64,000 nucleotides of DNA. Origin: a bacterium (GTDB lineage Bacteria > Zixibacteria > MSB-5A5 > WJJR01). A program made the position numbers and the translations under genes. Positions 1 to 64,000 of the stretch are shown here, piece after piece (the first letter of the stretch is position 1; every line of letters begins with the position of its first letter). Location: contig JAKAKI010000018.1 of assembly GCA_021813505.1 (NCBI GenBank), forward strand, positions 1 to 64,000, written 5' to 3'. The notes beneath the pieces are model-generated. The model was not told where the DNA came from. It did no database searches and saw only the letters and a list, made by a program, of their open reading frames with translations.

Positions 1-126
1 CATGACGGACTGGGTGTTCCCCGGCTCGTCACGTTTACTCAACCTTCGGAACCGCCCGGTGCGGACCCGCATGCCGGGTGGTGTGGGAGGGGTCCTCAGG
101 GAAATGCCTGAGGCCCCTATCCCGAT
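1..126 (+). mobile_element. 3' end of a group II intron (domains V and VI), partial
   Basis: Bases about 47-82 fold into a domain V-like hairpin: AACCGCCCGG pairs with CCGGGTGGT around an inner GCGG/CCGC stem. Bases 85-123 form a second hairpin. GGGA (85-88) pairs with TCCC (120-123), GGGG (89-92) with CCCC (114-117), and CCTCAGG (94-100) with CCTGAGG (107-113). This leaves T118-A119 bulged. A bulged adenosine seven bases before a terminal AT is the expected domain VI branch point, so the intron probably ends near base 126. The string GGAACCGCC...GGTGGTGTG is typical of the region after bacterial intron-encoded reverse transcriptases. That gene would lie upstream, outside the window. Confidence 0.75.
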
Positions 127-155
127 TCAACCCCAAGACTCAATGAGAGACCCCT

Positions 156-1184
156 GTGTTCGCGATGGCCAGCGGTGACTTCACGCGCAATCTTACAGAT
201 GTGAGTAAGAAGGCCGCGCCATCGGCTAGCATTCCTCCTCGCTGTTCGGCGGTGGGGCTCATTCCCGAGATCGCCCGAGCTGCCCGCCTGGGTCGCATTC
301 AGGGACACCGTCTGTGCAGCACGGGCACGGAACACAGCATCTACCGTCTGAAGACCGTGAAGGGTGAGTTCGCTGTTCGAATCGAATCGGCCAGGACCGC
401 CGACAGGGGTTGGATGCGGCACCGTCGCCTGGTCAAACTGGGCGTGGCGCCACGGCTTTTCCGAGAGGGACGAATCAGGGTCGGGGGGCGTCAGTCCCAT
501 TACGCCGTGTTCGAGTGGATGACTGGACGTCCACTCGACTACGGGCGGGATCTTTGCCGGCTCGCTCGCACTCTCGCTCAATTGCATCGCCAAACACGTG
601 GTTTGCGGATAGCCCCGAGGAGCGAGGCCAGCCTAGGGCGGTACCTTATGAAGCGGGTCGTGCAGGGTGACAGGGTTGTTGCGATCCGAGGTGTTATTGG
701 TGAGAGCCTGAGTCGCTTGCGCACGGAGGGCTTGGCGGCACTATCTAATCATCCCTCGGCGAACATGGACTTTCAGTGCCTGGTGCACAATGATCTCGTA
801 CGAGGCAATATCGTGGTGGCATCAGATCGCGCCATGCTGATCGACTGGGATTGGGCCATGAATGCCAGCCCTGTGGTGGATCTTTGCGGATTCCTTTCGC
901 CGTTTGTAACCTCCTGGGACAGGGAGATGATGCTTGGCGAGCAGGCCATTGCCACGTTTCTGCGCGCCTACTTCAAAGGGCACGATCGGGCCGATGTGGG
1001 CGAAATCTACCGGAGTCTCTCTGACTGCTGGGCTCTTTGCGGCGCTGTGGTGGCCAATTGGGACTACCTGAACTCCTCCAAGTCACGGCCTCACTTGAAA
1101 GAGCCTGCCTTCTATCGGCGCGCCTGCGCAAGGACGCTGGCCATTGGGCACTTCCTGAAAGTCTCGGCCAGGCCGATCCTGTAA
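156..1184 (+). CDS. Aminoglycoside/choline-kinase-like (APH family) phosphotransferase
   Basis: A 342-residue protein with the protein-kinase-like fold of the APH/choline kinase family. The motif HNDLVRGNIV near residue 212 matches the catalytic loop HxDxxxxN. IDWDWA about 20 residues later supplies the metal-binding Asp. The N-terminal part (STGTEHSIYRLKT, then FAVRIES) resembles the nucleotide-binding lobe. The substrate cannot be told from sequence; the family includes antibiotic kinases, choline/ethanolamine kinases and sugar kinases. The frame is closed by a stop at 144, so the start is GTG 156 or ATG 165, with no strong ribosome site. It stands alone, 30 bases after the end of a group II intron, so its original promoter or exon may have been altered by the insertion. 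Confidence 0.75.
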   Translation: MFAMASGDFTRNLTDVSKKAAPSASIPPRCSAVGLIPEIARAARLGRIQGHRLCSTGTEHSIYRLKTVKGEFAVRIESARTADRGWMRHRRLVKLGVAPRLFREGRIRVGGRQSHYAVFEWMTGRPLDYGRDLCRLARTLAQLHRQTRGLRIAPRSEASLGRYLMKRVVQGDRVVAIRGVIGESLSRLRTEGLAALSNHPSANMDFQCLVHNDLVRGNIVVASDRAMLIDWDWAMNASPVVDLCGFLSPFVTSWDREMMLGEQAIATFLRAYFKGHDRADVGEIYRSLSDCWALCGAVVANWDYLNSSKSRPHLKEPAFYRRACARTLAIGHFLKVSARPIL

Positions 1185-1248
1185 GCCTCTCCAAAGTCGG
1201 CGGCCTTGATTGGCAGCGTCCGTTCGTGCATTCTAGGACGCCGAGGAT

Positions 1249-1287
1249 TTAACATTGGCTTAACATTAGGAAAACAATTGTGTAACA
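1249..1287 (+). promoter_or_regulatory. Pho-box-like array: four half-sites at 11-bp period
   Basis: TTAACA (1249-1254), TTAACA (1260-1265), AAAACA (1271-1276) and GTAACA (1282-1287) recur at exactly 11-bp spacing. Direct repeats of TTAACA-like hexamers, one helical turn apart, are the known architecture of binding sites for PhoB/PhoP regulators. A TATACG -10-like hexamer follows at about 1297. The site lies 62 bases before the porin-pst-phoU operon, which fits phosphate-starvation control. No phoB/phoR genes are in the window. Confidence 0.7.
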
Positions 1288-1348
1288 AGAGCAAAGTATA
1301 CGTACAGCGGGACCTGAGGAAGGCCCGCTTCTCTGGAAGGAGAAGCTC

Positions 1349-2377
1349 ATGAAACGGCGGAAACTGGCATGCCTGGCAGTCTCAATCACCCTCTTGATTC
1401 CGATGGCCGCACGCGCCGGCGACACGAAGTTCAGCGGGCTCGCGTTCGGCGACTACTATTGGGTGGTGGCCGATCATATCGACTCACTAGAAGGGCAGAA
1501 CGGATTTTGGATTCGGCGGATCTACTTCACCGTCGATCAGACGATCTCGCCGGCCTGGGATATGCGTCTCCGGCTGGAGATGAACAGCGCCGGGGACTTC
1601 TCGGCGACCGCATCCAACATGGTTCCCTATGTCAAGGATGCCTACCTGCGCTGGCAGGGCGGGCTGCATTCGGTCTTAGCCGGCATCTCCCCGTCGCCCA
1701 CGTGGGATGTGATCGAGGAAGTGTGGGGATACCGTTCTGTCGAACGGACGCCTTTGGATTTGCAGCGTATGGGCGCCGCCCGCGATTTCGGGGTTTCGCT
1801 CAAGGGTGCATTCAATAAAGACAAGACGGTTCGCTATCAAGCCATGATTGGAAACGGGAATAGTGTTGGTTCGGAGACCGACAAGTACAAGAAGTTCCTC
1901 GCCTCAGTCGGGTTCTACCCGACCAGCAAGGTTGTCATTGAAGGGTATACCGATTACGAACCGCGCAAGGGACGTTTTGACCGGTTTACATTGCAGGGAT
2001 TTGCGGCCTACCGCACGGACAAATGCCGTTTTGGTGTCCAATTGGCGCGCCAATCAAGGCAGAATGGCGTCAATGCTCAAGGACTCAACAACGACAACAT
2101 CGTGATCAATGTGGCTTCGTTATTCGCCGTGGGCACGGTTGCGCCGCGTGTGACCCTGATGGGGCGGGTTGACCATGTTTTCGATCCCAATCCGGACGCG
2201 GCCAGGATCGCATATCTTCCATTCGCCCCGAACGCGAAGTCCACACTCTTGATTGGTGGCGTTGACTATTCCCCGGTGGACAATATCCACCTGATTCCCA
2301 ACGTGGAAATCGTCGCCTATGACGAGCCGGACACTGATGTTATGGCGCGAATGACATTCGCATATCAATGGAAATGA
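1349..2377 (+). CDS. Outer-membrane porin, probably phosphate-related
   Basis: A 342-residue exported protein with a Sec signal peptide (KRRKLACLAVSITLLIPM...ARA, residues 2-23). It has alternating aromatic/hydrophobic strands typical of an outer-membrane beta-barrel and ends in YQWK. A start at ATG 1349 is supported by GGAAGGAG eight bases upstream. It lies between the Pho-box array and pstS, only 40 bases from pstS, so it is probably the first gene of the phosphate operon and supplies outer-membrane passage for phosphate. The pattern resembles the OprO/OprP phosphate-selective porin group, though similarity is too weak by eye to name the family. An aspecific porin is the alternative. Confidence 0.7.
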   Translation: MKRRKLACLAVSITLLIPMAARAGDTKFSGLAFGDYYWVVADHIDSLEGQNGFWIRRIYFTVDQTISPAWDMRLRLEMNSAGDFSATASNMVPYVKDAYLRWQGGLHSVLAGISPSPTWDVIEEVWGYRSVERTPLDLQRMGAARDFGVSLKGAFNKDKTVRYQAMIGNGNSVGSETDKYKKFLASVGFYPTSKVVIEGYTDYEPRKGRFDRFTLQGFAAYRTDKCRFGVQLARQSRQNGVNAQGLNNDNIVINVASLFAVGTVAPRVTLMGRVDHVFDPNPDAARIAYLPFAPNAKSTLLIGGVDYSPVDNIHLIPNVEIVAYDEPDTDVMARMTFAYQWK

Positions 2378-2417
2378 CAGGTGAGGTACTGAATTATCAC
2401 GAAGGAGGAGACAGTTG

Positions 2418-3275
2418 ATGAAACGAATCGTTGCCGCAATTATGGGAACCGCGCTGCTGGGCACACTTGCCATCGCGGGCAAGCCAATCACGATCAAGGG
2501 ATCTGATACGATGGTCATCCTTGGACAGCGCTGGGCGGAGGACTACATGAAGACGCATCCCGGGACTGTTATTCAGGTCACGGGCGGCGGATCCGGAACT
2601 GGAATCGCGGCACTCATCAACGGGTCGGCCGATATCGCCGAGGCATCCCGCCTGATGAAGGACAAGGAAAAGCAAGAGGTCAAAGCCAAGCGGGGCGCCG
2701 ACGTGGTGGAGATACCGACGGCACTCGACGGGATTGCCATCTATGTCAATGAGAAGAACCCGATCACGAAGATCACAACGGCGCAACTGAAGTCGATCTT
2801 CCAGGCGGACACCAAGAAGTGGACAGCACTGGGTGGTCCCGATGCGGAAATCGTCTTGTACTCGCGCGAAAACAATTCCGGGACCTATGCCTATTTCAAA
2901 GAGCATGTCCTGAAGGATGAGGACTTCTCCGCGGAGTGCCAGACACTCCCCGGAACCGCCGCGATCATCAATGCCGTGGCCAAGGATCCCAATGGCATCG
3001 GCTACGGCGGCATTGGGTACGCGAAGGGAGTCCGGGTGTTGTCGGTGGCTGGGAACGATTCGTCGGGTTACATCGATCCCACTGAGGCGAATGTCGCCAG
3101 CGGCAAGTATCCTCTGGCGAGGTACCTGTACTGGTATTGCGCCGGCGAACCAACCGGTGATGCGAAGCAATTGGTCAACTGGGTGCTCGGCGATGCTGGG
3201 CAGAAGGTGGTTTCCGAAGTAGGCTACTACCCGCTGCCGAAGAAGTCGGCCACGATGGAGAAGAAGACGAAGTGA
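2418..3275 (+). CDS. pstS: Phosphate ABC transporter substrate-binding protein PstS
   Basis: Periplasmic phosphate-binding protein, 285 residues, with a short signal peptide ending near AIAG. Phosphate-loop signatures are visible: KGSDTM near the N terminus, GGGSGTGIAAL in the first third and SRENNSGTY in the middle. These are typical of the PstS_2/PBP-like group. The preferred start is ATG 2418 behind GGAGGAG; an in-frame TTG three bases upstream is less likely. The stop overlaps the pstC start (GTGA at 3272). It would deliver phosphate to the PstCAB complex encoded next. Confidence 0.95.
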   Translation: MKRIVAAIMGTALLGTLAIAGKPITIKGSDTMVILGQRWAEDYMKTHPGTVIQVTGGGSGTGIAALINGSADIAEASRLMKDKEKQEVKAKRGADVVEIPTALDGIAIYVNEKNPITKITTAQLKSIFQADTKKWTALGGPDAEIVLYSRENNSGTYAYFKEHVLKDEDFSAECQTLPGTAAIINAVAKDPNGIGYGGIGYAKGVRVLSVAGNDSSGYIDPTEANVASGKYPLARYLYWYCAGEPTGDAKQLVNWVLGDAGQKVVSEVGYYPLPKKSATMEKKTK

Positions 3276-4291
3276 CAGAAACTGTGCGCCATCGGGATCA
3301 AACCAACGCGGCTGCCCCATCGCGCCTGCAATGGGAGCGTTACGCGGTGCGGCGGGGTGACCGTTGGCGCGATATCTGGATGGGGAGATTGATCACGACC
3401 ATCGCGGTCTCTACGATTGCCGCGATCATACTGATCTTCCTGTTCATCGGCCGTGAGGCCGCCCCGGTGCTGACTTCAGCAGAGGTGCACCAGGAGGTCA
3501 CAGTGGCCAAGATGGTTGTGCCGCTGGCATCGCGAGCCGGCAGGCCCAACGAGTTCATCTGGCAGCCGGTCTCGGACACACCGAAGTATTCGCTGCCGCC
3601 TCTCTTGCTCGGGACGCTCAAGGCGACCTTGATCGCGATTCTCTTTGCCACTCCGTTTGCTGTTGGCGCGGCCATATACAGTTCCGAGTTTGCGCCACCG
3701 CGCATTCGGGAGCTGATCAAGCCGGTAATCGAAATGCTGGCGGGGATTCCATCGGTGGTCATGGGGTTTTTCGCCCTGATGGTTCTGGCCAGCGTACTGA
3801 AAGACACATTCGGCTGGAGATTTCGATTGAATGCGACGAATGCAGGCATCGCATTGGGGGTTGCGATCATACCGGTCATCTACACGGTGGCCGAAGGTGC
3901 ATTGCGCGCTGTTCCCCGCCATCTGCGTGAAGCGGCGCAGGCGTTGGGAGCGACGCCATGGGCGACCGCGCGGCGCGTGATTCTTCCAGCGGCGGCGCCC
4001 GGCATCTTCGCCGGGGTGACGCTGGGGTTGGGGCGGGCGGTGGGCGAAACGATGATTGTGCTTTTGGCCTCCGGCAATGCTGCGATCTGGTCGATGAGTC
4101 TGACCGATTCGATTCGCACGATGTCGGCGACCATTGCGGCGGAGTTGGCCGAGGTGGTCATTGGATCGGCCCATTACCATGTGTTGTTCTTTATTGGCGC
4201 GCTTCTGTTTCTGATCACGTTCCTGGTGAATTCATTGGGTGAACTTTACATCGGCCGTCTGCGGCGGCGGCTGACAGGCGTAGCAGGGTGA
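3272..4291 (+). CDS. pstC: Phosphate ABC transporter permease PstC
   Basis: Inner-membrane permease subunit, 339 residues, with an N-terminal membrane helix (about 34-55) and a cluster of helices from residue 105. The ABC-permease coupling motif is seen as EAAQALGATPWATARRVILP, followed by GLGRAVGETMIV, both characteristic of PstC/PstA. It starts with GTG overlapping the pstS stop and ends overlapping the pstA start, so translation is probably coupled. It forms the membrane channel with PstA. Confidence 0.95.
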   Translation: MTETVRHRDQTNAAAPSRLQWERYAVRRGDRWRDIWMGRLITTIAVSTIAAIILIFLFIGREAAPVLTSAEVHQEVTVAKMVVPLASRAGRPNEFIWQPVSDTPKYSLPPLLLGTLKATLIAILFATPFAVGAAIYSSEFAPPRIRELIKPVIEMLAGIPSVVMGFFALMVLASVLKDTFGWRFRLNATNAGIALGVAIIPVIYTVAEGALRAVPRHLREAAQALGATPWATARRVILPAAAPGIFAGVTLGLGRAVGETMIVLLASGNAAIWSMSLTDSIRTMSATIAAELAEVVIGSAHYHVLFFIGALLFLITFLVNSLGELYIGRLRRRLTGVAG

Positions 4292-5283
4292 CACACGTGT
4301 CCACAGACTCTGCTATCACATCGGATTTGTCGCCCACTGATGTTGGCGGCATCACCCTGACGGCGCCAATCCTGTCGGGGCGCAAGTCACGGCTGATGCG
4401 CAAGCTGTCATTGTTGCCGATTTTGACCGGCTTCCTGACGCTCTGCGTCGTGTTGATGCTGGTCGTTGTCTTGTGGAATATCATCGCAGGCGGCATCGGC
4501 GGCCTGACCTGGGAATTTCTGACCGCGAATCCCACCGAAGGGATGACCAAGGGCGGGATCTTCCCCGCGATTTTCGGTACCGTGTTCCTGGTCATTCTCA
4601 TGACGATCTTCGCGATCCCGGTGGGAGTGGCCACGGCGATCTTCCTGCGGTACTACGCCAGGCCCGATTCGAGAATGGCGCGTCTGGTGCGCGTGGCGGT
4701 CAATAATCTCGCCGGGGTACCGTCGATTGTCTTTGGGCTGTTCGGACTGGGGTTCTTCGTACAGTTCGTTGGCCGCGGGATCGACAAGGCGTTCTACGGG
4801 GGGAATCTGGCGTTTGGGCAGCCGGCGATCATTTGGGCATCGCTGACATTGGCCGTGCTCACCCTGCCGGTCGTGATTGTGACGACTGAGGAAGCGATGC
4901 GCGCAATCCCACGTGACTACATCGAGGCGTCGTACGCGCTGGGTGCGACCCGATGGCAGACGATCTGGCATGTCGTGATCCCCAATTCCATGGCGGGGAT
5001 TCTGACCGGTGGGATTCTTGCAGTTTCCCGTGGCGCCGGCGAAGTCGCCCCGATCATGTTCACCGGCGCGGCGTATTACCTGCCGTACCTGCCGGCGAAG
5101 TTGAACGACCAATTCATGGAGTTGGGGTACCATGTTTATGTCCTGTCCACTCAATCCCCCGACGTGGAGAAGACGCTGCCTCTCCTGTATTCAACGGTTC
5201 TGGTATTGCTTCTGTTAACCTTTGCACTGAATGCGCTGGCCGTATTGATCCGTATGCGCCTGCGGATGCGTTATGCCGGGTAA
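4288..5283 (+). CDS. pstA: Phosphate ABC transporter permease PstA
   Basis: The second permease of the phosphate transporter, 331 residues. The first helix is near residues 47-70. The loop [20 protein letters not shown] and the following [20 protein letters not shown] are PstA signatures. The predicted start is GTG 4288, overlapping the pstC stop by four bases (GTGA); GTG 4297 is an alternative. The 3' end overlaps the possible pstB start by 11 bases. It pairs with PstC in the membrane and contacts the PstB ATPase. Confidence 0.95.
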
Positions 5284-6097
5284 CACTCCCATGACCGAGC
5301 TGGTACCGAAGCATTTGGATTCAGCCTCGAGCACGGCACCTCCGTCGGTGAAGATCCGGGTGCGGCGATTGAACTTCTACTATGGGCCGACCCAAGCGCT
5401 CAAAAACGTTGATTTCGATGTGGTCACTAACGCCGTGACGGCGCTGATCGGTCCGTCCGGCTGCGGCAAGACGACTTTCCTGCGGACATTGAATCGCATG
5501 AACGACCAGGTTCCCGGTGCGCGCGCCGAGGGCCAGGTGCATTTGGACGGCACCGACATTCACGGGCCGGACGTGGATGTGACGGCATTGCGACGGCGGG
5601 TCGGGATGGTGTTTCAGAAGTCCAATCCATTTCCCAAGACCATCCGTGAAAACGTCGCTTTTGGGCTGCGCATTGCCGGTATCCGGGATGTATTTGTGAT
5701 CGAGGAAGCGGTGGAAGAATCGCTGCGGTTGGCGGCGCTTTGGGACGAGGTCAAAGACAATTTGGATGGCCTGGCCCTGCAATTGTCCGGTGGGCAGCAG
5801 CAACGGCTGTGTATCGCCCGGGCGCTGGCGGTCAAGCCGGATGTGCTGCTCATGGACGAACCCGCGAGCGCCCTGGACCCGATCTCCACCGGAAAGATCG
5901 AGGAATTGATCGAAGATCTGAAAAGCCGCTACACGATTGTGATCGTAACGCATAATATGCAGCAGGCGGCGCGGATCTCGGAGTATACGGGATTCTTCTA
6001 CATGGGCGAATTGATCGAATACGGTCCCACGCTCAAGATCTTCACGACGCCGGCGGAGAAGCGCACCGAAGACTACGTGACCGGACGGTTTGGATGA
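5273..6097 (+). CDS. pstB: Phosphate ABC transporter ATPase PstB
   Basis: ATP-binding subunit, 274 residues. Walker A is [12 protein letters not shown], the family-typical RTLNRMND follows, the signature is [15 protein letters not shown] and Walker B is [13 protein letters not shown]. The H-loop is [11 protein letters not shown]. All catalytic elements are intact. ATG 5273 overlaps pstA by 11 bases; ATG 5291 would leave a clean junction and is a possible alternative start. It energises phosphate import and, with PhoU, relays phosphate status to the Pho sensor kinase. Confidence 0.96.
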
Positions 6098-6112
6098 GGC
6101 AGCGACAGGAAT

Positions 6113-6769
6113 ATGCACCGGCATTTTGACGAAGAACTGACCGCCCTGCGGGAAAATCTGCTGACGATGGGGGCTCTGGTCGAGTCGATGATCACCCAGT
6201 CGTCGCGGTTGTTGGACGCCTACGCGGTGGAGGGCGCCGCAAAGATTGAAACGAACGAGCGTGAGGTCAACTCGCTCCATTCGGCCATCGATGATCTGTG
6301 TATCCGTCTGCTGGTCTTGAGGCAGCCCGCTGCCGCAGACATGCGTCTCATCGCGGTCGCGCTCAAGATCAATGGCGAACTGGAACGGATCGGCGATCAA
6401 GGTATCAATATGCTGCAACGGGCGCGGCAACTGGATCAGCCCGGCGAGCGGCCGCGAATCGATTTGGGTCCGCTGATTCACGTGGCGCGCGCCATGGTCG
6501 CCGATTCGCTGGATGCGTTCATCAAGAAAGACGTTGCCCTGGCCCGCCGGGTCCTTGAAGACGAGAAGTCCGCCGATTCATTGCGCGACCAAGCGGTCGA
6601 AGTGTTGTTGGCCGAAGCCGAGAAACGCACCTACAGTTTCACACACATTGTGCAGCAAATCCTCGTTACGCACCATCTGGAGCGCATCGCCGATCACGCG
6701 ACCAACATCGCCGAAGATGTGATCTACTTCGTACAGGGCCTCGACATCCGACACCACCGGATGGATTAG
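6113..6769 (+). CDS. phoU: Phosphate signalling protein PhoU
   Basis: A 218-residue, all-helical cytoplasmic protein built of two PhoU repeats. Each repeat carries the acidic metal-binding pattern: EINGELERIGDQGIN-like in the first (residues about 85-100) and LERIADHATNIAEDVIY in the second. It follows pstB by 15 bases and closes the operon. In the known pathway it dampens Pho signalling when phosphate is plentiful through PstB and the sensor kinase. Length is normal for the family. Confidence 0.94.
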   Translation: MHRHFDEELTALRENLLTMGALVESMITQSSRLLDAYAVEGAAKIETNEREVNSLHSAIDDLCIRLLVLRQPAAADMRLIAVALKINGELERIGDQGINMLQRARQLDQPGERPRIDLGPLIHVARAMVADSLDAFIKKDVALARRVLEDEKSADSLRDQAVEVLLAEAEKRTYSFTHIVQQILVTHHLERIADHATNIAEDVIYFVQGLDIRHHRMD

Positions 6770-6836
6770 CCGGTATCAGGCGAAGAAGCGTTCGGGCAGT
6801 GTTGTCCGTTTTCTTGAAGCCCAATGTCAGTATGGC

Positions 6837-6908
6837 GGAGGGAGAGTGAGGCTCCCGCCGGGCCTCTATGTCCCTGCGAAAAGAGGCTCGGCAGGAGCCT
6901 TGCCCTCC
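6837..6908. repeat. Imperfect inverted repeat in the menF leader
   Basis: GGAGGG..GAGGCTCCCGCCGGGCCTCT (6837-6867) is mirrored by AGAGGCTCGGCAGGAGCC..CCCTCC (6882-6908), giving a long imperfect hairpin. It lies between phoU and the likely menF start. It may be a dispersed intergenic palindrome or a transcript-end structure for the phosphate operon. A reading frame open from 6824 passes through it, which argues that this stretch is not the true menF N terminus. Confidence 0.55.
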
Positions 6909-7033
6909 CTCGTGACACGACAGGCGCGAATCCGCTGGAAGTCACGTTGTATCCAGGGTATCTTTGCCGCACGACGAACGGGGACGGGGTAGCTGGATTG
7001 ACGGGGCGCCCGCAACGCAAACACCGACGCTGT

Positions 7034-8470
7034 ATGAATCCATCAGGAACACCGGTTGCACCACCAGAGAGGATTCTGGGACAGGTGGATCGTGCCCGCG
7101 GTGCCGGACTCTCGCGTGACCTGGTGGAGAGAGCCATCAAGCGTGCCAGATCCCTGCGCCAGGACATCTACATAATCTGGGAAGGGCCGCAGATTCAGGT
7201 CGATCCGCTCCGTTGGCTTGGCGCGCAGACGTCGCACCCCACATTCTACTGGACAGGGCGGAGTGGACGAGCCGCGTTTGCAGGTTGCGGGTCAGCGGTG
7301 ACGCTCAGCAGCAGCCACGCCAACGCAATGGCGACCGCCTGTGCGGAAGCGGATACGATTCTCAGTGAACGGCTGGAGTGCGCCGAGTTGTCGTTCGGTT
7401 TTCGCCCCCGTTTCTTTGGCGGATTCGCTTTTGATCCGGGCCAGGATCATGACCCGCTGTGGCGGAAATTCGGCGGGGCGCTCCTCGTTCTTCCGGAGGC
7501 ACTGCTGGTTTGCGATGAGGCCGGCACGCATCTCGTTTTTGCAATGAGTGTGCGAGGTGATGACCATCCAGAGAGCGTGCTCCATCGCGGCGAGTCGTTG
7601 GAAGCGAATCATAGAACTGGTGCACTGCCCGATCTCCGTGTGCAGGGTGCGTCTGCCGGAGTGCTTGAATCGCAATTGTCGCTTCCCGACTGGTCCGCCG
7701 GTGTGCGCTCGGCGCTGGCGTTGATTGAGTCGGGGACGGTGAACAAGATTGTATTGTCCCGACGGTTTCGGCTCGAGGGTGCTTCGCTGCAAACGTGGCC
7801 GGTGATGCGCCGTTTGCAGGAGCGGGTGTCGTCGTGCTTCCAGTTTGCATTTGATCTCGGCGACGGGTGCGCGTTTCTCGGCGCCACACCGGAGCGTCTG
7901 TTCTATCGCGCTCACGATGACGTGGAGACCGAGTGCGTCGCCGGCACGGCCGTTCGAGGCGCCGACGAAGCTTCGGACCATGCACTGGCAGCACAACTTC
8001 TGGCGAGCGTGAAGGACAAGCTGGAACATTACTACGTGGTGGAGGAAATGCTGCGCAGCTTGGGTGACTTGTGTGACCGGCTGGACGTGGGCGCCAGTCC
8101 GCATGTCTTGAAACTGGCGACATTGCAGCATTTGATCACCAACGCCCGGGGACACTTGAAACCGGGTACGTCGTCGGGCGCGATACTTGCGTCGTTGCAT
8201 CCGACGCCCGCGGTTGGCGGTTCACCGCGTGATGCGGCACTGACGGCGATCCGGGCGCTGGAGCATGAGTCACGCGGGTGGTATGCTGGTCCGGTGGGAT
8301 GGTATGCGCGGGATGAGGCGGAGTTTGCCGTGGCGATTCGTTCCGCTTTGCTGACCGGCGATCAGGTCCATGTATTCGCCGGTTCGGGGATTGTCCGGGG
8401 TTCGACGCCGGATGAAGAGTGGCAGGAAACCGAAAACAAGGCACTGGCCTTCGTGAACGCACTCCGGTGA
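7034..8470 (+). CDS. menF: Isochorismate synthase MenF
   Basis: Converts chorismate to isochorismate, the first step of menaquinone synthesis. The C-terminal chorismate-binding domain is clear: IVLSRRFRLEG, FLGATPERLF, AGTAVRG, LHPTPAVGG and YAGPVGW, ending in IVRGSTPDEEWQETENK. The frame is open from 6824, but the first 70 codons cross an inverted repeat and are arginine-rich without family resemblance. ATG 7034 (478 residues) is therefore preferred. It is the first gene of the men operon and overlaps menD by four bases. Confidence 0.93.
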   Translation: MNPSGTPVAPPERILGQVDRARGAGLSRDLVERAIKRARSLRQDIYIIWEGPQIQVDPLRWLGAQTSHPTFYWTGRSGRAAFAGCGSAVTLSSSHANAMATACAEADTILSERLECAELSFGFRPRFFGGFAFDPGQDHDPLWRKFGGALLVLPEALLVCDEAGTHLVFAMSVRGDDHPESVLHRGESLEANHRTGALPDLRVQGASAGVLESQLSLPDWSAGVRSALALIESGTVNKIVLSRRFRLEGASLQTWPVMRRLQERVSSCFQFAFDLGDGCAFLGATPERLFYRAHDDVETECVAGTAVRGADEASDHALAAQLLASVKDKLEHYYVVEEMLRSLGDLCDRLDVGASPHVLKLATLQHLITNARGHLKPGTSSGAILASLHPTPAVGGSPRDAALTAIRALEHESRGWYAGPVGWYARDEAEFAVAIRSALLTGDQVHVFAGSGIVRGSTPDEEWQETENKALAFVNALR

Positions 8471-10236
8471 GCGGCGCAAACTCCACCGCTGATTACAATC
8501 TACTGGCATCGCTGAATCTGATTTCCGCGCTGGCTGAAGCCGGCGTGCGGGATTTCGTGATTTCGTCCGGCTCAAGGTGCGCGCCGCTGGTGCTGGCGGC
8601 ATCGCGGTGCAACGAAATCCGCATCCTGACGCACTTCGATGAACGCTCGGCGGGGTTTCTGGCGCTCGGAAACGCCAAAGCCTCAAGACGGCCGGCGGCG
8701 CTCATCTGCACCTCGGGGACAGCCGCGGCGAATTACTTTCCGGCTGTCGTGGAGTCGCGGTTGTCGCACACGCCACTGGTGATACTGACGGCGGATCGCC
8801 CGCCGGAACTGCGCGGTACGGGCGCATCGCAGACGATTGACCAATTGGAATTGTACGGCAGTTACCCGCTGCACTTTGCTGATCTGCCGGTGCCGATTGA
8901 TGGTCGTACGGCCACCGTGTGGGCCGTGAGAGGCGCCGAAGCCGCGCGAGTGGCGGCGGGATTTCCGAGTGGGCCTGTCCATCTGAATCTGCCATTTCGA
9001 GAGCCATTGATTCCTGATCCATCCGGGCTTGAACGAATTGTCGCTGATTTTGGCAGGCAAACCCAGCCGAAATCTGACCGCAGGCCGGTCGTGCAGGACC
9101 GTGGCGAACAACCGTGGGATGAAATCGCGGCGCGACTGGCCGGGTGCCCACGAGGACTGATCGTTTGTGGTCCGCAGAACACGCACGATGATCTGGGAGT
9201 CGCGGTGTCGGCATTGGCCACGCGCCTCGGGATTCCAATTCTAGCCGACGTTGCATCGCAAGTGCGGTTTGGTCCACATTGCAATCAGGGGATTATTTCG
9301 CATTTTGATCTGTGTTTGCGTGAGCGAGGTTTCGGCGACAGCGTGCGGCCTGATCTGGTCCTGCGTCTGGGCGGGCTCCCGACGTCCAAAGTCCTAAACG
9401 AATGGCTCGCGTCATTACCACCGCATGAGCACATTCTGATTGATGAATCCAGCGACATCGCGGATCCAGACAAGATCGGGACGGCCCGGATCACAGCCGA
9501 TCTCGTGACTGCGTGCGTCGAAATCAGCCGGCGACTGAATGGCAAAGCCGGCAGTTCGCATGACTACCTTCACAATTGGCAGCAAGCCGAGAGAACAGCG
9601 GCAAATGTGTTGGAGCCTGCGTTTGCAGCCAGGGAGACAGGATTCGGCGGTTCGGTTGTCAGAGCCGTGTTCCAGTCCGCCCCAGACGGAACGCCGATCT
9701 TTCTCTCTAACAGCCTGCCGATCCGCTGGGCGGAATTCTATGCCACCGGCGGCGGCGACACGCGCCGGGTGTTTTACAATCGCGGTGCGAATGGAATTGA
9801 TGGGATTGTCTCGACGGCTGGCGGCGTGGCGGCGGCGCTTGCGCGTCCGACGGTTCTGATTGTTGGCGACGTGACGATGCTCCATGATTTGAACGGTTTG
9901 GCCGCGGTGCGGCAGTACGATCTTCCTCTGAAGATTGTCCTTCTGAACAATGATGGTGGCGGGATTTTTTCGTATCTCCCGATTGCCGGTCACCGTGACG
10001 TGAATGAGTCACTGGTGGCAATGCCGCATGGCCGCGACTTTCGCTGCGCCGCTGCACTTTGGGAAATCCCCTATCAGAAATTGGAGTCTGTCAGCGCATT
10101 CATCTCCGCATTCGCGGCGGCTCTTGCGAAACCGGGGCCGGCGATACTGGAGTTCCCATCGACCCGTGACGGTGACGTGGCCGCCAGCTGGGAAATCGAG
10201 CGCCGTGTGGCGAGTGCAATGACCGGAGCGTCTTAG
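8467..10236 (+). CDS. menD: SEPHCHC synthase MenD
   Basis: Thiamine-diphosphate enzyme that adds 2-oxoglutarate to isochorismate to give 2-succinyl-5-enolpyruvyl-6-hydroxy-3-cyclohexene-1-carboxylate. The N-terminal FVISSGSRCAPLVLA, TSGTAAANYFPAV with LTADRPPELRGTGASQTIDQ, and the C-terminal thiamine-binding GDVTMLHDLNGL...NNDGGGIFSYLP are all MenD signatures. The preferred start is GTG 8467, sharing GTGA with the menF stop (589 residues). A longer in-frame ATG at 8419 would lie wholly inside menF. Confidence 0.95.
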   Translation: MSGANSTADYNLLASLNLISALAEAGVRDFVISSGSRCAPLVLAASRCNEIRILTHFDERSAGFLALGNAKASRRPAALICTSGTAAANYFPAVVESRLSHTPLVILTADRPPELRGTGASQTIDQLELYGSYPLHFADLPVPIDGRTATVWAVRGAEAARVAAGFPSGPVHLNLPFREPLIPDPSGLERIVADFGRQTQPKSDRRPVVQDRGEQPWDEIAARLAGCPRGLIVCGPQNTHDDLGVAVSALATRLGIPILADVASQVRFGPHCNQGIISHFDLCLRERGFGDSVRPDLVLRLGGLPTSKVLNEWLASLPPHEHILIDESSDIADPDKIGTARITADLVTACVEISRRLNGKAGSSHDYLHNWQQAERTAANVLEPAFAARETGFGGSVVRAVFQSAPDGTPIFLSNSLPIRWAEFYATGGGDTRRVFYNRGANGIDGIVSTAGGVAAALARPTVLIVGDVTMLHDLNGLAAVRQYDLPLKIVLLNNDGGGIFSYLPIAGHRDVNESLVAMPHGRDFRCAAALWEIPYQKLESVSAFISAFAAALAKPGPAILEFPSTRDGDVAASWEIERRVASAMTGAS

Positions 10237-11072
10237 TGCCCTACCGGCAAATCAAGGAGTGCAAGTGGTTCTATGAGGACCAGGGAGCGCGTGATCTCCC
10301 GGCTCTGCTTTTGCTCCACGGATTCTCCGGATGTGTGGCGGTTTGGGATGAAGTTGTCGCCGGTCTGGAATCAGACTTCCGTTGCATTCGAGTCGACCTT
10401 CCAGGCCATGGCGCGACCGAGTGTCCGGACGAAATCTCGAACTTCCGGATGAATTCGGTCTGTGAATCTCTGGAGCAGCTTCTCGGTTCACTGGAGATTC
10501 GGCAAACGAATGTGTGGGGTTACTCGATGGGCGGGCGGCTGGCTCTGCATTTTGCCCTGGAGTACTCCGGACGAGTGCAGCGTTTGGTGCTCGAGAGCGT
10601 GTCACCGGGAATCGCTGATCCAGAGGGACGACGGCAGCGCGCTGTGGAAGATGGAGAACTGGCAGACGAAATCGAACGGCAGGGAATGGCATGGTTTGTC
10701 GAGGAGTGGATGAAGCGGCCGCTCTTTGCCAGCCAGCAGAACATGCCGGAGGAGAAGCAGGTGCAGGGGAGAGAACTGCGACTGCGTAATCGACCAAAAG
10801 GGCTGGCGGCCAGTTTGCGAGGAATGGGGACCGGCGCGCAGGGAGCTTTGCATGAGCGGCTGAGCGAGCTCAGTGCGCCGACGATGTTGATGACCGGCGA
10901 GTACGATGACAAATTCCGGGCTATTGGACTGCAGATGGCAGGCTTGATTCCCCAGGTGCTCTATTGTTTGATTCCCCATGCCGGCCATGCGCCATCCTGG
11001 GAGCAGCCGGAACGCAGTGTGCGCGCCGTCCGGGATTTTCTTCTGGGGAAGGATCTCCCGCGCCGAGCTTGA
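10236..11072 (+). CDS. menH: SHCHC synthase MenH (alpha/beta hydrolase)
   Basis: Removes pyruvate from SEPHCHC to form 2-succinyl-6-hydroxy-2,4-cyclohexadiene-1-carboxylate. A 278-residue alpha/beta-hydrolase: oxyanion region LLHGFSGC, nucleophile elbow GYSMGG (Ser), late Asp in GEYDDKF and catalytic His in HAGHAPSWEQPE. GTG 10236 overlaps the last base of the menD stop. Hydrolase function is certain from motifs; the MenH assignment rests largely on its place between menD and menB. Confidence 0.9.
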   Translation: MPYRQIKECKWFYEDQGARDLPALLLLHGFSGCVAVWDEVVAGLESDFRCIRVDLPGHGATECPDEISNFRMNSVCESLEQLLGSLEIRQTNVWGYSMGGRLALHFALEYSGRVQRLVLESVSPGIADPEGRRQRAVEDGELADEIERQGMAWFVEEWMKRPLFASQQNMPEEKQVQGRELRLRNRPKGLAASLRGMGTGAQGALHERLSELSAPTMLMTGEYDDKFRAIGLQMAGLIPQVLYCLIPHAGHAPSWEQPERSVRAVRDFLLGKDLPRRA

Positions 11073-11117
11073 GTTAACGGCGCGCATTGTTAAGTACTGA
11101 CGGAGGGTGATCTGTCC

Positions 11118-11939
11118 ATGGGAACAATCAACTGGCAATCGGCACACCAATACGAGGACATCAAGTACGAAAAGGCCGAGGGGATCGCCAAGATCACGAT
11201 CAACCGGCCGAAAGTGCGCAATGCATTCCGTCCGCAGACGGTTGTCGAAATGTCGGCGGCCTTCACGGATGCGCGCGATGACGCGGCCATCGGCGTCGTG
11301 ATTCTGACCGGCCAGGGATCGGATGCGTTCTGCTCCGGAGGGGATCAGAGCATCCGCGCCGAGGCGGGATATGTCGATCAGTCCGGCGTCCCGCGTTTGA
11401 ACGTGCTCGACCTGCAGCGATTGGTCCGCACGCTGCCCAAGCCGGTCATTGCGATGGTGGCGGGGTACGCGATCGGCGGCGGACATGTGTTGCATTTGAT
11501 CTGCGACTTGACGATCGCTGCCGACAACAGCCGTTTCGGCCAAACCGGGCCGCGGGTGGGGAGTTTTGACGGCGGGTACGGTGCTTCATACATGGCGCGA
11601 ATTGTGGGACAGAAGAAGGCGCGGGAAATCTGGTATCTCTGCCGCCAGTATGATGCACAGCAGGCGCTGGACATGGGCTTGGTGAACGCCGTCGTGCCGC
11701 TGGATCAGCTTGAAGAGGAAACCATCAAGTGGTGCCGGGAGATACTCGCGAATAGTCCATTGGCGATTCGCTGCCTTAAAGCCGCGATGAATGCCGACTG
11801 CGACGGACAGGCGGGGTTGCAGGAGTTGGCCGGAAATGCGACGTTGCTTTTCTACATGACGCAGGAGGCTCAGGAAGGCCGTAACGCATTTCTGGAAAAG
11901 CGGAAGCCGGACTTCTCCAAGTTTCCACGATTTCCCTAA
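11118..11939 (+). CDS. menB: 1,4-dihydroxy-2-naphthoyl-CoA synthase MenB
   Basis: Crotonase-fold enzyme that closes the second ring of the naphthoquinol. It has 273 residues. Family motifs include [17 protein letters not shown] near the start, SGGDQSIR, the oxyanion segment [12 protein letters not shown], and [20 protein letters not shown], which is close to the well-studied enterobacterial MenB. The C terminus [12 protein letters not shown] is also typical. Start ATG 11118 follows a GGAGGGTGA stretch at a rather long spacing. It lies between menH and menA. Confidence 0.96.
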
Positions 11940-11965
11940 GGGTCAATGGCGTCGGGAAAGCTGAC

Positions 11966-12844
11966 ATGACGGGCTGGAAAGTGTGGGTCCATGCGGCCCG
12001 TCCGCGGACGCTCTGGGCCGGCATCACGCCCGTGATTGTCGGCTCCTCGCTGGCGTGGCGTGACCACGTGTTTCACGCCGGTGTCGCACTGGCGGCACTG
12101 ATCGGCGCGGTCGCGATTCAGATCGGGACGAATCTCGCGAACGATTACTACGATTGGAAGCGGGGTGCGGACACGGTACGCCGGATCGGGCCGCTCCGGG
12201 TAACTCAAGCGGGATTGGTGACACCGTCGCGGGTGCGGCTGGCGATGTGGATCGTATTCGGATTCGCCATTCTGGACGGCGCGTATCTGGTATGGCACGC
12301 GGGTTGGCCGATTCTCGTTGCGGGACTCCTGTCGGTGGCCGCTGGGGTACTGTATACCGGCGGACCGTTCCCGATTGGCTACCATGGGCTGGGCGACCTG
12401 TTTGTCTTTCTGTTCTTTGGAGTGGTGGCGGTCTGCGGGACCTACTACGCGATGGCGCTGCAATTGACCTGGACCGCGCTTTGGCTCAGTGTGCCGATGG
12501 GACTTCTGGCCACGGCCATTCTGGTGGTGAACAACCTTCGTGACATCGACACAGACCGCGAGGCGGGGAAGAGGACGCTCGCGGTGCGGCTCGGGCGAGC
12601 CGGCACGCGACGGGAATTCGCCATACTGCTGCTGTTGATCACGTGCATTCCGGTAATCCTGGTGTTGACCGGAATCTGCCGCGCGGGAACGCTTCTGGCC
12701 ACGGTCGGGATGCTGGCGTCGATTCCGCTCTTGCGGACGGTGTTTAATCAGACCGATGGTCCGGCGTTGAATCGCGCATTGGCCGACACGGCGCGGTTGC
12801 AGCTCATCTACGGGTGTCTGCTGGCGATTGGGCTGCAATTGTGA
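11966..12844 (+). CDS. menA: 1,4-dihydroxy-2-naphthoate polyprenyltransferase MenA
   Basis: Inner-membrane UbiA-superfamily prenyltransferase that attaches the isoprenoid tail. In 292 residues several hydrophobic helices carry the two Asp-rich motifs: NLANDYYDWKRGAD (residues about 55-68) and NNLRDIDTDREAGKRTLAV (about 190-208). The N-terminal WVHAARPRTLWAGITPV is a MenA hallmark. The stop overlaps the GTG start of menC in a GTGA junction, so translation is probably coupled. Confidence 0.95.
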   Translation: MTGWKVWVHAARPRTLWAGITPVIVGSSLAWRDHVFHAGVALAALIGAVAIQIGTNLANDYYDWKRGADTVRRIGPLRVTQAGLVTPSRVRLAMWIVFGFAILDGAYLVWHAGWPILVAGLLSVAAGVLYTGGPFPIGYHGLGDLFVFLFFGVVAVCGTYYAMALQLTWTALWLSVPMGLLATAILVVNNLRDIDTDREAGKRTLAVRLGRAGTRREFAILLLLITCIPVILVLTGICRAGTLLATVGMLASIPLLRTVFNQTDGPALNRALADTARLQLIYGCLLAIGLQL

Positions 12845-13917
12845 CTAACTGGTCAACAATTCCATACTCCAGGCGCCTGCCCAAGACGATTGTCACGGCG
12901 CATGGTGAGTACCGTGAACGCAACGGATTGCTTCTCATGGTAAACGCCGGTGGTGATGATTACGGCCTGGGTGATCTGGCACCGCTGCCGGGATTTTCCA
13001 AGGAGAACCTCGATGAGGCCCGCCTACGATGGGAGGCAATCTGGGGCAGAGTGTCGCGATGGGGAGCACCGGAAACGCCGGAAGAACTAGCGGCACTATC
13101 GTCCGAACTGGACGAGGCGACTACAGAAGTTCCTTCGCTACGATACGCACTGGAATTGGCGCTTGCCGACCTGGCGGCGCGTCGGGCAGGAGTCGGGTTG
13201 GCGCAATGGTTGTCGCCCGATGCGCACGATGACATCGAGGTCAATGCCCTGCTTCACAGCGATGATCCCGTCACGCTGGCGGCGCAGGCGCAAGGGGCAT
13301 TTACGAACGGGTTTCGCACATTCAAAATCAAGGTCGCGGTGAAGCCGGTGGCGTTGGACATCGAGCGGGTGACGGCCGTCCGTGCCGCAGTGCCTGAGGC
13401 GAATCTTCGCCTTGATGCCAATGAAGGATGGTCCGAAGGCCAGATGGCCGAAGCGTTCCCTTCGTTCAGCAAGTTGCGTTTGGAGTTTGTGGAGCAGCCG
13501 CTGCCCGTGGGACAGGCGGCGTTGGCGCGCCGCTATTCACGCGAGTACGGAATTCCACTGGCACTCGACGAGGAAATCGGCTCAGTCGAGGATGCCAAAC
13601 GGCTGATTGCTGAGGGAATGTGTGATGGCGTCGTGCTCAAACCGATGATTGGTGGCGGACTCCTGGAAAACCTGTCTCTGGCCAGACTTGGGCACCAAGC
13701 CGGTGTGAAAGTGATCTTCACTTCGACTTGGGAGAGTGACGTCGGTCTTGCGGGAACGCTGCATCTGGCCTGTGCGGCGGGATTGGCGGCAGCGCCGTGT
13801 GGCTTGTCCACCGCGGGCATGATCTCCGATGGGCTTGTGCGGCCGCCACTGGCGATTCGCGAGGGCACACTCTCGCTTCGTGGGATGATTGGCATCGGCG
13901 TGCAAACTGTTTCTTGA
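12841..13917 (+). CDS. menC: o-succinylbenzoate synthase MenC
   Basis: Enolase-superfamily dehydratase making o-succinylbenzoate from SHCHC. Visible active-site elements are the FKIKVAV Lys pair, metal ligands in LRLDANEGW, EFVEQPLPVG and LALDEEIGS, and the final Lys in VVLKPMIGG. The start is set at GTG 12841, which overlaps the menA stop (GTGA) and gives 358 residues. An ATG 27 bases upstream lies inside menA and adds only residues that look unlike the family. Catalysis should be intact. Confidence 0.92.
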   Translation: MTNWSTIPYSRRLPKTIVTAHGEYRERNGLLLMVNAGGDDYGLGDLAPLPGFSKENLDEARLRWEAIWGRVSRWGAPETPEELAALSSELDEATTEVPSLRYALELALADLAARRAGVGLAQWLSPDAHDDIEVNALLHSDDPVTLAAQAQGAFTNGFRTFKIKVAVKPVALDIERVTAVRAAVPEANLRLDANEGWSEGQMAEAFPSFSKLRLEFVEQPLPVGQAALARRYSREYGIPLALDEEIGSVEDAKRLIAEGMCDGVVLKPMIGGGLLENLSLARLGHQAGVKVIFTSTWESDVGLAGTLHLACAAGLAAAPCGLSTAGMISDGLVRPPLAIREGTLSLRGMIGIGVQTVS

Positions 13918-13941
13918 GCCAAGTGGATTAGCGACGTTTCC

Positions 13942-15435
13942 ATGAAATACCCGACCGTACAGTGGGCGGAGGAATCCCCCGATCGACCGGTGCTCTTTGA
14001 TGGCGCGGAGGTCATCACGAATGCCGGGTTTGAGGAGCGGATCGTCGCGGCGGCGCTACGACTCCGGGCGCTCGGCGTGACACCGGACGCGCGCGTTGCG
14101 CTCTTGGGCGGCAACAGCGCTGAGTGGATTACGATTGCCCATGCGGTGGCGCGTGTCGGGGCGATTCTGGTACCGTTGAACACGCGGCTATCTGCGCGGG
14201 AAATATGCAATCAACTCGAATACTATTCGCCGCAGTTGACCATTGCTGATGCGGGATTGCCGTTCACCCCGGCCGATCTAGGGCTCTGGCGGGGGAGTGC
14301 CGTGTGGTTGGGGACGCCGACAGATCAATCTCGCCAGTGGTGGCATCAAGTCGCACGCGCTCCGGAGAGAATAGGCACAGAGGCCGATCCGGAGCGCATC
14401 TGCACGATTATCTCGACATCGGGCACGACCGGAAGCCCCAAAGGGGTATGTCTCAGCCTGGCGAATCATCTGGCCGCCGCGGAGGCGTCGGGGCGCAACT
14501 TGCAGAACCGGCCCTCCGATCGCTGGCTGATCAACCTGCCGCTATTCCACATCGGCGGATTGTCGATCGTCTACCGGAGCGCCGCCATCGGGCTTGGCAT
14601 GGTTGTTCACCGGCGGTTCGGTGTTTCCGAGATGATAGCGTCGATCGCGAATGATGGAATTACGTATCTGTCCCTGGTGGAAAACATGCTGGCCCGATTC
14701 CTGGACGGCTGGGGAGACCGTCCGTTTCCGGCGGGACTACGTGGCGTTTTGATCGGCGGCGGTCCCGTGCGTCTTGAGTTATTGCTGAAAGCGCGCCGGG
14801 GGGGATTGCCGGTTCTGCCGACGTACGGGCTGACTGAGTCGGCATCGCAGGTGGCGACATTGCCGTTGGATGCGAGCGAGGAATATCTCGGAACTTCCGG
14901 ACAGCCGTTGCCGGGGTGCGAAGTCGAAATCCGCGATGAGAACGATGCGGCGGTGCCGGTCGGGACAAAGGGGCAGATTTGGATTCGTGGGCCGATGGTG
15001 ATGCACGGGTATTGGAATTCACATAACCCGCAGCCGCCAAAACCACCCGGTGGCTGGTGCCGGACTGGCGATATCGGAGATCTGAACGCACAGGGGTACT
15101 TGACGGTTCATGGCCGAGCGGACGACATGATCATATCAGGCGGAGAGAAGTTCTTTCCGTCGGAAATCGAAGCCTGCCTAGTCAGGCTCCCTGGAGTACG
15201 CGGGGCGGCGGTGCTCCCGGCACCCGATGCGACCTGGGGCCAGATACCGGTCGCGTTTATCGAGCCCCTCCCTGGGCACCAAGTGGTTCCGACCGAGTTG
15301 GCGGGTGGGCTTGCGGGTGTTCTTGCAAGCTACAAGATACCAACGCAGTACATTGCCCTGGACACGCTCCCCCGAACCGGTTCCGGGAAGATTGATCGTC
15401 GGCGCCTGGGCTCAATGCTCGGCGAGCGGCGCTAG
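13942..15435 (+). CDS. menE: o-succinylbenzoate-CoA ligase MenE
   Basis: AMP-forming acyl-CoA synthetase, 497 residues, activating o-succinylbenzoate for MenB. The P-loop is ISTSGTTGSPKG; LPLFHIGG, PTYGLTESAS, GWCRTGDIG, GRADDMIISGGEKFFPSEIE and the C-terminal TGSGKIDRR lysine follow in the family order. It starts 25 bases after menC and ends the operon. With menF, D, H, B, A and C it completes the pathway to demethylmenaquinone; the final UbiE/MenG methyltransferase is not in this window. Confidence 0.94.
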   Translation: MKYPTVQWAEESPDRPVLFDGAEVITNAGFEERIVAAALRLRALGVTPDARVALLGGNSAEWITIAHAVARVGAILVPLNTRLSAREICNQLEYYSPQLTIADAGLPFTPADLGLWRGSAVWLGTPTDQSRQWWHQVARAPERIGTEADPERICTIISTSGTTGSPKGVCLSLANHLAAAEASGRNLQNRPSDRWLINLPLFHIGGLSIVYRSAAIGLGMVVHRRFGVSEMIASIANDGITYLSLVENMLARFLDGWGDRPFPAGLRGVLIGGGPVRLELLLKARRGGLPVLPTYGLTESASQVATLPLDASEEYLGTSGQPLPGCEVEIRDENDAAVPVGTKGQIWIRGPMVMHGYWNSHNPQPPKPPGGWCRTGDIGDLNAQGYLTVHGRADDMIISGGEKFFPSEIEACLVRLPGVRGAAVLPAPDATWGQIPVAFIEPLPGHQVVPTELAGGLAGVLASYKIPTQYIALDTLPRTGSGKIDRRRLGSMLGERR

Positions 15436-15492
15436 TTCCCCACGTCTGAACCCACCGCCTTCGGCGTGTTGAAGAAACCCTCCGAAAGGTGA

Positions 15493-15655
15493 CGGCAGTT
15501 GTGTAAGGGGGAGGTTGCTTCGGCGCAAAGTGCCGCGCCTCGCAACGACATCACACTGGTCGTTGGCAACGCAAAAGCACAGTTGTCGTTGCGAGGAGCG
15601 TCTCCGCCGAAGGCGGAGGGAGCGACGAAGCAACCTCCCCCTTACACAACTGCCG
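15493..15655. repeat. Nested palindromic element with perfect 30-bp terminal inverted repeats
   Basis: Bases 15493-15522 and 15626-15655 are perfect 30-bp inverted repeats beginning CGGCAGTTGTGTAAGG. Inside, CCTCGCAACGACA (15538-15550) and TGTCGTTGCGAGG (15584-15596) form a second perfect inverted pair. The core GTTGCGAGGAGCG...GCGACGAAGCAAC resembles a widespread class of intergenic palindromes in environmental bacterial genomes. It has no coding capacity and may be a MITE-like element or two repeat units in opposite orientation. Confidence 0.8.
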
Positions 15656-15818
15656 CGATCTCGAGGACAATTTTTTCAACAGGCGCCTCCGGTAGTGGGC
15701 TGACGCGGTTCCCAGCCCACTGGAGTCCGGCCGTGATGAAACACCCCAGCATCCGGTGACGAGAGCGCGGACAGGAGTGGGTGCCACTGAGAGACAAGAA
15801 CTTCCATGACCAGGAGTG

Positions 15819-15847
15819 GGGCAGACACTCTTGTCTGCCCGGTTTTT
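15819..15847 (+). terminator. Rho-independent terminator-like hairpin
   Basis: GGGCAGACA (15819-15827), loop CTCT, TGTCTGCCC (15832-15840), then GGTTTTT. A perfect 9-bp stem with a T-run fits an intrinsic terminator on the plus strand. It is 384 bases after menE, so it may instead belong to the repeat cluster. Confidence 0.5.
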
Positions 15848-15975
15848 CAACACGCACTTCCCTAAGCGCGCTGCCCGGCCATTGCCAGTCGGCCCTCTAT
15901 ATAGCGATTGGCCAAAATGCCGATAAGTGAAACATAGTACGTCACTTTGATGAAAAGGCCATCAATGGGGGGGGA

Positions 15976-18900
15976 ATGACAGAACAGCCATTGGGCGCGG
16001 AAGCTCAATCCCAATCCTCTCAGGAGGTAGTGTCGTCTGAATCGCCGACGTCACCACTGCCCGGTCGCGAATCCCGATTCGCCGGACTGTTCAGATTGCG
16101 TCCCTTGAACAGAATCGCGATGCGGTTCCTGCTTTGGGCGTTCGGCCTCGCCCTGCTACCAATCGGAATACTGGTATGGGTTTCTTTGAACCAGGCCGAG
16201 GACGCGATTCACGATGAAGCCATGCGCAAGCTGATGCTCGTGGCCAATGACCGGCACAATCGCGTCGAAGAGCATTTGCGGCAGATTCGGGGAGCGGTTC
16301 AGAGCGAAGGCCTGGAGCCATTCGTCGCCCGGTTGATCAGTTCGGGTGGCCTGGATCCCGGTGTCACCGTCGATGTGGTCAAAGCCCAACTGGGCGAGGC
16401 CCTTCGATCATTCGCGGGGTCCGACGTCGAAGTTCTGGTCGCCGACATGAACGGGCGCGTGGTGGCGTCTACCGACCCGGCCCATGTCGGGAGCGACTGT
16501 TCGGGGGAGGACTACTTTCTGCAGGGACGCAAGAGCGCGTTCCTCAGCAGCGTCTTCTTCGATACAGTAACGCAACAAATGACTTGGGTTGCATCGGCGC
16601 CGATTGTCAACGAGGCCGACCGGTCGCTGCGGGGTGTTTTGATGAGTTACCTCGACCCGGGCCATCTCGGTGACGTTCTGGAGACTCGTGACGTTGCCCC
16701 AGGGGCAAACAAAGGGAAGGACGAAGCAGATTTCAAGGGGCGGACCTACATGGTCGATTGGGCAGGCCATTTCCTCACGCCGTCGCCCTTCGTGACCGAC
16801 TCATTGCGGGACTTTGCGCTCGATACCAAGCCCCTTCGATATCTGCACGACAACCGGATCGGCATGTCCGGTGACTATACGGACAGTCGCGGTATCAGAG
16901 TCATCGGCGCCACGGAGTTCATTCCGGAGATGAAGTGGATGGTGGTGGTGGAGGCCGACTACAGCGAGGCGATGGCACGCTATGCGCGCTTTCGCAGTGC
17001 GATTATCGTGCTGGCGCTGGTGGTCTTCGGACTGACCCTGGTGCTGGCGTTGCGCCTGGGCGCCACGATCGCCCGTCCGTTGCGCGACTTGGTGCGTGCT
17101 GAGGAGCGGCTGGCCAGAGGCGACGAACTCAGTGCCCTGGTGCCCGACGAGAAGACATCGTCTGGCGAAATCGGGGATCTGATTCGCCAGCGGAACGTGG
17201 TGATCCAACGCGTCCTTTCTGCGGAGAAGAGGCATCGGGATCTGGTTGATGAAATCGATGGCATCGCCTGGGAGGCCGAAGTCGGCACCTGGCGTTTCAC
17301 CTTCGTCAACCGCCGCGCCGAGCAAATTCTTGGATATCCCCCCGAACAGTGGCTCTCCGAGCCGGGGTTCTGGGTGAGGCACTTACATCCTCTCGACCGC
17401 AGCCGCACGGTCCAGGCGTATCTGGAAGCCAGCATTACCGGAAAAGACCTGCGTCTGGAGTACCGGATGATCGCGTCTGACGGACATCCGGTTTGGCTGC
17501 GAGATCAGGCGCATCTGGTCACCGGATCGTTCATGAGTGATGGCCGGCCGGTCCGCCAATTGCGCGGACTAATGATCGATATCACGGCGGCGAAGCAGGC
17601 ACAGGATCTGCTCCAGGAGAGCGAACGGCGGGCGCGCACGATCATCGACATGTCGCACAACGCCATGATCGGCATCGACAGCAAAGGCGAGGTGTCGGTG
17701 TTCAACCGCGCCGCGGAGCAGATGTTTCAAATCACGGCCCGTGAGATCATCGGACAATCCACGGTGCGCCTCGTACCGGAGAAGTACCGCGAGCGGCACG
17801 TGAAAGCCATTGCGCATTACCTCGAAACGGGCCGCTCTGCGGGCGTCATCGGGCAGCCACGTGAAATGCAAGGGTTGCGCAACGACGGTTCGATATTTCC
17901 GATGGAAATTTCGCTAACGCCGACCAAGGACAAATCGATCCGGGTGATCGCGATCATCCAGGACATCACCGCGCGGAAGCGCGCGGATGAGGAACTGCGC
18001 CAGCGATACCGTCAGCTTGACGGAATCCATGATCTGACCAGCGCTCTGATGCACGCGGAGTCGATCGACGAAATCTACGCACAGGCGATGGCCTGTACGA
18101 AGATCTCACTGGGCGCCGAACGGGCATCGATCCTGCTCTCCGACCCGGGGGGACCGATGCGATTCCGGGCCTGGGATGGACTTTCCGAGCCATACCGGTG
18201 TGCCATGGAAGGCCGGATGCCGTGGCGTGAAGATGACCACAATCCCCGCCCGCTGTTGGTCTCCGATACATCAAAGCTCGTCCAGATCGGGCCGACCCAG
18301 CCGACCATCCTTGGGCGCAAAGAACTTGAGGAAATCGAGCCCATTATCGTCAACGAAGGAATCGGTGCGATGATGGTGGTTCCGTTAGTGTTCCAGGGCC
18401 GTCTGCTGGGCCGTCTGATGGCCTACTTCAACGCCCCGCGCGAATTCGCGGAAACGGAAGTTCATCTCGGGCAGACGATCGCGGCCCATGTCGCATTTGC
18501 CATTGGCCGGCAGCGTGCCAACGATGTGCTGAAAGCCGTTGTCGAGGGGGCCTCGCCTTCGACCGGCGATGAGTTCTTCCGGATTCTGGTGCGCCATCTC
18601 GCAGGCGTCCTGCATGTGCGATGGGCATTCGTCGGAGAATCGATAACCGGTGGTGTCGACAAGATTCGAACTCTGGCGATGTGGGCGGGAAACAGCTTTG
18701 CGGAGAACATAGAATACGATCTATCCGGCACACCGTGTGAGGGTGTGATGGGACGCAATATGTGCTGCCACCCGAAGGGTGTGGCGCCCATGTTTCCACA
18801 GGATCCTCTGCTCGCCGAGATGGGAGTGGAGAGTTATCTCGGAGTCCGCCTGTCGGACTCGAATGGGAGCTCTCTGGGCATTCTGGTGGTTATGCATGAT

Positions 18901-19404
18901 GCGCCGCTCGTGGAGCCGACAGAAGCCGAGACGATTCTGATGGTATTTGCGGCTCGCGCCAGCGTGGAATTGGAACGGCTCCAGGCCGAGAAGCGCCGCC
19001 GCGGCGAGCAACAGTGGTATACCGACATGGCGGAACAGATCGGCGAAGCATTTGTCATCTGTCATGTCGACACAGGCCGGGTCGTCGGAGCGAGCCGGGC
19101 ATTGCATTCATTGCTGGGTTATGCACTGGAGGAAATGCGGCAGGCGACTATTCACAATCTACTCGCCTCTGATCGCGCCTCCGCCGAGCGATATCTACGC
19201 AGCCACGCGGCGGACCGGCGCCACACGATTGCACCGATGCGCTTCCGCACAAAGTCCGGCACGGTCTTCGAGGCCGAGGCCAGTACCAGCCCGTTTGTGT
19301 CGGGCGGGGAGGAGTACCTCTTTGTCGTTATCCGGGGTGCGGATCAACTCAAGCAGGGAAGTCCGTGGAAGGCTGGCGCCGAGCAGGCGTTTGAGAGGGC
19401 GTGA
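15976..19404 (+). CDS. Membrane sensor protein with Cache-like, HAMP, PAS and GAF domains but no kinase
   Basis: A 1142-residue sensory protein. A first membrane helix (about 50-70), a long periplasmic Cache-like region (75-340) and a second helix (343-363) are followed by HAMP (364-415), two PAS domains (about 425-540 and 545-665, each ending in a DITA motif), two GAF-like domains (680-845, 850-1010) and a last PAS (1025-1130). There is no H-box, HATPase, GGDEF, EAL or receiver domain: the protein ends just after the final PAS. It may act by protein contact with the kinases encoded downstream, or be a derived kinase that has lost its output module. Start ATG 15976 follows a GGGGGGG stretch. 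It begins a seven-gene block on this strand. Confidence 0.85.
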   Translation: MTEQPLGAEAQSQSSQEVVSSESPTSPLPGRESRFAGLFRLRPLNRIAMRFLLWAFGLALLPIGILVWVSLNQAEDAIHDEAMRKLMLVANDRHNRVEEHLRQIRGAVQSEGLEPFVARLISSGGLDPGVTVDVVKAQLGEALRSFAGSDVEVLVADMNGRVVASTDPAHVGSDCSGEDYFLQGRKSAFLSSVFFDTVTQQMTWVASAPIVNEADRSLRGVLMSYLDPGHLGDVLETRDVAPGANKGKDEADFKGRTYMVDWAGHFLTPSPFVTDSLRDFALDTKPLRYLHDNRIGMSGDYTDSRGIRVIGATEFIPEMKWMVVVEADYSEAMARYARFRSAIIVLALVVFGLTLVLALRLGATIARPLRDLVRAEERLARGDELSALVPDEKTSSGEIGDLIRQRNVVIQRVLSAEKRHRDLVDEIDGIAWEAEVGTWRFTFVNRRAEQILGYPPEQWLSEPGFWVRHLHPLDRSRTVQAYLEASITGKDLRLEYRMIASDGHPVWLRDQAHLVTGSFMSDGRPVRQLRGLMIDITAAKQAQDLLQESERRARTIIDMSHNAMIGIDSKGEVSVFNRAAEQMFQITAREIIGQSTVRLVPEKYRERHVKAIAHYLETGRSAGVIGQPREMQGLRNDGSIFPMEISLTPTKDKSIRVIAIIQDITARKRADEELRQRYRQLDGIHDLTSALMHAESIDEIYAQAMACTKISLGAERASILLSDPGGPMRFRAWDGLSEPYRCAMEGRMPWREDDHNPRPLLVSDTSKLVQIGPTQPTILGRKELEEIEPIIVNEGIGAMMVVPLVFQGRLLGRLMAYFNAPREFAETEVHLGQTIAAHVAFAIGRQRANDVLKAVVEGASPSTGDEFFRILVRHLAGVLHVRWAFVGESITGGVDKIRTLAMWAGNSFAENIEYDLSGTPCEGVMGRNMCCHPKGVAPMFPQDPLLAEMGVESYLGVRLSDSNGSSLGILVVMHDAPLVEPTEAETILMVFAARASVELERLQAEKRRRGEQQWYTDMAEQIGEAFVICHVDTGRVVGASRALHSLLGYALEEMRQATIHNLLASDRASAERYLRSHAADRRHTIAPMRFRTKSGTVFEAEASTSPFVSGGEEYLFVVIRGADQLKQGSPWKAGAEQAFERA

Positions 19405-19405
19405 T

Positions 19406-19876
19406 GTGACTTGCCATTCGAAATCCATCTTCCGTTACCGAAGCCGGCGAACGCGTCCCGTTGTCCCCGTGTCGTTTCTGTTGTTGGTGGCTCTGCTGAA
19501 TGGCGGGCCGGCAATCTCGGAAGAGAAGCCGGATTCGTCCCGTTTTCCGTCACGGGTCAACATCCGGCTGATGCGTCCACTGGAGCGGCAACTGTCGGAC
19601 ATCGAGCGGGCGCTGGTGGAGGAAGCGAAAATCAGCAAGGAGCGCGTGCGCAATGTGACGAGGCCGCTGGAGAACTACATCGACGACGTCGTGTTGGCAT
19701 CGGGCCGTTACACGGACATCTACCCGCAGGCGATTTACGACGTGCTGGTTGAAGAATTCGCAACAGCCAAGCCACGGATGGAAATCGCCGATCTTCTGGT
19801 CGAATACCAGAAGCATGGCAAGTTCAAGGCGAGGGCTGAAGCGAAGGTTCCGCAAAAGGGGAGGGCGGGCGTATGA
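19406..19876 (+). CDS. Small exported protein of unknown function
   Basis: A 156-residue protein from GTG 19406, placed two bases after the sensor stop. Residues about 17-38 (VVPVSFLLLVALLNGGPAIS) look like a signal peptide or membrane anchor preceded by an Arg-rich stretch. The rest is charged and helical, with a conserved-looking middle (ERALVEEAKISKERVRNVTR) and a Lys/Arg-rich end. A shorter start at GTG 19469 would give a more normal signal peptide. I recognise no family. It overlaps the next gene by four bases (ATGA), so it is probably translated together with the barrel protein. Confidence 0.6.
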   Translation: MTCHSKSIFRYRSRRTRPVVPVSFLLLVALLNGGPAISEEKPDSSRFPSRVNIRLMRPLERQLSDIERALVEEAKISKERVRNVTRPLENYIDDVVLASGRYTDIYPQAIYDVLVEEFATAKPRMEIADLLVEYQKHGKFKARAEAKVPQKGRAGV

Positions 19877-20931
19877 GCGCCGCACAACGTCTCGGGATTT
19901 TGGCCGCCGTGTGGCTTCTGGCGCTGCCTCCGGCTGCTGCCGGGCAGAAAATCGACATGGGCGGATTTCTCACCCTCGAGGGCATGTGGCATCACAACGC
20001 CGGCGAGCCAACACGTGTGTGGTGGGAAATCAACCGGCTGCGGCTGGATTTCAGTTCGCAACTGAGTGATCACTTGTCGGTCTTGGCCGAGTTTGCGCCG
20101 GTCCCGGAGGAGATCACCCATCAGATCGAGGAATTGGAGTTGTCGGATGGCAGAGTTCTTCCCATGGCGGACACGGCGACCGGGGTCAAGGAGGAACAAT
20201 TCACGATTCCGTTCGAGCGGGTGGAAGTGCGCCTTCAGAATCTGTGCGGACGGTGGCTCAATCTCAGCCTCGGCCAGTTGCGCGATCCTTTTGGCCATTG
20301 GGAGGACTTTTCAGCCCGTCGGAATGCCACGCTGACAAAGAACAACACATTTGTACTCGGAATCGCCCTGCGCAATCTGGATATGGGCATCACGGCCGAC
20401 GGTGACCTCACCAATTGGCTCGACTATCGCCTGGGGATCAGAAAAGGCAGCAATGTCTCGACTTCGGGGCTGGGCCGTAAGGATAACAACGCCCGTTATG
20501 ATGCCGTGGGGCGCATCGGTGTCCACACCGGGGCCACTGCGCTGGGAATCAACGGCTATTCGGTGGATTCTCGGTCGGAGAAGTTTGCGCTGGGCGCCGA
20601 CTGGCAGACATCCATCGCCGTGCTGACGCTGATGGGCGAAGGTGTCCTGCAACGGAATCAGCCGGAGGGCCTTCGCAGTTTCGCCGCCTACGTCCAGGCC
20701 AACTACAATCTTGCGCACCAGGTGACCGGCCTTCGCTGGTTTATTCTGTGCGATTACTGGCGGCTGGAGGCCGATTCCAGGCTGGAGCAGGAGGCGCTTA
20801 GTCTCAATTCGGGATTCAAGTACAAAATCCCGGCGGGAGGACTGACCCTCACACTGGAATTCGGGAGAACATATCTCAACTCCGCGCCCGATCCCTGGCA
20901 TGTAACGACCCAGATGGAAGTGGAATTCTGA
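19873..20931 (+). CDS. Outer-membrane beta-barrel protein (porin-like)
   Basis: A 352-residue protein with a signal peptide ending at AAAGQ (residues about 10-24). Alternating strands rich in Trp/Tyr follow, for example WWEINRLRLDF, FERVEVRLQNL and TLTLEFGRTY, and it ends in MEVEF. A terminal Phe after alternating residues is the usual recognition signal for barrel insertion. The phrase LGQLRDPFGHWED resembles porins of the OprO/P type. It lies inside a signal-transduction operon, an unusual place, and may import or sense the ligand detected by the flanking sensors. Substrate unknown. Confidence 0.7.
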   Translation: MSAAQRLGILAAVWLLALPPAAAGQKIDMGGFLTLEGMWHHNAGEPTRVWWEINRLRLDFSSQLSDHLSVLAEFAPVPEEITHQIEELELSDGRVLPMADTATGVKEEQFTIPFERVEVRLQNLCGRWLNLSLGQLRDPFGHWEDFSARRNATLTKNNTFVLGIALRNLDMGITADGDLTNWLDYRLGIRKGSNVSTSGLGRKDNNARYDAVGRIGVHTGATALGINGYSVDSRSEKFALGADWQTSIAVLTLMGEGVLQRNQPEGLRSFAAYVQANYNLAHQVTGLRWFILCDYWRLEADSRLEQEALSLNSGFKYKIPAGGLTLTLEFGRTYLNSAPDPWHVTTQMEVEF

Positions 20932-20946
20932 CCGGCGCGAAGGGAT

Positions 20947-23900
20947 ATGCAGATCCGATTGCAGACCAAGGCTTTGTTATCGGTGGGGCTCCTGATGGTG
21001 CTCTGCCTGGGAACCGTGATGGCCGAAGGATACCGGTCGCTTCAGCGCAACTTGATCGATCAGGCCCAGCGCCATTTCATCGGCATCGCCGACAATCTCT
21101 CGAACGGCATCTATCGGGAGTACGAAATCGACGACTGGCGGGGGCTGGAGAGCTTCATCTATGACTCCATCAGGAGAGAGTTACAGGAAGTCCTAACGGC
21201 CGCCGTCCTTGATACCGGCGGGGCCATGATTGCGTCCAATCACCCGGAGCTGGCCCGCTCGCGATTCCGGGAGCGGCTGGTACGGAAAGTCGTTGCGGAT
21301 GGAGCCACGTGGTCGGCCACCACCCGGGATCACGAGCCCTGGACGATTGAGATTCTCTCTCCAGTGCGCGCGGAGTCGGGATCGGTGACGACGCCGGTCA
21401 AAGGAGTCGTCTACCTGGTGGGATCTCTGCAGGGGATTCACGAGGAACTTGCCTCCAGCCTGCGCCATCAGATCATCATATTTCTCATCGTTAGCAGCCT
21501 TGGCCTAGCGGGCACGCTCCTCTACATGCGCCGGGGAATCGTCCGGCCGATTCGCGAGTTGTCCCAAGCGACGCAGCGGGTGGTCGCGGGTGATTTTCGC
21601 GAATCGGGAATTCGCCGAACAAGGGATGAAATCGGCGAACTCACCGCCGCTTTCGATTGGATGGCTTCCGAACTGCGCAAGTCGGATGATTTTCTCAAGG
21701 ACTACAATCAGACACTGATGCAAATGGTGGCGGCCGAGCAGGATCGGAATCGGCTGGACAATTTGGTCTCTTCCATATCGTATGCGCTGATCGAAATCGA
21801 CGGCAATGGAATTATCAACCGCTGGAATAAGGCCGCCTCGGAGATCTTCGATCTTTCTGCCGAGGCCGTCATCGGACGCCCAATTCGCGATGTCGGAATC
21901 AACTGGAATTGGAATCAGGTCGATGCGATTCCCGACGGCTTCCGCGACGGCGGTCCGGCGCGGCGCCAGGAACTGATTTCCTACATCCGCCGTGACGGCT
22001 CGGATGGATTCTTAACGGTAAGCATTAATCGCATCGATATATCCGAATCAGATTCCGGAACATCAAATGCGGTGCTGGTCCTGCTGGCAACGGACGTTAC
22101 CGATCAGATACTTGCGGCGGAGCAGGTCGAGCGGTACACGCGGACGCTGAATACAATCAACCGCTGCCGTAATGCGATCGTGAGAGCGTCGGCGGAGGAA
22201 GAGCTTCTGCAGGCAGTCTGTCAGACGCTGGTGGATGTCAGCGGTTACGGACTGGTTTGGGTCGGGCTGACCGAAGATACGCCCGAGAAGGGAATCCGGC
22301 CGGTGGCCCAGGCCGGCGTCGCGCATGACGTCCTCAACTGCTTGCACATGACGTGGGGATTTGGAGCCGGAGGGCTGGGGGCGGCGGCGCGTGCCGTCCG
22401 CACAGGCAATCCGCAAGTGGTTCGCGATTTTGCTGCCGACCCCGACTTCGCACGCTGCCAGCGGGTGACCGCGAGTCACGGCTTTGCCGCTGCCATCGTA
22501 CTTCCACTGGCCGGGGATAAAGGCGCCAGCGGGACGCTGAATATCTACGCCCTTGAGGCCGGTGCGTTCCAGAGAGACGAGGAACTCAAGCTCCTGATGG
22601 GCCTGGCGGATGATCTGGCCCATGGCATCGGGGCGCTGCGCGCCCATGCCGAGGCGCGCCGGGCCAGCAGCCACCTGGAAGAGTCACTGTCCTTGATGCG
22701 CGCGACGCTCGAGTCCACCGCGGATGGCCTGCTGGTTGTCGACCTGAGGGGGCGGATCGTCACATACAATATTCGGTTTGCCGGTATGTGGGGCGTTCCG
22801 CTTCCAATGCTCGACGGTGGCCGGGCGGATCATCTCGCGTGGTTGGTACTGCAACAATTGGCACAGCCGCGGGATTTCCTGGCCAAGATCCGAGAATTGA
22901 ACGCCCGGCCCGAAGCCAGCGGCTGGGATGTCCTGGAATTGACCGATGGCCGGGTCTTTGAACGCTATTCGCAGCCCCAACTGTCCGCGGGGGGGGTGGT
23001 GGGACGGATTTGGAGTTTCCGGGATGTCACACTGCGACGGCACGCCGAATGTGCCTTGCAGACGAGCGAAGAGTATCACCGCGTATTGATCGACAACACG
23101 TCGGACATCGTTCTCGTCCTGAATCCCGACGGAACGTTCCGCTACCTGAATTCCTCCGTACAGCGAGTGCTGGGATACTCGCCCGACGAGCTCGTTGGCC
23201 GGCATTTCAAGGACGTGATCGTGGATGAGGACCTGCCATTGGCTAATTCCGTGTTTGAAGAGGCACTGGCTAATCCTCACACGATCACGACCGTCGAATT
23301 GCACGCCCGGCACAAGGACGGTTCCGTGCGGCTGCTGGATGTCTCCGCACGGAATTTGCTGGGTGAGGAGCGGATTGCGGGAATGATTGTCAATGCCCAC
23401 GACATCACCGAGCGGCGGGAGTCGGAGGCTATCCAGGGGCGTCTGGCTGCTGCTGTCGAGCAGGCAGCGGAATCCATCGTGATCTTCGACTCGACGGGAA
23501 TTGTCAGCTACGTCAATCCCGCGTTCGAGTGGGGCACCGGCCTGTCCCGGGACCGGGTGCTTAGCCAGAGCATTCAGTCACTCCTTGAAGTGACGGGTCA
23601 GGATGAAGGTTCTGCAAAGAGCATCCTGGAGGCGATCGCACACACGGAATGGTGGCGCGGGCGTCTGGCCAGCCGCCGATCTGACGGTGCGCTCTATAAT
23701 GAAGAAGCCACGATCACACCGGTGTATGATCAATCCGGCAAAGTCGTCAACTATGTGTGGGTGGGCCGGGACATCACCCAGCAAGTCGCGCTCGAATCCC
23801 AACTTCGCCAGGCACAGAAACTCGAGGCGGTCGGGTCCTTGGCCGCTGGTATCGCTCATGAAATCAACACGCCCATTCAGTTCGTCGGGGACAACGTCCG

Positions 23901-24669
23901 TTTCCTTTCCGATTCGTTTGGGGAACTGGCGACACTGCTGAAACGAATCGAGGAGTTGGTGGGATCACTGGAAGCCCACCCCGAACTGGCCGATGTGGTC
24001 AAGGAATTCGCCGCCGCCAAGGAATCGGCCGACCTGGTATACCTGAAAGAAGAAGTTCCCAAAGCGGTCGAGCAAACCCTCGATGGTGTCGCGCGGGTGG
24101 CCAAGATTGTCCGGGCCATGAAGGACTTCTCTCATCCCGATCAGGGACAGAAGGGGCCGGCCGATCTGAACCGGGCGCTGCAAAGCACGCTGACCGTTGC
24201 TCACAACGAACTGAAGTACGTGGCGGACATTGTGGTGGATCTGGAAGACGACCTGCCGAGTGTCCTGTGCCACCTGAGTGATTTGAACCAGGTGTTCCTC
24301 AATCTCCTGGTCAACGCCGCTCACGCGATTGCTGGAGTCGTGGGCGATGGCAGCAATGGGAAGGGCAAGATCACAGTCCGGACCCGCCGGGCCATATCGG
24401 ATGAGGACCCGGGGAAGGTCGAAGGAGTGACCATTTCGGTCACCGACACGGGAACCGGGATACCGGAGGAAATTCGTGATCGCGTTTTCGAGCAGTTCTT
24501 TACAACAAAGGAAGTCGGACGGGGAACAGGCCAGGGGCTGGCAATCGCGCGTGCCGTCGTCGTCGAGAAGCACGGGGGCCGAATCTGGTTCGAAACAACC
24601 GTGGGCAGCGGGACAACATTCTTTGTCTACCTGCCGACTGGCGCTCAAGAGCTGGTGGAGGCAACATGA
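20947..24669 (+). CDS. Multi-PAS/GAF membrane histidine kinase
   Basis: A 1240-residue sensor kinase. Two membrane helices (about 10-28 and 178-198) bracket a periplasmic sensor region; HAMP (199-250), PAS (270-385), GAF (395-560) and three further PAS domains (575-690, 695-810, 815-940) follow. The phosphoacceptor motif GIAHEINTPIQFVGDN puts the His at residue 971. The ATPase domain carries NLLVNAAHAI (N box), DTGTGIPEEI (G1) and GTGQGLAIA (G2). All catalytic boxes are intact. It starts 16 bases after the barrel gene and overlaps the next gene by four bases (ATGA). The kinase may phosphorylate the three receiver proteins encoded downstream. Confidence 0.93.
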   Translation: MQIRLQTKALLSVGLLMVLCLGTVMAEGYRSLQRNLIDQAQRHFIGIADNLSNGIYREYEIDDWRGLESFIYDSIRRELQEVLTAAVLDTGGAMIASNHPELARSRFRERLVRKVVADGATWSATTRDHEPWTIEILSPVRAESGSVTTPVKGVVYLVGSLQGIHEELASSLRHQIIIFLIVSSLGLAGTLLYMRRGIVRPIRELSQATQRVVAGDFRESGIRRTRDEIGELTAAFDWMASELRKSDDFLKDYNQTLMQMVAAEQDRNRLDNLVSSISYALIEIDGNGIINRWNKAASEIFDLSAEAVIGRPIRDVGINWNWNQVDAIPDGFRDGGPARRQELISYIRRDGSDGFLTVSINRIDISESDSGTSNAVLVLLATDVTDQILAAEQVERYTRTLNTINRCRNAIVRASAEEELLQAVCQTLVDVSGYGLVWVGLTEDTPEKGIRPVAQAGVAHDVLNCLHMTWGFGAGGLGAAARAVRTGNPQVVRDFAADPDFARCQRVTASHGFAAAIVLPLAGDKGASGTLNIYALEAGAFQRDEELKLLMGLADDLAHGIGALRAHAEARRASSHLEESLSLMRATLESTADGLLVVDLRGRIVTYNIRFAGMWGVPLPMLDGGRADHLAWLVLQQLAQPRDFLAKIRELNARPEASGWDVLELTDGRVFERYSQPQLSAGGVVGRIWSFRDVTLRRHAECALQTSEEYHRVLIDNTSDIVLVLNPDGTFRYLNSSVQRVLGYSPDELVGRHFKDVIVDEDLPLANSVFEEALANPHTITTVELHARHKDGSVRLLDVSARNLLGEERIAGMIVNAHDITERRESEAIQGRLAAAVEQAAESIVIFDSTGIVSYVNPAFEWGTGLSRDRVLSQSIQSLLEVTGQDEGSAKSILEAIAHTEWWRGRLASRRSDGALYNEEATITPVYDQSGKVVNYVWVGRDITQQVALESQLRQAQKLEAVGSLAAGIAHEINTPIQFVGDNVRFLSDSFGELATLLKRIEELVGSLEAHPELADVVKEFAAAKESADLVYLKEEVPKAVEQTLDGVARVAKIVRAMKDFSHPDQGQKGPADLNRALQSTLTVAHNELKYVADIVVDLEDDLPSVLCHLSDLNQVFLNLLVNAAHAIAGVVGDGSNGKGKITVRTRRAISDEDPGKVEGVTISVTDTGTGIPEEIRDRVFEQFFTTKEVGRGTGQGLAIARAVVVEKHGGRIWFETTVGSGTTFFVYLPTGAQELVEAT

Positions 24670-25874
24670 ACCGCGTACTGTTGGTCGATGATGAAATCAA
24701 CGTCCTGGAGGGGCTGCAGCGAAAGCTCCATCCGGAGCGGTTGTATTTTCAGTGCGAGTCCGCCAGGTCGGGAGCCGAAGCCCTCGAACGGGTCAAGCAA
24801 GGTGGTATCGACGCCATTGTCTCCGATATCAAGATGCCGGGAATGGATGGGATCGATCTGCTGACCCGGCTGAAGGCGGATCCCGCCACCCAGCATATCC
24901 CCGTCATTATGCTCACCGGAATGACCGAAGGTGACGCGCGCCGGCTCACGCTTCAGTTGGGGGCCTACGACTTCGTTGCCAAGCCCGCGGACCCGCATGA
25001 ATTGTCGGCCCGGTTGCGCAATGCCCTTCGGCTGAAATCGTATGAGGATCGATTGCGCACACAGAACCGGATACTAGAGGAGCAGATCTTTCAATTGCAG
25101 AAACTCGAAGTGATCGGGATTCTGGCCGGAGGGGTGGCGCATGATCTGAGCAACATTCTCGGCAGTATCGGCGGCCACGCGGAACTGGCAGCGATTGATA
25201 TCAGGGAGAATTCGCCGGCGTGGGATCATCTGCAGTCAGTCATGGAGTCGGTCGACCATGCGGCCAAATTGGCGCGGCAGATTCTTACGATTGGACAGCG
25301 GACCGACGTGGGACGAACGTCCTGCAATCCTGGCGTGATCATCGATGAGTGCCTGCGTATGCTCAGCGCTTCGATCACGCCCGACCTCACGGTGGAGTGG
25401 GACAACCACGGCCTGGATGCGCCCTTGTCGGCAGATCCCACGCAGATCCGCCAGGTCATCATGAATCTGTGCATCAACGCCGTGCAGGCCATGGACGGGA
25501 AGGGGCGTCTGCGGATCACCATGAAAGTCCAGGATCTGGACGTGGTGGCCGCGTCAGAGATCGGGGAGATTCCCGCCGGACGTTATCTGAAGCTCTCGAT
25601 CTCGGATACCGGCCACGGGATGGATGCGGCGACGAAGCGCCGGCTTTTTGAACCATTCTTCACCACCAAGGGCTCCAGCCGGGGGACGGGATTGGGGCTG
25701 ACAGTGACCGGGAAGATTGTGCACAACCACGGCGGCGGAATCACGGTGGACAGCGAGCCCAATCGCGGCACGGCGTTTCACGTCTACCTTCCGGTGAAAT
25801 CCGCCACTCAACCGGTTTTGAATGATAGCGATGGAGTCACCTATGCCAGAACTGAAGCACATTCTGTTCGTTGA
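24666..25874 (+). CDS. Receiver-histidine kinase hybrid (REC-HisKA-HATPase)
   Basis: A 402-residue soluble protein. The N-terminal receiver has VDDE, phosphoacceptor Asp54 in VSDIKMPGMDG and the Lys of FVAKP. A coiled linker leads to a kinase core with AGGVAHDLSNILGSI (His159), N box NLCINAVQAM, DTGHGMD and GTGLGLT. The Asn in HDLSN is typical of kinases that take part in phosphorelays with upstream receivers. It overlaps the upstream kinase by four bases and the next gene's longest frame by about 50 bases. A role as relay between the large kinase and the HDOD protein is inference. Confidence 0.92.
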   Translation: MNRVLLVDDEINVLEGLQRKLHPERLYFQCESARSGAEALERVKQGGIDAIVSDIKMPGMDGIDLLTRLKADPATQHIPVIMLTGMTEGDARRLTLQLGAYDFVAKPADPHELSARLRNALRLKSYEDRLRTQNRILEEQIFQLQKLEVIGILAGGVAHDLSNILGSIGGHAELAAIDIRENSPAWDHLQSVMESVDHAAKLARQILTIGQRTDVGRTSCNPGVIIDECLRMLSASITPDLTVEWDNHGLDAPLSADPTQIRQVIMNLCINAVQAMDGKGRLRITMKVQDLDVVAASEIGEIPAGRYLKLSISDTGHGMDAATKRRLFEPFFTTKGSSRGTGLGLTVTGKIVHNHGGGITVDSEPNRGTAFHVYLPVKSATQPVLNDSDGVTYARTEAHSVR

Positions 25875-27087
25875 CGACGATCCCAGCGTGCTGGACGGCT
25901 TGCGGCGCATGCTGCGTCCGATGCACAACGAGTGGGAGTTGTCATTCGCTTCATCGGGCCAGGAGGCGCTGGAGATGATGACGCAGCAGCCGGTCGACGT
26001 CATCGTCAGTGACATGCGCATGCCGAAGATGAACGGCGCCCAGTTGCTGGAGCTTGTGCAGAAGATGTATCCGCACGTCGTCCGGCTGATTCTGTCTGGA
26101 TACTCCGACAAGGAACTGATTCTGCGTTCGGTGGGGCCGGCGCACCAATTCCTGGCGAAGCCGTGTGACACGGTCACGTTGATCGAGACGGTCAAGCGCA
26201 GTTGTGCGCTGCGCCGCCATCTCAGCAATCCCCAGGTTCTGCAGGTTGTGGCGCAGATCGGCTCCCTGCCGGTGTTGCCGACGGTGTATACGGACCTGGT
26301 GCACGCGCTCGGCAGCGAGAACTCGTCGATCGTGGAAGTGGGTAAGATCATTGCGCGTGACGTCAGCATGACGGCGAAGATTCTGCACATGATCAACTCC
26401 GCCTTCTTTGGTTTGCGCCATCCGGTCGAGGATTTGTCCCGGGCGGTGATGTATCTCGGCGTCGACACGGTCAAATCGCTGGTGCTCAGCATGAGTATCT
26501 TCACGAAGTTCGATCAAAGCACCGTCGAGGAATTCTCCATCGAGGCGCTGCATCAACACTGCCTGAGAGTGGGGGCAATCGCACGCCGGATTGCCCAGGA
26601 GATCCCGCTGTCGCGCCAGGAGCAAAACGACGCATTTACGGCGGGTGTGCTGCATGGCATCGGGCGATTGATCCTGGTTTCGAACTTCAGGGACGTGTAC
26701 CGCAAGGCGGTGGAAGAATCCAAATTGCTCAACATCCGGCTAACTGATCTGGAGAAGGAGAAACTGGGAACGACGCACGGTGAGCTGGGCGGCTACTTGC
26801 TCGGCCTGTGGGGGATACCGGATCCCATCGTCGAAGCGGTTTCTCTGCACACAGATCCCCGAACCAGTCCCGTACGAACGTGCGGTCCTCTGACCATGGT
26901 GCACGTGGCCAATGCCATCGATCGCGAATTGTGCCACGACGAACTGCCCGGCGGAGGATTTGGATACGATATGCAGTACTTGCAGGAGCTGGGCGTAGCC
27001 GACCAATTACCCCGGTGGCGCGAATTCGCGGCGTCGATGGTTGAGTCAGTGGCCCAAGCCCAGGTAGGAGCCCTTCATGCAGAGTGA
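25843..27087 (+). CDS. Response regulator with HDOD output domain
   Basis: A 414-residue protein with a receiver domain (VDDDP, Asp57 in VSDMRMPKMNG, Lys in FLAKPCD) and an HDOD domain from about 140 to 340 (IGSLPVLPTVYTDLVHAL, KILHMINSAFFGLRHPVEDL, HGIGRLIL). HDOD domains resemble HD hydrolases but usually lack a full metal site and act in signalling. ATG 25843 is favoured because GGAG lies six bases upstream; ATG 25822 is also in frame. It overlaps the next gene by 11 bases. Confidence 0.92.
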   Translation: MPELKHILFVDDDPSVLDGLRRMLRPMHNEWELSFASSGQEALEMMTQQPVDVIVSDMRMPKMNGAQLLELVQKMYPHVVRLILSGYSDKELILRSVGPAHQFLAKPCDTVTLIETVKRSCALRRHLSNPQVLQVVAQIGSLPVLPTVYTDLVHALGSENSSIVEVGKIIARDVSMTAKILHMINSAFFGLRHPVEDLSRAVMYLGVDTVKSLVLSMSIFTKFDQSTVEEFSIEALHQHCLRVGAIARRIAQEIPLSRQEQNDAFTAGVLHGIGRLILVSNFRDVYRKAVEESKLLNIRLTDLEKEKLGTTHGELGGYLLGLWGIPDPIVEAVSLHTDPRTSPVRTCGPLTMVHVANAIDRELCHDELPGGGFGYDMQYLQELGVADQLPRWREFAASMVESVAQAQVGALHAE

Positions 27088-28276
27088 AAAGATCCTATTC
27101 GTTGACGATGAGCCCAACCTCCTCGAGGGGGTCAAGCGCCAATTCCGCCGGGAGTTTCAGATCACCACCGCCCCCGGCGGTGAGGATGCCTTGAAGCTTC
27201 TGATGAGCGAAGGGCCATACGCCGTCGTCGTGTCCGACCTGCGCATGCCGGGCATGGATGGCATTCAATTCCTGACCAAGGCGCGTCAGGCCAGCCCGGA
27301 CTGTGTGCGGCTCATGCTGACCGGCAATGCCGATCTCACTGCGGCGATGCAGGCGGTCAACGAGGGAAACATATTCCGCTTCCTGTCCAAGCCGTGTCCT
27401 CCGGATGTGCTGGGGCGGGCGTTGCATTCGGCCCTCGACCAGTATCATCTGATCATGGCGGAGCACGATCTTCTGGAGAACACACTGCAGGGCAGCGTGA
27501 AGGTTTTGACCGATCTGCTCGCGGTGCTTAGTCCGATGGCGTTTGGGCGAGCCTCGCGCGTGAAACGCTATGTCCGCGGCATCGTCAGGCTGATTGCCGA
27601 GACCGGCGGGCAGGATCTGCCGGCGCCGTGGCAATTCGAGATGGCCGCAATGCTGTCGCAGATCGGCTGCATTGTGCTGCCGCCGAGTTTGCTGAAGAAG
27701 GTGTTCGATGGAGTGCAACTATCCAGCAGCGAGCAGAAAGCCTACGACAGCCATCCGGCCGTGGCGCGCGAGCTTCTGGCGAATATCCCGCGCCTGGAGC
27801 CGGTCACGGAGATGATCCGCTATCAGGATCTTCACTTCGATGGTCCTGGTGTGCCGCAGGGTGCGAGTATTCCGATCGGTGCCCGGGTGCTCAAGGCGGT
27901 GCTCGATTACGATCTGCTCGTCGCGTCGGGCAGCCCGTCGGCGGTTGCCCTTGCAGGCTTGTATGAGCGTGCGAGTTGGTACGATCCGGCGGTCCTGCAG
28001 GCGTTGAAGACTCTGGTTGGCCTCGAAGCACGTTACGAAGTACGCCGCGTGGCGATTCGCGAACTGGAAGCCGGCATGATTCTGGCGGAGAACATCGTCT
28101 CCAACGATGGGCAGTTGTTGATCGCCAAAGGTTTCGAGCTGAGCACGTCGATTCTGCGGCGGCTGGAGCATTACGCCGTCAATTCGCTTTTGCGTGAGCC
28201 GGTCTGCGTGCTCGTACCGACGCAGAAGTCCGGTCTGGCCGAGCCTACCCGGCAGCCGGCGATGTCAGGCGCCTGA
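27077..28276 (+). CDS. Response regulator with degenerate HD-GYP-like domain
   Basis: A 399-residue protein. The receiver (residues 1-120) is intact: VDDEP, Asp54 in VSDLRMPGMDG, Lys in FLSKPCP. The rest follows the HD-GYP order but with lost catalytic residues. Where active enzymes have HDIGK there is SQIGC, and the HHERxDGxGYP region reads RYQDLHFDGPGVPQG. SHPAVARELL and IPIGARVLKAVLDYDLLV still match. Hydrolysis of cyclic di-GMP is therefore unlikely, and a binding or scaffold role is more plausible. AGGAG precedes ATG 27077. It is the last gene of the signalling block. Confidence 0.88.
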   Translation: MQSEKILFVDDEPNLLEGVKRQFRREFQITTAPGGEDALKLLMSEGPYAVVVSDLRMPGMDGIQFLTKARQASPDCVRLMLTGNADLTAAMQAVNEGNIFRFLSKPCPPDVLGRALHSALDQYHLIMAEHDLLENTLQGSVKVLTDLLAVLSPMAFGRASRVKRYVRGIVRLIAETGGQDLPAPWQFEMAAMLSQIGCIVLPPSLLKKVFDGVQLSSSEQKAYDSHPAVARELLANIPRLEPVTEMIRYQDLHFDGPGVPQGASIPIGARVLKAVLDYDLLVASGSPSAVALAGLYERASWYDPAVLQALKTLVGLEARYEVRRVAIRELEAGMILAENIVSNDGQLLIAKGFELSTSILRRLEHYAVNSLLREPVCVLVPTQKSGLAEPTRQPAMSGA

Positions 28277-28289
28277 CGAGCGGCACACG

Positions 28290-28314
28290 CGCATCGTGAT
28301 CGCCTCACGATGCG
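28290..28314. terminator. Hairpin between convergent genes
   Basis: CGCATCGTGA (28290-28299), loop TCGCC, TCACGATGCG (28305-28314): a perfect 10-bp stem in the 70-base gap between two convergent genes. No T-run follows on either strand, so a terminating role is only suggested by position. Confidence 0.35.
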
Positions 28315-28346
28315 GGAGGCGCTCTCGATGCATCTCCACGGATCGC

Positions 28347-30374
28347 TCAATAGACGCGGACCGGCAGGATGACCATGGTCATTCCCGACCAGTGGAGCCG
28401 TTTCTGAATGGCAAATGCGGTTTCGTTATGCAGCAGGCGGTGGTACCAGGTTTCCTTCTGAAAGATGAGCTGCCCCGCGAAGAATGTAACTTTGGGAAAA
28501 TCTTTGGTAATCGACCGGCACAGCTCTTCAATCTCGTCGACGGCGTCGGTACCGATGGAAGCCCTCGACGTGGCGGGAAGCCCCAGCTTGTGGGCATAGT
28601 CCACATAGCGCTGCAGGTCACCCTCCGTGCGATGGCGCAACGCGTCCACCTCAGCGGCACCTTTGAATGTGTCCGAGTCCAGTACACCCACCGACAGAAA
28701 CAACAGGTTCTTATAATGGTTGGGGAAGGCCCGCTGCACGCTTAACAACGTGTGGATTCCCAGCCCGCCGAACGAGCCCACCAACACGGCGGCCGTGGGC
28801 TGTTTGGCGTCAACCTTTGGTGAGATCGCGGCACCCTTGGGTGGGATGTTCTCCAGAACCTCGTCGAGCCGCTGCAATTGTTCCGTGACACCGCGGTAAT
28901 GGGCCCGGATCAGAAAGCACAATCCAATCATCCCGCCGGTCACGACCAGTGTGATCCAGCCCCCGGCGTAGAACTTTTCGAAGGCGGTCATGATCAGAAT
29001 TCCGGAGCAGAGCAGGAGCCCTGGGACGAACAGAGCCAGCCGCCGTATCCATGGACTGTCGGGTGTCCGGCGCTTCTGCCACCAGAACCGGCACATGCTC
29101 AGCATCGAAAGAGAGAACGTCAGGAACACGTTGATACTGTACATGACCACCAGATGATGAACGTTGCCGCCTGTGGCCAGTAGCGCAACGAGCGATGCGC
29201 CGCCCATGAGCAAGATACCGTTCTGCGTGGTCAGTCGCTCTGAGAGGGCTGCGAATCGCCGCGGCAGCCACCAGTCGACTGCCATCTTCGACATGACTCT
29301 GGGGCCGTCCAGGAAGCCCGCCTGGGCGGCGACAACCAGCAGCGCACCCTCGGAAACCAATGTCAGGATTACAAGAGTACCGCCGAACGGGAGATTCTCC
29401 GCGAACCGCCCGACCAGAACGGCGTTGAGCGTCTTGCCCGTTACCGGAGAAACGCGAAACAACAGGTAGCAAATCAAGAGTCCCGATGCCGTGAATACCA
29501 GCGAGGCCGCCATGTAGGCCATCGTGCGCTTGCCGGTGGCCACTCTGGGTTCTCGCATCATGATCAGACCATTGGATACCGCTTCAAGGCCGGTATACGT
29601 TCCGCCACCCAGGGAATAGGCGCGAAACAAAAGCATCATCATGCCGCCGATGCCCAGGATTCCAAGACCTCCCGAAAAACCGCTCGAAACACTTGAGGCC
29701 ACAGCCGGCAAGTCACCGACGTGAGTGAAGAAACCGCCGACAATCAGCGTCACATGAGTCAGGAGAAACAGAATGAAGATCGGTGTCAGGATTATAATAG
29801 ACTCTTTGACACCACGGATATTGAGGACGATCAACGTTCCGATGAAGCCGACCTCGACGATCAATTTGACGGGGAGCCAGGAAGCCGGCATGAAGCTGAA
29901 TAGGGCATCGCCAGCCGCCGCCAATGAAACTGTAATCGTCAGAACGTAGTCTACAACCAGCGCCGATCCGGATACGACGCCGGTGTGGGCACCGAGCAAT
30001 TTGGTCGCCACGACATAACCGCCGCCGCCTTCCGGGAAGTGCTCGATGATGTGGGAGTATGCCCACGCGATGATAAAGACGGTGCCTGCGACCGCAACGG
30101 CGAGTGCAATCGCCAGGTATGTGTGTTCGCCCAGCGCCCGGAACGCCTCTTCCGGTCCGTAAGAGGACGACGAGAGACCATCGGCGCCCAGGCCCACCCA
30201 CGCCAGAAGGGCGACCAGCGAAAGGCGATGGAACAATGACCGGTCGGTCAGGTCACGCGGTTTGCCGAAGAAGATGCGGCGCAGCCGTTCGCCAATGCCC
30301 GGTTCTTCGGGTGGAAGTTCCGGCGGAACATTACCTGGAGTGTTAATGGGCGATGGTATAGCCGGGTCTGCCAT
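28347..30374 (-). CDS. APC-superfamily permease (KimA-like)
   Basis: A 675-residue inner-membrane transporter with about twelve hydrophobic segments between residues 50 and 490. The motif GADGLSSSSYGPEEAF in the first helices, followed by FPEGGGGYVVATKLLG, resembles the amino acid/polyamine/cation permease superfamily and its KimA-type potassium importers. A soluble C-terminal domain of about 160 residues (from TAAVLVGSFGGLG) looks like a USP-type fold that may bind a nucleotide. Potassium or amino acids are the likely substrates; sequence alone does not decide. It follows the deaminase on the same strand after about 100 bases. Confidence 0.8.
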   Translation of the reverse strand: MADPAIPSPINTPGNVPPELPPEEPGIGERLRRIFFGKPRDLTDRSLFHRLSLVALLAWVGLGADGLSSSSYGPEEAFRALGEHTYLAIALAVAVAGTVFIIAWAYSHIIEHFPEGGGGYVVATKLLGAHTGVVSGSALVVDYVLTITVSLAAAGDALFSFMPASWLPVKLIVEVGFIGTLIVLNIRGVKESIIILTPIFILFLLTHVTLIVGGFFTHVGDLPAVASSVSSGFSGGLGILGIGGMMMLLFRAYSLGGGTYTGLEAVSNGLIMMREPRVATGKRTMAYMAASLVFTASGLLICYLLFRVSPVTGKTLNAVLVGRFAENLPFGGTLVILTLVSEGALLVVAAQAGFLDGPRVMSKMAVDWWLPRRFAALSERLTTQNGILLMGGASLVALLATGGNVHHLVVMYSINVFLTFSLSMLSMCRFWWQKRRTPDSPWIRRLALFVPGLLLCSGILIMTAFEKFYAGGWITLVVTGGMIGLCFLIRAHYRGVTEQLQRLDEVLENIPPKGAAISPKVDAKQPTAAVLVGSFGGLGIHTLLSVQRAFPNHYKNLLFLSVGVLDSDTFKGAAEVDALRHRTEGDLQRYVDYAHKLGLPATSRASIGTDAVDEIEELCRSITKDFPKVTFFAGQLIFQKETWYHRLLHNETAFAIQKRLHWSGMTMVILPVRVY

Positions 30375-30477
30375 AAACTCTATGTCCGGGACATGCTGCC
30401 AAGATTCGGCTACGCTTGGGGAGGGTGGTCCTCTCCCGCCCGGCTTCCTGCGGCCGGTTCGGTATTGTCATTATCGG

Positions 30478-31020
30478 TCAATTGGCCGCAGCAGGCACGG
30501 GTTTCTTGGACACCGCCCAGTCGGCCTTGGGATCGTCGACGGTCAGCGGGCGGATGCCGCCGCTGAAACGCGCCTGCAGGATTTCGTATTGCGCCGCCAC
30601 CGCGGGCTCCGGGTGGCGCCAGTCGTGAAGATAAAACACGGTGTGGATTCCGGCCTGCAGAAGTTCTTTGGTGCACCCAAAACAGGGACGCATGGTCGTG
30701 TAGAGCGTCGAGCCGGCGACAGGCACGCCAAATCGCGCCGCCGACAACAGCGCATTCTGCTCGGCATGGACGCAGATACACAAATCATACGCCTCACCGG
30801 GGCCGTACTTCTGCCGGTTGGCGCAACGGTCGCATCCCCCCTCTTCGCAGTTCTTCGTCTTTGACGGAGTTCCGTTATATCCGGTCGACACAATCCGGCT
30901 GTCCATTACCAGTATGGCACCGACCCGGTTGCCCAGGCAATTGGCGCGCTCGCGGACCGCCATGGCAATCTGCATGAAGTAGGTGTCCATATCCGGACGT
31001 GTGCGTGGTGCGGTGGTCAT
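30478..31020 (-). CDS. Deoxycytidylate (dCMP) deaminase family protein
   Basis: A 180-residue zinc deaminase. The zinc site is complete: CVHAEQNALL supplies the His ligand and catalytic Glu, and MRPCFGCTKELL supplies the two Cys. VGAILVMDSRIVSTGYNGTPS and a Cys-rich insertion (NCEEGGCDRCANR) are typical of dCMP deaminases (ComEB/Dcd type). These convert dCMP to dUMP for thymidylate synthesis. The start is set at ATG 31020, with GAGGAG eight bases upstream; the frame is open 84 bases further without family resemblance. Late-competence ComEB is the nearest named relative. Confidence 0.9.
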   Translation of the reverse strand: MTTAPRTRPDMDTYFMQIAMAVRERANCLGNRVGAILVMDSRIVSTGYNGTPSKTKNCEEGGCDRCANRQKYGPGEAYDLCICVHAEQNALLSAARFGVPVAGSTLYTTMRPCFGCTKELLQAGIHTVFYLHDWRHPEPAVAAQYEILQARFSGGIRPLTVDDPKADWAVSKKPVPAAAN

Positions 31021-31187
31021 CGTCAGGTCTCCTCGGCGGCCATGTCCTAGGCGCCAACTGCCAAAGATACACTGATCGGCGGGAAGAATACCACCGCGAT
31101 TCAAGGGGGGTATGGCTTGATTCAGGCGCGCTGGATCGGGGCCGGCCTCCCCACGGTCTTGATCTCGCTATCGAGGGTGCGGATCAA

Positions 31188-32627
31188 CTATTGAGACGCC
31201 GGTTGTGCCGTCCAAAGCCTCGGAGTTATGAGAATGGAGATTTCTTTCTCTTCAATCGAGGTGGTCGTGTGCCTAAACAAGAGTCCGAGAAGGGGAATGG
31301 AGCCAAGCAGTGGTACCTTCCGGACAGCCTCGATACGGTTCTTTACAAGAAGACCACCGATCACAACAGTCTCGCCGTCGTTCACGCGAACCTTGGTGGT
31401 GACACTGCGCTTGTTTGTCACCGGCAGGCCAGTGCTGCCGGAGCCGATCACGTCGGACACCTCGGGTGACACTTCCAGGGTGATTGCTCCCGCCTCCGAG
31501 ACGTACGGGATGATCGTCAGTGCAATCCCGGTCTTGATGACCTCGAGCTGAGCGTACGTGTATGTCTGTGATCCACTGAGCATCGAGAAGTATTCTTCGC
31601 GCCCGATGAAAATCTGCGCCTTGTTCCCTTCAACTGTCGCGATGCGGGGATTGGCACGGATGTGGGCCTTCCCTTCATCCACCAGAGCATTCAGCCGGAT
31701 CTGATACTGTCCAATCCAGCCGGACTTCTGGATCCCGATCCGGTCAAAGACCACGGACAGCGAGGTGTCATTGCGCAATGCCTCGTTAGGGAGTGCACCA
31801 ATCTGCAGTTTCCTCTCTGTCCCCTTGGAGGCGGTAAGATCCCAAGAGAGCCCCAATTGGCGGCTGATATCTGAGGACATCTCGGTCACCAGCGCTTCGA
31901 TCATGACCTGCCGTGGGGGATGGTCGATCTGCGCCAGATCTGCCTGCATGCGGGCAATCATCTCGGGCGAACCGGTCAGCGTCGCCGTATTCGTTTCGGC
32001 GTCTATTCGGACAAACGGTTCGTAGTACGTCGACAGCAGCTTCAGGATGTCGCCGGCCTTGATAAAACTCGGGCGATACAGCACGGTTTCGGTGATGAGT
32101 GGAAACGACGGATTGCTTGGACGCGGAGAACCGACGAGGTAATACCCATTCAGCCAGCGAAATGTCAGGCCAAACGGGCTCAGAACGCGCCGCATGGCTT
32201 CTTCGAAGGGCAAATCGGTGAGTTCAACCGTGAGGATTCCGGTCACCGACTCGTCGGCAATGACATTGACGAAACACTGCGTGGCCATCGCCTGGAGGAT
32301 TTCACGCACGTCGGTATCGTAGAAGACGTTGGTAACCCGGCAGTCCGGCCGCGCCGGGTCAGAGTTTTGGGTCAGAGCCGCTTTGGGAACGGGGTTTGGC
32401 TGGTTGCCTGGGGTGATCCCCGACGACGAATCGCCAGGTACGGATGTATCGACCCGAGGGTCGCCACTCCCCGGATTATCCTGCGCACGTAAGTCGCCGG
32501 CGAGACCAATCGTCCCGGCGAAGACAAGAGCGGCGGCGATCAGAATCCCAGCCAGCGCTCTACTCGATCCCGAGAGATTCTTTGATGACAAATTCACGCT
32601 CCAGAGTTGCCGGTTTCTTCTCGCCAT
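31188..32627 (-). CDS. Secretin (outer-membrane multimeric pore) with STN domain
   Basis: About 479 residues. Signal or anchor segment ALAGILIAAALVFAGTIG; a Pro/Ser-rich linker; an STN/N0-like domain (VTNVFYDTDVREILQAMA to YYLVGS); an N1-like domain (VLYRPSFIKAGDILKLLSTY); then the secretin core (ANPRIATVEGNKAQIFIG, VNDGETVVIGGLLVKN, VPLLGSIPLLGLLFRH, ILITPRL). VPLLGSIPLLG is the best-known secretin signature. ATG 32627 overlaps the upstream gene by 68 bases; GTG 32597 is an alternative. There are no GspE/F-, PilB/C- or Tad-type partners nearby, and the gene is coupled to a PapD-like protein. Confidence 0.9.
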   Translation of the reverse strand: MARRNRQLWSVNLSSKNLSGSSRALAGILIAAALVFAGTIGLAGDLRAQDNPGSGDPRVDTSVPGDSSSGITPGNQPNPVPKAALTQNSDPARPDCRVTNVFYDTDVREILQAMATQCFVNVIADESVTGILTVELTDLPFEEAMRRVLSPFGLTFRWLNGYYLVGSPRPSNPSFPLITETVLYRPSFIKAGDILKLLSTYYEPFVRIDAETNTATLTGSPEMIARMQADLAQIDHPPRQVMIEALVTEMSSDISRQLGLSWDLTASKGTERKLQIGALPNEALRNDTSLSVVFDRIGIQKSGWIGQYQIRLNALVDEGKAHIRANPRIATVEGNKAQIFIGREEYFSMLSGSQTYTYAQLEVIKTGIALTIIPYVSEAGAITLEVSPEVSDVIGSGSTGLPVTNKRSVTTKVRVNDGETVVIGGLLVKNRIEAVRKVPLLGSIPLLGLLFRHTTTSIEEKEISILITPRLWTAQPASQ

Positions 32628-34272
32628 AGAAGACTTCCACCATCGCCCGGTAACGGCCAGGCACAAAGCCGGCCAGGACCTGCGAGGAGAGTATCCTGGC
32701 TTGGCCTGGCAGCACGTACGCCGTGTCGGCTTCGAATTTGACTTTCGCGAGGTTCTCAAACCGTCCCTCGGTTACAACCTCGACTGAGTCGAGTTTGCCA
32801 GGGGCACGCCAGAACTGAATCTCGGCGTTTCCTGAGAGCCGCACGTGGATATTCCCGGTGTTGCGGAACTCGGTATTCAGGACAACAGACGATCCGGGCT
32901 GCTGATCTACACCGATCTTGGTAACCTCGCCACTCTTCTCAAGACCCGGTGGAACCGTCAGGAAGATGGGGAAGTTAAGCTGCGACGGCAATGTCGTGGC
33001 GCCGCTGTCCTGGGCGGACTTCGCATTTAGAATGATGCACCCGTAATACCCGCCTTTGGCATCGGTCGGAATGGTCAGCGATGCCCTCAGATTCTGCGCC
33101 CGGGATGGATCCAGGGTGAAGCGAAGCGGGTCGATTTTCAACCAGGGGATACAACTGCGGCCCGTGTCCGGTACTTCCTCTGACACCCACATCTGCCCCC
33201 GCATCCCAAAGAAGACTTGTCCCATGCTCACATCGACGTTGATCGGTTTGTCTTCCCTGTTCATCACGTTGATGCCGAAGATGCGCGTGCCACCCGCTGG
33301 GATTGACTTGTCAAAGACCTCGGGTCTGTATTCCACGAAGAGCGACCGTGCCGCCCCCGTGGCGCCAACGCGGGAGGAATGCTGCTTCGTGATTTCGAAT
33401 GTGGATTGTGAGACCGCCGGTGACCGTCCGCCATATTGCACAAACGCCTTAATCGTGTATTTGCCGGGAGCCGGGAGTCCGGTAATCGTCTGAATGGACG
33501 CTTTCGTGCCTGGGAGTATCAACCCCCGCCCCCCCCCAAGACGCGTGTCCTGGATCAAACGGTGGTTTTCGTCACGAATGACCATCCGGCCCGCGGTGAC
33601 GACATGCACGTTCCCCGTGTTTTCCACATCAACGCTCACGAGCATTCCACGATCGCCAAACTGCTTTGCCAAGGCGGAGTCCTGAGCGGTTGGTGTGATC
33701 TCAATGTCCCCGGTGAGCATTCGGCGCTGGGTGCCGGGACGTCCCTTGACGATAATCTCAAACCAGGACGGGACTTGAAATTGGTATTCAAACATCGCCT
33801 CCATGACATCCGGGGAGGCTTTGCGGTCTTCCTGCAGGACTTCAAAAACGACCGCACCATAGGCGCCGCCGATCGCCCGATAGGGAACTTCGACCTTGGC
33901 TGCCACTTGGCGCATTTCACCCGGAGGGATGTCAGCCAGCGTATCCAGGAGCGTGATCCAGCTGACGCACGAGTAGGACATCGTGGTGTCGGACAGCTTG
34001 TAGTCCCCCCGCGATGACTGATACATGTCCCTCGTGGACATCCTGATCCGCAGCGGCTTCTCTTTGTTCTGGTTGGTCAGCTCGAAGTTGACCAGCGAAC
34101 GCGAACCCGGCGTCAATTCGAGCGAGACGATTTGCGGGCTCAGGAGAAGGTCAAACTGTGCGTGCGACGGCCCGGCCCAAAGAGAGACCAGGCCGATCAG
34201 TGCCAAGCCGCCGATGATGCTGCTGGCGGAAAAGAGTCTCGGGCAACGAGTCTTGAATTGTATCCTCATCAT
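32560..34272 (-). CDS. Tandemly duplicated periplasmic PapD/DUF916-like protein
   Basis: A 570-residue exported protein (signal peptide residues 16-38, ending SHAQ). It is built of two homologous halves of about 270 residues. Half one contains LTPGSRSLVNFELTNQN, SCVSWITLL, GGAYGAVVFEV, VENTGNVHV and PGKYTIKAFVQYGG. Half two has the counterparts SIPAGGTRIFGINVMNRED, SCIPWLKID, GGYYGCIILNA, FRNTGNIHV and PGRYRAMVEVFYGE. Each half looks like an immunoglobulin-type chaperone domain followed by a second beta-domain, as in PapD-like or WxL-interacting (DUF916) proteins. GAGGTGCG precedes the start. The neighbouring exported proteins are natural candidates for clients. Confidence 0.75.
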   Translation of the reverse strand: MMRIQFKTRCPRLFSASSIIGGLALIGLVSLWAGPSHAQFDLLLSPQIVSLELTPGSRSLVNFELTNQNKEKPLRIRMSTRDMYQSSRGDYKLSDTTMSYSCVSWITLLDTLADIPPGEMRQVAAKVEVPYRAIGGAYGAVVFEVLQEDRKASPDVMEAMFEYQFQVPSWFEIIVKGRPGTQRRMLTGDIEITPTAQDSALAKQFGDRGMLVSVDVENTGNVHVVTAGRMVIRDENHRLIQDTRLGGGRGLILPGTKASIQTITGLPAPGKYTIKAFVQYGGRSPAVSQSTFEITKQHSSRVGATGAARSLFVEYRPEVFDKSIPAGGTRIFGINVMNREDKPINVDVSMGQVFFGMRGQMWVSEEVPDTGRSCIPWLKIDPLRFTLDPSRAQNLRASLTIPTDAKGGYYGCIILNAKSAQDSGATTLPSQLNFPIFLTVPPGLEKSGEVTKIGVDQQPGSSVVLNTEFRNTGNIHVRLSGNAEIQFWRAPGKLDSVEVVTEGRFENLAKVKFEADTAYVLPGQARILSSQVLAGFVPGRYRAMVEVFYGEKKPATLEREFVIKESLGIE

Positions 34273-34400
34273 CGCACCTCATCGTCCTTTGCAGCGAGTG
34301 CCTTTTCCGCATAGTAAGGTAAGGCGATTTCTCAAGCAGAATGCAAAGAAATTTGCCCGCGCACTCATACCTTGGAAGAACACCGGCCTGGCGGAGACAA

Positions 34401-34436
34401 AATTGACAGGCGCGCCAGCCAGACCGGCGCGCCTGT
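34401..34436 (-). terminator. Intrinsic terminator-like hairpin between subunit-like genes and chaperone-like gene
   Basis: On the minus strand ACAGGCGCGCC (complement of 34426-34436), a 9-base loop and GGCGCGCCTGT (34406-34416) form a perfect 11-bp GC-rich stem. It is followed by CAATTTTG. It lies 82 bases after the second exported gene and 129 bases before the chaperone-like gene, so it could reduce expression of the downstream genes. Confidence 0.7.
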
Positions 34437-34517
34437 TGCCGAACTCATGCGGCAAGCGTGAACCACAAAACCCGGTAAAGTTAACTGCTCGAGGTCTGCG
34501 ATTCCTCCGTGCGGCCC

Positions 34518-35243
34518 TTATAAGGGCTTCCAGGTACCATCGGTGTTAAGCCACGGTTTCAGGCACTGCACCGAGAGGGTAATCTGGGCTCTGTTAATGT
34601 AGTCGCACGCACCATTGCATTGCACGACGCAGATCTTGTTCCATAGCTTCCAGGCGATCCCATAGTGGAGCGGCCAGGGGCGCACGCCGGTACCGATCAC
34701 ATCTTTCAGGAGATCATCGCTGGCGTTCAGATCCACCGCCGATGTCCAACCGCGCGCATTCGCTTCCGCGAATCCACCACCATTTGTCTCGAAGGAATAG
34801 GAGACATCGATCGGCGTATGCGTCGGGTCGTAGCACGGGCCTTGCGGGTCGGGCATCAACGGGCCAAAGCCTTCATAGTCGACCAAGACGTCGCCGTTGG
34901 AGGCCAGCCGCGCCTCGATGCTGTTGCCGGCGAAGCAGCCGGGCTTACGGATATACCATTGCCACTCCGTCCAGCCCAGCTTCCAATCGATCCACTGGCC
35001 GACGGATGCGCGAATGACAACCGGGATCAGCCATTTTTCCCTGTTGCAATTGCCCTGCGCTTGTTCGCCCAGCCGGAACAGCCGGGCCTGGCGGAGCTCA
35101 AGATCCAGCGGATTCGGCAGCCATGTTTGTGTTGCCTCATCGAAGTAGAAGACCTCGCTCTCGCCTTGCGCCTGTGCCTGCGCGATGCCGACAAAGGCGA
35201 CAAGCGCCCCGACGGCAAGCAGTAACAGAATTAGCTTCTTCAT
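34518..35243 (-). CDS. Exported protein B, paralogue of its neighbour
   Basis: A 241-residue exported protein with a classic signal peptide (KKLILLLLAVGALVAFVG...AQA). Start ATG 35243 has AAGGAGGGAGCA just upstream. Its later two-thirds align with the upstream gene: WQWYIRKPGCFAGN matches FDFRIRKPEVLAGR, PIDVSYSF matches AIPASYAI, and the end GACDYINRAQITLSVQCL matches KACDYVNSAIITLTIENL. Several cysteines suggest disulphides. I recognise no named family. Gene order and signal peptide fit a secreted structural subunit or surface protein served by the chaperone-like and secretin genes that follow. Confidence 0.7.
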   Translation of the reverse strand: MKKLILLLLAVGALVAFVGIAQAQAQGESEVFYFDEATQTWLPNPLDLELRQARLFRLGEQAQGNCNREKWLIPVVIRASVGQWIDWKLGWTEWQWYIRKPGCFAGNSIEARLASNGDVLVDYEGFGPLMPDPQGPCYDPTHTPIDVSYSFETNGGGFAEANARGWTSAVDLNASDDLLKDVIGTGVRPWPLHYGIAWKLWNKICVVQCNGACDYINRAQITLSVQCLKPWLNTDGTWKPL

Positions 35244-35282
35244 TGCTCCCTCCTTAGGGATTATGGGTGATGAGAGAACTGT

Positions 35283-35307
35283 GACAGTTGCACTGTCGTA
35301 AACTGTC
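35283..35307. promoter_or_regulatory. Operator-like GACAGT/ACTGTC repeats
   Basis: GACAGT (35283-35288), ACTGTC (35292-35297) and ACTGTC (35302-35307) form an inverted pair with 3-base spacing plus a direct copy 10 bases further. The cluster is 40-64 bases upstream of exported protein B, so it may be a regulator site or part of its promoter. Confidence 0.4.
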
Positions 35308-35357
35308 ATGAATGGGTTACGGAGACTGACTCTTTGCGCCCGTCCTCCTTTCAACTC

Positions 35358-36329
35358 CTACGGCCCACCTGCCGAAATTCCGGTTGTATCCAGCATGACG
35401 TTAAGGTTCTCAATCGTCAATGTGATGATGGCCGAATTAACGTAGTCACAGGCCTTAATCGTTCTGTCAGGCGCGAGCCTCGACCAAATGGAGAAGAGGT
35501 GGGGCGTTTCGTCCCCTGGTATGCTGAGAAACTGCTGGTTGAATAGCGCCGGAATAAGAAACTGAACGGGAGGGACTGACTGGTCGGAGGGCGTGATCGC
35601 ATAAGATGCCGGTATCGCGGGGCTCCCGGAACCATCGAGAGGCGCCAGATCATCGAACAGTGAAAAAGTGATCGTCGATGACGTATTCCCCTGGACTTTC
35701 ATTGTGGCCAGGCGGCCCGCAAGCACTTCCGGTTTGCGGATGCGAAAATCGAATTCTGACGCATCGAGCGACCATTGAACACAAGGAAGCTCCTGGCAAT
35801 CCACGACGCCTTGCACCGGAAACTTCTCGCATTCAGTCCCCCCCTTGAGATTCGCAGAGACAATTCCGATGCCGAGAGGATTAATGCCGTCGTAAACAAT
35901 GGTGAAGGTTGTCACCTGCCGCTCTTTCATGCCCTGGTCTGTCTTCAGGCCATAAATCGAGCCACACCACTTACTGTTGTAAGTCTGAGGTCCAGTGAAG
36001 CTGAACAACGGGCTGGATACGGTGATCAGGCTCGCACAGCGAGCGGGAATCGGAAAGGTGAGGTTGCTGAGCGCTGGACAGCCCGAGTATACCGTGTACT
36101 TGCAGGTGGTCTGCTGGGTAACGCTGTCAAAATCGCAAACGCCAACGATGCGACTTGGAATTCTCGCAGCGAGTTCGCGGCTGTCAGGCTCGGCCGATGA
36201 GGTGGCTTGCGCGCCGGCGATACTCGGAAGTGAAAGGGACGCTATCGCCCCAAGAATCAGGAGTATGCCACGTGCCCAATGATTGCGACACAGACAATAA
36301 GGAAAAGCTCGACAAGTAAGTCTTGACAC
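35358..36329 (-). CDS. Exported protein A, paralogue of exported protein B
   Basis: A 323-residue exported protein. The preferred start is GTG 36329, directly behind GGTGGAGGCAC; a longer frame to 36395 lacks a ribosome site. The signal peptide (ARGILLILGAIASLSLPSIAGA) follows an unusually long basic N-region. The mature part has about eight Cys. From WSLDASEFDFRIRKPEVLAG to its end (ACDYVNSAIITLTIENL) it aligns with exported protein B. No known domain was recognised. It is the first gene of the secretin locus, 127 bases after a probable promoter. Confidence 0.7.
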   Translation of the reverse strand: MSRLTCRAFPYCLCRNHWARGILLILGAIASLSLPSIAGAQATSSAEPDSRELAARIPSRIVGVCDFDSVTQQTTCKYTVYSGCPALSNLTFPIPARCASLITVSSPLFSFTGPQTYNSKWCGSIYGLKTDQGMKERQVTTFTIVYDGINPLGIGIVSANLKGGTECEKFPVQGVVDCQELPCVQWSLDASEFDFRIRKPEVLAGRLATMKVQGNTSSTITFSLFDDLAPLDGSGSPAIPASYAITPSDQSVPPVQFLIPALFNQQFLSIPGDETPHLFSIWSRLAPDRTIKACDYVNSAIITLTIENLNVMLDTTGISAGGP

Positions 36330-36462
36330 GTGCCTCCACCCTCGGGTGCTAGGATTCGTAGGGCCGCCCGTTTTGCATTCGATCTGGTTTGGCACAAACA
36401 GAGTTTACCGCGCTGCTAAGAGGCAGCAGGGACTGCTCGGTAAAAATCCATTGTCAGTGCTT

Positions 36463-36491
36463 ATTCTCGTAAGAGGTCGGACCCCTGTCAA
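36463..36491 (-). promoter_or_regulatory. Sigma-70-type promoter of the secretin/exported-protein locus
   Basis: On the minus strand TTGACA (complement of 36486-36491) is followed after exactly 17 bases by GAGAAT (complement of 36463-36468). The -35 is perfect and the -10 matches four of six. Transcription would start near 36456, giving a leader of about 127 bases before exported protein A. Confidence 0.6.
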
Positions 36492-36924
36492 GTAGAAACT
36501 GCATTGATGAAGTACAGTATGTCAATTTGTTGTCTTGCGAGTGGGCCGGTGTTGCTCGTTACACTACGGACACGGACTCGGACGGCTTGCTCACCGCGGC
36601 TTTTCGATTCCCGAATCGGATAGGTGTTGTCCCCGAACATGTTATGCGGCGTAATAGGAGTGTGTTTATCCGGTTAGTCACATGGCGGGACTATCCCGGG
36701 TTTCGGAGCTCTCCAGTCTGTCCTACATTCGAATGCGAAATCTCTCTGTGAGGCTCGTGGAGCACGTCCGGTTGCGTTCTATGAGACGAAACACCACAAA
36801 GCAAAGCCCTTCGCGATAGCGGCGGGGACATGAAACTGTGCCAACGTCGGGTTGAATACCAGGCACTCAACGGTGGTCGGCCCTCGTGAAGCACCGGCTC
36901 AGTGCTGTCGGCACCTGTCCGGAA

Positions 36925-36943
36925 CCGAACAGGCACTGTTCGG
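36925..36943. promoter_or_regulatory. Perfect dyad, candidate enhancer for the sigma-54 activator
   Basis: CCGAACAG-GCA-CTGTTCGG: perfect 8-bp arms around a 3-base centre, about 63 bases upstream of the sigma-54 promoter core. Upstream dyads of this kind are where NtrC-family activators bind. The activator encoded in the same operon (41595-42968) is the obvious candidate. Confidence 0.6.
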
Positions 36944-37005
36944 AAGCTGACGGTTCGCTGGCGTCGAGCTCGCGGAATGTGCTGAATCGCAACGGATTGG
37001 CCCAT

Positions 37006-37020
37006 TGGCACGGTATCTGC
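37006..37020 (+). promoter_or_regulatory. Sigma-54 (-24/-12) promoter
   Basis: TGGCAC-GGTAT-CTGC matches the consensus TGGCAC-N5-TTGC at all but one position. The GG and GC dinucleotides (37007-37008 and 37019-37020) are at the required spacing. Transcription would start near 37032, a short leader before the adaptor gene at 37045. Confidence 0.75.
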
Positions 37021-37044
37021 TATGACTGCGGCCGGGAGTAGTCT

Positions 37045-38289
37045 ATGGATCGGCCACTTGACGAATCTGTTCGCCGAAAGAAAACGATCAAACGCAGCAT
37101 CCAGGCCGGCGTCGGTGTTGGGGCCGCCGCCCTGCTTGTCGCGATCATTCCCGGATGGTTTTCCCCCAGCCTCAATCGCCAGGAAATCCGCACTGCCATC
37201 GTCGACATCGGGCCGGTCGAGGCTACGATCACGGCATCTGGAGTCATCGTGCCGGAATCCGAACAGATCATTGCCAGTCCGATCGATTCGCGCGTGGTTC
37301 ACATTCTCCGGCGGCCCGGGGACATGCTGGCTGCTGGTGATCCGATCATTGAACTCGATACCGCCGCGGCGCTTCTGGCGCTGAGCAAGATCGACGATGA
37401 GATCTCTTTGAATGCCAACAGCAGATCTCAACTCGAACTGGAGCTCGAGAGTCAGTTGGGCGATCTCAAGAGCAAGTTTGAAATCGATAGCCTGAAACTC
37501 CAGGCACTTCGGGCCAAGACCGGGCAATTGCAGAAGCTTTTCAAGATCGGTGGCAGTTCCGCGGAGCAGGTGCATCAGGTGGAACTCGAAGCTCAGATCG
37601 CGGAGGTCGAACTCGCCCAAACCAAACGGAGCATCGCAATCAAGCACAAGACGCTCGAGTCGCAGCTCGCCGGCGCCGCAACACAACGGGCGCTCCTTCG
37701 CAAAGAGCAAGTGGAACTGCGCCGGCAGTTGGACATGGCCGCCGCAAGGGCTCTGCGTGGCGGTGTGCTCACATGGGTGGTCCCGCAGGAGGGTACCGCG
37801 GTCCGGAAGGGGGATGTGATCGCCCGGATCGCTGATCTCAGCACGTTCCGAGTTGATGCCACCATTTCAGATGTCCACGCCAACAGTATTACGGCGGGAA
37901 TGCGGGCCAAAGTGAGAATACGGGATTCGGTACTGGTTGGTGAGATCACCTCGATTCGTCCGACAATCGAGAACGGTATCATCAGTTTCGGCATCGGGCT
38001 TAAAGACAATGCCAGTCCGCTTCTTCATTCCAACCAGCGAGCCGATGTGTACGTCGTCACCGCTGCGAAGGACACCGTCCTGCGCGTCAAACGAGGGCCT
38101 TCGGCGAACGGCCGAAGTTCCGGCGAGGTTTTTGTCATCCGCGATGGTGTTGCGATCAAGACTCCGGTTCGCCTGGGGATAGCCGGATTCGAATATGTTG
38201 AGGTTGAGGATGGCCTCGCGCGTGGTGATGTCGTTGTCATCTCTGACGTGAGCGAGTTCATGCACAGAAGCAAGATCAAGGTTCGGTGA
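37045..38289 (+). CDS. HlyD/MacA-type periplasmic adaptor protein
   Basis: A 414-residue membrane-fusion protein. One N-terminal helix (about 23-42), a first biotinyl-lipoyl-like half (VVHILRRPGDMLAAGDPIIEL), a long alpha-helical hairpin (about 110-235, with SLNANSRSQLELELES and LESQLAGAATQ), the second lipoyl half (LTWVVPQEGTAVRKGDVIARI) and a beta-barrel region follow. It would link the inner-membrane ABC exporter encoded next to an outer-membrane channel not found here. ATG 37045 has GGGAG upstream and is the first gene behind the sigma-54 promoter. Confidence 0.9.
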   Translation: MDRPLDESVRRKKTIKRSIQAGVGVGAAALLVAIIPGWFSPSLNRQEIRTAIVDIGPVEATITASGVIVPESEQIIASPIDSRVVHILRRPGDMLAAGDPIIELDTAAALLALSKIDDEISLNANSRSQLELELESQLGDLKSKFEIDSLKLQALRAKTGQLQKLFKIGGSSAEQVHQVELEAQIAEVELAQTKRSIAIKHKTLESQLAGAATQRALLRKEQVELRRQLDMAAARALRGGVLTWVVPQEGTAVRKGDVIARIADLSTFRVDATISDVHANSITAGMRAKVRIRDSVLVGEITSIRPTIENGIISFGIGLKDNASPLLHSNQRADVYVVTAAKDTVLRVKRGPSANGRSSGEVFVIRDGVAIKTPVRLGIAGFEYVEVEDGLARGDVVVISDVSEFMHRSKIKVR

Positions 38290-38332
38290 CCGCTGATCTG
38301 CGGTGATGGACGGAGAGCTTATGGGAGGAGCA

Positions 38333-38998
38333 ATGATCAGTCTGAAAGAAGTAGAGAAGGTGTATCGCACGGAGGAGATTGAAACCCTGGCCCTGTCCGG
38401 AATCAATCTCGAGATCGATGAAGGGGAGTTCGTGTCGGTAATGGGACCCTCCGGATCGGGTAAGAGCACTCTTTTGAATGTCATCGGGCTTCTGGATGAA
38501 CCATCGAAAGGGAGTGTCCTGCTCGCCGGGGAGACGATTCAGGGACTGCCCGACCGGGATCAGGCGCGGATTCGCAACCAGCAGGTCGGGTTCATCTTTC
38601 AGACGTTTCACCTGATCAGCGATCTGAACGTCATCGATAACGTCGAGATACCGCTCCTATATCGGCACCTTGCGAGTTTCGAACGCCGCTCCCTCGCACT
38701 GCGAGCGCTCGAGCGCGTTGGTTTGGCCTCGCGGGTGCGTCACTTCCCCTCCCAACTTTCGGGCGGCCAGCAGCAGCGCGTCGCGATTGCCCGCGCCATC
38801 GTTGGCCAGCCGCGCGTTCTTTTGGCCGATGAGCCAACGGGCAATCTTGACAGCCAGATGGGTGAGGAGATCATGAAGATCCTGATGGGACTGAACGAGG
38901 ATGAGAAAACAACAATCGTCATGGTGACCCACGATGCCCGTCTGGCCGAGAAGACCGAGCGCATCGTCAGGCTTTTCGACGGCCGCCAGGTCAATTGA
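38333..38998 (+). CDS. ABC transporter ATPase, MacB/LolD type
   Basis: A 221-residue ATPase. Walker A GPSGSGKSTLLN, signature [15 protein letters not shown], Walker B VLLADEPTGNLDS and the H-loop VTHDARLAEK are all intact; GNLDS is typical of the MacB/LolD/FtsE group. ATG 38333 is chosen because GGGAGGAG lies directly upstream; ATG 38303 is also in frame. It is followed by two FtsX-type permeases and would power a mechanotransmission-type exporter with the upstream adaptor. Confidence 0.93.
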   Translation: MISLKEVEKVYRTEEIETLALSGINLEIDEGEFVSVMGPSGSGKSTLLNVIGLLDEPSKGSVLLAGETIQGLPDRDQARIRNQQVGFIFQTFHLISDLNVIDNVEIPLLYRHLASFERRSLALRALERVGLASRVRHFPSQLSGGQQQRVAIARAIVGQPRVLLADEPTGNLDSQMGEEIMKILMGLNEDEKTTIVMVTHDARLAEKTERIVRLFDGRQVN

Positions 38999-39009
38999 GA
39001 GGCGAGGCT

Positions 39010-40257
39010 ATGCTGAGAAACTACATCAAGATGTCTCTGAAGGTCCTTCGCCGCCGGCCATTCTTCACGTTCATCAGCTTGTTCGCGATCGGTTTCACTC
39101 TGACCGCGCTGACGACCAGCGCCGCGCTGATCGATCACACGCTGGCGCCGATGCCGCCGGAAACGATGCTGGACCGAACGCTGGGCATCTATCACATGAC
39201 CGCGAAGGGCGAGACCGTTCAAGTGAATTCCAATCCGGGGTACAAGCTTCTGGATCGCTGCATCCATGACCTCCCCGGAACCGAGATGGTCACCGTATTC
39301 TCCTCGGCCGGTTCGGTCAATTCGTACCTGGCCGGGAGGAAGATCGAATCACATATGAAACGGACAGATGGCGCCTATTGGAAGGTCATGCACTTTGATT
39401 TTCTGGAGGGGCACCCGTATACCGAGGACGATGATCGCAACGCCAATTTCGTCGCGGTGATCAATGAGCGGACGCGGCGTGAGTTCTTCGGCAACACGAA
39501 CGCGGTTGGCAAGACGATTGAGGCCGACGGACAGCGATTTCGAGTTACGGGTGTGGTGGCCGATGTTCCCATTTACCGGAACAACCCTTTCGCCGACATT
39601 TGGGTGCCCATCAGGACGGCCAAGAATGACCACTACCGATCCGAATATTCGGGTGGATTCACGGGTCTGATTCTCGCGAGGAGCCGCGCCGCGTTCCCGG
39701 AGATCCGCCGCGAATTCCAGGCGCGCGTTTCACAAATCGATCTTGCGGATTTGGAACTTCCCGGCGTCCAGGTACTCTCAGCGCGTCCCGAGACGTACAC
39801 GGAGGCGGCCTCCCGTGAGATTCTCGGTACACCGGTCGAAAAGACTCGAACAGCCTATCTCTATGCGTGTTTCGCCGGGCTGATGGTTCTTTTCATGCTA
39901 CTCCCGACAATCAGTCTGATCAACATCAACGTGAGCCGGATTCTGGAACGGGCCTCCGAGATTGGTGTTCGCAAGGCATTCGGCGCCTCCAAGTTCACCC
40001 TGGTCGCCCAGTTCGTCACCGAGAATGTCATTCTCACCCTCCTTGGCGGAACGATTGCGTTTATCGCGTCTTGGGGCATTCTGGCCGGATTCACATGGTT
40101 GGGCGTTGTGCCCTATGCCCAGTTTTCTCCCAATTTGAGAATCTTCGCGGTGGCGCTGGCAATCGCCCTGTTCTTTGGTGTCTTCTCCGGGGTGTATCCA
40201 GCATGGAAGATGTCGCGCCTTCATCCGGTGGATGCTCTCAGAGGAACAACCCTATGA
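39010..40257 (+). CDS. MacB/FtsX-type ABC permease, first copy
   Basis: A 415-residue permease. One N-terminal membrane helix (residues about 17-38), a large periplasmic MacB-like domain (for example VAVINERTRREFFGNTNAVGKTI and FRVTGVVADVP) and three C-terminal helices with the FtsX signature (ILERASEIGVRKAFGASK, LLGGTIAFIASWGILAG) follow. ATG 39010 has GAGAGGCGAGG upstream. Its stop overlaps the start of the next permease (ATGA). The two permeases probably form a heterodimer with the ATPase. Confidence 0.92.
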   Translation: MLRNYIKMSLKVLRRRPFFTFISLFAIGFTLTALTTSAALIDHTLAPMPPETMLDRTLGIYHMTAKGETVQVNSNPGYKLLDRCIHDLPGTEMVTVFSSAGSVNSYLAGRKIESHMKRTDGAYWKVMHFDFLEGHPYTEDDDRNANFVAVINERTRREFFGNTNAVGKTIEADGQRFRVTGVVADVPIYRNNPFADIWVPIRTAKNDHYRSEYSGGFTGLILARSRAAFPEIRREFQARVSQIDLADLELPGVQVLSARPETYTEAASREILGTPVEKTRTAYLYACFAGLMVLFMLLPTISLININVSRILERASEIGVRKAFGASKFTLVAQFVTENVILTLLGGTIAFIASWGILAGFTWLGVVPYAQFSPNLRIFAVALAIALFFGVFSGVYPAWKMSRLHPVDALRGTTL

Positions 40258-41447
40258 TTAAGCACGTATTCACCCTTGTGTGGAACCGAAGACGGACCAA
40301 CGCCCTCATTGTGGCCGAGGTGCTGATTTCCTTTCTCGTCCTCTGCGCGGTGCTGACATTGAGCGCACATTTCCTGACGAACTACCTGAGGCCGCTGGGA
40401 TTCGATTACCAGAACGTCTGGAATGTCGAGGTTTCGACCGGGCTCCCGTGGTCGTCGATAGGACAGAGCAGTTCCATGAACACAACCCGCCAGTTGATCG
40501 AAATCGCCAAAGGGTTTCCCGAGGTGAAAGCCGCGGCGGGGATTCTGGCATCGCCTTTTGGAAGCAGTACCTGGACCAACAATGTGGACAATCTAAGCAC
40601 GTCGGTCATGTACGATGGAGCAACCGACGACCTGCCACAAGTGCTTGGCCTGGAGCTGATACAGGGGCGGTGGTTTGACCGTACCGACGACGCACAAAAC
40701 TGGGCTCCCGTGATCATCAACGCCAGTTTGAGGGACAAGCTCTTTGGAGATAGAGACCCGCTTGGAAAGACCCTGATCAAATCCTCTGAGGACCACCGGC
40801 TCGAAGGGAGAGTGATCGGAGTCGTCGACGACTTCAGATTCAAGGGAGAGCTGCGGACACCGTTCGATCTGTACTTTTCCCGGTTGCGGCTCGATGACAC
40901 ACTCAGCTTCAGCCAACCCGATTTGCTTGTGAGAGTTCAACCCGGAACTCCTGCCGAGTTCGAGGAACGGCTCATGGCCGGCCTGAATGCTGCCGCGCCG
41001 GGCTGGTCTTTCAATATCCGGCCCCTGGGCCAAATGAGGAGAGCACAGTTTACGGAGATGTTGACACCACTTGGAATTGTCGCGCTGATCGCCGGGTTCC
41101 TCCTGCTTATGGTCGGGTTTGGACTTCTGGGCGTTCTCTGGCAGAATGTCACACGGCGAACTTCGGAGATCGGCCTGCGGCGGGCGCTGGGCGCGCATGC
41201 GCGCTCCGTTTACTTTCAGATTGTCGCGGAGATTCTTGTGGTCACGACCATCGGTCTTGTGCTTGGCACATTGATTGCGATCCAGTTTCCGCTGCTGGGC
41301 ATCGTCGATGATATCGCCATGACGACGTACTTGATTGGTCTCCTGGCCTCCGTTGGGCTCATCTACTCCCTGACAGCAGCGTGCGGACTCTATCCCGGCT
41401 GGCTGGCATCCCGCGTTGGGCCGGCCGCGGCGCTGCACCACGAGTAG
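40254..41447 (+). CDS. MacB/FtsX-type ABC permease, second copy
   Basis: A 397-residue partner of the preceding permease with the same layout. The N-terminal helix is IVAEVLISFLVLCAVLTLS; the periplasmic domain contains VIINASLRDKLFGDRDPLGKT and VIGVVDDFRFKG; the C-terminal FtsX module has TRRTSEIGLRRALGAHARSVY. ATG 40254 overlaps the upstream stop by four bases, implying coupled translation and equal amounts of both permeases. The frame is open further 5' but that part overlaps the first permease. Confidence 0.92.
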   Translation: MIKHVFTLVWNRRRTNALIVAEVLISFLVLCAVLTLSAHFLTNYLRPLGFDYQNVWNVEVSTGLPWSSIGQSSSMNTTRQLIEIAKGFPEVKAAAGILASPFGSSTWTNNVDNLSTSVMYDGATDDLPQVLGLELIQGRWFDRTDDAQNWAPVIINASLRDKLFGDRDPLGKTLIKSSEDHRLEGRVIGVVDDFRFKGELRTPFDLYFSRLRLDDTLSFSQPDLLVRVQPGTPAEFEERLMAGLNAAAPGWSFNIRPLGQMRRAQFTEMLTPLGIVALIAGFLLLMVGFGLLGVLWQNVTRRTSEIGLRRALGAHARSVYFQIVAEILVVTTIGLVLGTLIAIQFPLLGIVDDIAMTTYLIGLLASVGLIYSLTAACGLYPGWLASRVGPAAALHHE

Positions 41448-41594
41448 GGGAGCAAAGCCTCGAATCCCTTGCCGGACGGCGAGGCGGCACTTGCCGGTGG
41501 CCGGAATATCACCAATACTGTCAAGGCATGATCGCACGGAGAGGGGACTGCTGCGCCCATCCACCGGCCGGTCTGGTGCAAAGTTGATCCGCGT

Positions 41595-42968
41595 ATGATC
41601 CTAATTGTCGATGATGATTCCGCCGTCCGGGCATCGCTGACGCTTCTGTTGAAGCAGGCGGAGTTCCGTTCGCAGGCCGTATCGTCCCCGGCCGAAGCGC
41701 TCACGCTGATCGACGACCGGTCAATCGAGCTGGTCTTGCAGGACATGAACTTCTCGCGCAGCACCACCGGCGAAGAGGGGATGACCCTGCTTCAGGAGAT
41801 CCGGACACGCCGGCCGGACGTTCCCGTCATCCTGATGACCGCCTGGGGGTCGATTGCTCTCGCCGTCCGCGGTGTGCGAGCCGGTGCGTACGACTTCATC
41901 ACCAAACCCTGGGCCAATGATTCGCTGCTGCAGTCTGTACGAACCGTGCTTGCCGTTGTCAAAGCCAAGGCGGCGGCGCCGCAGGGCGGGCAGGCCACAC
42001 GCGAGGAGTTGGATCGACGGTACGATTTCGGTCCACTGGTCGGCCGTGATCCGAAATTCACTGAAGCGCTTGAGATCGTCGGGCGTGTCAGTGCCACCGA
42101 CGCATCGGTGCTCATTATTGGTGAGAGCGGGACCGGGAAGGAGCTCATCGCCGAGGCGATCCACCGGAACAGCCCGCGGAAGGAACGGCCTTTCGTGAAA
42201 GTCAATCTCGGCGGGATCAGTCCCTCGCTGTTCGAATCGGAGATGTTCGGACACCGGCGCGGGGCATTCACCGATGCGCATGAGAATCGGGCGGGACGAT
42301 TCCATCTGGCCGATTCCGGGACAATCTTTCTTGATGAGATCGGGGATTGCGATCTCGGGTCGCAGGTGAAGCTCCTGCGTGTCCTTCAGGATCGCACCTA
42401 CGAGGTTCTGGGTTCGAGTACAGCTCGCACGCTCGACATTCGTGTGATCTCGGCCACCAACAGGAACCTGCCGGAAATGATCGATCAGGGGCAGTTCCGG
42501 GAGGACCTGCTCTACCGGCTGAATCTGATCACCGTGAACCTGCCCCCGTTGCGCGACCGGCCGGATGACATCCCCCTTTTGGCAAACCAATTCCTGCAAC
42601 AAGCATCGGCGCTTTATCGCCGGCGGGGAATGGCGCTCAGCGATGGCGCCGTGCGGTGGTTGAAAGCCGAACCCTGGCCGGGCAATGTCCGCGAACTCAA
42701 GCAGCTCATCGAACGTACTGTGCTGCTCACGAGCTCCGATGTGCTCGACGCCGGTGATCTTGCCAAAGGGGCTCAGATGGCCGGGCGTCCGACCGGTCAC
42801 GAGACACTCCCGGCTCCGGGGAGTATGACGATGGATGAGATGGAAAAAGCCATGATCGAGAAATGCATGGCCCATTATAGCGGCAATGTCAGCAAAGTGG
42901 CCGAGGCCCTGGGGATCAGCCGCGCGGCGCTTTATCGCCGGTTCGAGAAATACGGGATGCAGCCGTGA
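41595..42968 (+). CDS. Sigma-54-dependent response regulator (NtrC family)
   Basis: A 457-residue activator. Receiver: VDDDS, Asp50 in LQDMNF, Lys in ITKPW. AAA+ domain: Walker A GESGTGKE near residue 176, the sigma-54 contact loop GAFTDA, Walker B IFLDEIGD and NVRELKQLIERTV. The C terminus is a Fis-type helix-turn-helix (VSKVAEALGISRAALYRRFEKYG). The tight coupling to an exporter operon with a sigma-54 promoter suggests it activates its own operon. It is 147 bases after the second permease and overlaps the kinase gene by four bases. Confidence 0.95.
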   Translation: MILIVDDDSAVRASLTLLLKQAEFRSQAVSSPAEALTLIDDRSIELVLQDMNFSRSTTGEEGMTLLQEIRTRRPDVPVILMTAWGSIALAVRGVRAGAYDFITKPWANDSLLQSVRTVLAVVKAKAAAPQGGQATREELDRRYDFGPLVGRDPKFTEALEIVGRVSATDASVLIIGESGTGKELIAEAIHRNSPRKERPFVKVNLGGISPSLFESEMFGHRRGAFTDAHENRAGRFHLADSGTIFLDEIGDCDLGSQVKLLRVLQDRTYEVLGSSTARTLDIRVISATNRNLPEMIDQGQFREDLLYRLNLITVNLPPLRDRPDDIPLLANQFLQQASALYRRRGMALSDGAVRWLKAEPWPGNVRELKQLIERTVLLTSSDVLDAGDLAKGAQMAGRPTGHETLPAPGSMTMDEMEKAMIEKCMAHYSGNVSKVAEALGISRAALYRRFEKYGMQP

Positions 42969-44272
42969 GTCTCCGGACGAAGTTTGTTGGCTACCTCCTC
43001 GCCCTCCATCTCGCCTTTGCCTTGTTTGCGGTATATGCCCTTCGCCATCAGCGCGTCTGGTTGCTGGCCGTAGAGGCCTTTCTCTTCGTGTCGTTCATCG
43101 TCGCGCGGCGGCTCCATCGCAGCATGTTCCGGCCGCTCGAATTGCTCGTGGCCGGGGTGGACATGATCAAGGACGGCGACTTCACCTCCACGTTTCGTGA
43201 AATCGGCCAGGCGGAAATGGACCAGCTCATCGCCGTCTACAACCGCATGATTCTCACGCTGCGTGATGAACGCGTTCACTCGGAAGAGCAACATCACTTT
43301 CTGGACAAGCTGCTGCGGGCCTCACCGGCTGGGATCATCATTTTTGATTATGACGGGCGCATCGACCTGGTTAATCCAGTGGGCGCTGACCTCTTTGGTG
43401 TCCCCTCCGGTGCCCTCGCTGGACAACTCCCGGGCCAATTGGGCACGCCGCTCGCATCCGCCATCGACGGATTGCCGGTGGGCGGGTCCAGGGTGGTCAC
43501 GCTCTACAGCCGGCGGCGCTTCAAATGCAGCCGGTCCGAGTTTCACTATCGCGGCTTCCCGCGAAGCTTCATCGTGATCGAGGAACTGACGGAGGAACTG
43601 CGCCGTTCTGAGAAGGCCGCGTACGAGAAATTGATCCGGGTCATGTCCCACGAGATCAACAATTCCATCGCGGCCACAACCTCGCTGCTTCAGTCGTGCC
43701 TCAATTACCGCAGCCAGATCGACGAGAATGACCGGCATGATTTCGAGAATGCGCTCGAGGTGGCGATCGAACGGATGGCGCATCTGAATGAATTCATGCG
43801 TGGATTCGCCGACGTGGTTCGGCTGCCCCCTCCGAGATTTCAGTCGTGTGATCTGCGCCGGGTTCTCGAGAATATCGCTTTGCTCATGAGACCGGAATGC
43901 GACCGGCGGCGGATCGAATGGCGCTGGGCGATGGAGTCCTCACCTGGGCCGGTTCGCGCCGACCCCGGACTGCTCGAGCAGGCTCTAGTGAATATCGTCA
44001 AGAACGCCCTGGAAGCGATCGATCAGGATGGCTCTATCACCATCCGATTCGGGATCCGGCAGGGAAAGCCGGCGGTAATCGTGGAGGACACAGGCCGCGG
44101 GTTCACCGCCGAACTCAAGGACAATCTGTTCACGCCATTCTTCAGCACCAAAGCAGGTGGGCAGGGAATCGGCCTGACGATGGTGCAGGAGATTCTCAGT
44201 CTCCACAGGTTCGATTTTCGGCTGGAAAGCGAAGCCGGTGAGCCGACCCGATTCACGATCCTGTTTACCTAG
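42965..44272 (+). CDS. Membrane sensor histidine kinase, partner of the sigma-54 regulator
   Basis: A 435-residue kinase of NtrY-like type. Two close N-terminal helices (about 5-22 and 26-45) leave almost no periplasmic loop, so sensing may be in the membrane or cytoplasm. A HAMP-like segment, a PAS domain (PAGIIIFDYDGRIDLVNP) and the H-box MSHEINNSIAATTSL (His229) follow. The ATPase boxes are NIVKNALEAI, EDTGRGFT and GQGIGLTM. GTG 42965 overlaps the regulator stop (GTGA), so the two form a coupled two-component pair. Confidence 0.92.
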   Translation: MSLRTKFVGYLLALHLAFALFAVYALRHQRVWLLAVEAFLFVSFIVARRLHRSMFRPLELLVAGVDMIKDGDFTSTFREIGQAEMDQLIAVYNRMILTLRDERVHSEEQHHFLDKLLRASPAGIIIFDYDGRIDLVNPVGADLFGVPSGALAGQLPGQLGTPLASAIDGLPVGGSRVVTLYSRRRFKCSRSEFHYRGFPRSFIVIEELTEELRRSEKAAYEKLIRVMSHEINNSIAATTSLLQSCLNYRSQIDENDRHDFENALEVAIERMAHLNEFMRGFADVVRLPPPRFQSCDLRRVLENIALLMRPECDRRRIEWRWAMESSPGPVRADPGLLEQALVNIVKNALEAIDQDGSITIRFGIRQGKPAVIVEDTGRGFTAELKDNLFTPFFSTKAGGQGIGLTMVQEILSLHRFDFRLESEAGEPTRFTILFT

Positions 44273-44446
44273 CTCGTACTTTACCCCATTCGATGGGCCT
44301 GCTTAGTAGCTCCGCAGCGCAACAGATCAACTCTCCGTCGTCCGCTTATGCCACCGATGTTTCCAGGCAAGGCGGCACGTCCAGCGCGGCAGGACCCGGT
44401 GCGAACTACTTCCAACCGCGGAGTCGCTTGGCGTGTGTCCGGTTTG

Positions 44447-45592
44447 CTACGGCATCCGGTAGATCCGCAGTCCCAAATCTGTCGTCACGTAGAGCAACCC
44501 GGCGCTCACAACGCAATCGCGCACTTCAAGATTTGAATCTTCGCTGATGTCACTCCTGAGGCAGTTGAAGTCGCGATCGCAGACGATCAATCCCCGTCGT
44601 CCTCCGAATACGATTCTGTCGCCGGTCAGGCACGCAATCTGGGGACGGAAGCCCCTGTACCTGCCCTCTGCAAACACGGTGTCCAGGTCGACGGTTCGCA
44701 CGATACGGGGATCGGATACTTCGGAGACGTCGATCTGGGTCCAACTGTTCGATTCGGATCCATCGTCCCTGCAATACGACCACCCTCCGCCGACCAGAAC
44801 TGTCGTGCTGCAGATCGCGAGATTGGCGCCACCATCGTAGGGCAAAGGAATCGAATTGACAAGCCGCGCCTCACTGGCGAGGAGAACCCACAGTTCCGGA
44901 TTCTTGGGATCGCTGTCGCAGAACGCGACGGCAATCAGGTACTTTCCACAGAAACCCTTGCCCAACACATAGGTTTCGAACTCATCGGGCGGGCAGGACC
45001 CGTCCGAGAATCGCAGTGTATCCAAACAGAGAGGATTGGCTGGCGACCGGACATCGTATACGTTCTGCCCGGAGTAGCAAAGCGTCCTGCCGAGCCAAGC
45101 GGACACTCCCATACCGCGCGGCTCCTGGTTTCGCGCTGTGTGTATCTCACCGATTTGCTTTATGGATGACGGCGCCGAAACGTCGAAGATGCCGGTTCCC
45201 ATATTATCCTCGACGAAAAACCAGTTTCCCCATTTGGCGACCGGGCGGGAGACCCAGTATGCCGGATCGGCGCCCACCTCGGGCAGTGTGATTCCAGCCA
45301 TGCGAGGGCTGAGGGGATTGGCTATGTCTATGATGCAGACAGTCTCACTGTATCCGGCGATGTAGGCGTACCGCCCCTCCACAACAAGGCCGCCGCACTC
45401 ACCCAGGACCCACAGATTGGCCGAGGCGAGAAGTGCCAGTGCCGAATCGGCGCGAAAGATGCTATCGGCCTGCGAATCGAGCGGATTCGCCCCGTGATCC
45501 TTCCTGGAGCAGGAGGGTGATAGTTGCAGTGTCGCGACAAGCAATAAGAGCAAAGCGGCGGTGCCGGCTCCCCTCCGGGTCTTCTCACTCAT
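44447..45592 (-). CDS. Lipoprotein with LVIVD-like beta-propeller repeats
   Basis: A 381-residue predicted lipoprotein: LLLLLVATLQLSPSC gives a lipobox with the acylated Cys. Repeats of the type AYIAGYSETVCIIDIANPLSPR, WFFVEDNMGTGIFDVSAPSS and CYSGQNVYDVRSPANPL recur about every 45-60 residues, as in LVIVD proteins, which fold as beta-propellers at the cell surface. ATG 45592 has GAGGAGATC upstream; the frame runs open to 45763 without support. It is convergent with the kinase gene. Function unknown, probably adhesion or binding. Confidence 0.8.
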   Translation of the reverse strand: MSEKTRRGAGTAALLLLLVATLQLSPSCSRKDHGANPLDSQADSIFRADSALALLASANLWVLGECGGLVVEGRYAYIAGYSETVCIIDIANPLSPRMAGITLPEVGADPAYWVSRPVAKWGNWFFVEDNMGTGIFDVSAPSSIKQIGEIHTARNQEPRGMGVSAWLGRTLCYSGQNVYDVRSPANPLCLDTLRFSDGSCPPDEFETYVLGKGFCGKYLIAVAFCDSDPKNPELWVLLASEARLVNSIPLPYDGGANLAICSTTVLVGGGWSYCRDDGSESNSWTQIDVSEVSDPRIVRTVDLDTVFAEGRYRGFRPQIACLTGDRIVFGGRRGLIVCDRDFNCLRSDISEDSNLEVRDCVVSAGLLYVTTDLGLRIYRMP

Positions 45593-45804
45593 TGGATCTC
45601 CTCTCACGACGGCGACCGGGAATACGGTGAAACGAGATTCTCCGAAAGCACCACGCTGACACCCGTGTATCCATGGGAGGTTAGCCGGGAAGTTATTCCG
45701 GCGCCTCGCGGTATTCATCAGGTAATTACACACGGACAGATCAACTATTCCCAAAAAGTGCACCTGGGAGGCGGCCTGGAATCTCGTACGAAGCGGGGCG
45801 GGCG

Positions 45805-45843
45805 GAAAATCAAACCGCCCCGGTCGTCCGATGACCGGGGCGG
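45805..45843 (-). terminator. Rho-independent terminator of the SWIB gene
   Basis: CCGCCCCGGTC and GACCGGGGCGG (45815-45825 and 45833-45843) form a perfect 11-bp stem with a 7-base loop. On the minus strand it is followed by TTTGATTTT. It lies 43 bases after the stop of the SWIB gene. Confidence 0.85.
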
Positions 45844-45885
45844 CGTTGAGGCAAGTCCTTGCCTTGATACCGCGAGGAGTCGGGA

Positions 45886-46278
45886 CTACTTCAGATGCTT
45901 GGAGACCAGCTTGGTCATTTCGAACATCGACACCTGGGTGCGTCCGCCGAACACCACTTGCAGCTTGTCATCGGCGTTGATCATGGTGCGCTTCTTGGCA
46001 TCCTGGAGTCCGTTGCGCTTGATGTACGCCCAGAGCTTCTTGGTGACTTCGGTGCGCGGCATGGCGTTCATGCCCACGACCGCCGAAAGAGCTTCGGACG
46101 GCATCATGGGCTTCATGAAGGCCGGATTTGGTTTGCGCTTCGATTTGGCTTTGGGGGCGGCTTTCTTCTTGGGGGCCGCTTTCTTCTTTGGAGCGGCTTT
46201 TTTCTTCGGAGCCGCTTTCTTCTTGGCCGGTGCCTTCTTGGCTTTGGCCTTCTTCGCCGGTTTCTTCTTCATCGGCAT
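45886..46278 (-). CDS. SWIB-domain protein with histone-H1-like Lys/Ala/Pro tail
   Basis: A 130-residue basic protein. The first 55 residues are a low-complexity tail with a six-residue KKKAAP repeat, resembling histone H1 tails and bacterial H1-like proteins. Residues about 60-130 are a SWIB/MDM2-type domain (MPSEALSAVVG, VTKKLWAYIKRNGLQD, DDKLQVVFGG, MFEMTKLVSKHLK). Start ATG 46278 has GGGAGGCACC upstream. Similar SWIB proteins occur in chlamydiae and scattered bacteria. A nucleoid-associated role is likely from the charge. It is a single-gene unit with its own terminator. Confidence 0.88.
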   Translation of the reverse strand: MPMKKKPAKKAKAKKAPAKKKAAPKKKAAPKKKAAPKKKAAPKAKSKRKPNPAFMKPMMPSEALSAVVGMNAMPRTEVTKKLWAYIKRNGLQDAKKRTMINADDKLQVVFGGRTQVSMFEMTKLVSKHLK

Positions 46279-46726
46279 TGGTGCCTCCCGATTGGATAGA
46301 GGGTTGGTTGGTTCACTACGTTGGACGACATATGAAACTTCTGCTGGTTTCGCGTGCACGTAATGCGCATTCTCTTTTCGCCGCCATGTTCAATTTGTCA
46401 TAATGCGCCTGTGGCTCCCAGGGGGAAAGCCACAATTCACTCTGCGTCCTCGAACGGCCTCCCTGTCGATCGGTCTCGCTTCATAGGGCAAACGCCATCA
46501 TTTCACTCGTAGCATGGATATTCTACCGGGGGGCCGCAAGAAAAATCCGCGATTTCACCCATGAAATTAGCATTTTTTTCATAGGTGGGAGATCGCCGGT
46601 TACCTATGAGAAATCGGCGCGGGGGCGGTGGTGTCGGGCTCAGGGGCGGCCCGGCCGCACTCTGTGGGTGGTTGCCGCTTGAGTTTTCCCCCCGTTGGCT
46701 GTTGCATACCCCACGTCCGGTGACCT
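46279..46726. other. 448-base divergent intergenic region with inverted repeat
   Basis: No gene is seen. It separates the SWIB gene (minus) from the MFS gene (plus) and should contain both promoters. TGTGGCT/AGCCACA (about 46410-46434) forms a small hairpin. CATAGGT (46580-46586) and ACCTATG (46602-46608), flanked by T-rich and A-rich arms, form a second inverted repeat 120 bases before the MFS start. CCTATG recurs at the MFS start codon itself. Confidence 0.5.
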
Positions 46727-48199
46727 ATGCCAGTTCCCGAATCCTCAGTTCCACACCCGTCGGCGAAGGCTGTACCCCCCGCTAGCGGGGAGGCTTCCGA
46801 GGGTAATTCGGGCAACGCGGCTCTGGTGGCCCGTGGCTTGCGCCTGTCGGTCTATGATGCGTGTGCCTATGCGTTTATGATGGGTGTGGGCGAGTCTTAC
46901 TTCATCGCCTTCGCCATTTCCATAGGGGCAACAGCGGCCCAGATCGGGTACCTGACCACGGCGCCGCTCCTGGTGGGATCGGTCCTGCAACTCCTCTCCC
47001 CGGCGGCAATCCACGCTGTACGCTCGCGCCGCCGGCTGGTTCTGTGGTCGGCGGGACTCCAGGGATTGATCTACCTGCCTCTGGCATACCTGGCCTTCCG
47101 CTCCGGGACAGTAATGACTGCCAGCCCAGTTTGGATCCTGATCGCTCTGGCGGTCATCTACCATTCGGCCCTGCTGTTTTTGGCACCCGCCTGGCAGGCT
47201 TGGATGGGGGATTTGCTGGGAAGCGGGGATAAAGGGCACTACCTGGGGCGGCGGAACCGTGCCAGCGGGGCAGTCCAGTTTGTGGCGTTCTTTGCCACCG
47301 GCATCATCCTCAACCTCTCCGCTGCCCAGGGACGGGGCCGGACAGCCGCCTTTGCGGTCATGTTCATGCTCGCTTTTGTCGCCCGTGGGATTTCGATCGC
47401 ATTCCTGAAGAATCAATACGAACCACCGGCCTCATCATCCGAAGATGCCCAGTCGGCGCTCAGTTTGAAGGGGCTTGCGTTTCGGCCCGGCGAGCGCAAT
47501 TCGGCGGTGCTGATCGCCTATCTGGCGATGATGTACTTCTCGGTCTATATCTCGGTCCCCTTCTTTTCCCCCTACATGTTTCGGGGGCTCCAGTTCACCT
47601 ATCTGGATTACACGATTGTCTCGGCGGCGTCGATGCTCGCCAAGTTCACGATGATGCCGTTTTGGGGCCGGATGTGCGACCGGTATGGGGCGCGCAAAAT
47701 CCTGCTTTCGGCCGGTTCTTCGCTGGGGTTGATCCCGCTGCTGTGGTGTTTCATCCGGGAGCCGATGCTTTTGGCCACGGCGGAACTCTACTCCGGCGCG
47801 GCATGGGCGGCGTTCGAGTTGTCCTCGTTTTACTATCTCCTGGATGCGATCCCCCCGGAGAGGCGTCCGCGCCTTCTGGCGGTGTACCAGGCCATTAATG
47901 GAGTGGGGATCTTCCTCGGGATGAATCTGGGGGTGCTCATAGCATCCATGGGGACATTTCGGGGGACCAACCTGCTTCTGCCGATCCTTGTGTCCGCTCT
48001 GGCCCGTCTGACAATTACCATCGGATTCTGGCGGTACCTGCGCGAAGTGCGCCGTGTGGAGGAGATTCGGTACGATCAGGTCTTTCTCAAGGCGCTTTTG
48101 TGGGTGCCCACAACCGGGTTGATCTATTCGTGGGAGTATCTGCGCACCACCTTGCGGTGGCTGCCGACGTCGGTCCAGCCGGATCGGAAGAAGCAATAG
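46727..48199 (+). CDS. Major facilitator superfamily transporter
   Basis: A 490-residue inner-membrane protein with about twelve hydrophobic helices between residues 45 and 440. The loop FWGRMCDRYGARKILL near residue 310 is the MFS-type inter-domain motif (GxxxDRxGxR/K). An N-terminal 40-residue Ser/Pro-rich stretch is predicted cytoplasmic and may be partly an artefact of the start choice, as ATG 46727 has no clear ribosome site. The substrate is not evident. It precedes rpe by 149 bases but no functional link is visible. Confidence 0.85.
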   Translation: MPVPESSVPHPSAKAVPPASGEASEGNSGNAALVARGLRLSVYDACAYAFMMGVGESYFIAFAISIGATAAQIGYLTTAPLLVGSVLQLLSPAAIHAVRSRRRLVLWSAGLQGLIYLPLAYLAFRSGTVMTASPVWILIALAVIYHSALLFLAPAWQAWMGDLLGSGDKGHYLGRRNRASGAVQFVAFFATGIILNLSAAQGRGRTAAFAVMFMLAFVARGISIAFLKNQYEPPASSSEDAQSALSLKGLAFRPGERNSAVLIAYLAMMYFSVYISVPFFSPYMFRGLQFTYLDYTIVSAASMLAKFTMMPFWGRMCDRYGARKILLSAGSSLGLIPLLWCFIREPMLLATAELYSGAAWAAFELSSFYYLLDAIPPERRPRLLAVYQAINGVGIFLGMNLGVLIASMGTFRGTNLLLPILVSALARLTITIGFWRYLREVRRVEEIRYDQVFLKALLWVPTTGLIYSWEYLRTTLRWLPTSVQPDRKKQ

Positions 48200-48348
48200 G
48201 CCGTTTGAGACACCGGCCGGGAGATTCCACTGGCCGATGTCTGCCCGGGTGGGCAAATTCGATGTGAGTGGGAAGGGCTGCCAGGCCGGATGAACAACGC
48301 ATTCGACCGATGGCCCGTTCATACCATTAGATTGTATGAGGAGCAGGA

Positions 48349-48993
48349 ATGCCGAAAATCGCCGCGTCTGTTCTTTCCTGTGATTTTGCCCATCTGGAGG
48401 CCGATGTCCAGGCGGTTGTCGCCGCAGGTGCCGACTGGCTCCATGTCGACATAATGGATGGGCACTTTGTCCCCAACATCTCGTTTGGGCCGGACATCAC
48501 CGGGTATTTCAATCGCGCCACCGACACCTTTCTCGATGTCCACCTGATGCTGACCGAGCCGGGCCGGTATGCGGAGGCGTTTGTCCGGAATGGCGCAGAC
48601 AGCATCACCTTTCATGTGGAGGCGGTGCCGGAGCCACCGGAGTTGATCGAGCGAATTCGGGGTCTGGGGGTGCGGGTGGGTCTGTCGATCAATCCGGACA
48701 CGCCACTGGAGCGGGCGGTTCCATATCTTGGGGCGGTTGATCTTCTGTTGATCATGTCGGTTTTCCCTGGGTTTGGCGGCCAAAAGTACATAGAGACGAG
48801 CACCGAGAAGATTCGTCAGGCCCGCTCCGCAATTGATCGGGGCGGATTTCGATGCCTGCTTGAGGTCGATGGGGGTATCAACATCGGGACCTGCCGCAAG
48901 GTGGTCGAGGCTGGTGCCGATATTCTGGTTGTGGGCGCGGGACTCTTCAAAACCGAAGATTACGCCGCGACGATCAAGGCGTTGAAATCCTAA
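48349..48993 (+). CDS. rpe: Ribulose-phosphate 3-epimerase
   Basis: Interconverts ribulose 5-phosphate and xylulose 5-phosphate in the pentose-phosphate pathway. A 214-residue TIM barrel with SVLSCDFAHL at the start, metal ligand segment HVDIMDGHFVPNISFGP, LDVHLMLTEP, MSVFPGFGGQKYI and the phosphate-binding LEVDGGINIGT and GADILVVGAGLF. All expected catalytic residues are seen. GAGGAGCAGG lies directly before ATG 48349. The gene is 25 bases upstream of a phosphoglucose isomerase and probably co-transcribed with it. Confidence 0.97.
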   Translation: MPKIAASVLSCDFAHLEADVQAVVAAGADWLHVDIMDGHFVPNISFGPDITGYFNRATDTFLDVHLMLTEPGRYAEAFVRNGADSITFHVEAVPEPPELIERIRGLGVRVGLSINPDTPLERAVPYLGAVDLLLIMSVFPGFGGQKYIETSTEKIRQARSAIDRGGFRCLLEVDGGINIGTCRKVVEAGADILVVGAGLFKTEDYAATIKALKS

Positions 48994-49018
48994 TCAGTGA
49001 ATCCGCAGGGTATCCCAA

Positions 49019-50731
49019 ATGATGACAAGCGCAATTCAATCGGCCGAACAGACAATCACCGCTGGTGCGATCAAGACCGAGTTCACAGAGCTGCTGCGCC
49101 GGGCGCAGTCGGAGCGGCTGGCGGCTCGAATTGGCGCCGGGGAGGCGTCGGTTTGGTCATCTGATCCAGCCGTCAGGGAACTGGTCTCGGACCGGCTGGG
49201 CTGGCTGAACGTTGCCTCGGCGATGCAAGCGAATGTCGGGGATATTGAGCATTTCGCCGAGGGAGTCTTCGCGGATGGAATCCGTGATGTGGTGCTGCTG
49301 GGAATGGGAGGATCATCGCTCTGCCCGGCCGTCTTTGGGCAGATATTTCGGCGTTTGCCGGGGCGGGGCAAGTTCCTTGTCCTGGATTTGACCTCACCAT
49401 CGGCGGTGAAGCGGATCGAAAGGCAGATCGACATTGCGAACTGTCTCTTTGTCTCGGCCTCCAAGTCGGGCAAGACAGTTGAGACCAGATCCCATACCGA
49501 GTACTTCTGGGAGAAAGTCACCCGGGCGGTCGGTTCTCGGGCCAAGGAACGTTTTGTCGCGATTACCGATAAAGGCTCCGCGCTGGAGCAATTCGGCCGA
49601 GCGAAGCGTTTCCGCAGGGTATTCCTGAATCCGTCAGATATCGGAGGGCGGTACTCCGCGCTGTCGTACTTCGGTCTGGTTCCTGGGGCGCTGGCGGGAG
49701 TGCCGTTGCGGCCTCTCTTAGAATGTGCGGTCTCGGCACAGAGTGCCGGATTGGACTCCGATGTGTCGAATCCCGCAGTCGATTTGGGACTCTTGATCGG
49801 CTGTGCGGCTAAGGCTGGCCGGGACAAGCTCACGTTCATGGCCGCGCCGGTTTTGGGGCCGCTCGTGCCATGGATCGAGCAGTTGATCGCCGAATCGACA
49901 GGGAAGAATCAGACCGGCATTATTCCGATCGAAAACGAGCCTTTGGCCAGTGCCGAGCACTATGGACCCGACCGAGCTTTTGTGTTCTTCCGAATGGAAG
50001 GGAAGCCTGATCTGCACGAGGGATTGCGATCACAACTCATCCGTCTGGGTCATCCGGTGGTTGAGATATCACTGGCCGATACGACTCAGATCGGCGGCGA
50101 GTTTTTCCGCTGGGAGCTGGCGACAGCGGTGGCGGGATGGGTTCTTGGGGTTAATCCGTTTGATGAACCGAATGTCCAGGAATCCAAAGACAACACCCAA
50201 CGGGTGCTGGGGGATTTGGTTTCCGGGAAAACCTCGAGGCAGCAGAGTGGCATTGTTGCCGGAGAGGGATTTTCGATTCAGTCGGTTTCGCCGGCGACGC
50301 TCTCCAGCCAGGGTGATGCGCAGGGCATCATTCGGGGCTGGCTGAACGAGGCTCGGCAATGCGGGTACGTATCGATACTGGCGTTCACCGACGACACCGC
50401 CGAGACCGAAGCGGCACTGAGCAGCATGCGCCGGATTCTTGGCCAGCAGACTGGCCGCGCGACCCTGCGCGGCTACGGGCCCCGCTACCTTCATTCCATC
50501 GGCCAGCTTTACAAGGGTGGTCCCCAGAGCGGGGCATTCCTGGTGATCAGCAGCGATGAGTCCTCTGATGTGAGTATTCCCGGCGCGGATTACTCGTTTT
50601 CCATGCTGAAGATGGCACAAGCCATGGGTGACACCGAATCGCTGGTGACACGCGGGCGGCCGCTGGTTCATGTGCATCTGGCGAGTGACCAGGGCGGGAT
50701 GGAGAGTCTGATCGCGATGCTTGCGTTATAG
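49019..50731 (+). CDS. pgi: Glucose-6-phosphate isomerase (TAL-PGI-type SIS protein)
   Basis: A 570-residue SIS-domain isomerase. VVLLGMGGSSLCPAVFGQ and FVSASKSGKTVETRSHTEYF are the sugar-phosphate binding loops, and IGGEFFRWELATAVAGWVLGVNPFDEPNVQESK contains the conserved PGI C-terminal signature. It resembles the isomerase half of transaldolase-PGI fusion proteins more than classical Pgi, but no transaldolase domain is attached. It should interconvert glucose 6-phosphate and fructose 6-phosphate, next to rpe. The first 40 residues are variable; either ATG at 49019 or 49022 could start. Confidence 0.88.
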   Translation: MMTSAIQSAEQTITAGAIKTEFTELLRRAQSERLAARIGAGEASVWSSDPAVRELVSDRLGWLNVASAMQANVGDIEHFAEGVFADGIRDVVLLGMGGSSLCPAVFGQIFRRLPGRGKFLVLDLTSPSAVKRIERQIDIANCLFVSASKSGKTVETRSHTEYFWEKVTRAVGSRAKERFVAITDKGSALEQFGRAKRFRRVFLNPSDIGGRYSALSYFGLVPGALAGVPLRPLLECAVSAQSAGLDSDVSNPAVDLGLLIGCAAKAGRDKLTFMAAPVLGPLVPWIEQLIAESTGKNQTGIIPIENEPLASAEHYGPDRAFVFFRMEGKPDLHEGLRSQLIRLGHPVVEISLADTTQIGGEFFRWELATAVAGWVLGVNPFDEPNVQESKDNTQRVLGDLVSGKTSRQQSGIVAGEGFSIQSVSPATLSSQGDAQGIIRGWLNEARQCGYVSILAFTDDTAETEAALSSMRRILGQQTGRATLRGYGPRYLHSIGQLYKGGPQSGAFLVISSDESSDVSIPGADYSFSMLKMAQAMGDTESLVTRGRPLVHVHLASDQGGMESLIAMLAL

Positions 50732-50928
50732 TTCGGACGATCTAACCGAAAGCACTCCAAAATCGGTTGCCCCGGCCTATTTGGATTGCCCGTAGTCTAG
50801 CGGCCTAATCAACACCTCGATCTGCCTTACCTCGGCGTTTATTGGGAGCTACTTCGCGGATGCCCAGCCAGGCAGGATTTCGCTTCTCCCCTGTTTAGAG
50901 TACCCTGCTTTCGCGAGGGGCTTCGAGA

Positions 50929-52404
50929 GTGCGAACGCCTGACGAGGCGAAAGTGATTGATATCTTCACCCACTTCTACGAAGTTCGGGGAATAATGGCA
51001 AGGCGGCGGTCAACTACACACCCTGACTCGAGTTCTGGAACTCTCCTTCAAGAGAAACCGTGTCTCCCGAAGGTCCCTCCGGTCTTGACGAATGGGGACA
51101 GTAACAAGCTTTTCCAGGAAGATCGTGCGGGTCATGATTGGTATCGGTTTGTCCTCTCTTACCCGCCTCACCTGGTCCGTGAATACCTGACGGCATTCGG
51201 GCTGGGCGCAGGACAGCGCGTCCTTGATCCTTTCTGCGGGACCGGAACCACATTGGTTGAATGCAAGAAGTTGGGCATCGACAGCGTGGGGATAGAAGCC
51301 AATCCGATGGCGCACTTTGCCAGCTCCGTGAAGGTGGATTGGAATCCAGAACCTGGCCGACTGGTTAGAGATGCAGAACGAATTGCTGGAGAGGCGCTTA
51401 CGTATCTGGGGCATGAGGGGATTTCAGACGATCCTCTCCCTCTGTTTGCCAAGAATCATCCCCCGGACGTGACGTTGCGATCTCTTCCGGAGGCGGCTAA
51501 CCGCCTTCTCCTGGCGAACTCGATTAGCCCACTCCCATTGCACAAGACTCTCGTGTTGTTGGAGTTCATTCAAACAACTGGTACCGCTGAATGTCGACGC
51601 CACTATCTGCTGGCGCTGGCCAAATCGATTGTATTCACGTCGAGCAATCTTCGATTCGGACCGGAGGTTGGCTTAGGGAAGATAAAGCCCGACGCTGCGG
51701 TGGTCCAGCCCTGGCTCGAAGGTGTTCGCGGCATTGCCCGAGACCTGGAATCGCTTCGGGGCAGTTCAACGGCGGAATCGTCTGTTCTACTTGCCGATTC
51801 GCGCTCAGCGTCGAGTGCTCTTGAGAAGGGGTCGGTCGACGCAGTCATCACGTCCCCCCCATATCCCAATGAGAAGGACTATACCCGCACGACACGGCTG
51901 GAATCAGTCATCCTCGGATTTATTAATGACAAGGAGGAACTGCGGGCTTTGAAGCGCAATTTGGTGAGATCGAATACGCGCGGTGTTTACAAGGGGGATG
52001 ATGACGACAGTTGGGTGTCCAGCCACCTTGAAATCCAGGGAATCGCAGAGGAAATCGAGACTCGCCGCCTGCTCATGAGCAAGACTTCCGGCTTTGAACG
52101 GCTGTATGGGCGGGTTGCCAAGCTGTATTTTGGCGGAATGGCGCGCCACTTGGCAGATTTGCGCGGTGTGCTGCGCCCCGGTGCCAGGCTTGCCTATGTG
52201 GTCGGAGATCAGGCCTCTTACCTGCGAGTAATGATTCGCACGGGCGAGATACTTGGCAGGATCGCCCAGTCGTTGGGCTACGAACTGGTTACAATCGACC
52301 TCTTCCGTACGCGGTTGGCCACGGCCACCCGCGAGCAGCTTCGGGAAGAAGTCGTGGTGCTTCAATGGCCTGGCAAACCCCAAAGGCGTGGTCAGCAGGC
52401 CTGA
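50929..52404 (+). CDS. DNA methyltransferase (N4-cytosine or N6-adenine type), type II R-M
   Basis: A 491-residue S-adenosylmethionine-dependent DNA methylase. Motif I is LDPFCGTGTTLVECKKLG with IEANPMAHF after it (residues about 95-125). The catalytic motif IV is TSPPYPNEKDYTRT (about 307-320); the TSPPY form is common in N4-cytosine enzymes. Motif I precedes motif IV by about 200 residues, which may include the target-recognition region. The start is GTG 50929 or ATG 50995, neither strong. The overlapping/adjacent downstream gene has nuclease motifs, so the pair is probably a type II restriction-modification system. The recognition sequence is unknown. Confidence 0.88.
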   Translation: MRTPDEAKVIDIFTHFYEVRGIMARRRSTTHPDSSSGTLLQEKPCLPKVPPVLTNGDSNKLFQEDRAGHDWYRFVLSYPPHLVREYLTAFGLGAGQRVLDPFCGTGTTLVECKKLGIDSVGIEANPMAHFASSVKVDWNPEPGRLVRDAERIAGEALTYLGHEGISDDPLPLFAKNHPPDVTLRSLPEAANRLLLANSISPLPLHKTLVLLEFIQTTGTAECRRHYLLALAKSIVFTSSNLRFGPEVGLGKIKPDAAVVQPWLEGVRGIARDLESLRGSSTAESSVLLADSRSASSALEKGSVDAVITSPPYPNEKDYTRTTRLESVILGFINDKEELRALKRNLVRSNTRGVYKGDDDDSWVSSHLEIQGIAEEIETRRLLMSKTSGFERLYGRVAKLYFGGMARHLADLRGVLRPGARLAYVVGDQASYLRVMIRTGEILGRIAQSLGYELVTIDLFRTRLATATREQLREEVVVLQWPGKPQRRGQQA

Positions 52405-52436
52405 TCCCGAATGACATTAGCGGAGCATCCATTTCT

Positions 52437-53255
52437 ATGAAACCTCCACTTGAACCACCTTCAACCACACTTAATCGGTATGGGCAGATTATTGAAAGTG
52501 TCTTTCTGTCGCGGTACACTAAGGGAACCCGCGAGTTGCTCTTTGAGAGAGAAGACATCGAACGGGCTGCTGCCGGGCTGAAGATTCGCCTGCCCAAGAA
52601 CATCGGCGACGTCATCTACAGCTTTCGGTATCGAACGAGCCTGCCAAAGTCGGTGCGAACCAAGGCCCCAAAAGGGATGCAGTGGATCATCCGACCCGCT
52701 GGGCGGTCTCGCTACAAATTCGTTGCCACCCGAGAGTCCACGATTACTCCAACATCGAGGCTTGCGGAAACCAAGGTCCCTGATTCCACGCCGGGTGTGA
52801 TTGCGATGTACTCACTCAGCGATGAGCAGGCGTTGCTCGCCAGGCTTCGCTACAATCGCCTGGTCGATATTTTCACGGGAGTCGCCTGTTACTCCCTTCA
52901 GAATCATCTGAGAACCGCTGTGCCCGGTGTGGGGCAGGTCGAAACCGACGAGATCTATATCGGTGTTGACAAGCGAGGCGCGCATTACGTGTTCCCCGTC
53001 CAGGCGAAGGGCGGGAAGGACACGCTCAGTGTCGTGCAAATCGAGCAAGATATTTCCCTCTGCCATGCGAAGTTCCCGACTCTGATCTGCCGGCCGCTTG
53101 CCGCACAGTTCCTGAAGCAAGACCTCATCGCTCTATTCGAATTGGAAATGGGAGAGGATGAAGTCAAGATCGCGGCCGAGAAGCATTACCGTCTCGTACC
53201 ATCAGACGAGGTGACCGGCGCCGATCTTGCACTCTATCGATCCCGGCCAATGTGA
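52437..53255 (+). CDS. Probable type II restriction endonuclease (PD-(D/E)XK-like)
   Basis: A 272-residue protein with a candidate nuclease centre: ETDEIYIGVD (Asp171) followed by GAHYVFPVQAKGGKD (Gln189-x-Lys191). This fits the D-X(n)-(E/Q)-x-K pattern of PD-(D/E)XK enzymes. The basic N-terminal half (KSVRTKAPKGMQWIIRPAGRSRYKF) may contact DNA. ATG 52437 is preferred; an in-frame ATG at 52365 would overlap the methylase by 40 bases. Assignment rests on these motifs and on the methylase directly upstream; no named restriction enzyme is recognised. Confidence 0.72.
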   Translation: MKPPLEPPSTTLNRYGQIIESVFLSRYTKGTRELLFEREDIERAAAGLKIRLPKNIGDVIYSFRYRTSLPKSVRTKAPKGMQWIIRPAGRSRYKFVATRESTITPTSRLAETKVPDSTPGVIAMYSLSDEQALLARLRYNRLVDIFTGVACYSLQNHLRTAVPGVGQVETDEIYIGVDKRGAHYVFPVQAKGGKDTLSVVQIEQDISLCHAKFPTLICRPLAAQFLKQDLIALFELEMGEDEVKIAAEKHYRLVPSDEVTGADLALYRSRPM

Positions 53256-53292
53256 GCTTCCGGATTTGTGGGAAGCGAACCTCTCCGCGCCC

Positions 53293-54786
53293 TCACGGCA
53301 GGCAGAACACTTCCAGGATTGGCCGGTTGGCGTAGGCGACGTAGAGCTTCTTGTTGGCCGCGTCGACCGCGAACGTGCGCGGGTTGCCGCGATCGGGAAG
53401 ATTGAAATGGTGCGATTCGTAGCGATAGAGCCGATGGAGCGTGCTTAAGGAACGCTCCTCCACGGCACGCTGCTGCTTATCGACATTGGGTTCCATGAAA
53501 TCGGAGAACAGTGTGAACCAGCTTTGCCGCGATGGCACCACAACGAGGAAATGGGCCTCTGATGACATGGCCACTGTGGGATCGGTGTAGGCGAGGTCTG
53601 CGGTTGCGGCGCCTGACCGGAAGCGGACGCCGGCTGCGCTCTGGGGCCAGAGTGCAATCCCCGTGCCCCCATCGAACCCGAGAAACCAGGGCTGAAACTG
53701 ATCGAGTTGCGTGGTGACCCGAATGGCGCGAACGCCGATGGTCGGCAGCGCCAGGTGGGCACCGCGATCAAACGTTCCCCATTTGCTCCATGATATCGCC
53801 GTGATGAATCCGGCATCACGATTGGCGACGAGAATTTCATTTGTGGAATTGTCGTAAGCGATGCCGTAGACCCAGCCGACCGACTGGCGGATGAGTGTGG
53901 TGTCAAAGGCCGTGTTGCCATCGCTCGGATTGTTATCCGCATCGATTACGGTTCGCTCCGCCACCGAAACCGCGTAGACTTTGCCGCTGAAAAACGGACC
54001 TTGCTGCCGGGCGTGGGCGATGAAGATGTGTTGGGCGGAATTGTCGAGCACGATGTGTCCGGGGAACCCGTTCGGCACCGCGTCATAGATGACATCATTG
54101 CCGGACTTGGCCATCGTGCCCAGGTCGACGAAGCGCAGTCCGAATCCGGCCTCGCTCAGGAAACTGAATACCGCCAGATTGGCGCTGACAATCTTCAGAT
54201 CGTAGCACTGACGCAGGTCGGGAAATTGCGAGAGCTGCGTTGCGCCGCCGGTCAGGTTGACGGAGAGCAGCGACGGAGGAAGGGGCGAGAAACCGCTCGT
54301 GTCGTAAAGCATTATCGCCCGATTTGCGCCGGGGACAAGTTCCATGTGCCGGGCCGAACCAGTCTCGACGATTGGAGGCAGGGAGATCGTGTCGACATCG
54401 CTTTGAGATTGCATCGTAACATCGACGCTTGTCGTGTCGTCCTTGATAATCTGGACCCCGGTTTTGGAGCCGGAAAAACACGAAGTCAGCGATGCCGTTA
54501 TGGAGACTGTTCCCACCGGCACCTGTGCCAGGAAGAACGTCCCGGTACTGTCGGAGGTGGTCAGGGAATCGAAATCTCCGCCGGTAACACGAACCTGGGC
54601 GCCGATGGCGGGTGCTCCGGTGGCGGCTGTGGTGTATGGCACGCGTACGACCCCGGTGAGGGCGCCGGAGCCGGTTGGATCTGTGCTCTTACTGCATCCG
54701 ATTAAGGCGACCGCGATGATCACCAGAGACGCCAGCCGTACGGCCGGCCGATGTGGCCACGACGTTGTCACGCTCTTTATACCCAT
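53293..54786 (-). CDS. Lipoprotein with carboxypeptidase-regulatory-like and beta-propeller regions
   Basis: A 497-residue predicted lipoprotein (SLVIIAVALIGC lipobox). Residues about 35-110 form a Ser/Thr-rich beta-sandwich resembling carboxypeptidase-regulatory domains (LTGVVRVPYTTAATGAPAIG, TFFLAQVPVGTVSI). The rest has repeated propeller-type strands (HIVLDNSAQHIFIAHA, VYGIAYDNSTNEILVANRD, TFAVDAANKKLYVAYANR). Start ATG 54786 is chosen because the signal peptide begins just after it; the frame is open to 54960. Function unknown; a surface-binding protein is likely. Confidence 0.78.
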   Translation of the reverse strand: MGIKSVTTSWPHRPAVRLASLVIIAVALIGCSKSTDPTGSGALTGVVRVPYTTAATGAPAIGAQVRVTGGDFDSLTTSDSTGTFFLAQVPVGTVSITASLTSCFSGSKTGVQIIKDDTTSVDVTMQSQSDVDTISLPPIVETGSARHMELVPGANRAIMLYDTSGFSPLPPSLLSVNLTGGATQLSQFPDLRQCYDLKIVSANLAVFSFLSEAGFGLRFVDLGTMAKSGNDVIYDAVPNGFPGHIVLDNSAQHIFIAHARQQGPFFSGKVYAVSVAERTVIDADNNPSDGNTAFDTTLIRQSVGWVYGIAYDNSTNEILVANRDAGFITAISWSKWGTFDRGAHLALPTIGVRAIRVTTQLDQFQPWFLGFDGGTGIALWPQSAAGVRFRSGAATADLAYTDPTVAMSSEAHFLVVVPSRQSWFTLFSDFMEPNVDKQQRAVEERSLSTLHRLYRYESHHFNLPDRGNPRTFAVDAANKKLYVAYANRPILEVFCLP

Positions 54787-54901
54787 TCGGTCCAATTCCA
54801 ATTTTCGGTGATTGTTATACGAGGAACGCACTGAACGTAAGATAATAAAAAGCAGTGCCCGATGCACGCGCATCGGGCACAAATGTTGCGCAATCTTGTG
54901 C

Positions 54902-55138
54902 TTAGAGGGTCTTGTAAGTGCCGTCGCAGTACGGCTTGCTGCCGGACCGTTTGCAACCACACCAGGCGACTTTGCGGTCTTCGGTCAAATCGACGATGAT
55001 CGGACGCAGGTCTGTTGTCTTGTGGGTGCCATCGCAATACGGTTGTGTGGCTGACAGCCCACACTGGCACCATTTGATGCGGCGTGCCTTTTCGTCGATG
55101 ACGAATGGGCCCTTTTGCGTCAGATGTGGTTCGCTCAT
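54902..55138 (-). CDS. Double CDGSH iron-sulphur domain protein
   Basis: A 78-residue protein with two CDGSH-type cluster motifs: WCQCGLSATQPYCDGTH and WCGCKRSGSKPYCDGTY. Each has the C-x-C-x(n)-C-D-G arrangement. The first keeps the His ligand while the second has Tyr at that place, so the second cluster may be differently ligated or lost. Such proteins hold 2Fe-2S clusters and act in redox or cluster transfer. ATG 55138 or 55150 may start it. Its neighbours on the same strand do not point to a pathway. Confidence 0.88.
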   Translation of the reverse strand: MSEPHLTQKGPFVIDEKARRIKWCQCGLSATQPYCDGTHKTTDLRPIIVDLTEDRKVAWCGCKRSGSKPYCDGTYKTL

Positions 55139-55181
55139 TTTCGATTCCATTCCCGCAAATTGCGCACAACAAGGTCTAAAG

Positions 55182-55700
55182 CTACAGTTTTGCCGCCGGA
55201 TCGGTGACCGAAAGCACCTCTACATCGAAAACGAGAGTCGCGTCTGGCGGTATCGGGCCTCCCGGAGTGCCGCGTGCGCCGTAAGCCAATTCGGGTGGGA
55301 TGATCAGCAGCCGCCGACCGCCGACCTTCATCGACATCAGTCCCTCATTCATGCCCCTGATCACCGGGGGAAGATTCGGTCCGATTTCGAGAGGCTGCCC
55401 CCGATCTCGCGATGAATCGAATCTGGTTCCGTTGGTGAGCCAGCCCGTGTAGTGAGCCCGGACATTCTGGCCGGGGGTCGGGGTAGGGCCTTGGCCGACA
55501 GTGATTTCCACGTACTTCAATCCTGAAGACGTGACCACTGTGTCACCGCTGAGCTTGGGCATGGCATCTTGTGGTGCAGGGGAAGGCGGCGGAGCCTGAG
55601 TCATTTCTTGTTGAGCCTGTTGAGGCGGTGGGGCCTCTTTCTTGGCGCATCCGGCGATCAGGATTGCGCCGATCATGGTCAGCAGCAGTGCTTGTTTCAA
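55182..55700 (-). CDS. FKBP-type peptidyl-prolyl isomerase lipoprotein
   Basis: A 172-residue lipoprotein: LLTMIGAILIAGCAKK is a lipobox signal, followed by a Pro/Gln-rich linker and an FKBP domain (residues about 65-168). The domain shows VGQGPTPTPGQNVRAHYTGWL, FDSSRDRGQPLEI, PPVIRGMNEGL and LAYGARGTPGGPIPPDATLVFDVE, all classical. It would catalyse proline isomerisation of exported proteins in the periplasm. The start appears to be TTG 55700, five bases after GGGGGAG. Confidence 0.92.
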   Translation of the reverse strand: MKQALLLTMIGAILIAGCAKKEAPPPQQAQQEMTQAPPPSPAPQDAMPKLSGDTVVTSSGLKYVEITVGQGPTPTPGQNVRAHYTGWLTNGTRFDSSRDRGQPLEIGPNLPPVIRGMNEGLMSMKVGGRRLLIIPPELAYGARGTPGGPIPPDATLVFDVEVLSVTDPAAKL

Positions 55701-55766
55701 GGGACTCCCCCTTTCAGTTGGAAGTGATGACTGAATCCGGTACCTGAAAACTCAATCTGGACGACC

Positions 55767-56345
55767 TCAAATGTTCACTAAGTGGAGCTGTCTGGTCCGT
55801 GCCCGATCAGTCTCACGCAGGTCGAGCCCACCTTCGGCCACCGACTTCAGATTGGCCAGAAAGAACGCCCACGCGACCCGGCAGCCCATGTGCAGGTTAT
55901 GGCGGCCAGAGGCATTGTCCGGGATATTGTATTGGCGCAGATTGACTTCGCAGAGCCGCCCCAGTTTGCGCAGACGTACGGAGACCTCCATTTGATCACC
56001 GAAGCCGAAAACGAGCCGGGTAGGTGGGCGACAGTCGAGTATCCATTCCTCACCGATTACGCCGCCGCCGTAATGCCACTCCCATTGATAGCGGTCGTTG
56101 GTTCGGCAGCGCTCGTTCTCGGGCCGTTGAGAGAGCGAATCAAATGGCGGTAGCTGCTCGATGAGCTTTCGATCCGCGGGACGCCCTGCAGAGGCGGCAA
56201 AGCCGGCTGTCCTCAAGAACCACCGCGTGAGCCCCTTGGCGGTGGTGAACAGATCGAAAACCTCATCCGGCTTGGCCATGATGTAGATGCCGACTTCAAA
56301 GGCAGACCAATCGTAAGCCGGGGACTTTGCCAAGGGAATATCCAT
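55767..56345 (-). CDS. SRPBCC (AHSA1/START-like) domain protein
   Basis: A 192-residue cytoplasmic protein with the START-like order: a first strand and helix (EVGIYIMAKPDEVFDLFTTAKGLTRWFL), a central strand with GGVIGEEWILDCRPPTRLVFGF, then the long C-terminal helix (MGCRVAWAFFLANLKSVAEGG). This is the AHSA1 pattern of ligand-binding or Hsp90-activator-like proteins. No ligand can be inferred. The insert after residue 50 (Arg-rich, about 40 residues) is longer than usual. The next gene on the plus strand begins 220 bases away. Confidence 0.75.
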   Translation of the reverse strand: MDIPLAKSPAYDWSAFEVGIYIMAKPDEVFDLFTTAKGLTRWFLRTAGFAASAGRPADRKLIEQLPPFDSLSQRPENERCRTNDRYQWEWHYGGGVIGEEWILDCRPPTRLVFGFGDQMEVSVRLRKLGRLCEVNLRQYNIPDNASGRHNLHMGCRVAWAFFLANLKSVAEGGLDLRETDRARTRQLHLVNI

Positions 56346-56566
56346 TCCACCGCGGGGGAGGGTTTGGCCCCACCCCGGTTGAGTGGTTCATCCTAGACGA
56401 TTTGCCGATACTAGTCAAGAGGTTAACTCCCGATGCCTGAGGGGGGGCCACATGCCTCGGCGGTATGGAGCCCATTTGATTCTGGTTCAGGGGTATTGAC
56501 AAATCGGGCCGATGAGCGATCTTGTCAGAGGACGTATTAGCTCGATACCTCGTGGTGGGTGAAAAA

Positions 56567-57589
56567 ATGATTAGACGAATGTCCTGGTTGCCGCTGTGCC
56601 TGGCCTTGGCCTTCGCTGGAGTAGCCATGGCCACCGCGGTTCCGCGTTTAATGAACTTTCAAGGCCGTTTGACAGACACGGCCGGCAGTCCGGTTGCGGA
56701 TGGGGTCCATTCAGTGACTTTCCGTTTCTTCACGGCGTCTTCCGGCGGGACGTTGCTCTGGGAGGAAACCCAGAACGTAACGACATCGAAGGGAGTCTTT
56801 TCCGTCCTGCTCGGCGGGATCGATTCGCTTCCCCCGTACGTCTTCGCCGCGGACAGTTGCTTTCTGGAGTTGGAACCGCAGGGATCGTCGCCGCTGACGC
56901 CGCGATCGAAGATCGCCACGGTCCCCTACGCCTTCCACGCGCAAAGCGCGGATCTGTTGAGCGGGATGGCGGCGTCGGACTTCGCCTCAACGGGATACGT
57001 TGACAATGCGATGGCGGAGCATCTGGCCGCCAGCGACCCGCATCAGTCCAAGACGATCAATGCGGCTGATTTGATCATTGGCACGCTCGACAAGGCACGG
57101 CTGCCCAAGCATGCCATCGACTCGAGCAACATTGCCGACGCCTCGCTGAGCTCGCAGCAGATCCTCGATGCGCCGGGGATTTCGCATACGTCTGACGCGC
57201 TGATATCATTGCCGTCGGCGATGCGGATCATCGATTCCGCGTACATGATCGTTCCGGCCTGGGGATATGTCCTGGTCATTGCCAGCGGCTGGTTTTATGA
57301 CTACCACTCGAGCGGTCTCGAAACGCACGCGACCGTCTCCATCTCCGCGTCGCGCACGATGCACGACAATTCCTATACAGCCAAGTTCGACGTTGCCACG
57401 AATGCCCCCGTTGGCCACACGTCGCAGGACTTCGCGATTCAGCGGGTGCTGACCGTGGGGCCCGGTCCGGTGAAGTTCTTCCTGTTGGGCAACATGATCG
57501 GTACCGAGCTACCCAATGTGCAAAGCGTCCATCTCAATACGCTCTTCTTCCCGAAGTCGTACGGTGAGATCGACGCTGTGCTCAAGTGA
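56567..57589 (+). CDS. Secreted surface-type protein with collar/fibre-like domain
   Basis: A 340-residue exported protein. Start ATG 56567 (the frame is open to 56522). Signal peptide SWLPLCLALAFAGVAMATA; then VPRLMNFQGRLTDTAGSPVADGVHSVTF and VPYAFHAQSADLL, an N-terminal module I recognise from many exported fibre-like proteins of uncultured bacteria. The central part has short helices (SSNIADASLSSQQIL) and the C terminus beta strands (TVSISASRTMHDNSY). A trimeric surface fibre or adhesin is plausible, not shown. It stands alone. Confidence 0.7.
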   Translation: MIRRMSWLPLCLALAFAGVAMATAVPRLMNFQGRLTDTAGSPVADGVHSVTFRFFTASSGGTLLWEETQNVTTSKGVFSVLLGGIDSLPPYVFAADSCFLELEPQGSSPLTPRSKIATVPYAFHAQSADLLSGMAASDFASTGYVDNAMAEHLAASDPHQSKTINAADLIIGTLDKARLPKHAIDSSNIADASLSSQQILDAPGISHTSDALISLPSAMRIIDSAYMIVPAWGYVLVIASGWFYDYHSSGLETHATVSISASRTMHDNSYTAKFDVATNAPVGHTSQDFAIQRVLTVGPGPVKFFLLGNMIGTELPNVQSVHLNTLFFPKSYGEIDAVLK

Positions 57590-57607
57590 CGCCCCGACGG
57601 GTTCGGG

Positions 57608-57904
57608 TCACTGGACGATCGTGTAGATTTCCCGGCCTCCGGATACCACCAGACTTGCAAACTTGCGGTACCAGGCGGACCACTCCGGTGAGCCGGCCAT
57701 CTTCGTCATGCTGGCCTCGTAATCAGCCAGACTCTTGTGGGTGATCTCCAGAACGAGCGTGTAGAACGGTCCGGTCACGTCCGTGAGGACGCGTGCGGCG
57801 CCGTGGGCATCCCGTTCGGCGAACTTCACACCCTCACTCAATAGCTCACGCGCCTCTTTGGCGCGCCCGAACTGCAACTGAAAGACGTTTCTGATCAGTA
57901 TCAT
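57608..57904 (-). CDS. Small NIPSNAP/dimeric alpha-beta-barrel-like protein
   Basis: A 98-residue protein: strand-helix-strand pattern MILIRNVFQLQFGRAKEARELLSEG, then PFYTLVLEITHKSLADYEASMT, and a final strand GREIYTIVQ. This resembles NIPSNAP or other ferredoxin-like dimeric barrels, which often act as small-molecule oxygenase-like or stress proteins. GGGAGAAATTC precedes ATG 57904. The frame is open to 58198 in a stretch that overlaps the permease gene and shows no family resemblance. Confidence 0.6.
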   Translation of the reverse strand: MILIRNVFQLQFGRAKEARELLSEGVKFAERDAHGAARVLTDVTGPFYTLVLEITHKSLADYEASMTKMAGSPEWSAWYRKFASLVVSGGREIYTIVQ

Positions 57905-58035
57905 GAATTTCTCCCATGCCCGTCCGACAGCCGGCCAATCGCGAGCGATTTCATCCCGTTTTATACACGCCCACGCAGGTGATGTCCAGCCCGATTTGAT
58001 ATTCGGGATGGAGGCTGCCGGGGTCGCGACGGCTT

Positions 58036-59205
58036 CTATGCGGCTTCGCGTAGCGATTCGACGATCCGGGCGCGGGAGGCACGGACGGCCGGCAGGAAGC
58101 CGCCCACCAGGCCCATGACGACCGAGAACACGAGGGAACCGATGAGAATACGCGGGGAGAGAGCGAAGCTGAAGGCCAGTTCGGCAAAGGTGTCCCAATT
58201 GGTCGTGGACACGGTAACCAGGGACATGGCTGATGCGGCGATGACCCCGACCACCCAGCCCAGTATCGATAACCAGACGGACTCGATGAGGAAAACGCCC
58301 AAGATCCGCGTGCGCGAGAACCCGATCGCGCGCAACGTCCCGATCTCGACGGTGCGATTCGACACCGATGCGTACATCGTGATCATGGCACCGATGACGG
58401 CGCCGACGGCGAATATGATGCTGACCAGTAGGCCGATGACGCGGATGAACGTAGCGGTGGCCTGGGACTGTTCCGTGTAGAATTGCCGTTCGCGTTTGAC
58501 GTCGACCGTCATGCGCGGGTCGGCCTCGAGCCGTTTTTTCAGGGCGTCGAATTGGGCGGCGTCTTTCAGCCGGAGCGTAACGGATGAGTAGATGGGGCGC
58601 TTGAACACTTGCTGGATCTGCTCGACGTCACCCCAGAGTTCCGAATCGAATCCAGTGCCGCCCGCATCAAAGACACCCACCACATTCCAGTCGCGCATGG
58701 CGGAGCTGATGTGCTCACCCAATGCACAACCCTTGAAATTCTCCGCGGCGCGTTTCCCGGCGATGATTTCCGATGTCCCCGGAGTGAACATCCGGCCGGC
58801 CGTCAGCTTGATGCCCGACCGGAGCACGAAGATGTCGGGAGTCGTCCCACGGATGATGACATTGCCAGCGTCGCCGTTCTTGCGTTTGTCGAGATTGACC
58901 ATGACGATCAACTCATTCGTCGCCACGGGGGTGCCGTCGGCTTTCAGCGCGACCTCGGGCTGGGTCCTGGCGACCCCGGCCTGGTCGCGTGACATGATCG
59001 AGACGGTCTCGGCGCTGGCGGCGGCGCGCACGACAATCGCGTTGTCGGGAGAGCCGGTGTCGACCAGCGTTTCTTCCAGGCCGTGGGCCAGCATCAGCAC
59101 TGCCGCGAACACAAAGACGACAAGTCCCATGCCCAGCACGGTCATCGTGGTGGTGAGCTTTCGCACGAAGAGATTGCGCAGACCGTAGGTGAGGAAAAGA
59201 CTCAT
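58036..59205 (-). CDS. MacB/FtsX-type ABC permease
   Basis: A 389-residue permease: N-terminal helix TTTMTVLGMGLVVFVFAAVLML, periplasmic MacB-like domain (IIAGKRAAENFKGCALGE, WNVVGVFDAGGTGFDSELW), then three C-terminal helices with the FtsX signature VEIGTLRAIGFSRTRILGVFL and SLVFSVVMGLVGGFLPA. It is the last gene of a four-gene operon with adaptor, ATPase and a second permease, separated from it by 12 bases. It is unlike the plus-strand exporter permeases in sequence detail, so this is a second system. Confidence 0.92.
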   Translation of the reverse strand: MSLFLTYGLRNLFVRKLTTTMTVLGMGLVVFVFAAVLMLAHGLEETLVDTGSPDNAIVVRAAASAETVSIMSRDQAGVARTQPEVALKADGTPVATNELIVMVNLDKRKNGDAGNVIIRGTTPDIFVLRSGIKLTAGRMFTPGTSEIIAGKRAAENFKGCALGEHISSAMRDWNVVGVFDAGGTGFDSELWGDVEQIQQVFKRPIYSSVTLRLKDAAQFDALKKRLEADPRMTVDVKRERQFYTEQSQATATFIRVIGLLVSIIFAVGAVIGAMITMYASVSNRTVEIGTLRAIGFSRTRILGVFLIESVWLSILGWVVGVIAASAMSLVTVSTTNWDTFAELAFSFALSPRILIGSLVFSVVMGLVGGFLPAVRASRARIVESLREAA

Positions 59206-59217
59206 GGAACAAGGCTC

Positions 59218-60375
59218 CTAGCCGATTCTCCGAAGTCCGTTGACGATGGATACCCGAATCGCCCGCCATGACGGAAACACGGCCGCCAGAATCCCAACCA
59301 GCACAGCCGTGGCAGCCGCCTGGGGATAGGTTTTCGGGTCGATGATGAATGCCGGGAACCACGCCTTCAAGGCGACCCCCACGCCATGCAGAACCGGAAT
59401 GAGGAAGATCATGCCCAGAACCCCGCCCAGACAGGCGATCAAGAGCGACTCACCGGCGATCAATCCGAGGATGTGCTTGCCGTTGAATCCCAAAGTCTTG
59501 AGGACTGCGTACTCGGAGATCCGCTCGCGCGCCGTCATGGCCATGGTGTTGGCGGCGACCAGGAGAATGACCCCGATGACCAAAAACGAGATCACTTGCA
59601 GGGAGAAGACGATCGTTCCGGCCATGGCGACGAAGCTCTGTTGGAACGCTGCTTCTGTCTCGGTCAGGGTGGCATCCGAGGAATTTTCGAATTCTTTGTC
59701 CACCGCCGCACTGATGGCGGCGGCTTTGGCGGGATCGTCGATTTTGATCACCCACCAGCCGACCTGACCGGCGCGTGCCGGCATCTCCACCTGCATCCGT
59801 TGATCAATGTACTTGAAGTTGAACAGGAATTGGGAGAGGTCAGTGGCCTCACTGCGGCCTGTATAGACGCCGCGGACGACGAAGTCCCAGTCGCCGGGAT
59901 AGATCTGCCCGGTGAGCCGGACGGCGTCGCCGATTTTCCATCCGAATCGATCCATCGTGGTCTTCCCGACGATCGCAGCGTTCGGTTCCTTGTCGAACGC
60001 GTCCAATGCCGCGGAATCGACGATGAACTCCGGGTACAATGAGAGTCCATGGACACCTTCCACGGCGATTTGCGGGAAGAAATCCTTGGGGTCTTTATAG
60101 AATCCGCCGAACCAGGCACTGTATGTGAGGTCGGCGACGCCGGGGATGCGTTCGATGGCCTGCTTCTGCGCCACTGGCAGGGTGAAGGTGATCCCATTCT
60201 TGCTGCGCGTGATCAACCGGTCGGGAGCAGCCTGATTGACGCCGAGATACCAGGCCGCGACGACGGTGCGCAACAGCCCGAAGGCCATGATCGCGACCGC
60301 AATGCCGAGAATCGTCAGCGACGTGCGGAGCTTGTGCCGCAGGGCGTTCATGTAGATGAGTTTGAAAACGCGCAT
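59218..60375 (-). CDS. MacB/FtsX-type ABC permease, paralogue
   Basis: A 385-residue partner permease. The N-terminal helix RTSLTILGIAVAIMAFGLLRTV starts the protein; the periplasmic part contains AAIVGKTTMDRFGWKIGDAV and FVVRGVYTGRSEATDL; the C terminus has ERISEYAVLKTLGFNGKHILGL with FtsX-like helices. It follows the ATPase gene by 34 bases. Together with its neighbour it probably forms a heterodimeric exporter, with the ATPase supplying energy and the HlyD-like protein linking to the outer membrane. Confidence 0.92.
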   Translation of the reverse strand: MRVFKLIYMNALRHKLRTSLTILGIAVAIMAFGLLRTVVAAWYLGVNQAAPDRLITRSKNGITFTLPVAQKQAIERIPGVADLTYSAWFGGFYKDPKDFFPQIAVEGVHGLSLYPEFIVDSAALDAFDKEPNAAIVGKTTMDRFGWKIGDAVRLTGQIYPGDWDFVVRGVYTGRSEATDLSQFLFNFKYIDQRMQVEMPARAGQVGWWVIKIDDPAKAAAISAAVDKEFENSSDATLTETEAAFQQSFVAMAGTIVFSLQVISFLVIGVILLVAANTMAMTARERISEYAVLKTLGFNGKHILGLIAGESLLIACLGGVLGMIFLIPVLHGVGVALKAWFPAFIIDPKTYPQAAATAVLVGILAAVFPSWRAIRVSIVNGLRRIG

Positions 60376-60409
60376 AGGTGTCTGCCTCAGAAACTCAGGC
60401 GGGTCGTCC

Positions 60410-61084
60410 TCAGTTCAGTTCACCTTTGTCGAGATGCCGGACGACCTTGGCGCGTTCGGCCGCGCGCGGATCGTGGGTGACCATGACAATCGTCTTGCCG
60501 AATTCGGTGTTGAGACGTCCCAGCAGGTCGAGGATCTCGGTGGCCGATTGTTTGTCGAGATCACCGGTGGGCTCATCGGCCACAATCACGGTGGGATCGG
60601 TGACAATCGCCCGCGCGATGGCGACGCGCTGTTCCTGTCCGCCGGAGAGCTGCCGGGGGTAGTGCTTCATGCGGTCACCCAGTCCCACCAGATTGAGCGC
60701 CGTCTCGACATGTTCGCGGCGTTCCTTGGAGGAAAGCTTGGTCAGCAGCAGCGGGAGTTCCACATTGCCATAGGCCGTGAGCACCGGCAGCAGGTTGTAG
60801 AACTGGAAGATGAAGCCGATGTGGCGGGTGCGCCACTTGGCCAGTTGGGATTCGCCCAGACTGTGCACGGCGGTTCCGGCGACAATCACCTGGCCGCTAT
60901 CGGGGCGGTCGATTCCGGCGATCAGGTTCAATAGCGTTGTCTTCCCTGATCCCGATGGACCCATGAGGGCCACGAATCCTCCCTCGGGAATCGAGAGCGA
61001 GAGATTGGAGAGAACGCGGATTTCGACCTTGTCGCGGTGATACTGTTTGCTGACGTTCTGGACTTCAACGACCGGAGCTGCCAT
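60410..61084 (-). CDS. ABC transporter ATPase, MacB/LolD type
   Basis: A 224-residue ATPase with Walker [19 protein letters not shown], signature [18 protein letters not shown], Walker [15 protein letters not shown] and H-loop [12 protein letters not shown]. All motifs are intact. The adaptor gene 17 bases upstream and the two permease genes downstream define the operon order adaptor-ATPase-permease-permease, the same as in the plus-strand exporter but without a linked two-component pair. Confidence 0.93.
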
Positions 61085-61101
61085 GCGGTTATCCTGGGTT
61101 G

Positions 61102-62346
61102 TTACTGCTTGAGTTTGATCCGATCCCGATCCTGCATCTGGGGGGGCGGATAGAGGACAACGACTTCATCGATTTCGAGCCCATTGGAGATTTCAATCGC
61201 GCCGCCGTACGCTTCGCCGGTTGTCACCGGAGTCTCATACGCCGATCCCTGCCGCACGACGTACACCACCGATTTTCCCGCACGCTCCGTGATCGCGGCC
61301 TTGGGGACACTCAGTACGGTCTTCGTGGACACGGCAGCCGCACTCATGTCCACCGGAAGGAAACTGACCTTTGCGCTCATTTCCGGAAGCACACGGGCAT
61401 CCAGTGTGTCGAACGACACCTTGGTCTTGACCGTCGCCCTGGAGCGGTCAGCGGTGGGGACGACTTTTTTGACCCGTCCCTTGTAGGGGTCCGCCGGGAA
61501 GGCATCCAGGACGATCAAGCACGGCTGCCCCGGCTGCACGCGTTGAATGTTCGATTCGGAGACGTCGGCTTCGACCTCCAGTGAGTTCATGTCGGCGAGG
61601 GTGACCACCGCTCCTTTGGAGGAAGCGGACGACGCGAAGGGGGCGACCACCTCACCAACGTCGGCATCTTTGGTCAGTACCGTGCCGTCGAACGGCGCTC
61701 TGATGTACGTGTTCTCAACTTGGACTTCGGCCCATTTCACATCGGCCTCGGCGGATCGCACGGCGGCATCGGCGGAATTCACCGCGGCCGCCGCGGAATT
61801 ATCGCCGGCTTGCGCGTTGTCGAAGTCCGACTGCGAGACGAGCTTGGCGTCGAGCAACTGGCGCACTCTCTCGAAGTTCACTTTGGCCTGGTGGGCCGTG
61901 GCGCGGGCGCTTTGGGCTTCAGCCTGCGCCTGTGCGACTCGGGCGCGCGCTGCGCTGAGAGAGGCATCAACATCCTTGGCCTCGAGCCGCGCAATCACGT
62001 CACCAGACTTGACCCTGTCCCCTTCTTCGACATTGAGCTGTTCCAGACGGCCGGCACCCTTGGAGGCAACTGCGGCACGCCTTTGGGCGACGACGTAGCC
62101 TGTCGCAGTGAGCAGCGACTGGGCGCTTGCCGGGCTGAGTCGTTGCACGGTGGTGGTTTCGACTTCGATCGTGCGTGCCCGGCCGCGCATGGCCAGAAAG
62201 ATGGCAACGAGCGCGAGCACGACGAGCGGGCCCAGCCAGATCCAAGGCCCACGGCGTTTGACTGCTGTGTTCATCGCAGCCGCAGATGGCGCATCGCGAT
62301 GGATTCGCAACGACGAAAGGTCTGGCTTGGTCGTATCCGGTCCCAT
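61102..62346 (-). CDS. HlyD/MacA-type periplasmic adaptor protein
   Basis: A 414-residue adaptor: N-terminal helix WIWLGPLVVLALVAIFLAM, lipoyl-like half SKGAGRLEQLNVEEGDRVKSGDVIARLE, an Ala-rich helical hairpin (about 120-225) and the second lipoyl half APFDGTVLTKDADVGEVVAP. The beta-barrel and C-terminal membrane-proximal domain follow. The hairpin is shorter than in most MacA proteins. It is the first gene of the operon behind a TTGAAA-16-TATATT promoter. The substrate is unknown. Confidence 0.9.
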   Translation of the reverse strand: MGPDTTKPDLSSLRIHRDAPSAAAMNTAVKRRGPWIWLGPLVVLALVAIFLAMRGRARTIEVETTTVQRLSPASAQSLLTATGYVVAQRRAAVASKGAGRLEQLNVEEGDRVKSGDVIARLEAKDVDASLSAARARVAQAQAEAQSARATAHQAKVNFERVRQLLDAKLVSQSDFDNAQAGDNSAAAAVNSADAAVRSAEADVKWAEVQVENTYIRAPFDGTVLTKDADVGEVVAPFASSASSKGAVVTLADMNSLEVEADVSESNIQRVQPGQPCLIVLDAFPADPYKGRVKKVVPTADRSRATVKTKVSFDTLDARVLPEMSAKVSFLPVDMSAAAVSTKTVLSVPKAAITERAGKSVVYVVRQGSAYETPVTTGEAYGGAIEISNGLEIDEVVVLYPPPQMQDRDRIKLKQ

Positions 62347-62395
62347 TTGTCACCAATCTGTCATGGCCCACTCAGCCGTATCTGACAGAGTGGGT

Positions 62396-62423
62396 AATAT
62401 ACGCAATTGACTGTCGATTTCAA
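62396..62423 (-). promoter_or_regulatory. Sigma-70-type promoter of the second exporter operon
   Basis: On the minus strand TTGAAA (complement of 62418-62423) is followed after 16 bases by TATATT (complement of 62396-62401). Both hexamers match consensus at five of six. The adaptor start at 62346 lies about 45 bases downstream of the predicted transcription start. Confidence 0.55.
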
Positions 62424-62545
62424 GATCGCAAGCGCTTTAGCTGTATCACTTTGCGCCAATGTCGAACACTCGGTGGTTTGAGTCTGGGAGGTAAGCTGTT
62501 GACATTCAACTGAATCAACGACAACGACAAGTCGGGGCGTGAGCG

Positions 62546-62580
62546 ACAAAAAGAACGGGAGCGGACCCCTCCGCTCCCGT
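62546..62580 (-). terminator. Rho-independent terminator of the CTERM-type gene
   Basis: ACGGGAGCGGA (62555-62565) and TCCGCTCCCGT (62570-62580) form a perfect 11-bp stem with a CCCC loop. On the minus strand it ends in TCTTTTTGTC, a clear T-run. It lies 26 bases after the stop of the gene at 62606. Confidence 0.88.
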
Positions 62581-62605
62581 CGTCATCAGCACATCGCGCG
62601 CGAGG

Positions 62606-63235
62606 CTATTCGATGGCCAACCTTCTCCTCTTGAACATGAAGAATGCGGTGCCGGCCAGCATGATAACTAAAGCCAGCAGACCCCAAGTGGTCAGGGACG
62701 GAACATGTTCACAATTCGAACCGAAACTGACCTCAGACATCGTAATCGCGTTCCCACCGGTGTTCTTGATGATCAGCCATTCCCAGTCAGGTTGGGGCCT
62801 GATCTTGTAAATGAGCTGGTAAGGCGAGCCGGGGGCGGTTTCACTGGAGATTTCCCCGAAGCTCGCAACACCGCTCTTTGATCCATTGTTGGCCAGTTGG
62901 AATTGCAGCGTGCTCGTCCCTGTGTAGGTGATCTTTACGGTGACAAACTTCATGTTGTCGGCGATGCGGAAATTCTCCATTGCCAGGACCAGATAACTCC
63001 CGGCCGGGAGTGATGTCGATGCTGCGGGCACTCCGGCCGTCAACACGCCCGTGTTCCAAACCCACGCGCTGCCATTCCAGGTTGGTTTGAAGTCGAGTGT
63101 ATCGGCGCCCGGGGTGGTGCTTTGGATCCGGTAATACTTGTCGCCAATTCCCTGTGCCTCCTGGCTGCCGGCGAAGATGGTGCAAGGCATGACAAACACC
63201 AGGATCGCGAGTGTGAGCATTATTGCCTTCTTCAT
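62606..63235 (-). CDS. Exported protein with IPTL-like C-terminal sorting signal
   Basis: A 209-residue exported protein. N-terminal signal peptide KKAIMLTLAILVFVMPCTIFA; a beta-rich middle; C terminus VPSLTTWGLLALVIMLAGTA (a short motif and a membrane helix) ending in KRRR. This tripartite tail resembles the IPTL-CTERM and related sorting signals processed by exosortase-like enzymes. The processing enzyme is not in the window. ATG 63235 has AAGGAGATTCC upstream. Function of the mature domain is unknown; a surface-attached protein is expected. Confidence 0.8.
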   Translation of the reverse strand: MKKAIMLTLAILVFVMPCTIFAGSQEAQGIGDKYYRIQSTTPGADTLDFKPTWNGSAWVWNTGVLTAGVPAASTSLPAGSYLVLAMENFRIADNMKFVTVKITYTGTSTLQFQLANNGSKSGVASFGEISSETAPGSPYQLIYKIRPQPDWEWLIIKNTGGNAITMSEVSFGSNCEHVPSLTTWGLLALVIMLAGTAFFMFKRRRLAIE

Positions 63236-63374
63236 CACGGAATCTCCTTATTGAGTTACCCCATGTTTGGGTGATTCTCATTTACGCCACTGAGCCGATT
63301 CACCTGGTACCTTCAGAACCCTGGCGCTGTTTTGAGACGTCCCGGTCGCAGCGGCCTCTGACAGGCTGGCCGGC

Positions 63375-64000
63375 TCACAATAACCTGATGGGTATCGTAG
63401 GCGGGCCTCGTCCTTCGGCGGCGAGCCGCAGGCTTTGAGTGACGAGCCCGGGGGACAGGATAAGGTCCCAATTACTCTTACCCTCCGTTGCGATATGCCC
63501 CCGGGCTCGTACGATGGCGACCGCCGTCTCAAGGGCGGCGAGCAAAAGCGAATTGATGAGGACAATAATCAGCGCGACGATGAGGCATCCGAATAGTGTT
63601 GCGATGCTGTGCCACATTGGGACTGACAGCGACAACTCTGTCTCGGAGAAAAGACCGTCGCCAATTCCTGCGTGCATCAGGCCGGCCTCAAGTGCAACCC
63701 AAAGCAGAGCGACCAGAATGGGTTGGAATCCCCAGCGGCGCCGCACCCGCGCCAGGGTCCAGCCAAAAAGTGAGAACAAGGCGGTCCCGAGCGAAATCCG
63801 CAGAAGCGCCATCCAGGGTGTCACAACCAGTGTGTCGATGCCGGCAACTGTCAGGAAGCTGATGCCGAGGAAAAATCCGAGCCGCATCCCGGCGGCTTCA
63901 CTGGAGCGGTTGGATTTATAAAGGAACGGGATCAGTGCGACAAACGACAGGTACCAACAGTTCGAGACGTGGGCAAGAAGCAGAAACAGCGCCGATGCTC
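63375..64000 (-). CDS. Partial gene: Lnt-like membrane domain without nitrilase domain
   Basis: The frame runs from the window edge (base 63998) to the stop at 63375; about 207 residues are visible, and it continues outside. Several hydrophobic helices: SALFLLLAHVSNCW, LGFFLGISFL, PILVALLWVALEAGLM and VALIIVLINSLLLAALE. The WxxLE-like helix and the last INSLLLAAL resemble the N-terminal half of apolipoprotein N-acyltransferase (Lnt). The catalytic carbon-nitrogen hydrolase domain that should follow is missing: the gene stops about 25 residues after a soluble turn (KSNWDLILSPG). It may be a truncated Lnt or another membrane protein of this fold. Confidence 0.5.
   Translation of the reverse strand, partial: ASALFLLLAHVSNCWYLSFVALIPFLYKSNRSSEAAGMRLGFFLGISFLTVAGIDTLVVTPWMALLRISLGTALFSLFGWTLARVRRRWGFQPILVALLWVALEAGLMHAGIGDGLFSETELSLSVPMWHSIATLFGCLIVALIIVLINSLLLAALETAVAIVRARGHIATEGKSNWDLILSPGLVTQSLRLAAEGRGPPTIPIRLL

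What the first reader, a model, noticed from the sequence alone, without database searches (positions are those of the whole stretch)
31188..36329. Secretin linked to PapD-like chaperone and two paralogous exported proteins: possible new secretin-dependent surface system
On one strand, in transcription order: exported protein A, its paralogue B, a terminator-like hairpin, a duplicated PapD/DUF916-like periplasmic protein, and a secretin. Secretins normally work with type II/III/IV pilus or Tad machinery (ATPase, platform protein, peptidase); none of these is present here. Chaperone-usher loci have subunit, chaperone, then usher in this same order. Here the usher place is taken by a secretin. 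This suggests an undescribed assembly or export route. What is seen: gene order, signatures and signal peptides. Inferred: the coupling of functions.
Basis: partly seen in the sequence, partly recalled or inferred. Interest (0 to 1): 0.85.

Follow-up and report, generated by a model that had tools for sequence, protein, structure and literature searches.

The report
Chaperone-secretin cassette with paired exported proteins
A four-gene unit found in scattered members of one bacterial phylum couples an immunoglobulin-fold, chaperone-like protein to its own outer-membrane secretin pore and a pair of exported paralogues, without the motor genes secretins normally have, which suggests an undescribed way of putting proteins on the cell surface.

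Summary
On the minus strand of a Zixibacteria-type genome lie exported proteins A and B (paralogous domain), a strong hairpin, a tandem Ig-fold protein (CHP) and a secretin (SEC). CHP is best described as a doubled WxLIP (DUF916/DUF3324)-like protein; by fold it also matches class-5 fimbrial chaperone CfaA. In 133 genomes of the phylum, doubled CHP occurs in 10, always with SEC one or two genes away. SEC forms a separate family (>600 bits against at most 211 for every other secretin); the two SEC loci without a CHP neighbour lie at contig ends. The A/B family occurs in exactly six genomes, all with CHP-SEC. Four other genomes carry CHP-SEC with an unrelated paralogous pair (X/Y). No motor gene adjoins any copy, while other secretins inspected in these genomes sit in T2SS/T4P clusters. 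Pfam ushers are absent from the phylum. A hairpin recurs between substrate and CHP genes in five of six loci. I conclude that this is a real, conserved, apparently undescribed chaperone-secretin cassette. That SEC exports A/B and CHP chaperones them is inferred. T4P/T2SS motors exist elsewhere in each genome, so action in trans is not excluded; other phyla could not be searched.

The parts
35358..36395 (-). A: exported protein with an N-terminal domain of its own and a C-terminal domain homologous to B (start codon uncertain)
   Evidence: only in genomes with CHP-SEC
34518..35243 (-). B: small exported protein, signal peptide plus the shared domain; proposed substrate/subunit
   Evidence: AF2 model mostly beta, pLDDT 66, no PDB match
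34406..34436 (-). GC-rich 14-bp hairpin between B and CHP; a hairpin is conserved in this position in other loci
32560..34272 (-). CHP: exported, four Ig-fold domains arranged as two tandem WxLIP-like modules; proposed periplasmic chaperone
31188..32588 (-). SEC: secretin of a family restricted to this cassette; STN/N0-like domain, Secretin_N, secretin core; overlaps the end of CHP (ORF to 32759; TTG at 32588 the likelier start)

Best explanation
The cassette encodes a dedicated surface-export pathway. A and B enter the periplasm by the Sec route. CHP, a tandem of two WxLIP/fimbrial-chaperone-like modules, binds them there through an Ig-type strand interaction, keeping them export-competent or unassembled. 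SEC, a minimal secretin used only in this cassette, forms the outer-membrane pore through which they leave, driven by folding or assembly outside rather than by an ATPase, and A/B then form a surface layer, fibre or adhesive complex with B as the basic unit and A as the unit with an extra head domain. The hairpin lets A/B be made in excess over CHP/SEC. SHOWN: gene set, exclusive co-occurrence, homologies, absence of linked motor genes, position-conserved hairpin. INFERRED: binding of A/B by CHP, passage through SEC, energy source, the surface structure, the effect of the hairpin.
For: Doubled CHP in 10 of 133 genomes, always with SEC one or two genes away (with 13-16, 28-30). SEC family separated from all other secretins: 627-707 bits for 11 loci plus one gene truncated by a contig end, every other at most 211 bits; the two SEC loci without CHP are at contig ends; SEC monophyletic, support 0.99. 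A/B only in the six genomes with the first subtype; in G118 the A/B pair stops 34 bases before a contig end and CHP begins 194 bases into another contig. Second subtype has an unrelated but again paralogous pair X/Y (X-Y hhalign 98.8%, no match to B). CHP and SEC genes overlap or lie under 30 bases apart in the first subtype. Position-conserved hairpin between substrate and CHP genes in 5 of 6 loci, z -2.9 to -5.2; six of seven control gaps show none. CHP fold: WxLIP bound to WxL (9i25, E 1.4e-9, target TM 0.55) and fimbrial chaperone CfaA (4ncd, 5.8e-9, target TM 0.48). The other secretins inspected in G000 and G023 lie in T2SS/T4P clusters.
Against: No direct evidence that CHP binds A/B or that A/B pass SEC. 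Every carrier genome also has PilB/PilT-type ATPases elsewhere, so a motor in trans is possible. Secretin machines known to me all have an inner-membrane motor. The B model is of modest confidence and gave no significant structural match, so no subunit-like incomplete Ig fold was shown. CHP lacks a PapD_N match, and many unrelated Ig-fold proteins also match its model.
Confidence: 0.5

Rival explanations
1. A diderm counterpart of the Gram-positive WxL surface cluster: A (large, shared domain at the C-terminus), B (small, shared domain only) and CHP (WxLIP-like) form one surface complex, and the secretin exports the whole complex, CHP included. CHP is then a scaffold and not a chaperone.
For: The layout matches the WxL cluster (small WxL, large WxL with a C-terminal WxL domain, WxLIP; PMC10599100). 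CHP matches WxLIP by sequence and by fold. B has an aromatic-x-aliphatic (W-x-L in several members) motif.
Against: A/B match no WxL model and none of the ten genomes has PF13731. CHP has no C-terminal membrane helix. The second subtype swaps A/B for an unrelated pair while keeping CHP and SEC, which fits a handler of cargo better than a fixed partner.
Confidence: 0.25
2. An orphan secretin served in trans by the T4P or T2SS inner-membrane machine of the same cell; A/B are ordinary T2SS-type substrates with a dedicated outer-membrane gate.
For: PilB/PilT-type ATPases present in all 11 carriers tested.
Against: The other secretins inspected have their own clusters, and most related genomes have such ATPase-bearing clusters' secretins without the cassette. 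In the single-contig genomes the nearest ATPase is about 62 kb (G023) or over 170 kb (G081) away. T2SS does not explain a dedicated Ig-type partner.
Confidence: 0.15
3. The four genes are functionally unrelated neighbours, or the secretin does another task such as DNA uptake.
For: No experiment exists.
Against: Exclusive co-occurrence across several families without conserved flanking genes.
Confidence: 0.05

Closest known systems
Chaperone-usher pathway, including class-5 (CfaA/CfaC) type
   Same: Order subunits, periplasmic Ig-fold chaperone, outer-membrane pore; no linked ATPase; chaperone fold match to CfaA
   Different: Pore is a secretin; no PF00577 usher anywhere in the phylum; CHP is a doubled module with no PapD_N match; A/B show no pilin signature
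WxL/WxLIP clusters of Gram-positive bacteria
   Same: Small and large protein sharing a domain, plus WxLIP-like protein (PMC10599100)
   Different: No WxL domain found; CHP doubled and without membrane anchor; secretin added
T2SS, type IV pilus, Tad and filamentous-phage secretin machines
   Same: Genuine secretin with N-domains
   Different: No linked ATPase, platform, pseudopilin or peptidase; SEC is a separate clade
Curli and Fap systems (from general knowledge, not tested)
   Same: Two paralogous secreted proteins, a periplasmic accessory protein and a motor-less outer-membrane pore
   Different: Pores CsgG and FapF are unrelated to secretins; no amyloid repeats noticed in A/B

Membership tests
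Chaperone-usher pathway | Usher barrel PF00577 | tested here: not met
   0 of 133 genomes; a secretin stands in its place
Chaperone-usher pathway | Two-domain PapD/CfaA-type chaperone | tested here: inconclusive
   Fold match to CfaA 4ncd 5.8e-9; no PapD_N match; a single-module relative elsewhere in the phylum has a sub-threshold PapD_N match
Chaperone-usher pathway | Incomplete-Ig subunits with donor strand | tested here: inconclusive
   B model pLDDT 66, no significant PDB match
T2SS / type IV pilus / Tad | Secretin | tested here: met
   PF00263 8.6e-41; PDB profile matches to GspD and PilQ
T2SS / type IV pilus / Tad | Linked ATPase, platform protein, (pseudo)pilins, peptidase | tested here: not met
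   No such ORFs in the gene tables of any cassette locus by inspection; no PF00437 on the window's contig
WxL cluster | WxLIP (DUF916-DUF3324) protein | tested here: inconclusive
   8 of 10 CHP match WxLIP_PGBD, window copy below Pfam's cut-off; fold match 9i25/9i1y; no membrane helix
WxL cluster | WxL-domain proteins (PF13731) | tested here: not met
   none in ten genomes; A/B unmatched
Curli/Fap nucleation-type secretion | Motor-less outer-membrane pore dedicated to two paralogous subunits | not testable with these tools
   Gene content is compatible, but export was not tested

The most novel reading that the evidence does not exclude
A motor-independent chaperone-secretin pathway: a secretin working like an usher, fed by a dedicated tandem Ig chaperone with exchangeable pairs of paralogous substrates. 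This would be a secretin machine without its own inner-membrane motor.
Probability: 0.4. Interest if true: 0.9.

Novelty: categorically new. Interest (0 to 1): 0.75.

Why it matters
The described secretin systems are powered from the inner membrane (general knowledge). A conserved cassette that pairs a secretin only with an Ig-type chaperone and a substrate pair would show that secretins can serve a motor-less route, would link the Gram-positive WxL surface system to a diderm export pathway, and would give a small system in which to ask what secretins can do alone. The literature searches made here found no description of it, within an open-access library only.

Tried and rejected
Homology of B to X/Y (none) and of A/B to WxL domains (none). 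PDB look-up of B by sequence and by fold (nothing significant). The approximately 860-residue partner of the single-module relatives as a PDB-recognisable usher (none). Search in other phyla: the one genome-contig scan found only the sister genome, plasmid searches gave only generic secretins and one weak CHP-like Deinococcus protein, and the genome search could not be centred on another phylum. A link to type IX secretion through nearby sorting-tail proteins: such tails number 23 to at least 150 per genome, so adjacency is weak evidence. The phylum search covered the same 133 genomes as the class search, so it added nothing. The SEC-CHP identity correlation (r 0.91) is not corrected for shared phylogeny and carries little weight.

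Full report
The window is G000:C65, a genome with 93% CHP identity to a groundwater 'Candidatus Zixiibacteriota' record. I checked the four genes first. All are on the minus strand in the order A, B, CHP, SEC, with signal sequences, and with a 14-bp GC hairpin between B and CHP. SEC is an unambiguous secretin by Pfam, and the best PDB profile matches of its family are GspD and PilQ. It has an STN/N0-like region, one Secretin_N domain and the secretin core; I saw no lipobox. CHP aligns with itself as two modules, and the AlphaFold model (pLDDT 79) shows an all-beta protein that I read as four Ig-type domains. Among its best fold matches, those with high coverage of the target are WxLIP from Enterococcus faecium, in one case bound to a long WxL protein, and the fimbrial chaperone CfaA. 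B is a signal peptide plus one domain; A carries a homologue of that domain at its C-terminus after another domain.

The set is conserved. A search of the 133 held genomes of the phylum (class and phylum searches cover the same genomes) found the doubled CHP in ten. I read the surroundings of all ten. In six (G000, G001, G081, G015, G023, G118) SEC follows CHP directly; in five of these A/B-family genes precede CHP, and in G118 the A/B pair stops 34 bases before the end of one contig while CHP begins 194 bases into another. In three (G032, G019 and, as far as the contig reaches, G025) SEC follows after at most one gene, and in G009 SEC lies two genes before CHP. Flanking genes differ between families, so the cassette travels or is kept as a unit.

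The reverse test also holds. A profile of SEC separates the family sharply: eleven loci score 627 to 707 bits, one gene cut by a contig end scores 249, and every other secretin in the phylum scores at most 211. The two SEC loci outside the ten, G089 and G018, are at contig ends. In a tree with other secretins of the carrier genomes SEC is monophyletic with support 0.99 and splits into the same two subtypes as the gene content. The A/B family occurs in six genomes only, the same six. G015 has one further weak A/B-like match near a contig end elsewhere in its genome.

The second subtype (G009, G032, G019, G025) has no A/B. Instead exported proteins X and Y are found around CHP in G009 and G032, and Y in G019, whose upstream side is missing; G025's contig is partial. 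X and Y are clearly related to one another (hhalign 98.8%) but not to A/B. Two unrelated pairs of exported paralogues served by the same CHP-SEC couple is the pattern expected if A/B or X/Y are cargo and CHP-SEC the handling machine.

No motor, platform, pseudopilin or peptidase gene was seen at any cassette locus. The other secretins of G000 and the PilQ of G023 sit in clusters with pseudopilins, PilB/PilC-type or PilM-N-O-type genes (read from gene order and sequence starts). ATPases of the PilB/PilT family are present elsewhere in all carriers, so motor independence is suggested and not shown. PF00577 ushers are absent from all 133 genomes.

The hairpin matters. In five of six loci tested, including X-CHP in G032, a hairpin significantly stronger than in shuffled sequence lies between the substrate genes and CHP, with different sequences in different families. 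Window and sister genome differ by changes that keep most of the stem paired. Six of seven control gaps show none; the exception is the gap between the two B genes of G023. From general knowledge, intercistronic hairpins in pilus operons let subunits be made in excess over assembly factors, which fits A/B as abundant structural products.

The mechanism I consider most likely is therefore export of A/B through SEC after binding by CHP, with folding or assembly outside as the driving force. The main rival is that A, B and CHP together are the exported surface complex, a diderm version of the WxL cluster, whose small/large/WxLIP layout is strikingly parallel (PMC10599100), although no WxL domain is detectable. 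Both readings put a secretin in a setting I know no precedent for; they differ in where CHP ends up.

On novelty: the membership tests for chaperone-usher, for T2SS/T4P/Tad and for the WxL cluster each fail at a defining feature. Literature searches found no such system, but the library is open-access only and other phyla could not be searched. I rate the arrangement categorically new on present evidence, with function unproven.

Noticed in passing
L019:6469-8781 (G023): The SEC of this genome is fused at its N-terminus to a PorV/FadL-like outer-membrane barrel (NF033709 1.2e-15), and a gene with a T9SS-type sorting tail lies about 60 bases downstream on the same strand; a possible tie between a secretin and type IX secretion.
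   Followed up: partly
L023, L024, L063, L064 and about 40 further genomes: A widespread separate locus in the phylum: DUF4402-type exported proteins, a single-module PapD-like chaperone and a conserved protein of about 860 residues that matches neither PF00577 nor any PDB chain; a candidate divergent usher.
   Followed up: partly
L016:10658-11655: B of the sister genome is interrupted by an apparent frameshift near its C-terminus; could be an assembly error.
   Followed up: no
L061:7653-11737 and L062:4623-8236: A third arrangement: small exported proteins, a chaperone-like protein of about 269 residues and a protein of 936-1091 residues; the CHP-like Deinococcus plasmid gene (L140:7740-8585) is also followed, two genes on, by a protein of about 1058 residues.
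   Followed up: no
L018:16775-17617 (G015): An exported protein between the B paralogues resembles only the N-terminal domain of A (weak, hhalign E 0.017), suggesting that A is a fusion of this type of protein with a B domain.
   Followed up: partly
L020, L021, L022, L060: SEC of the second subtype has an N-terminal extension that looks like TPR-type repeats.
   Followed up: no
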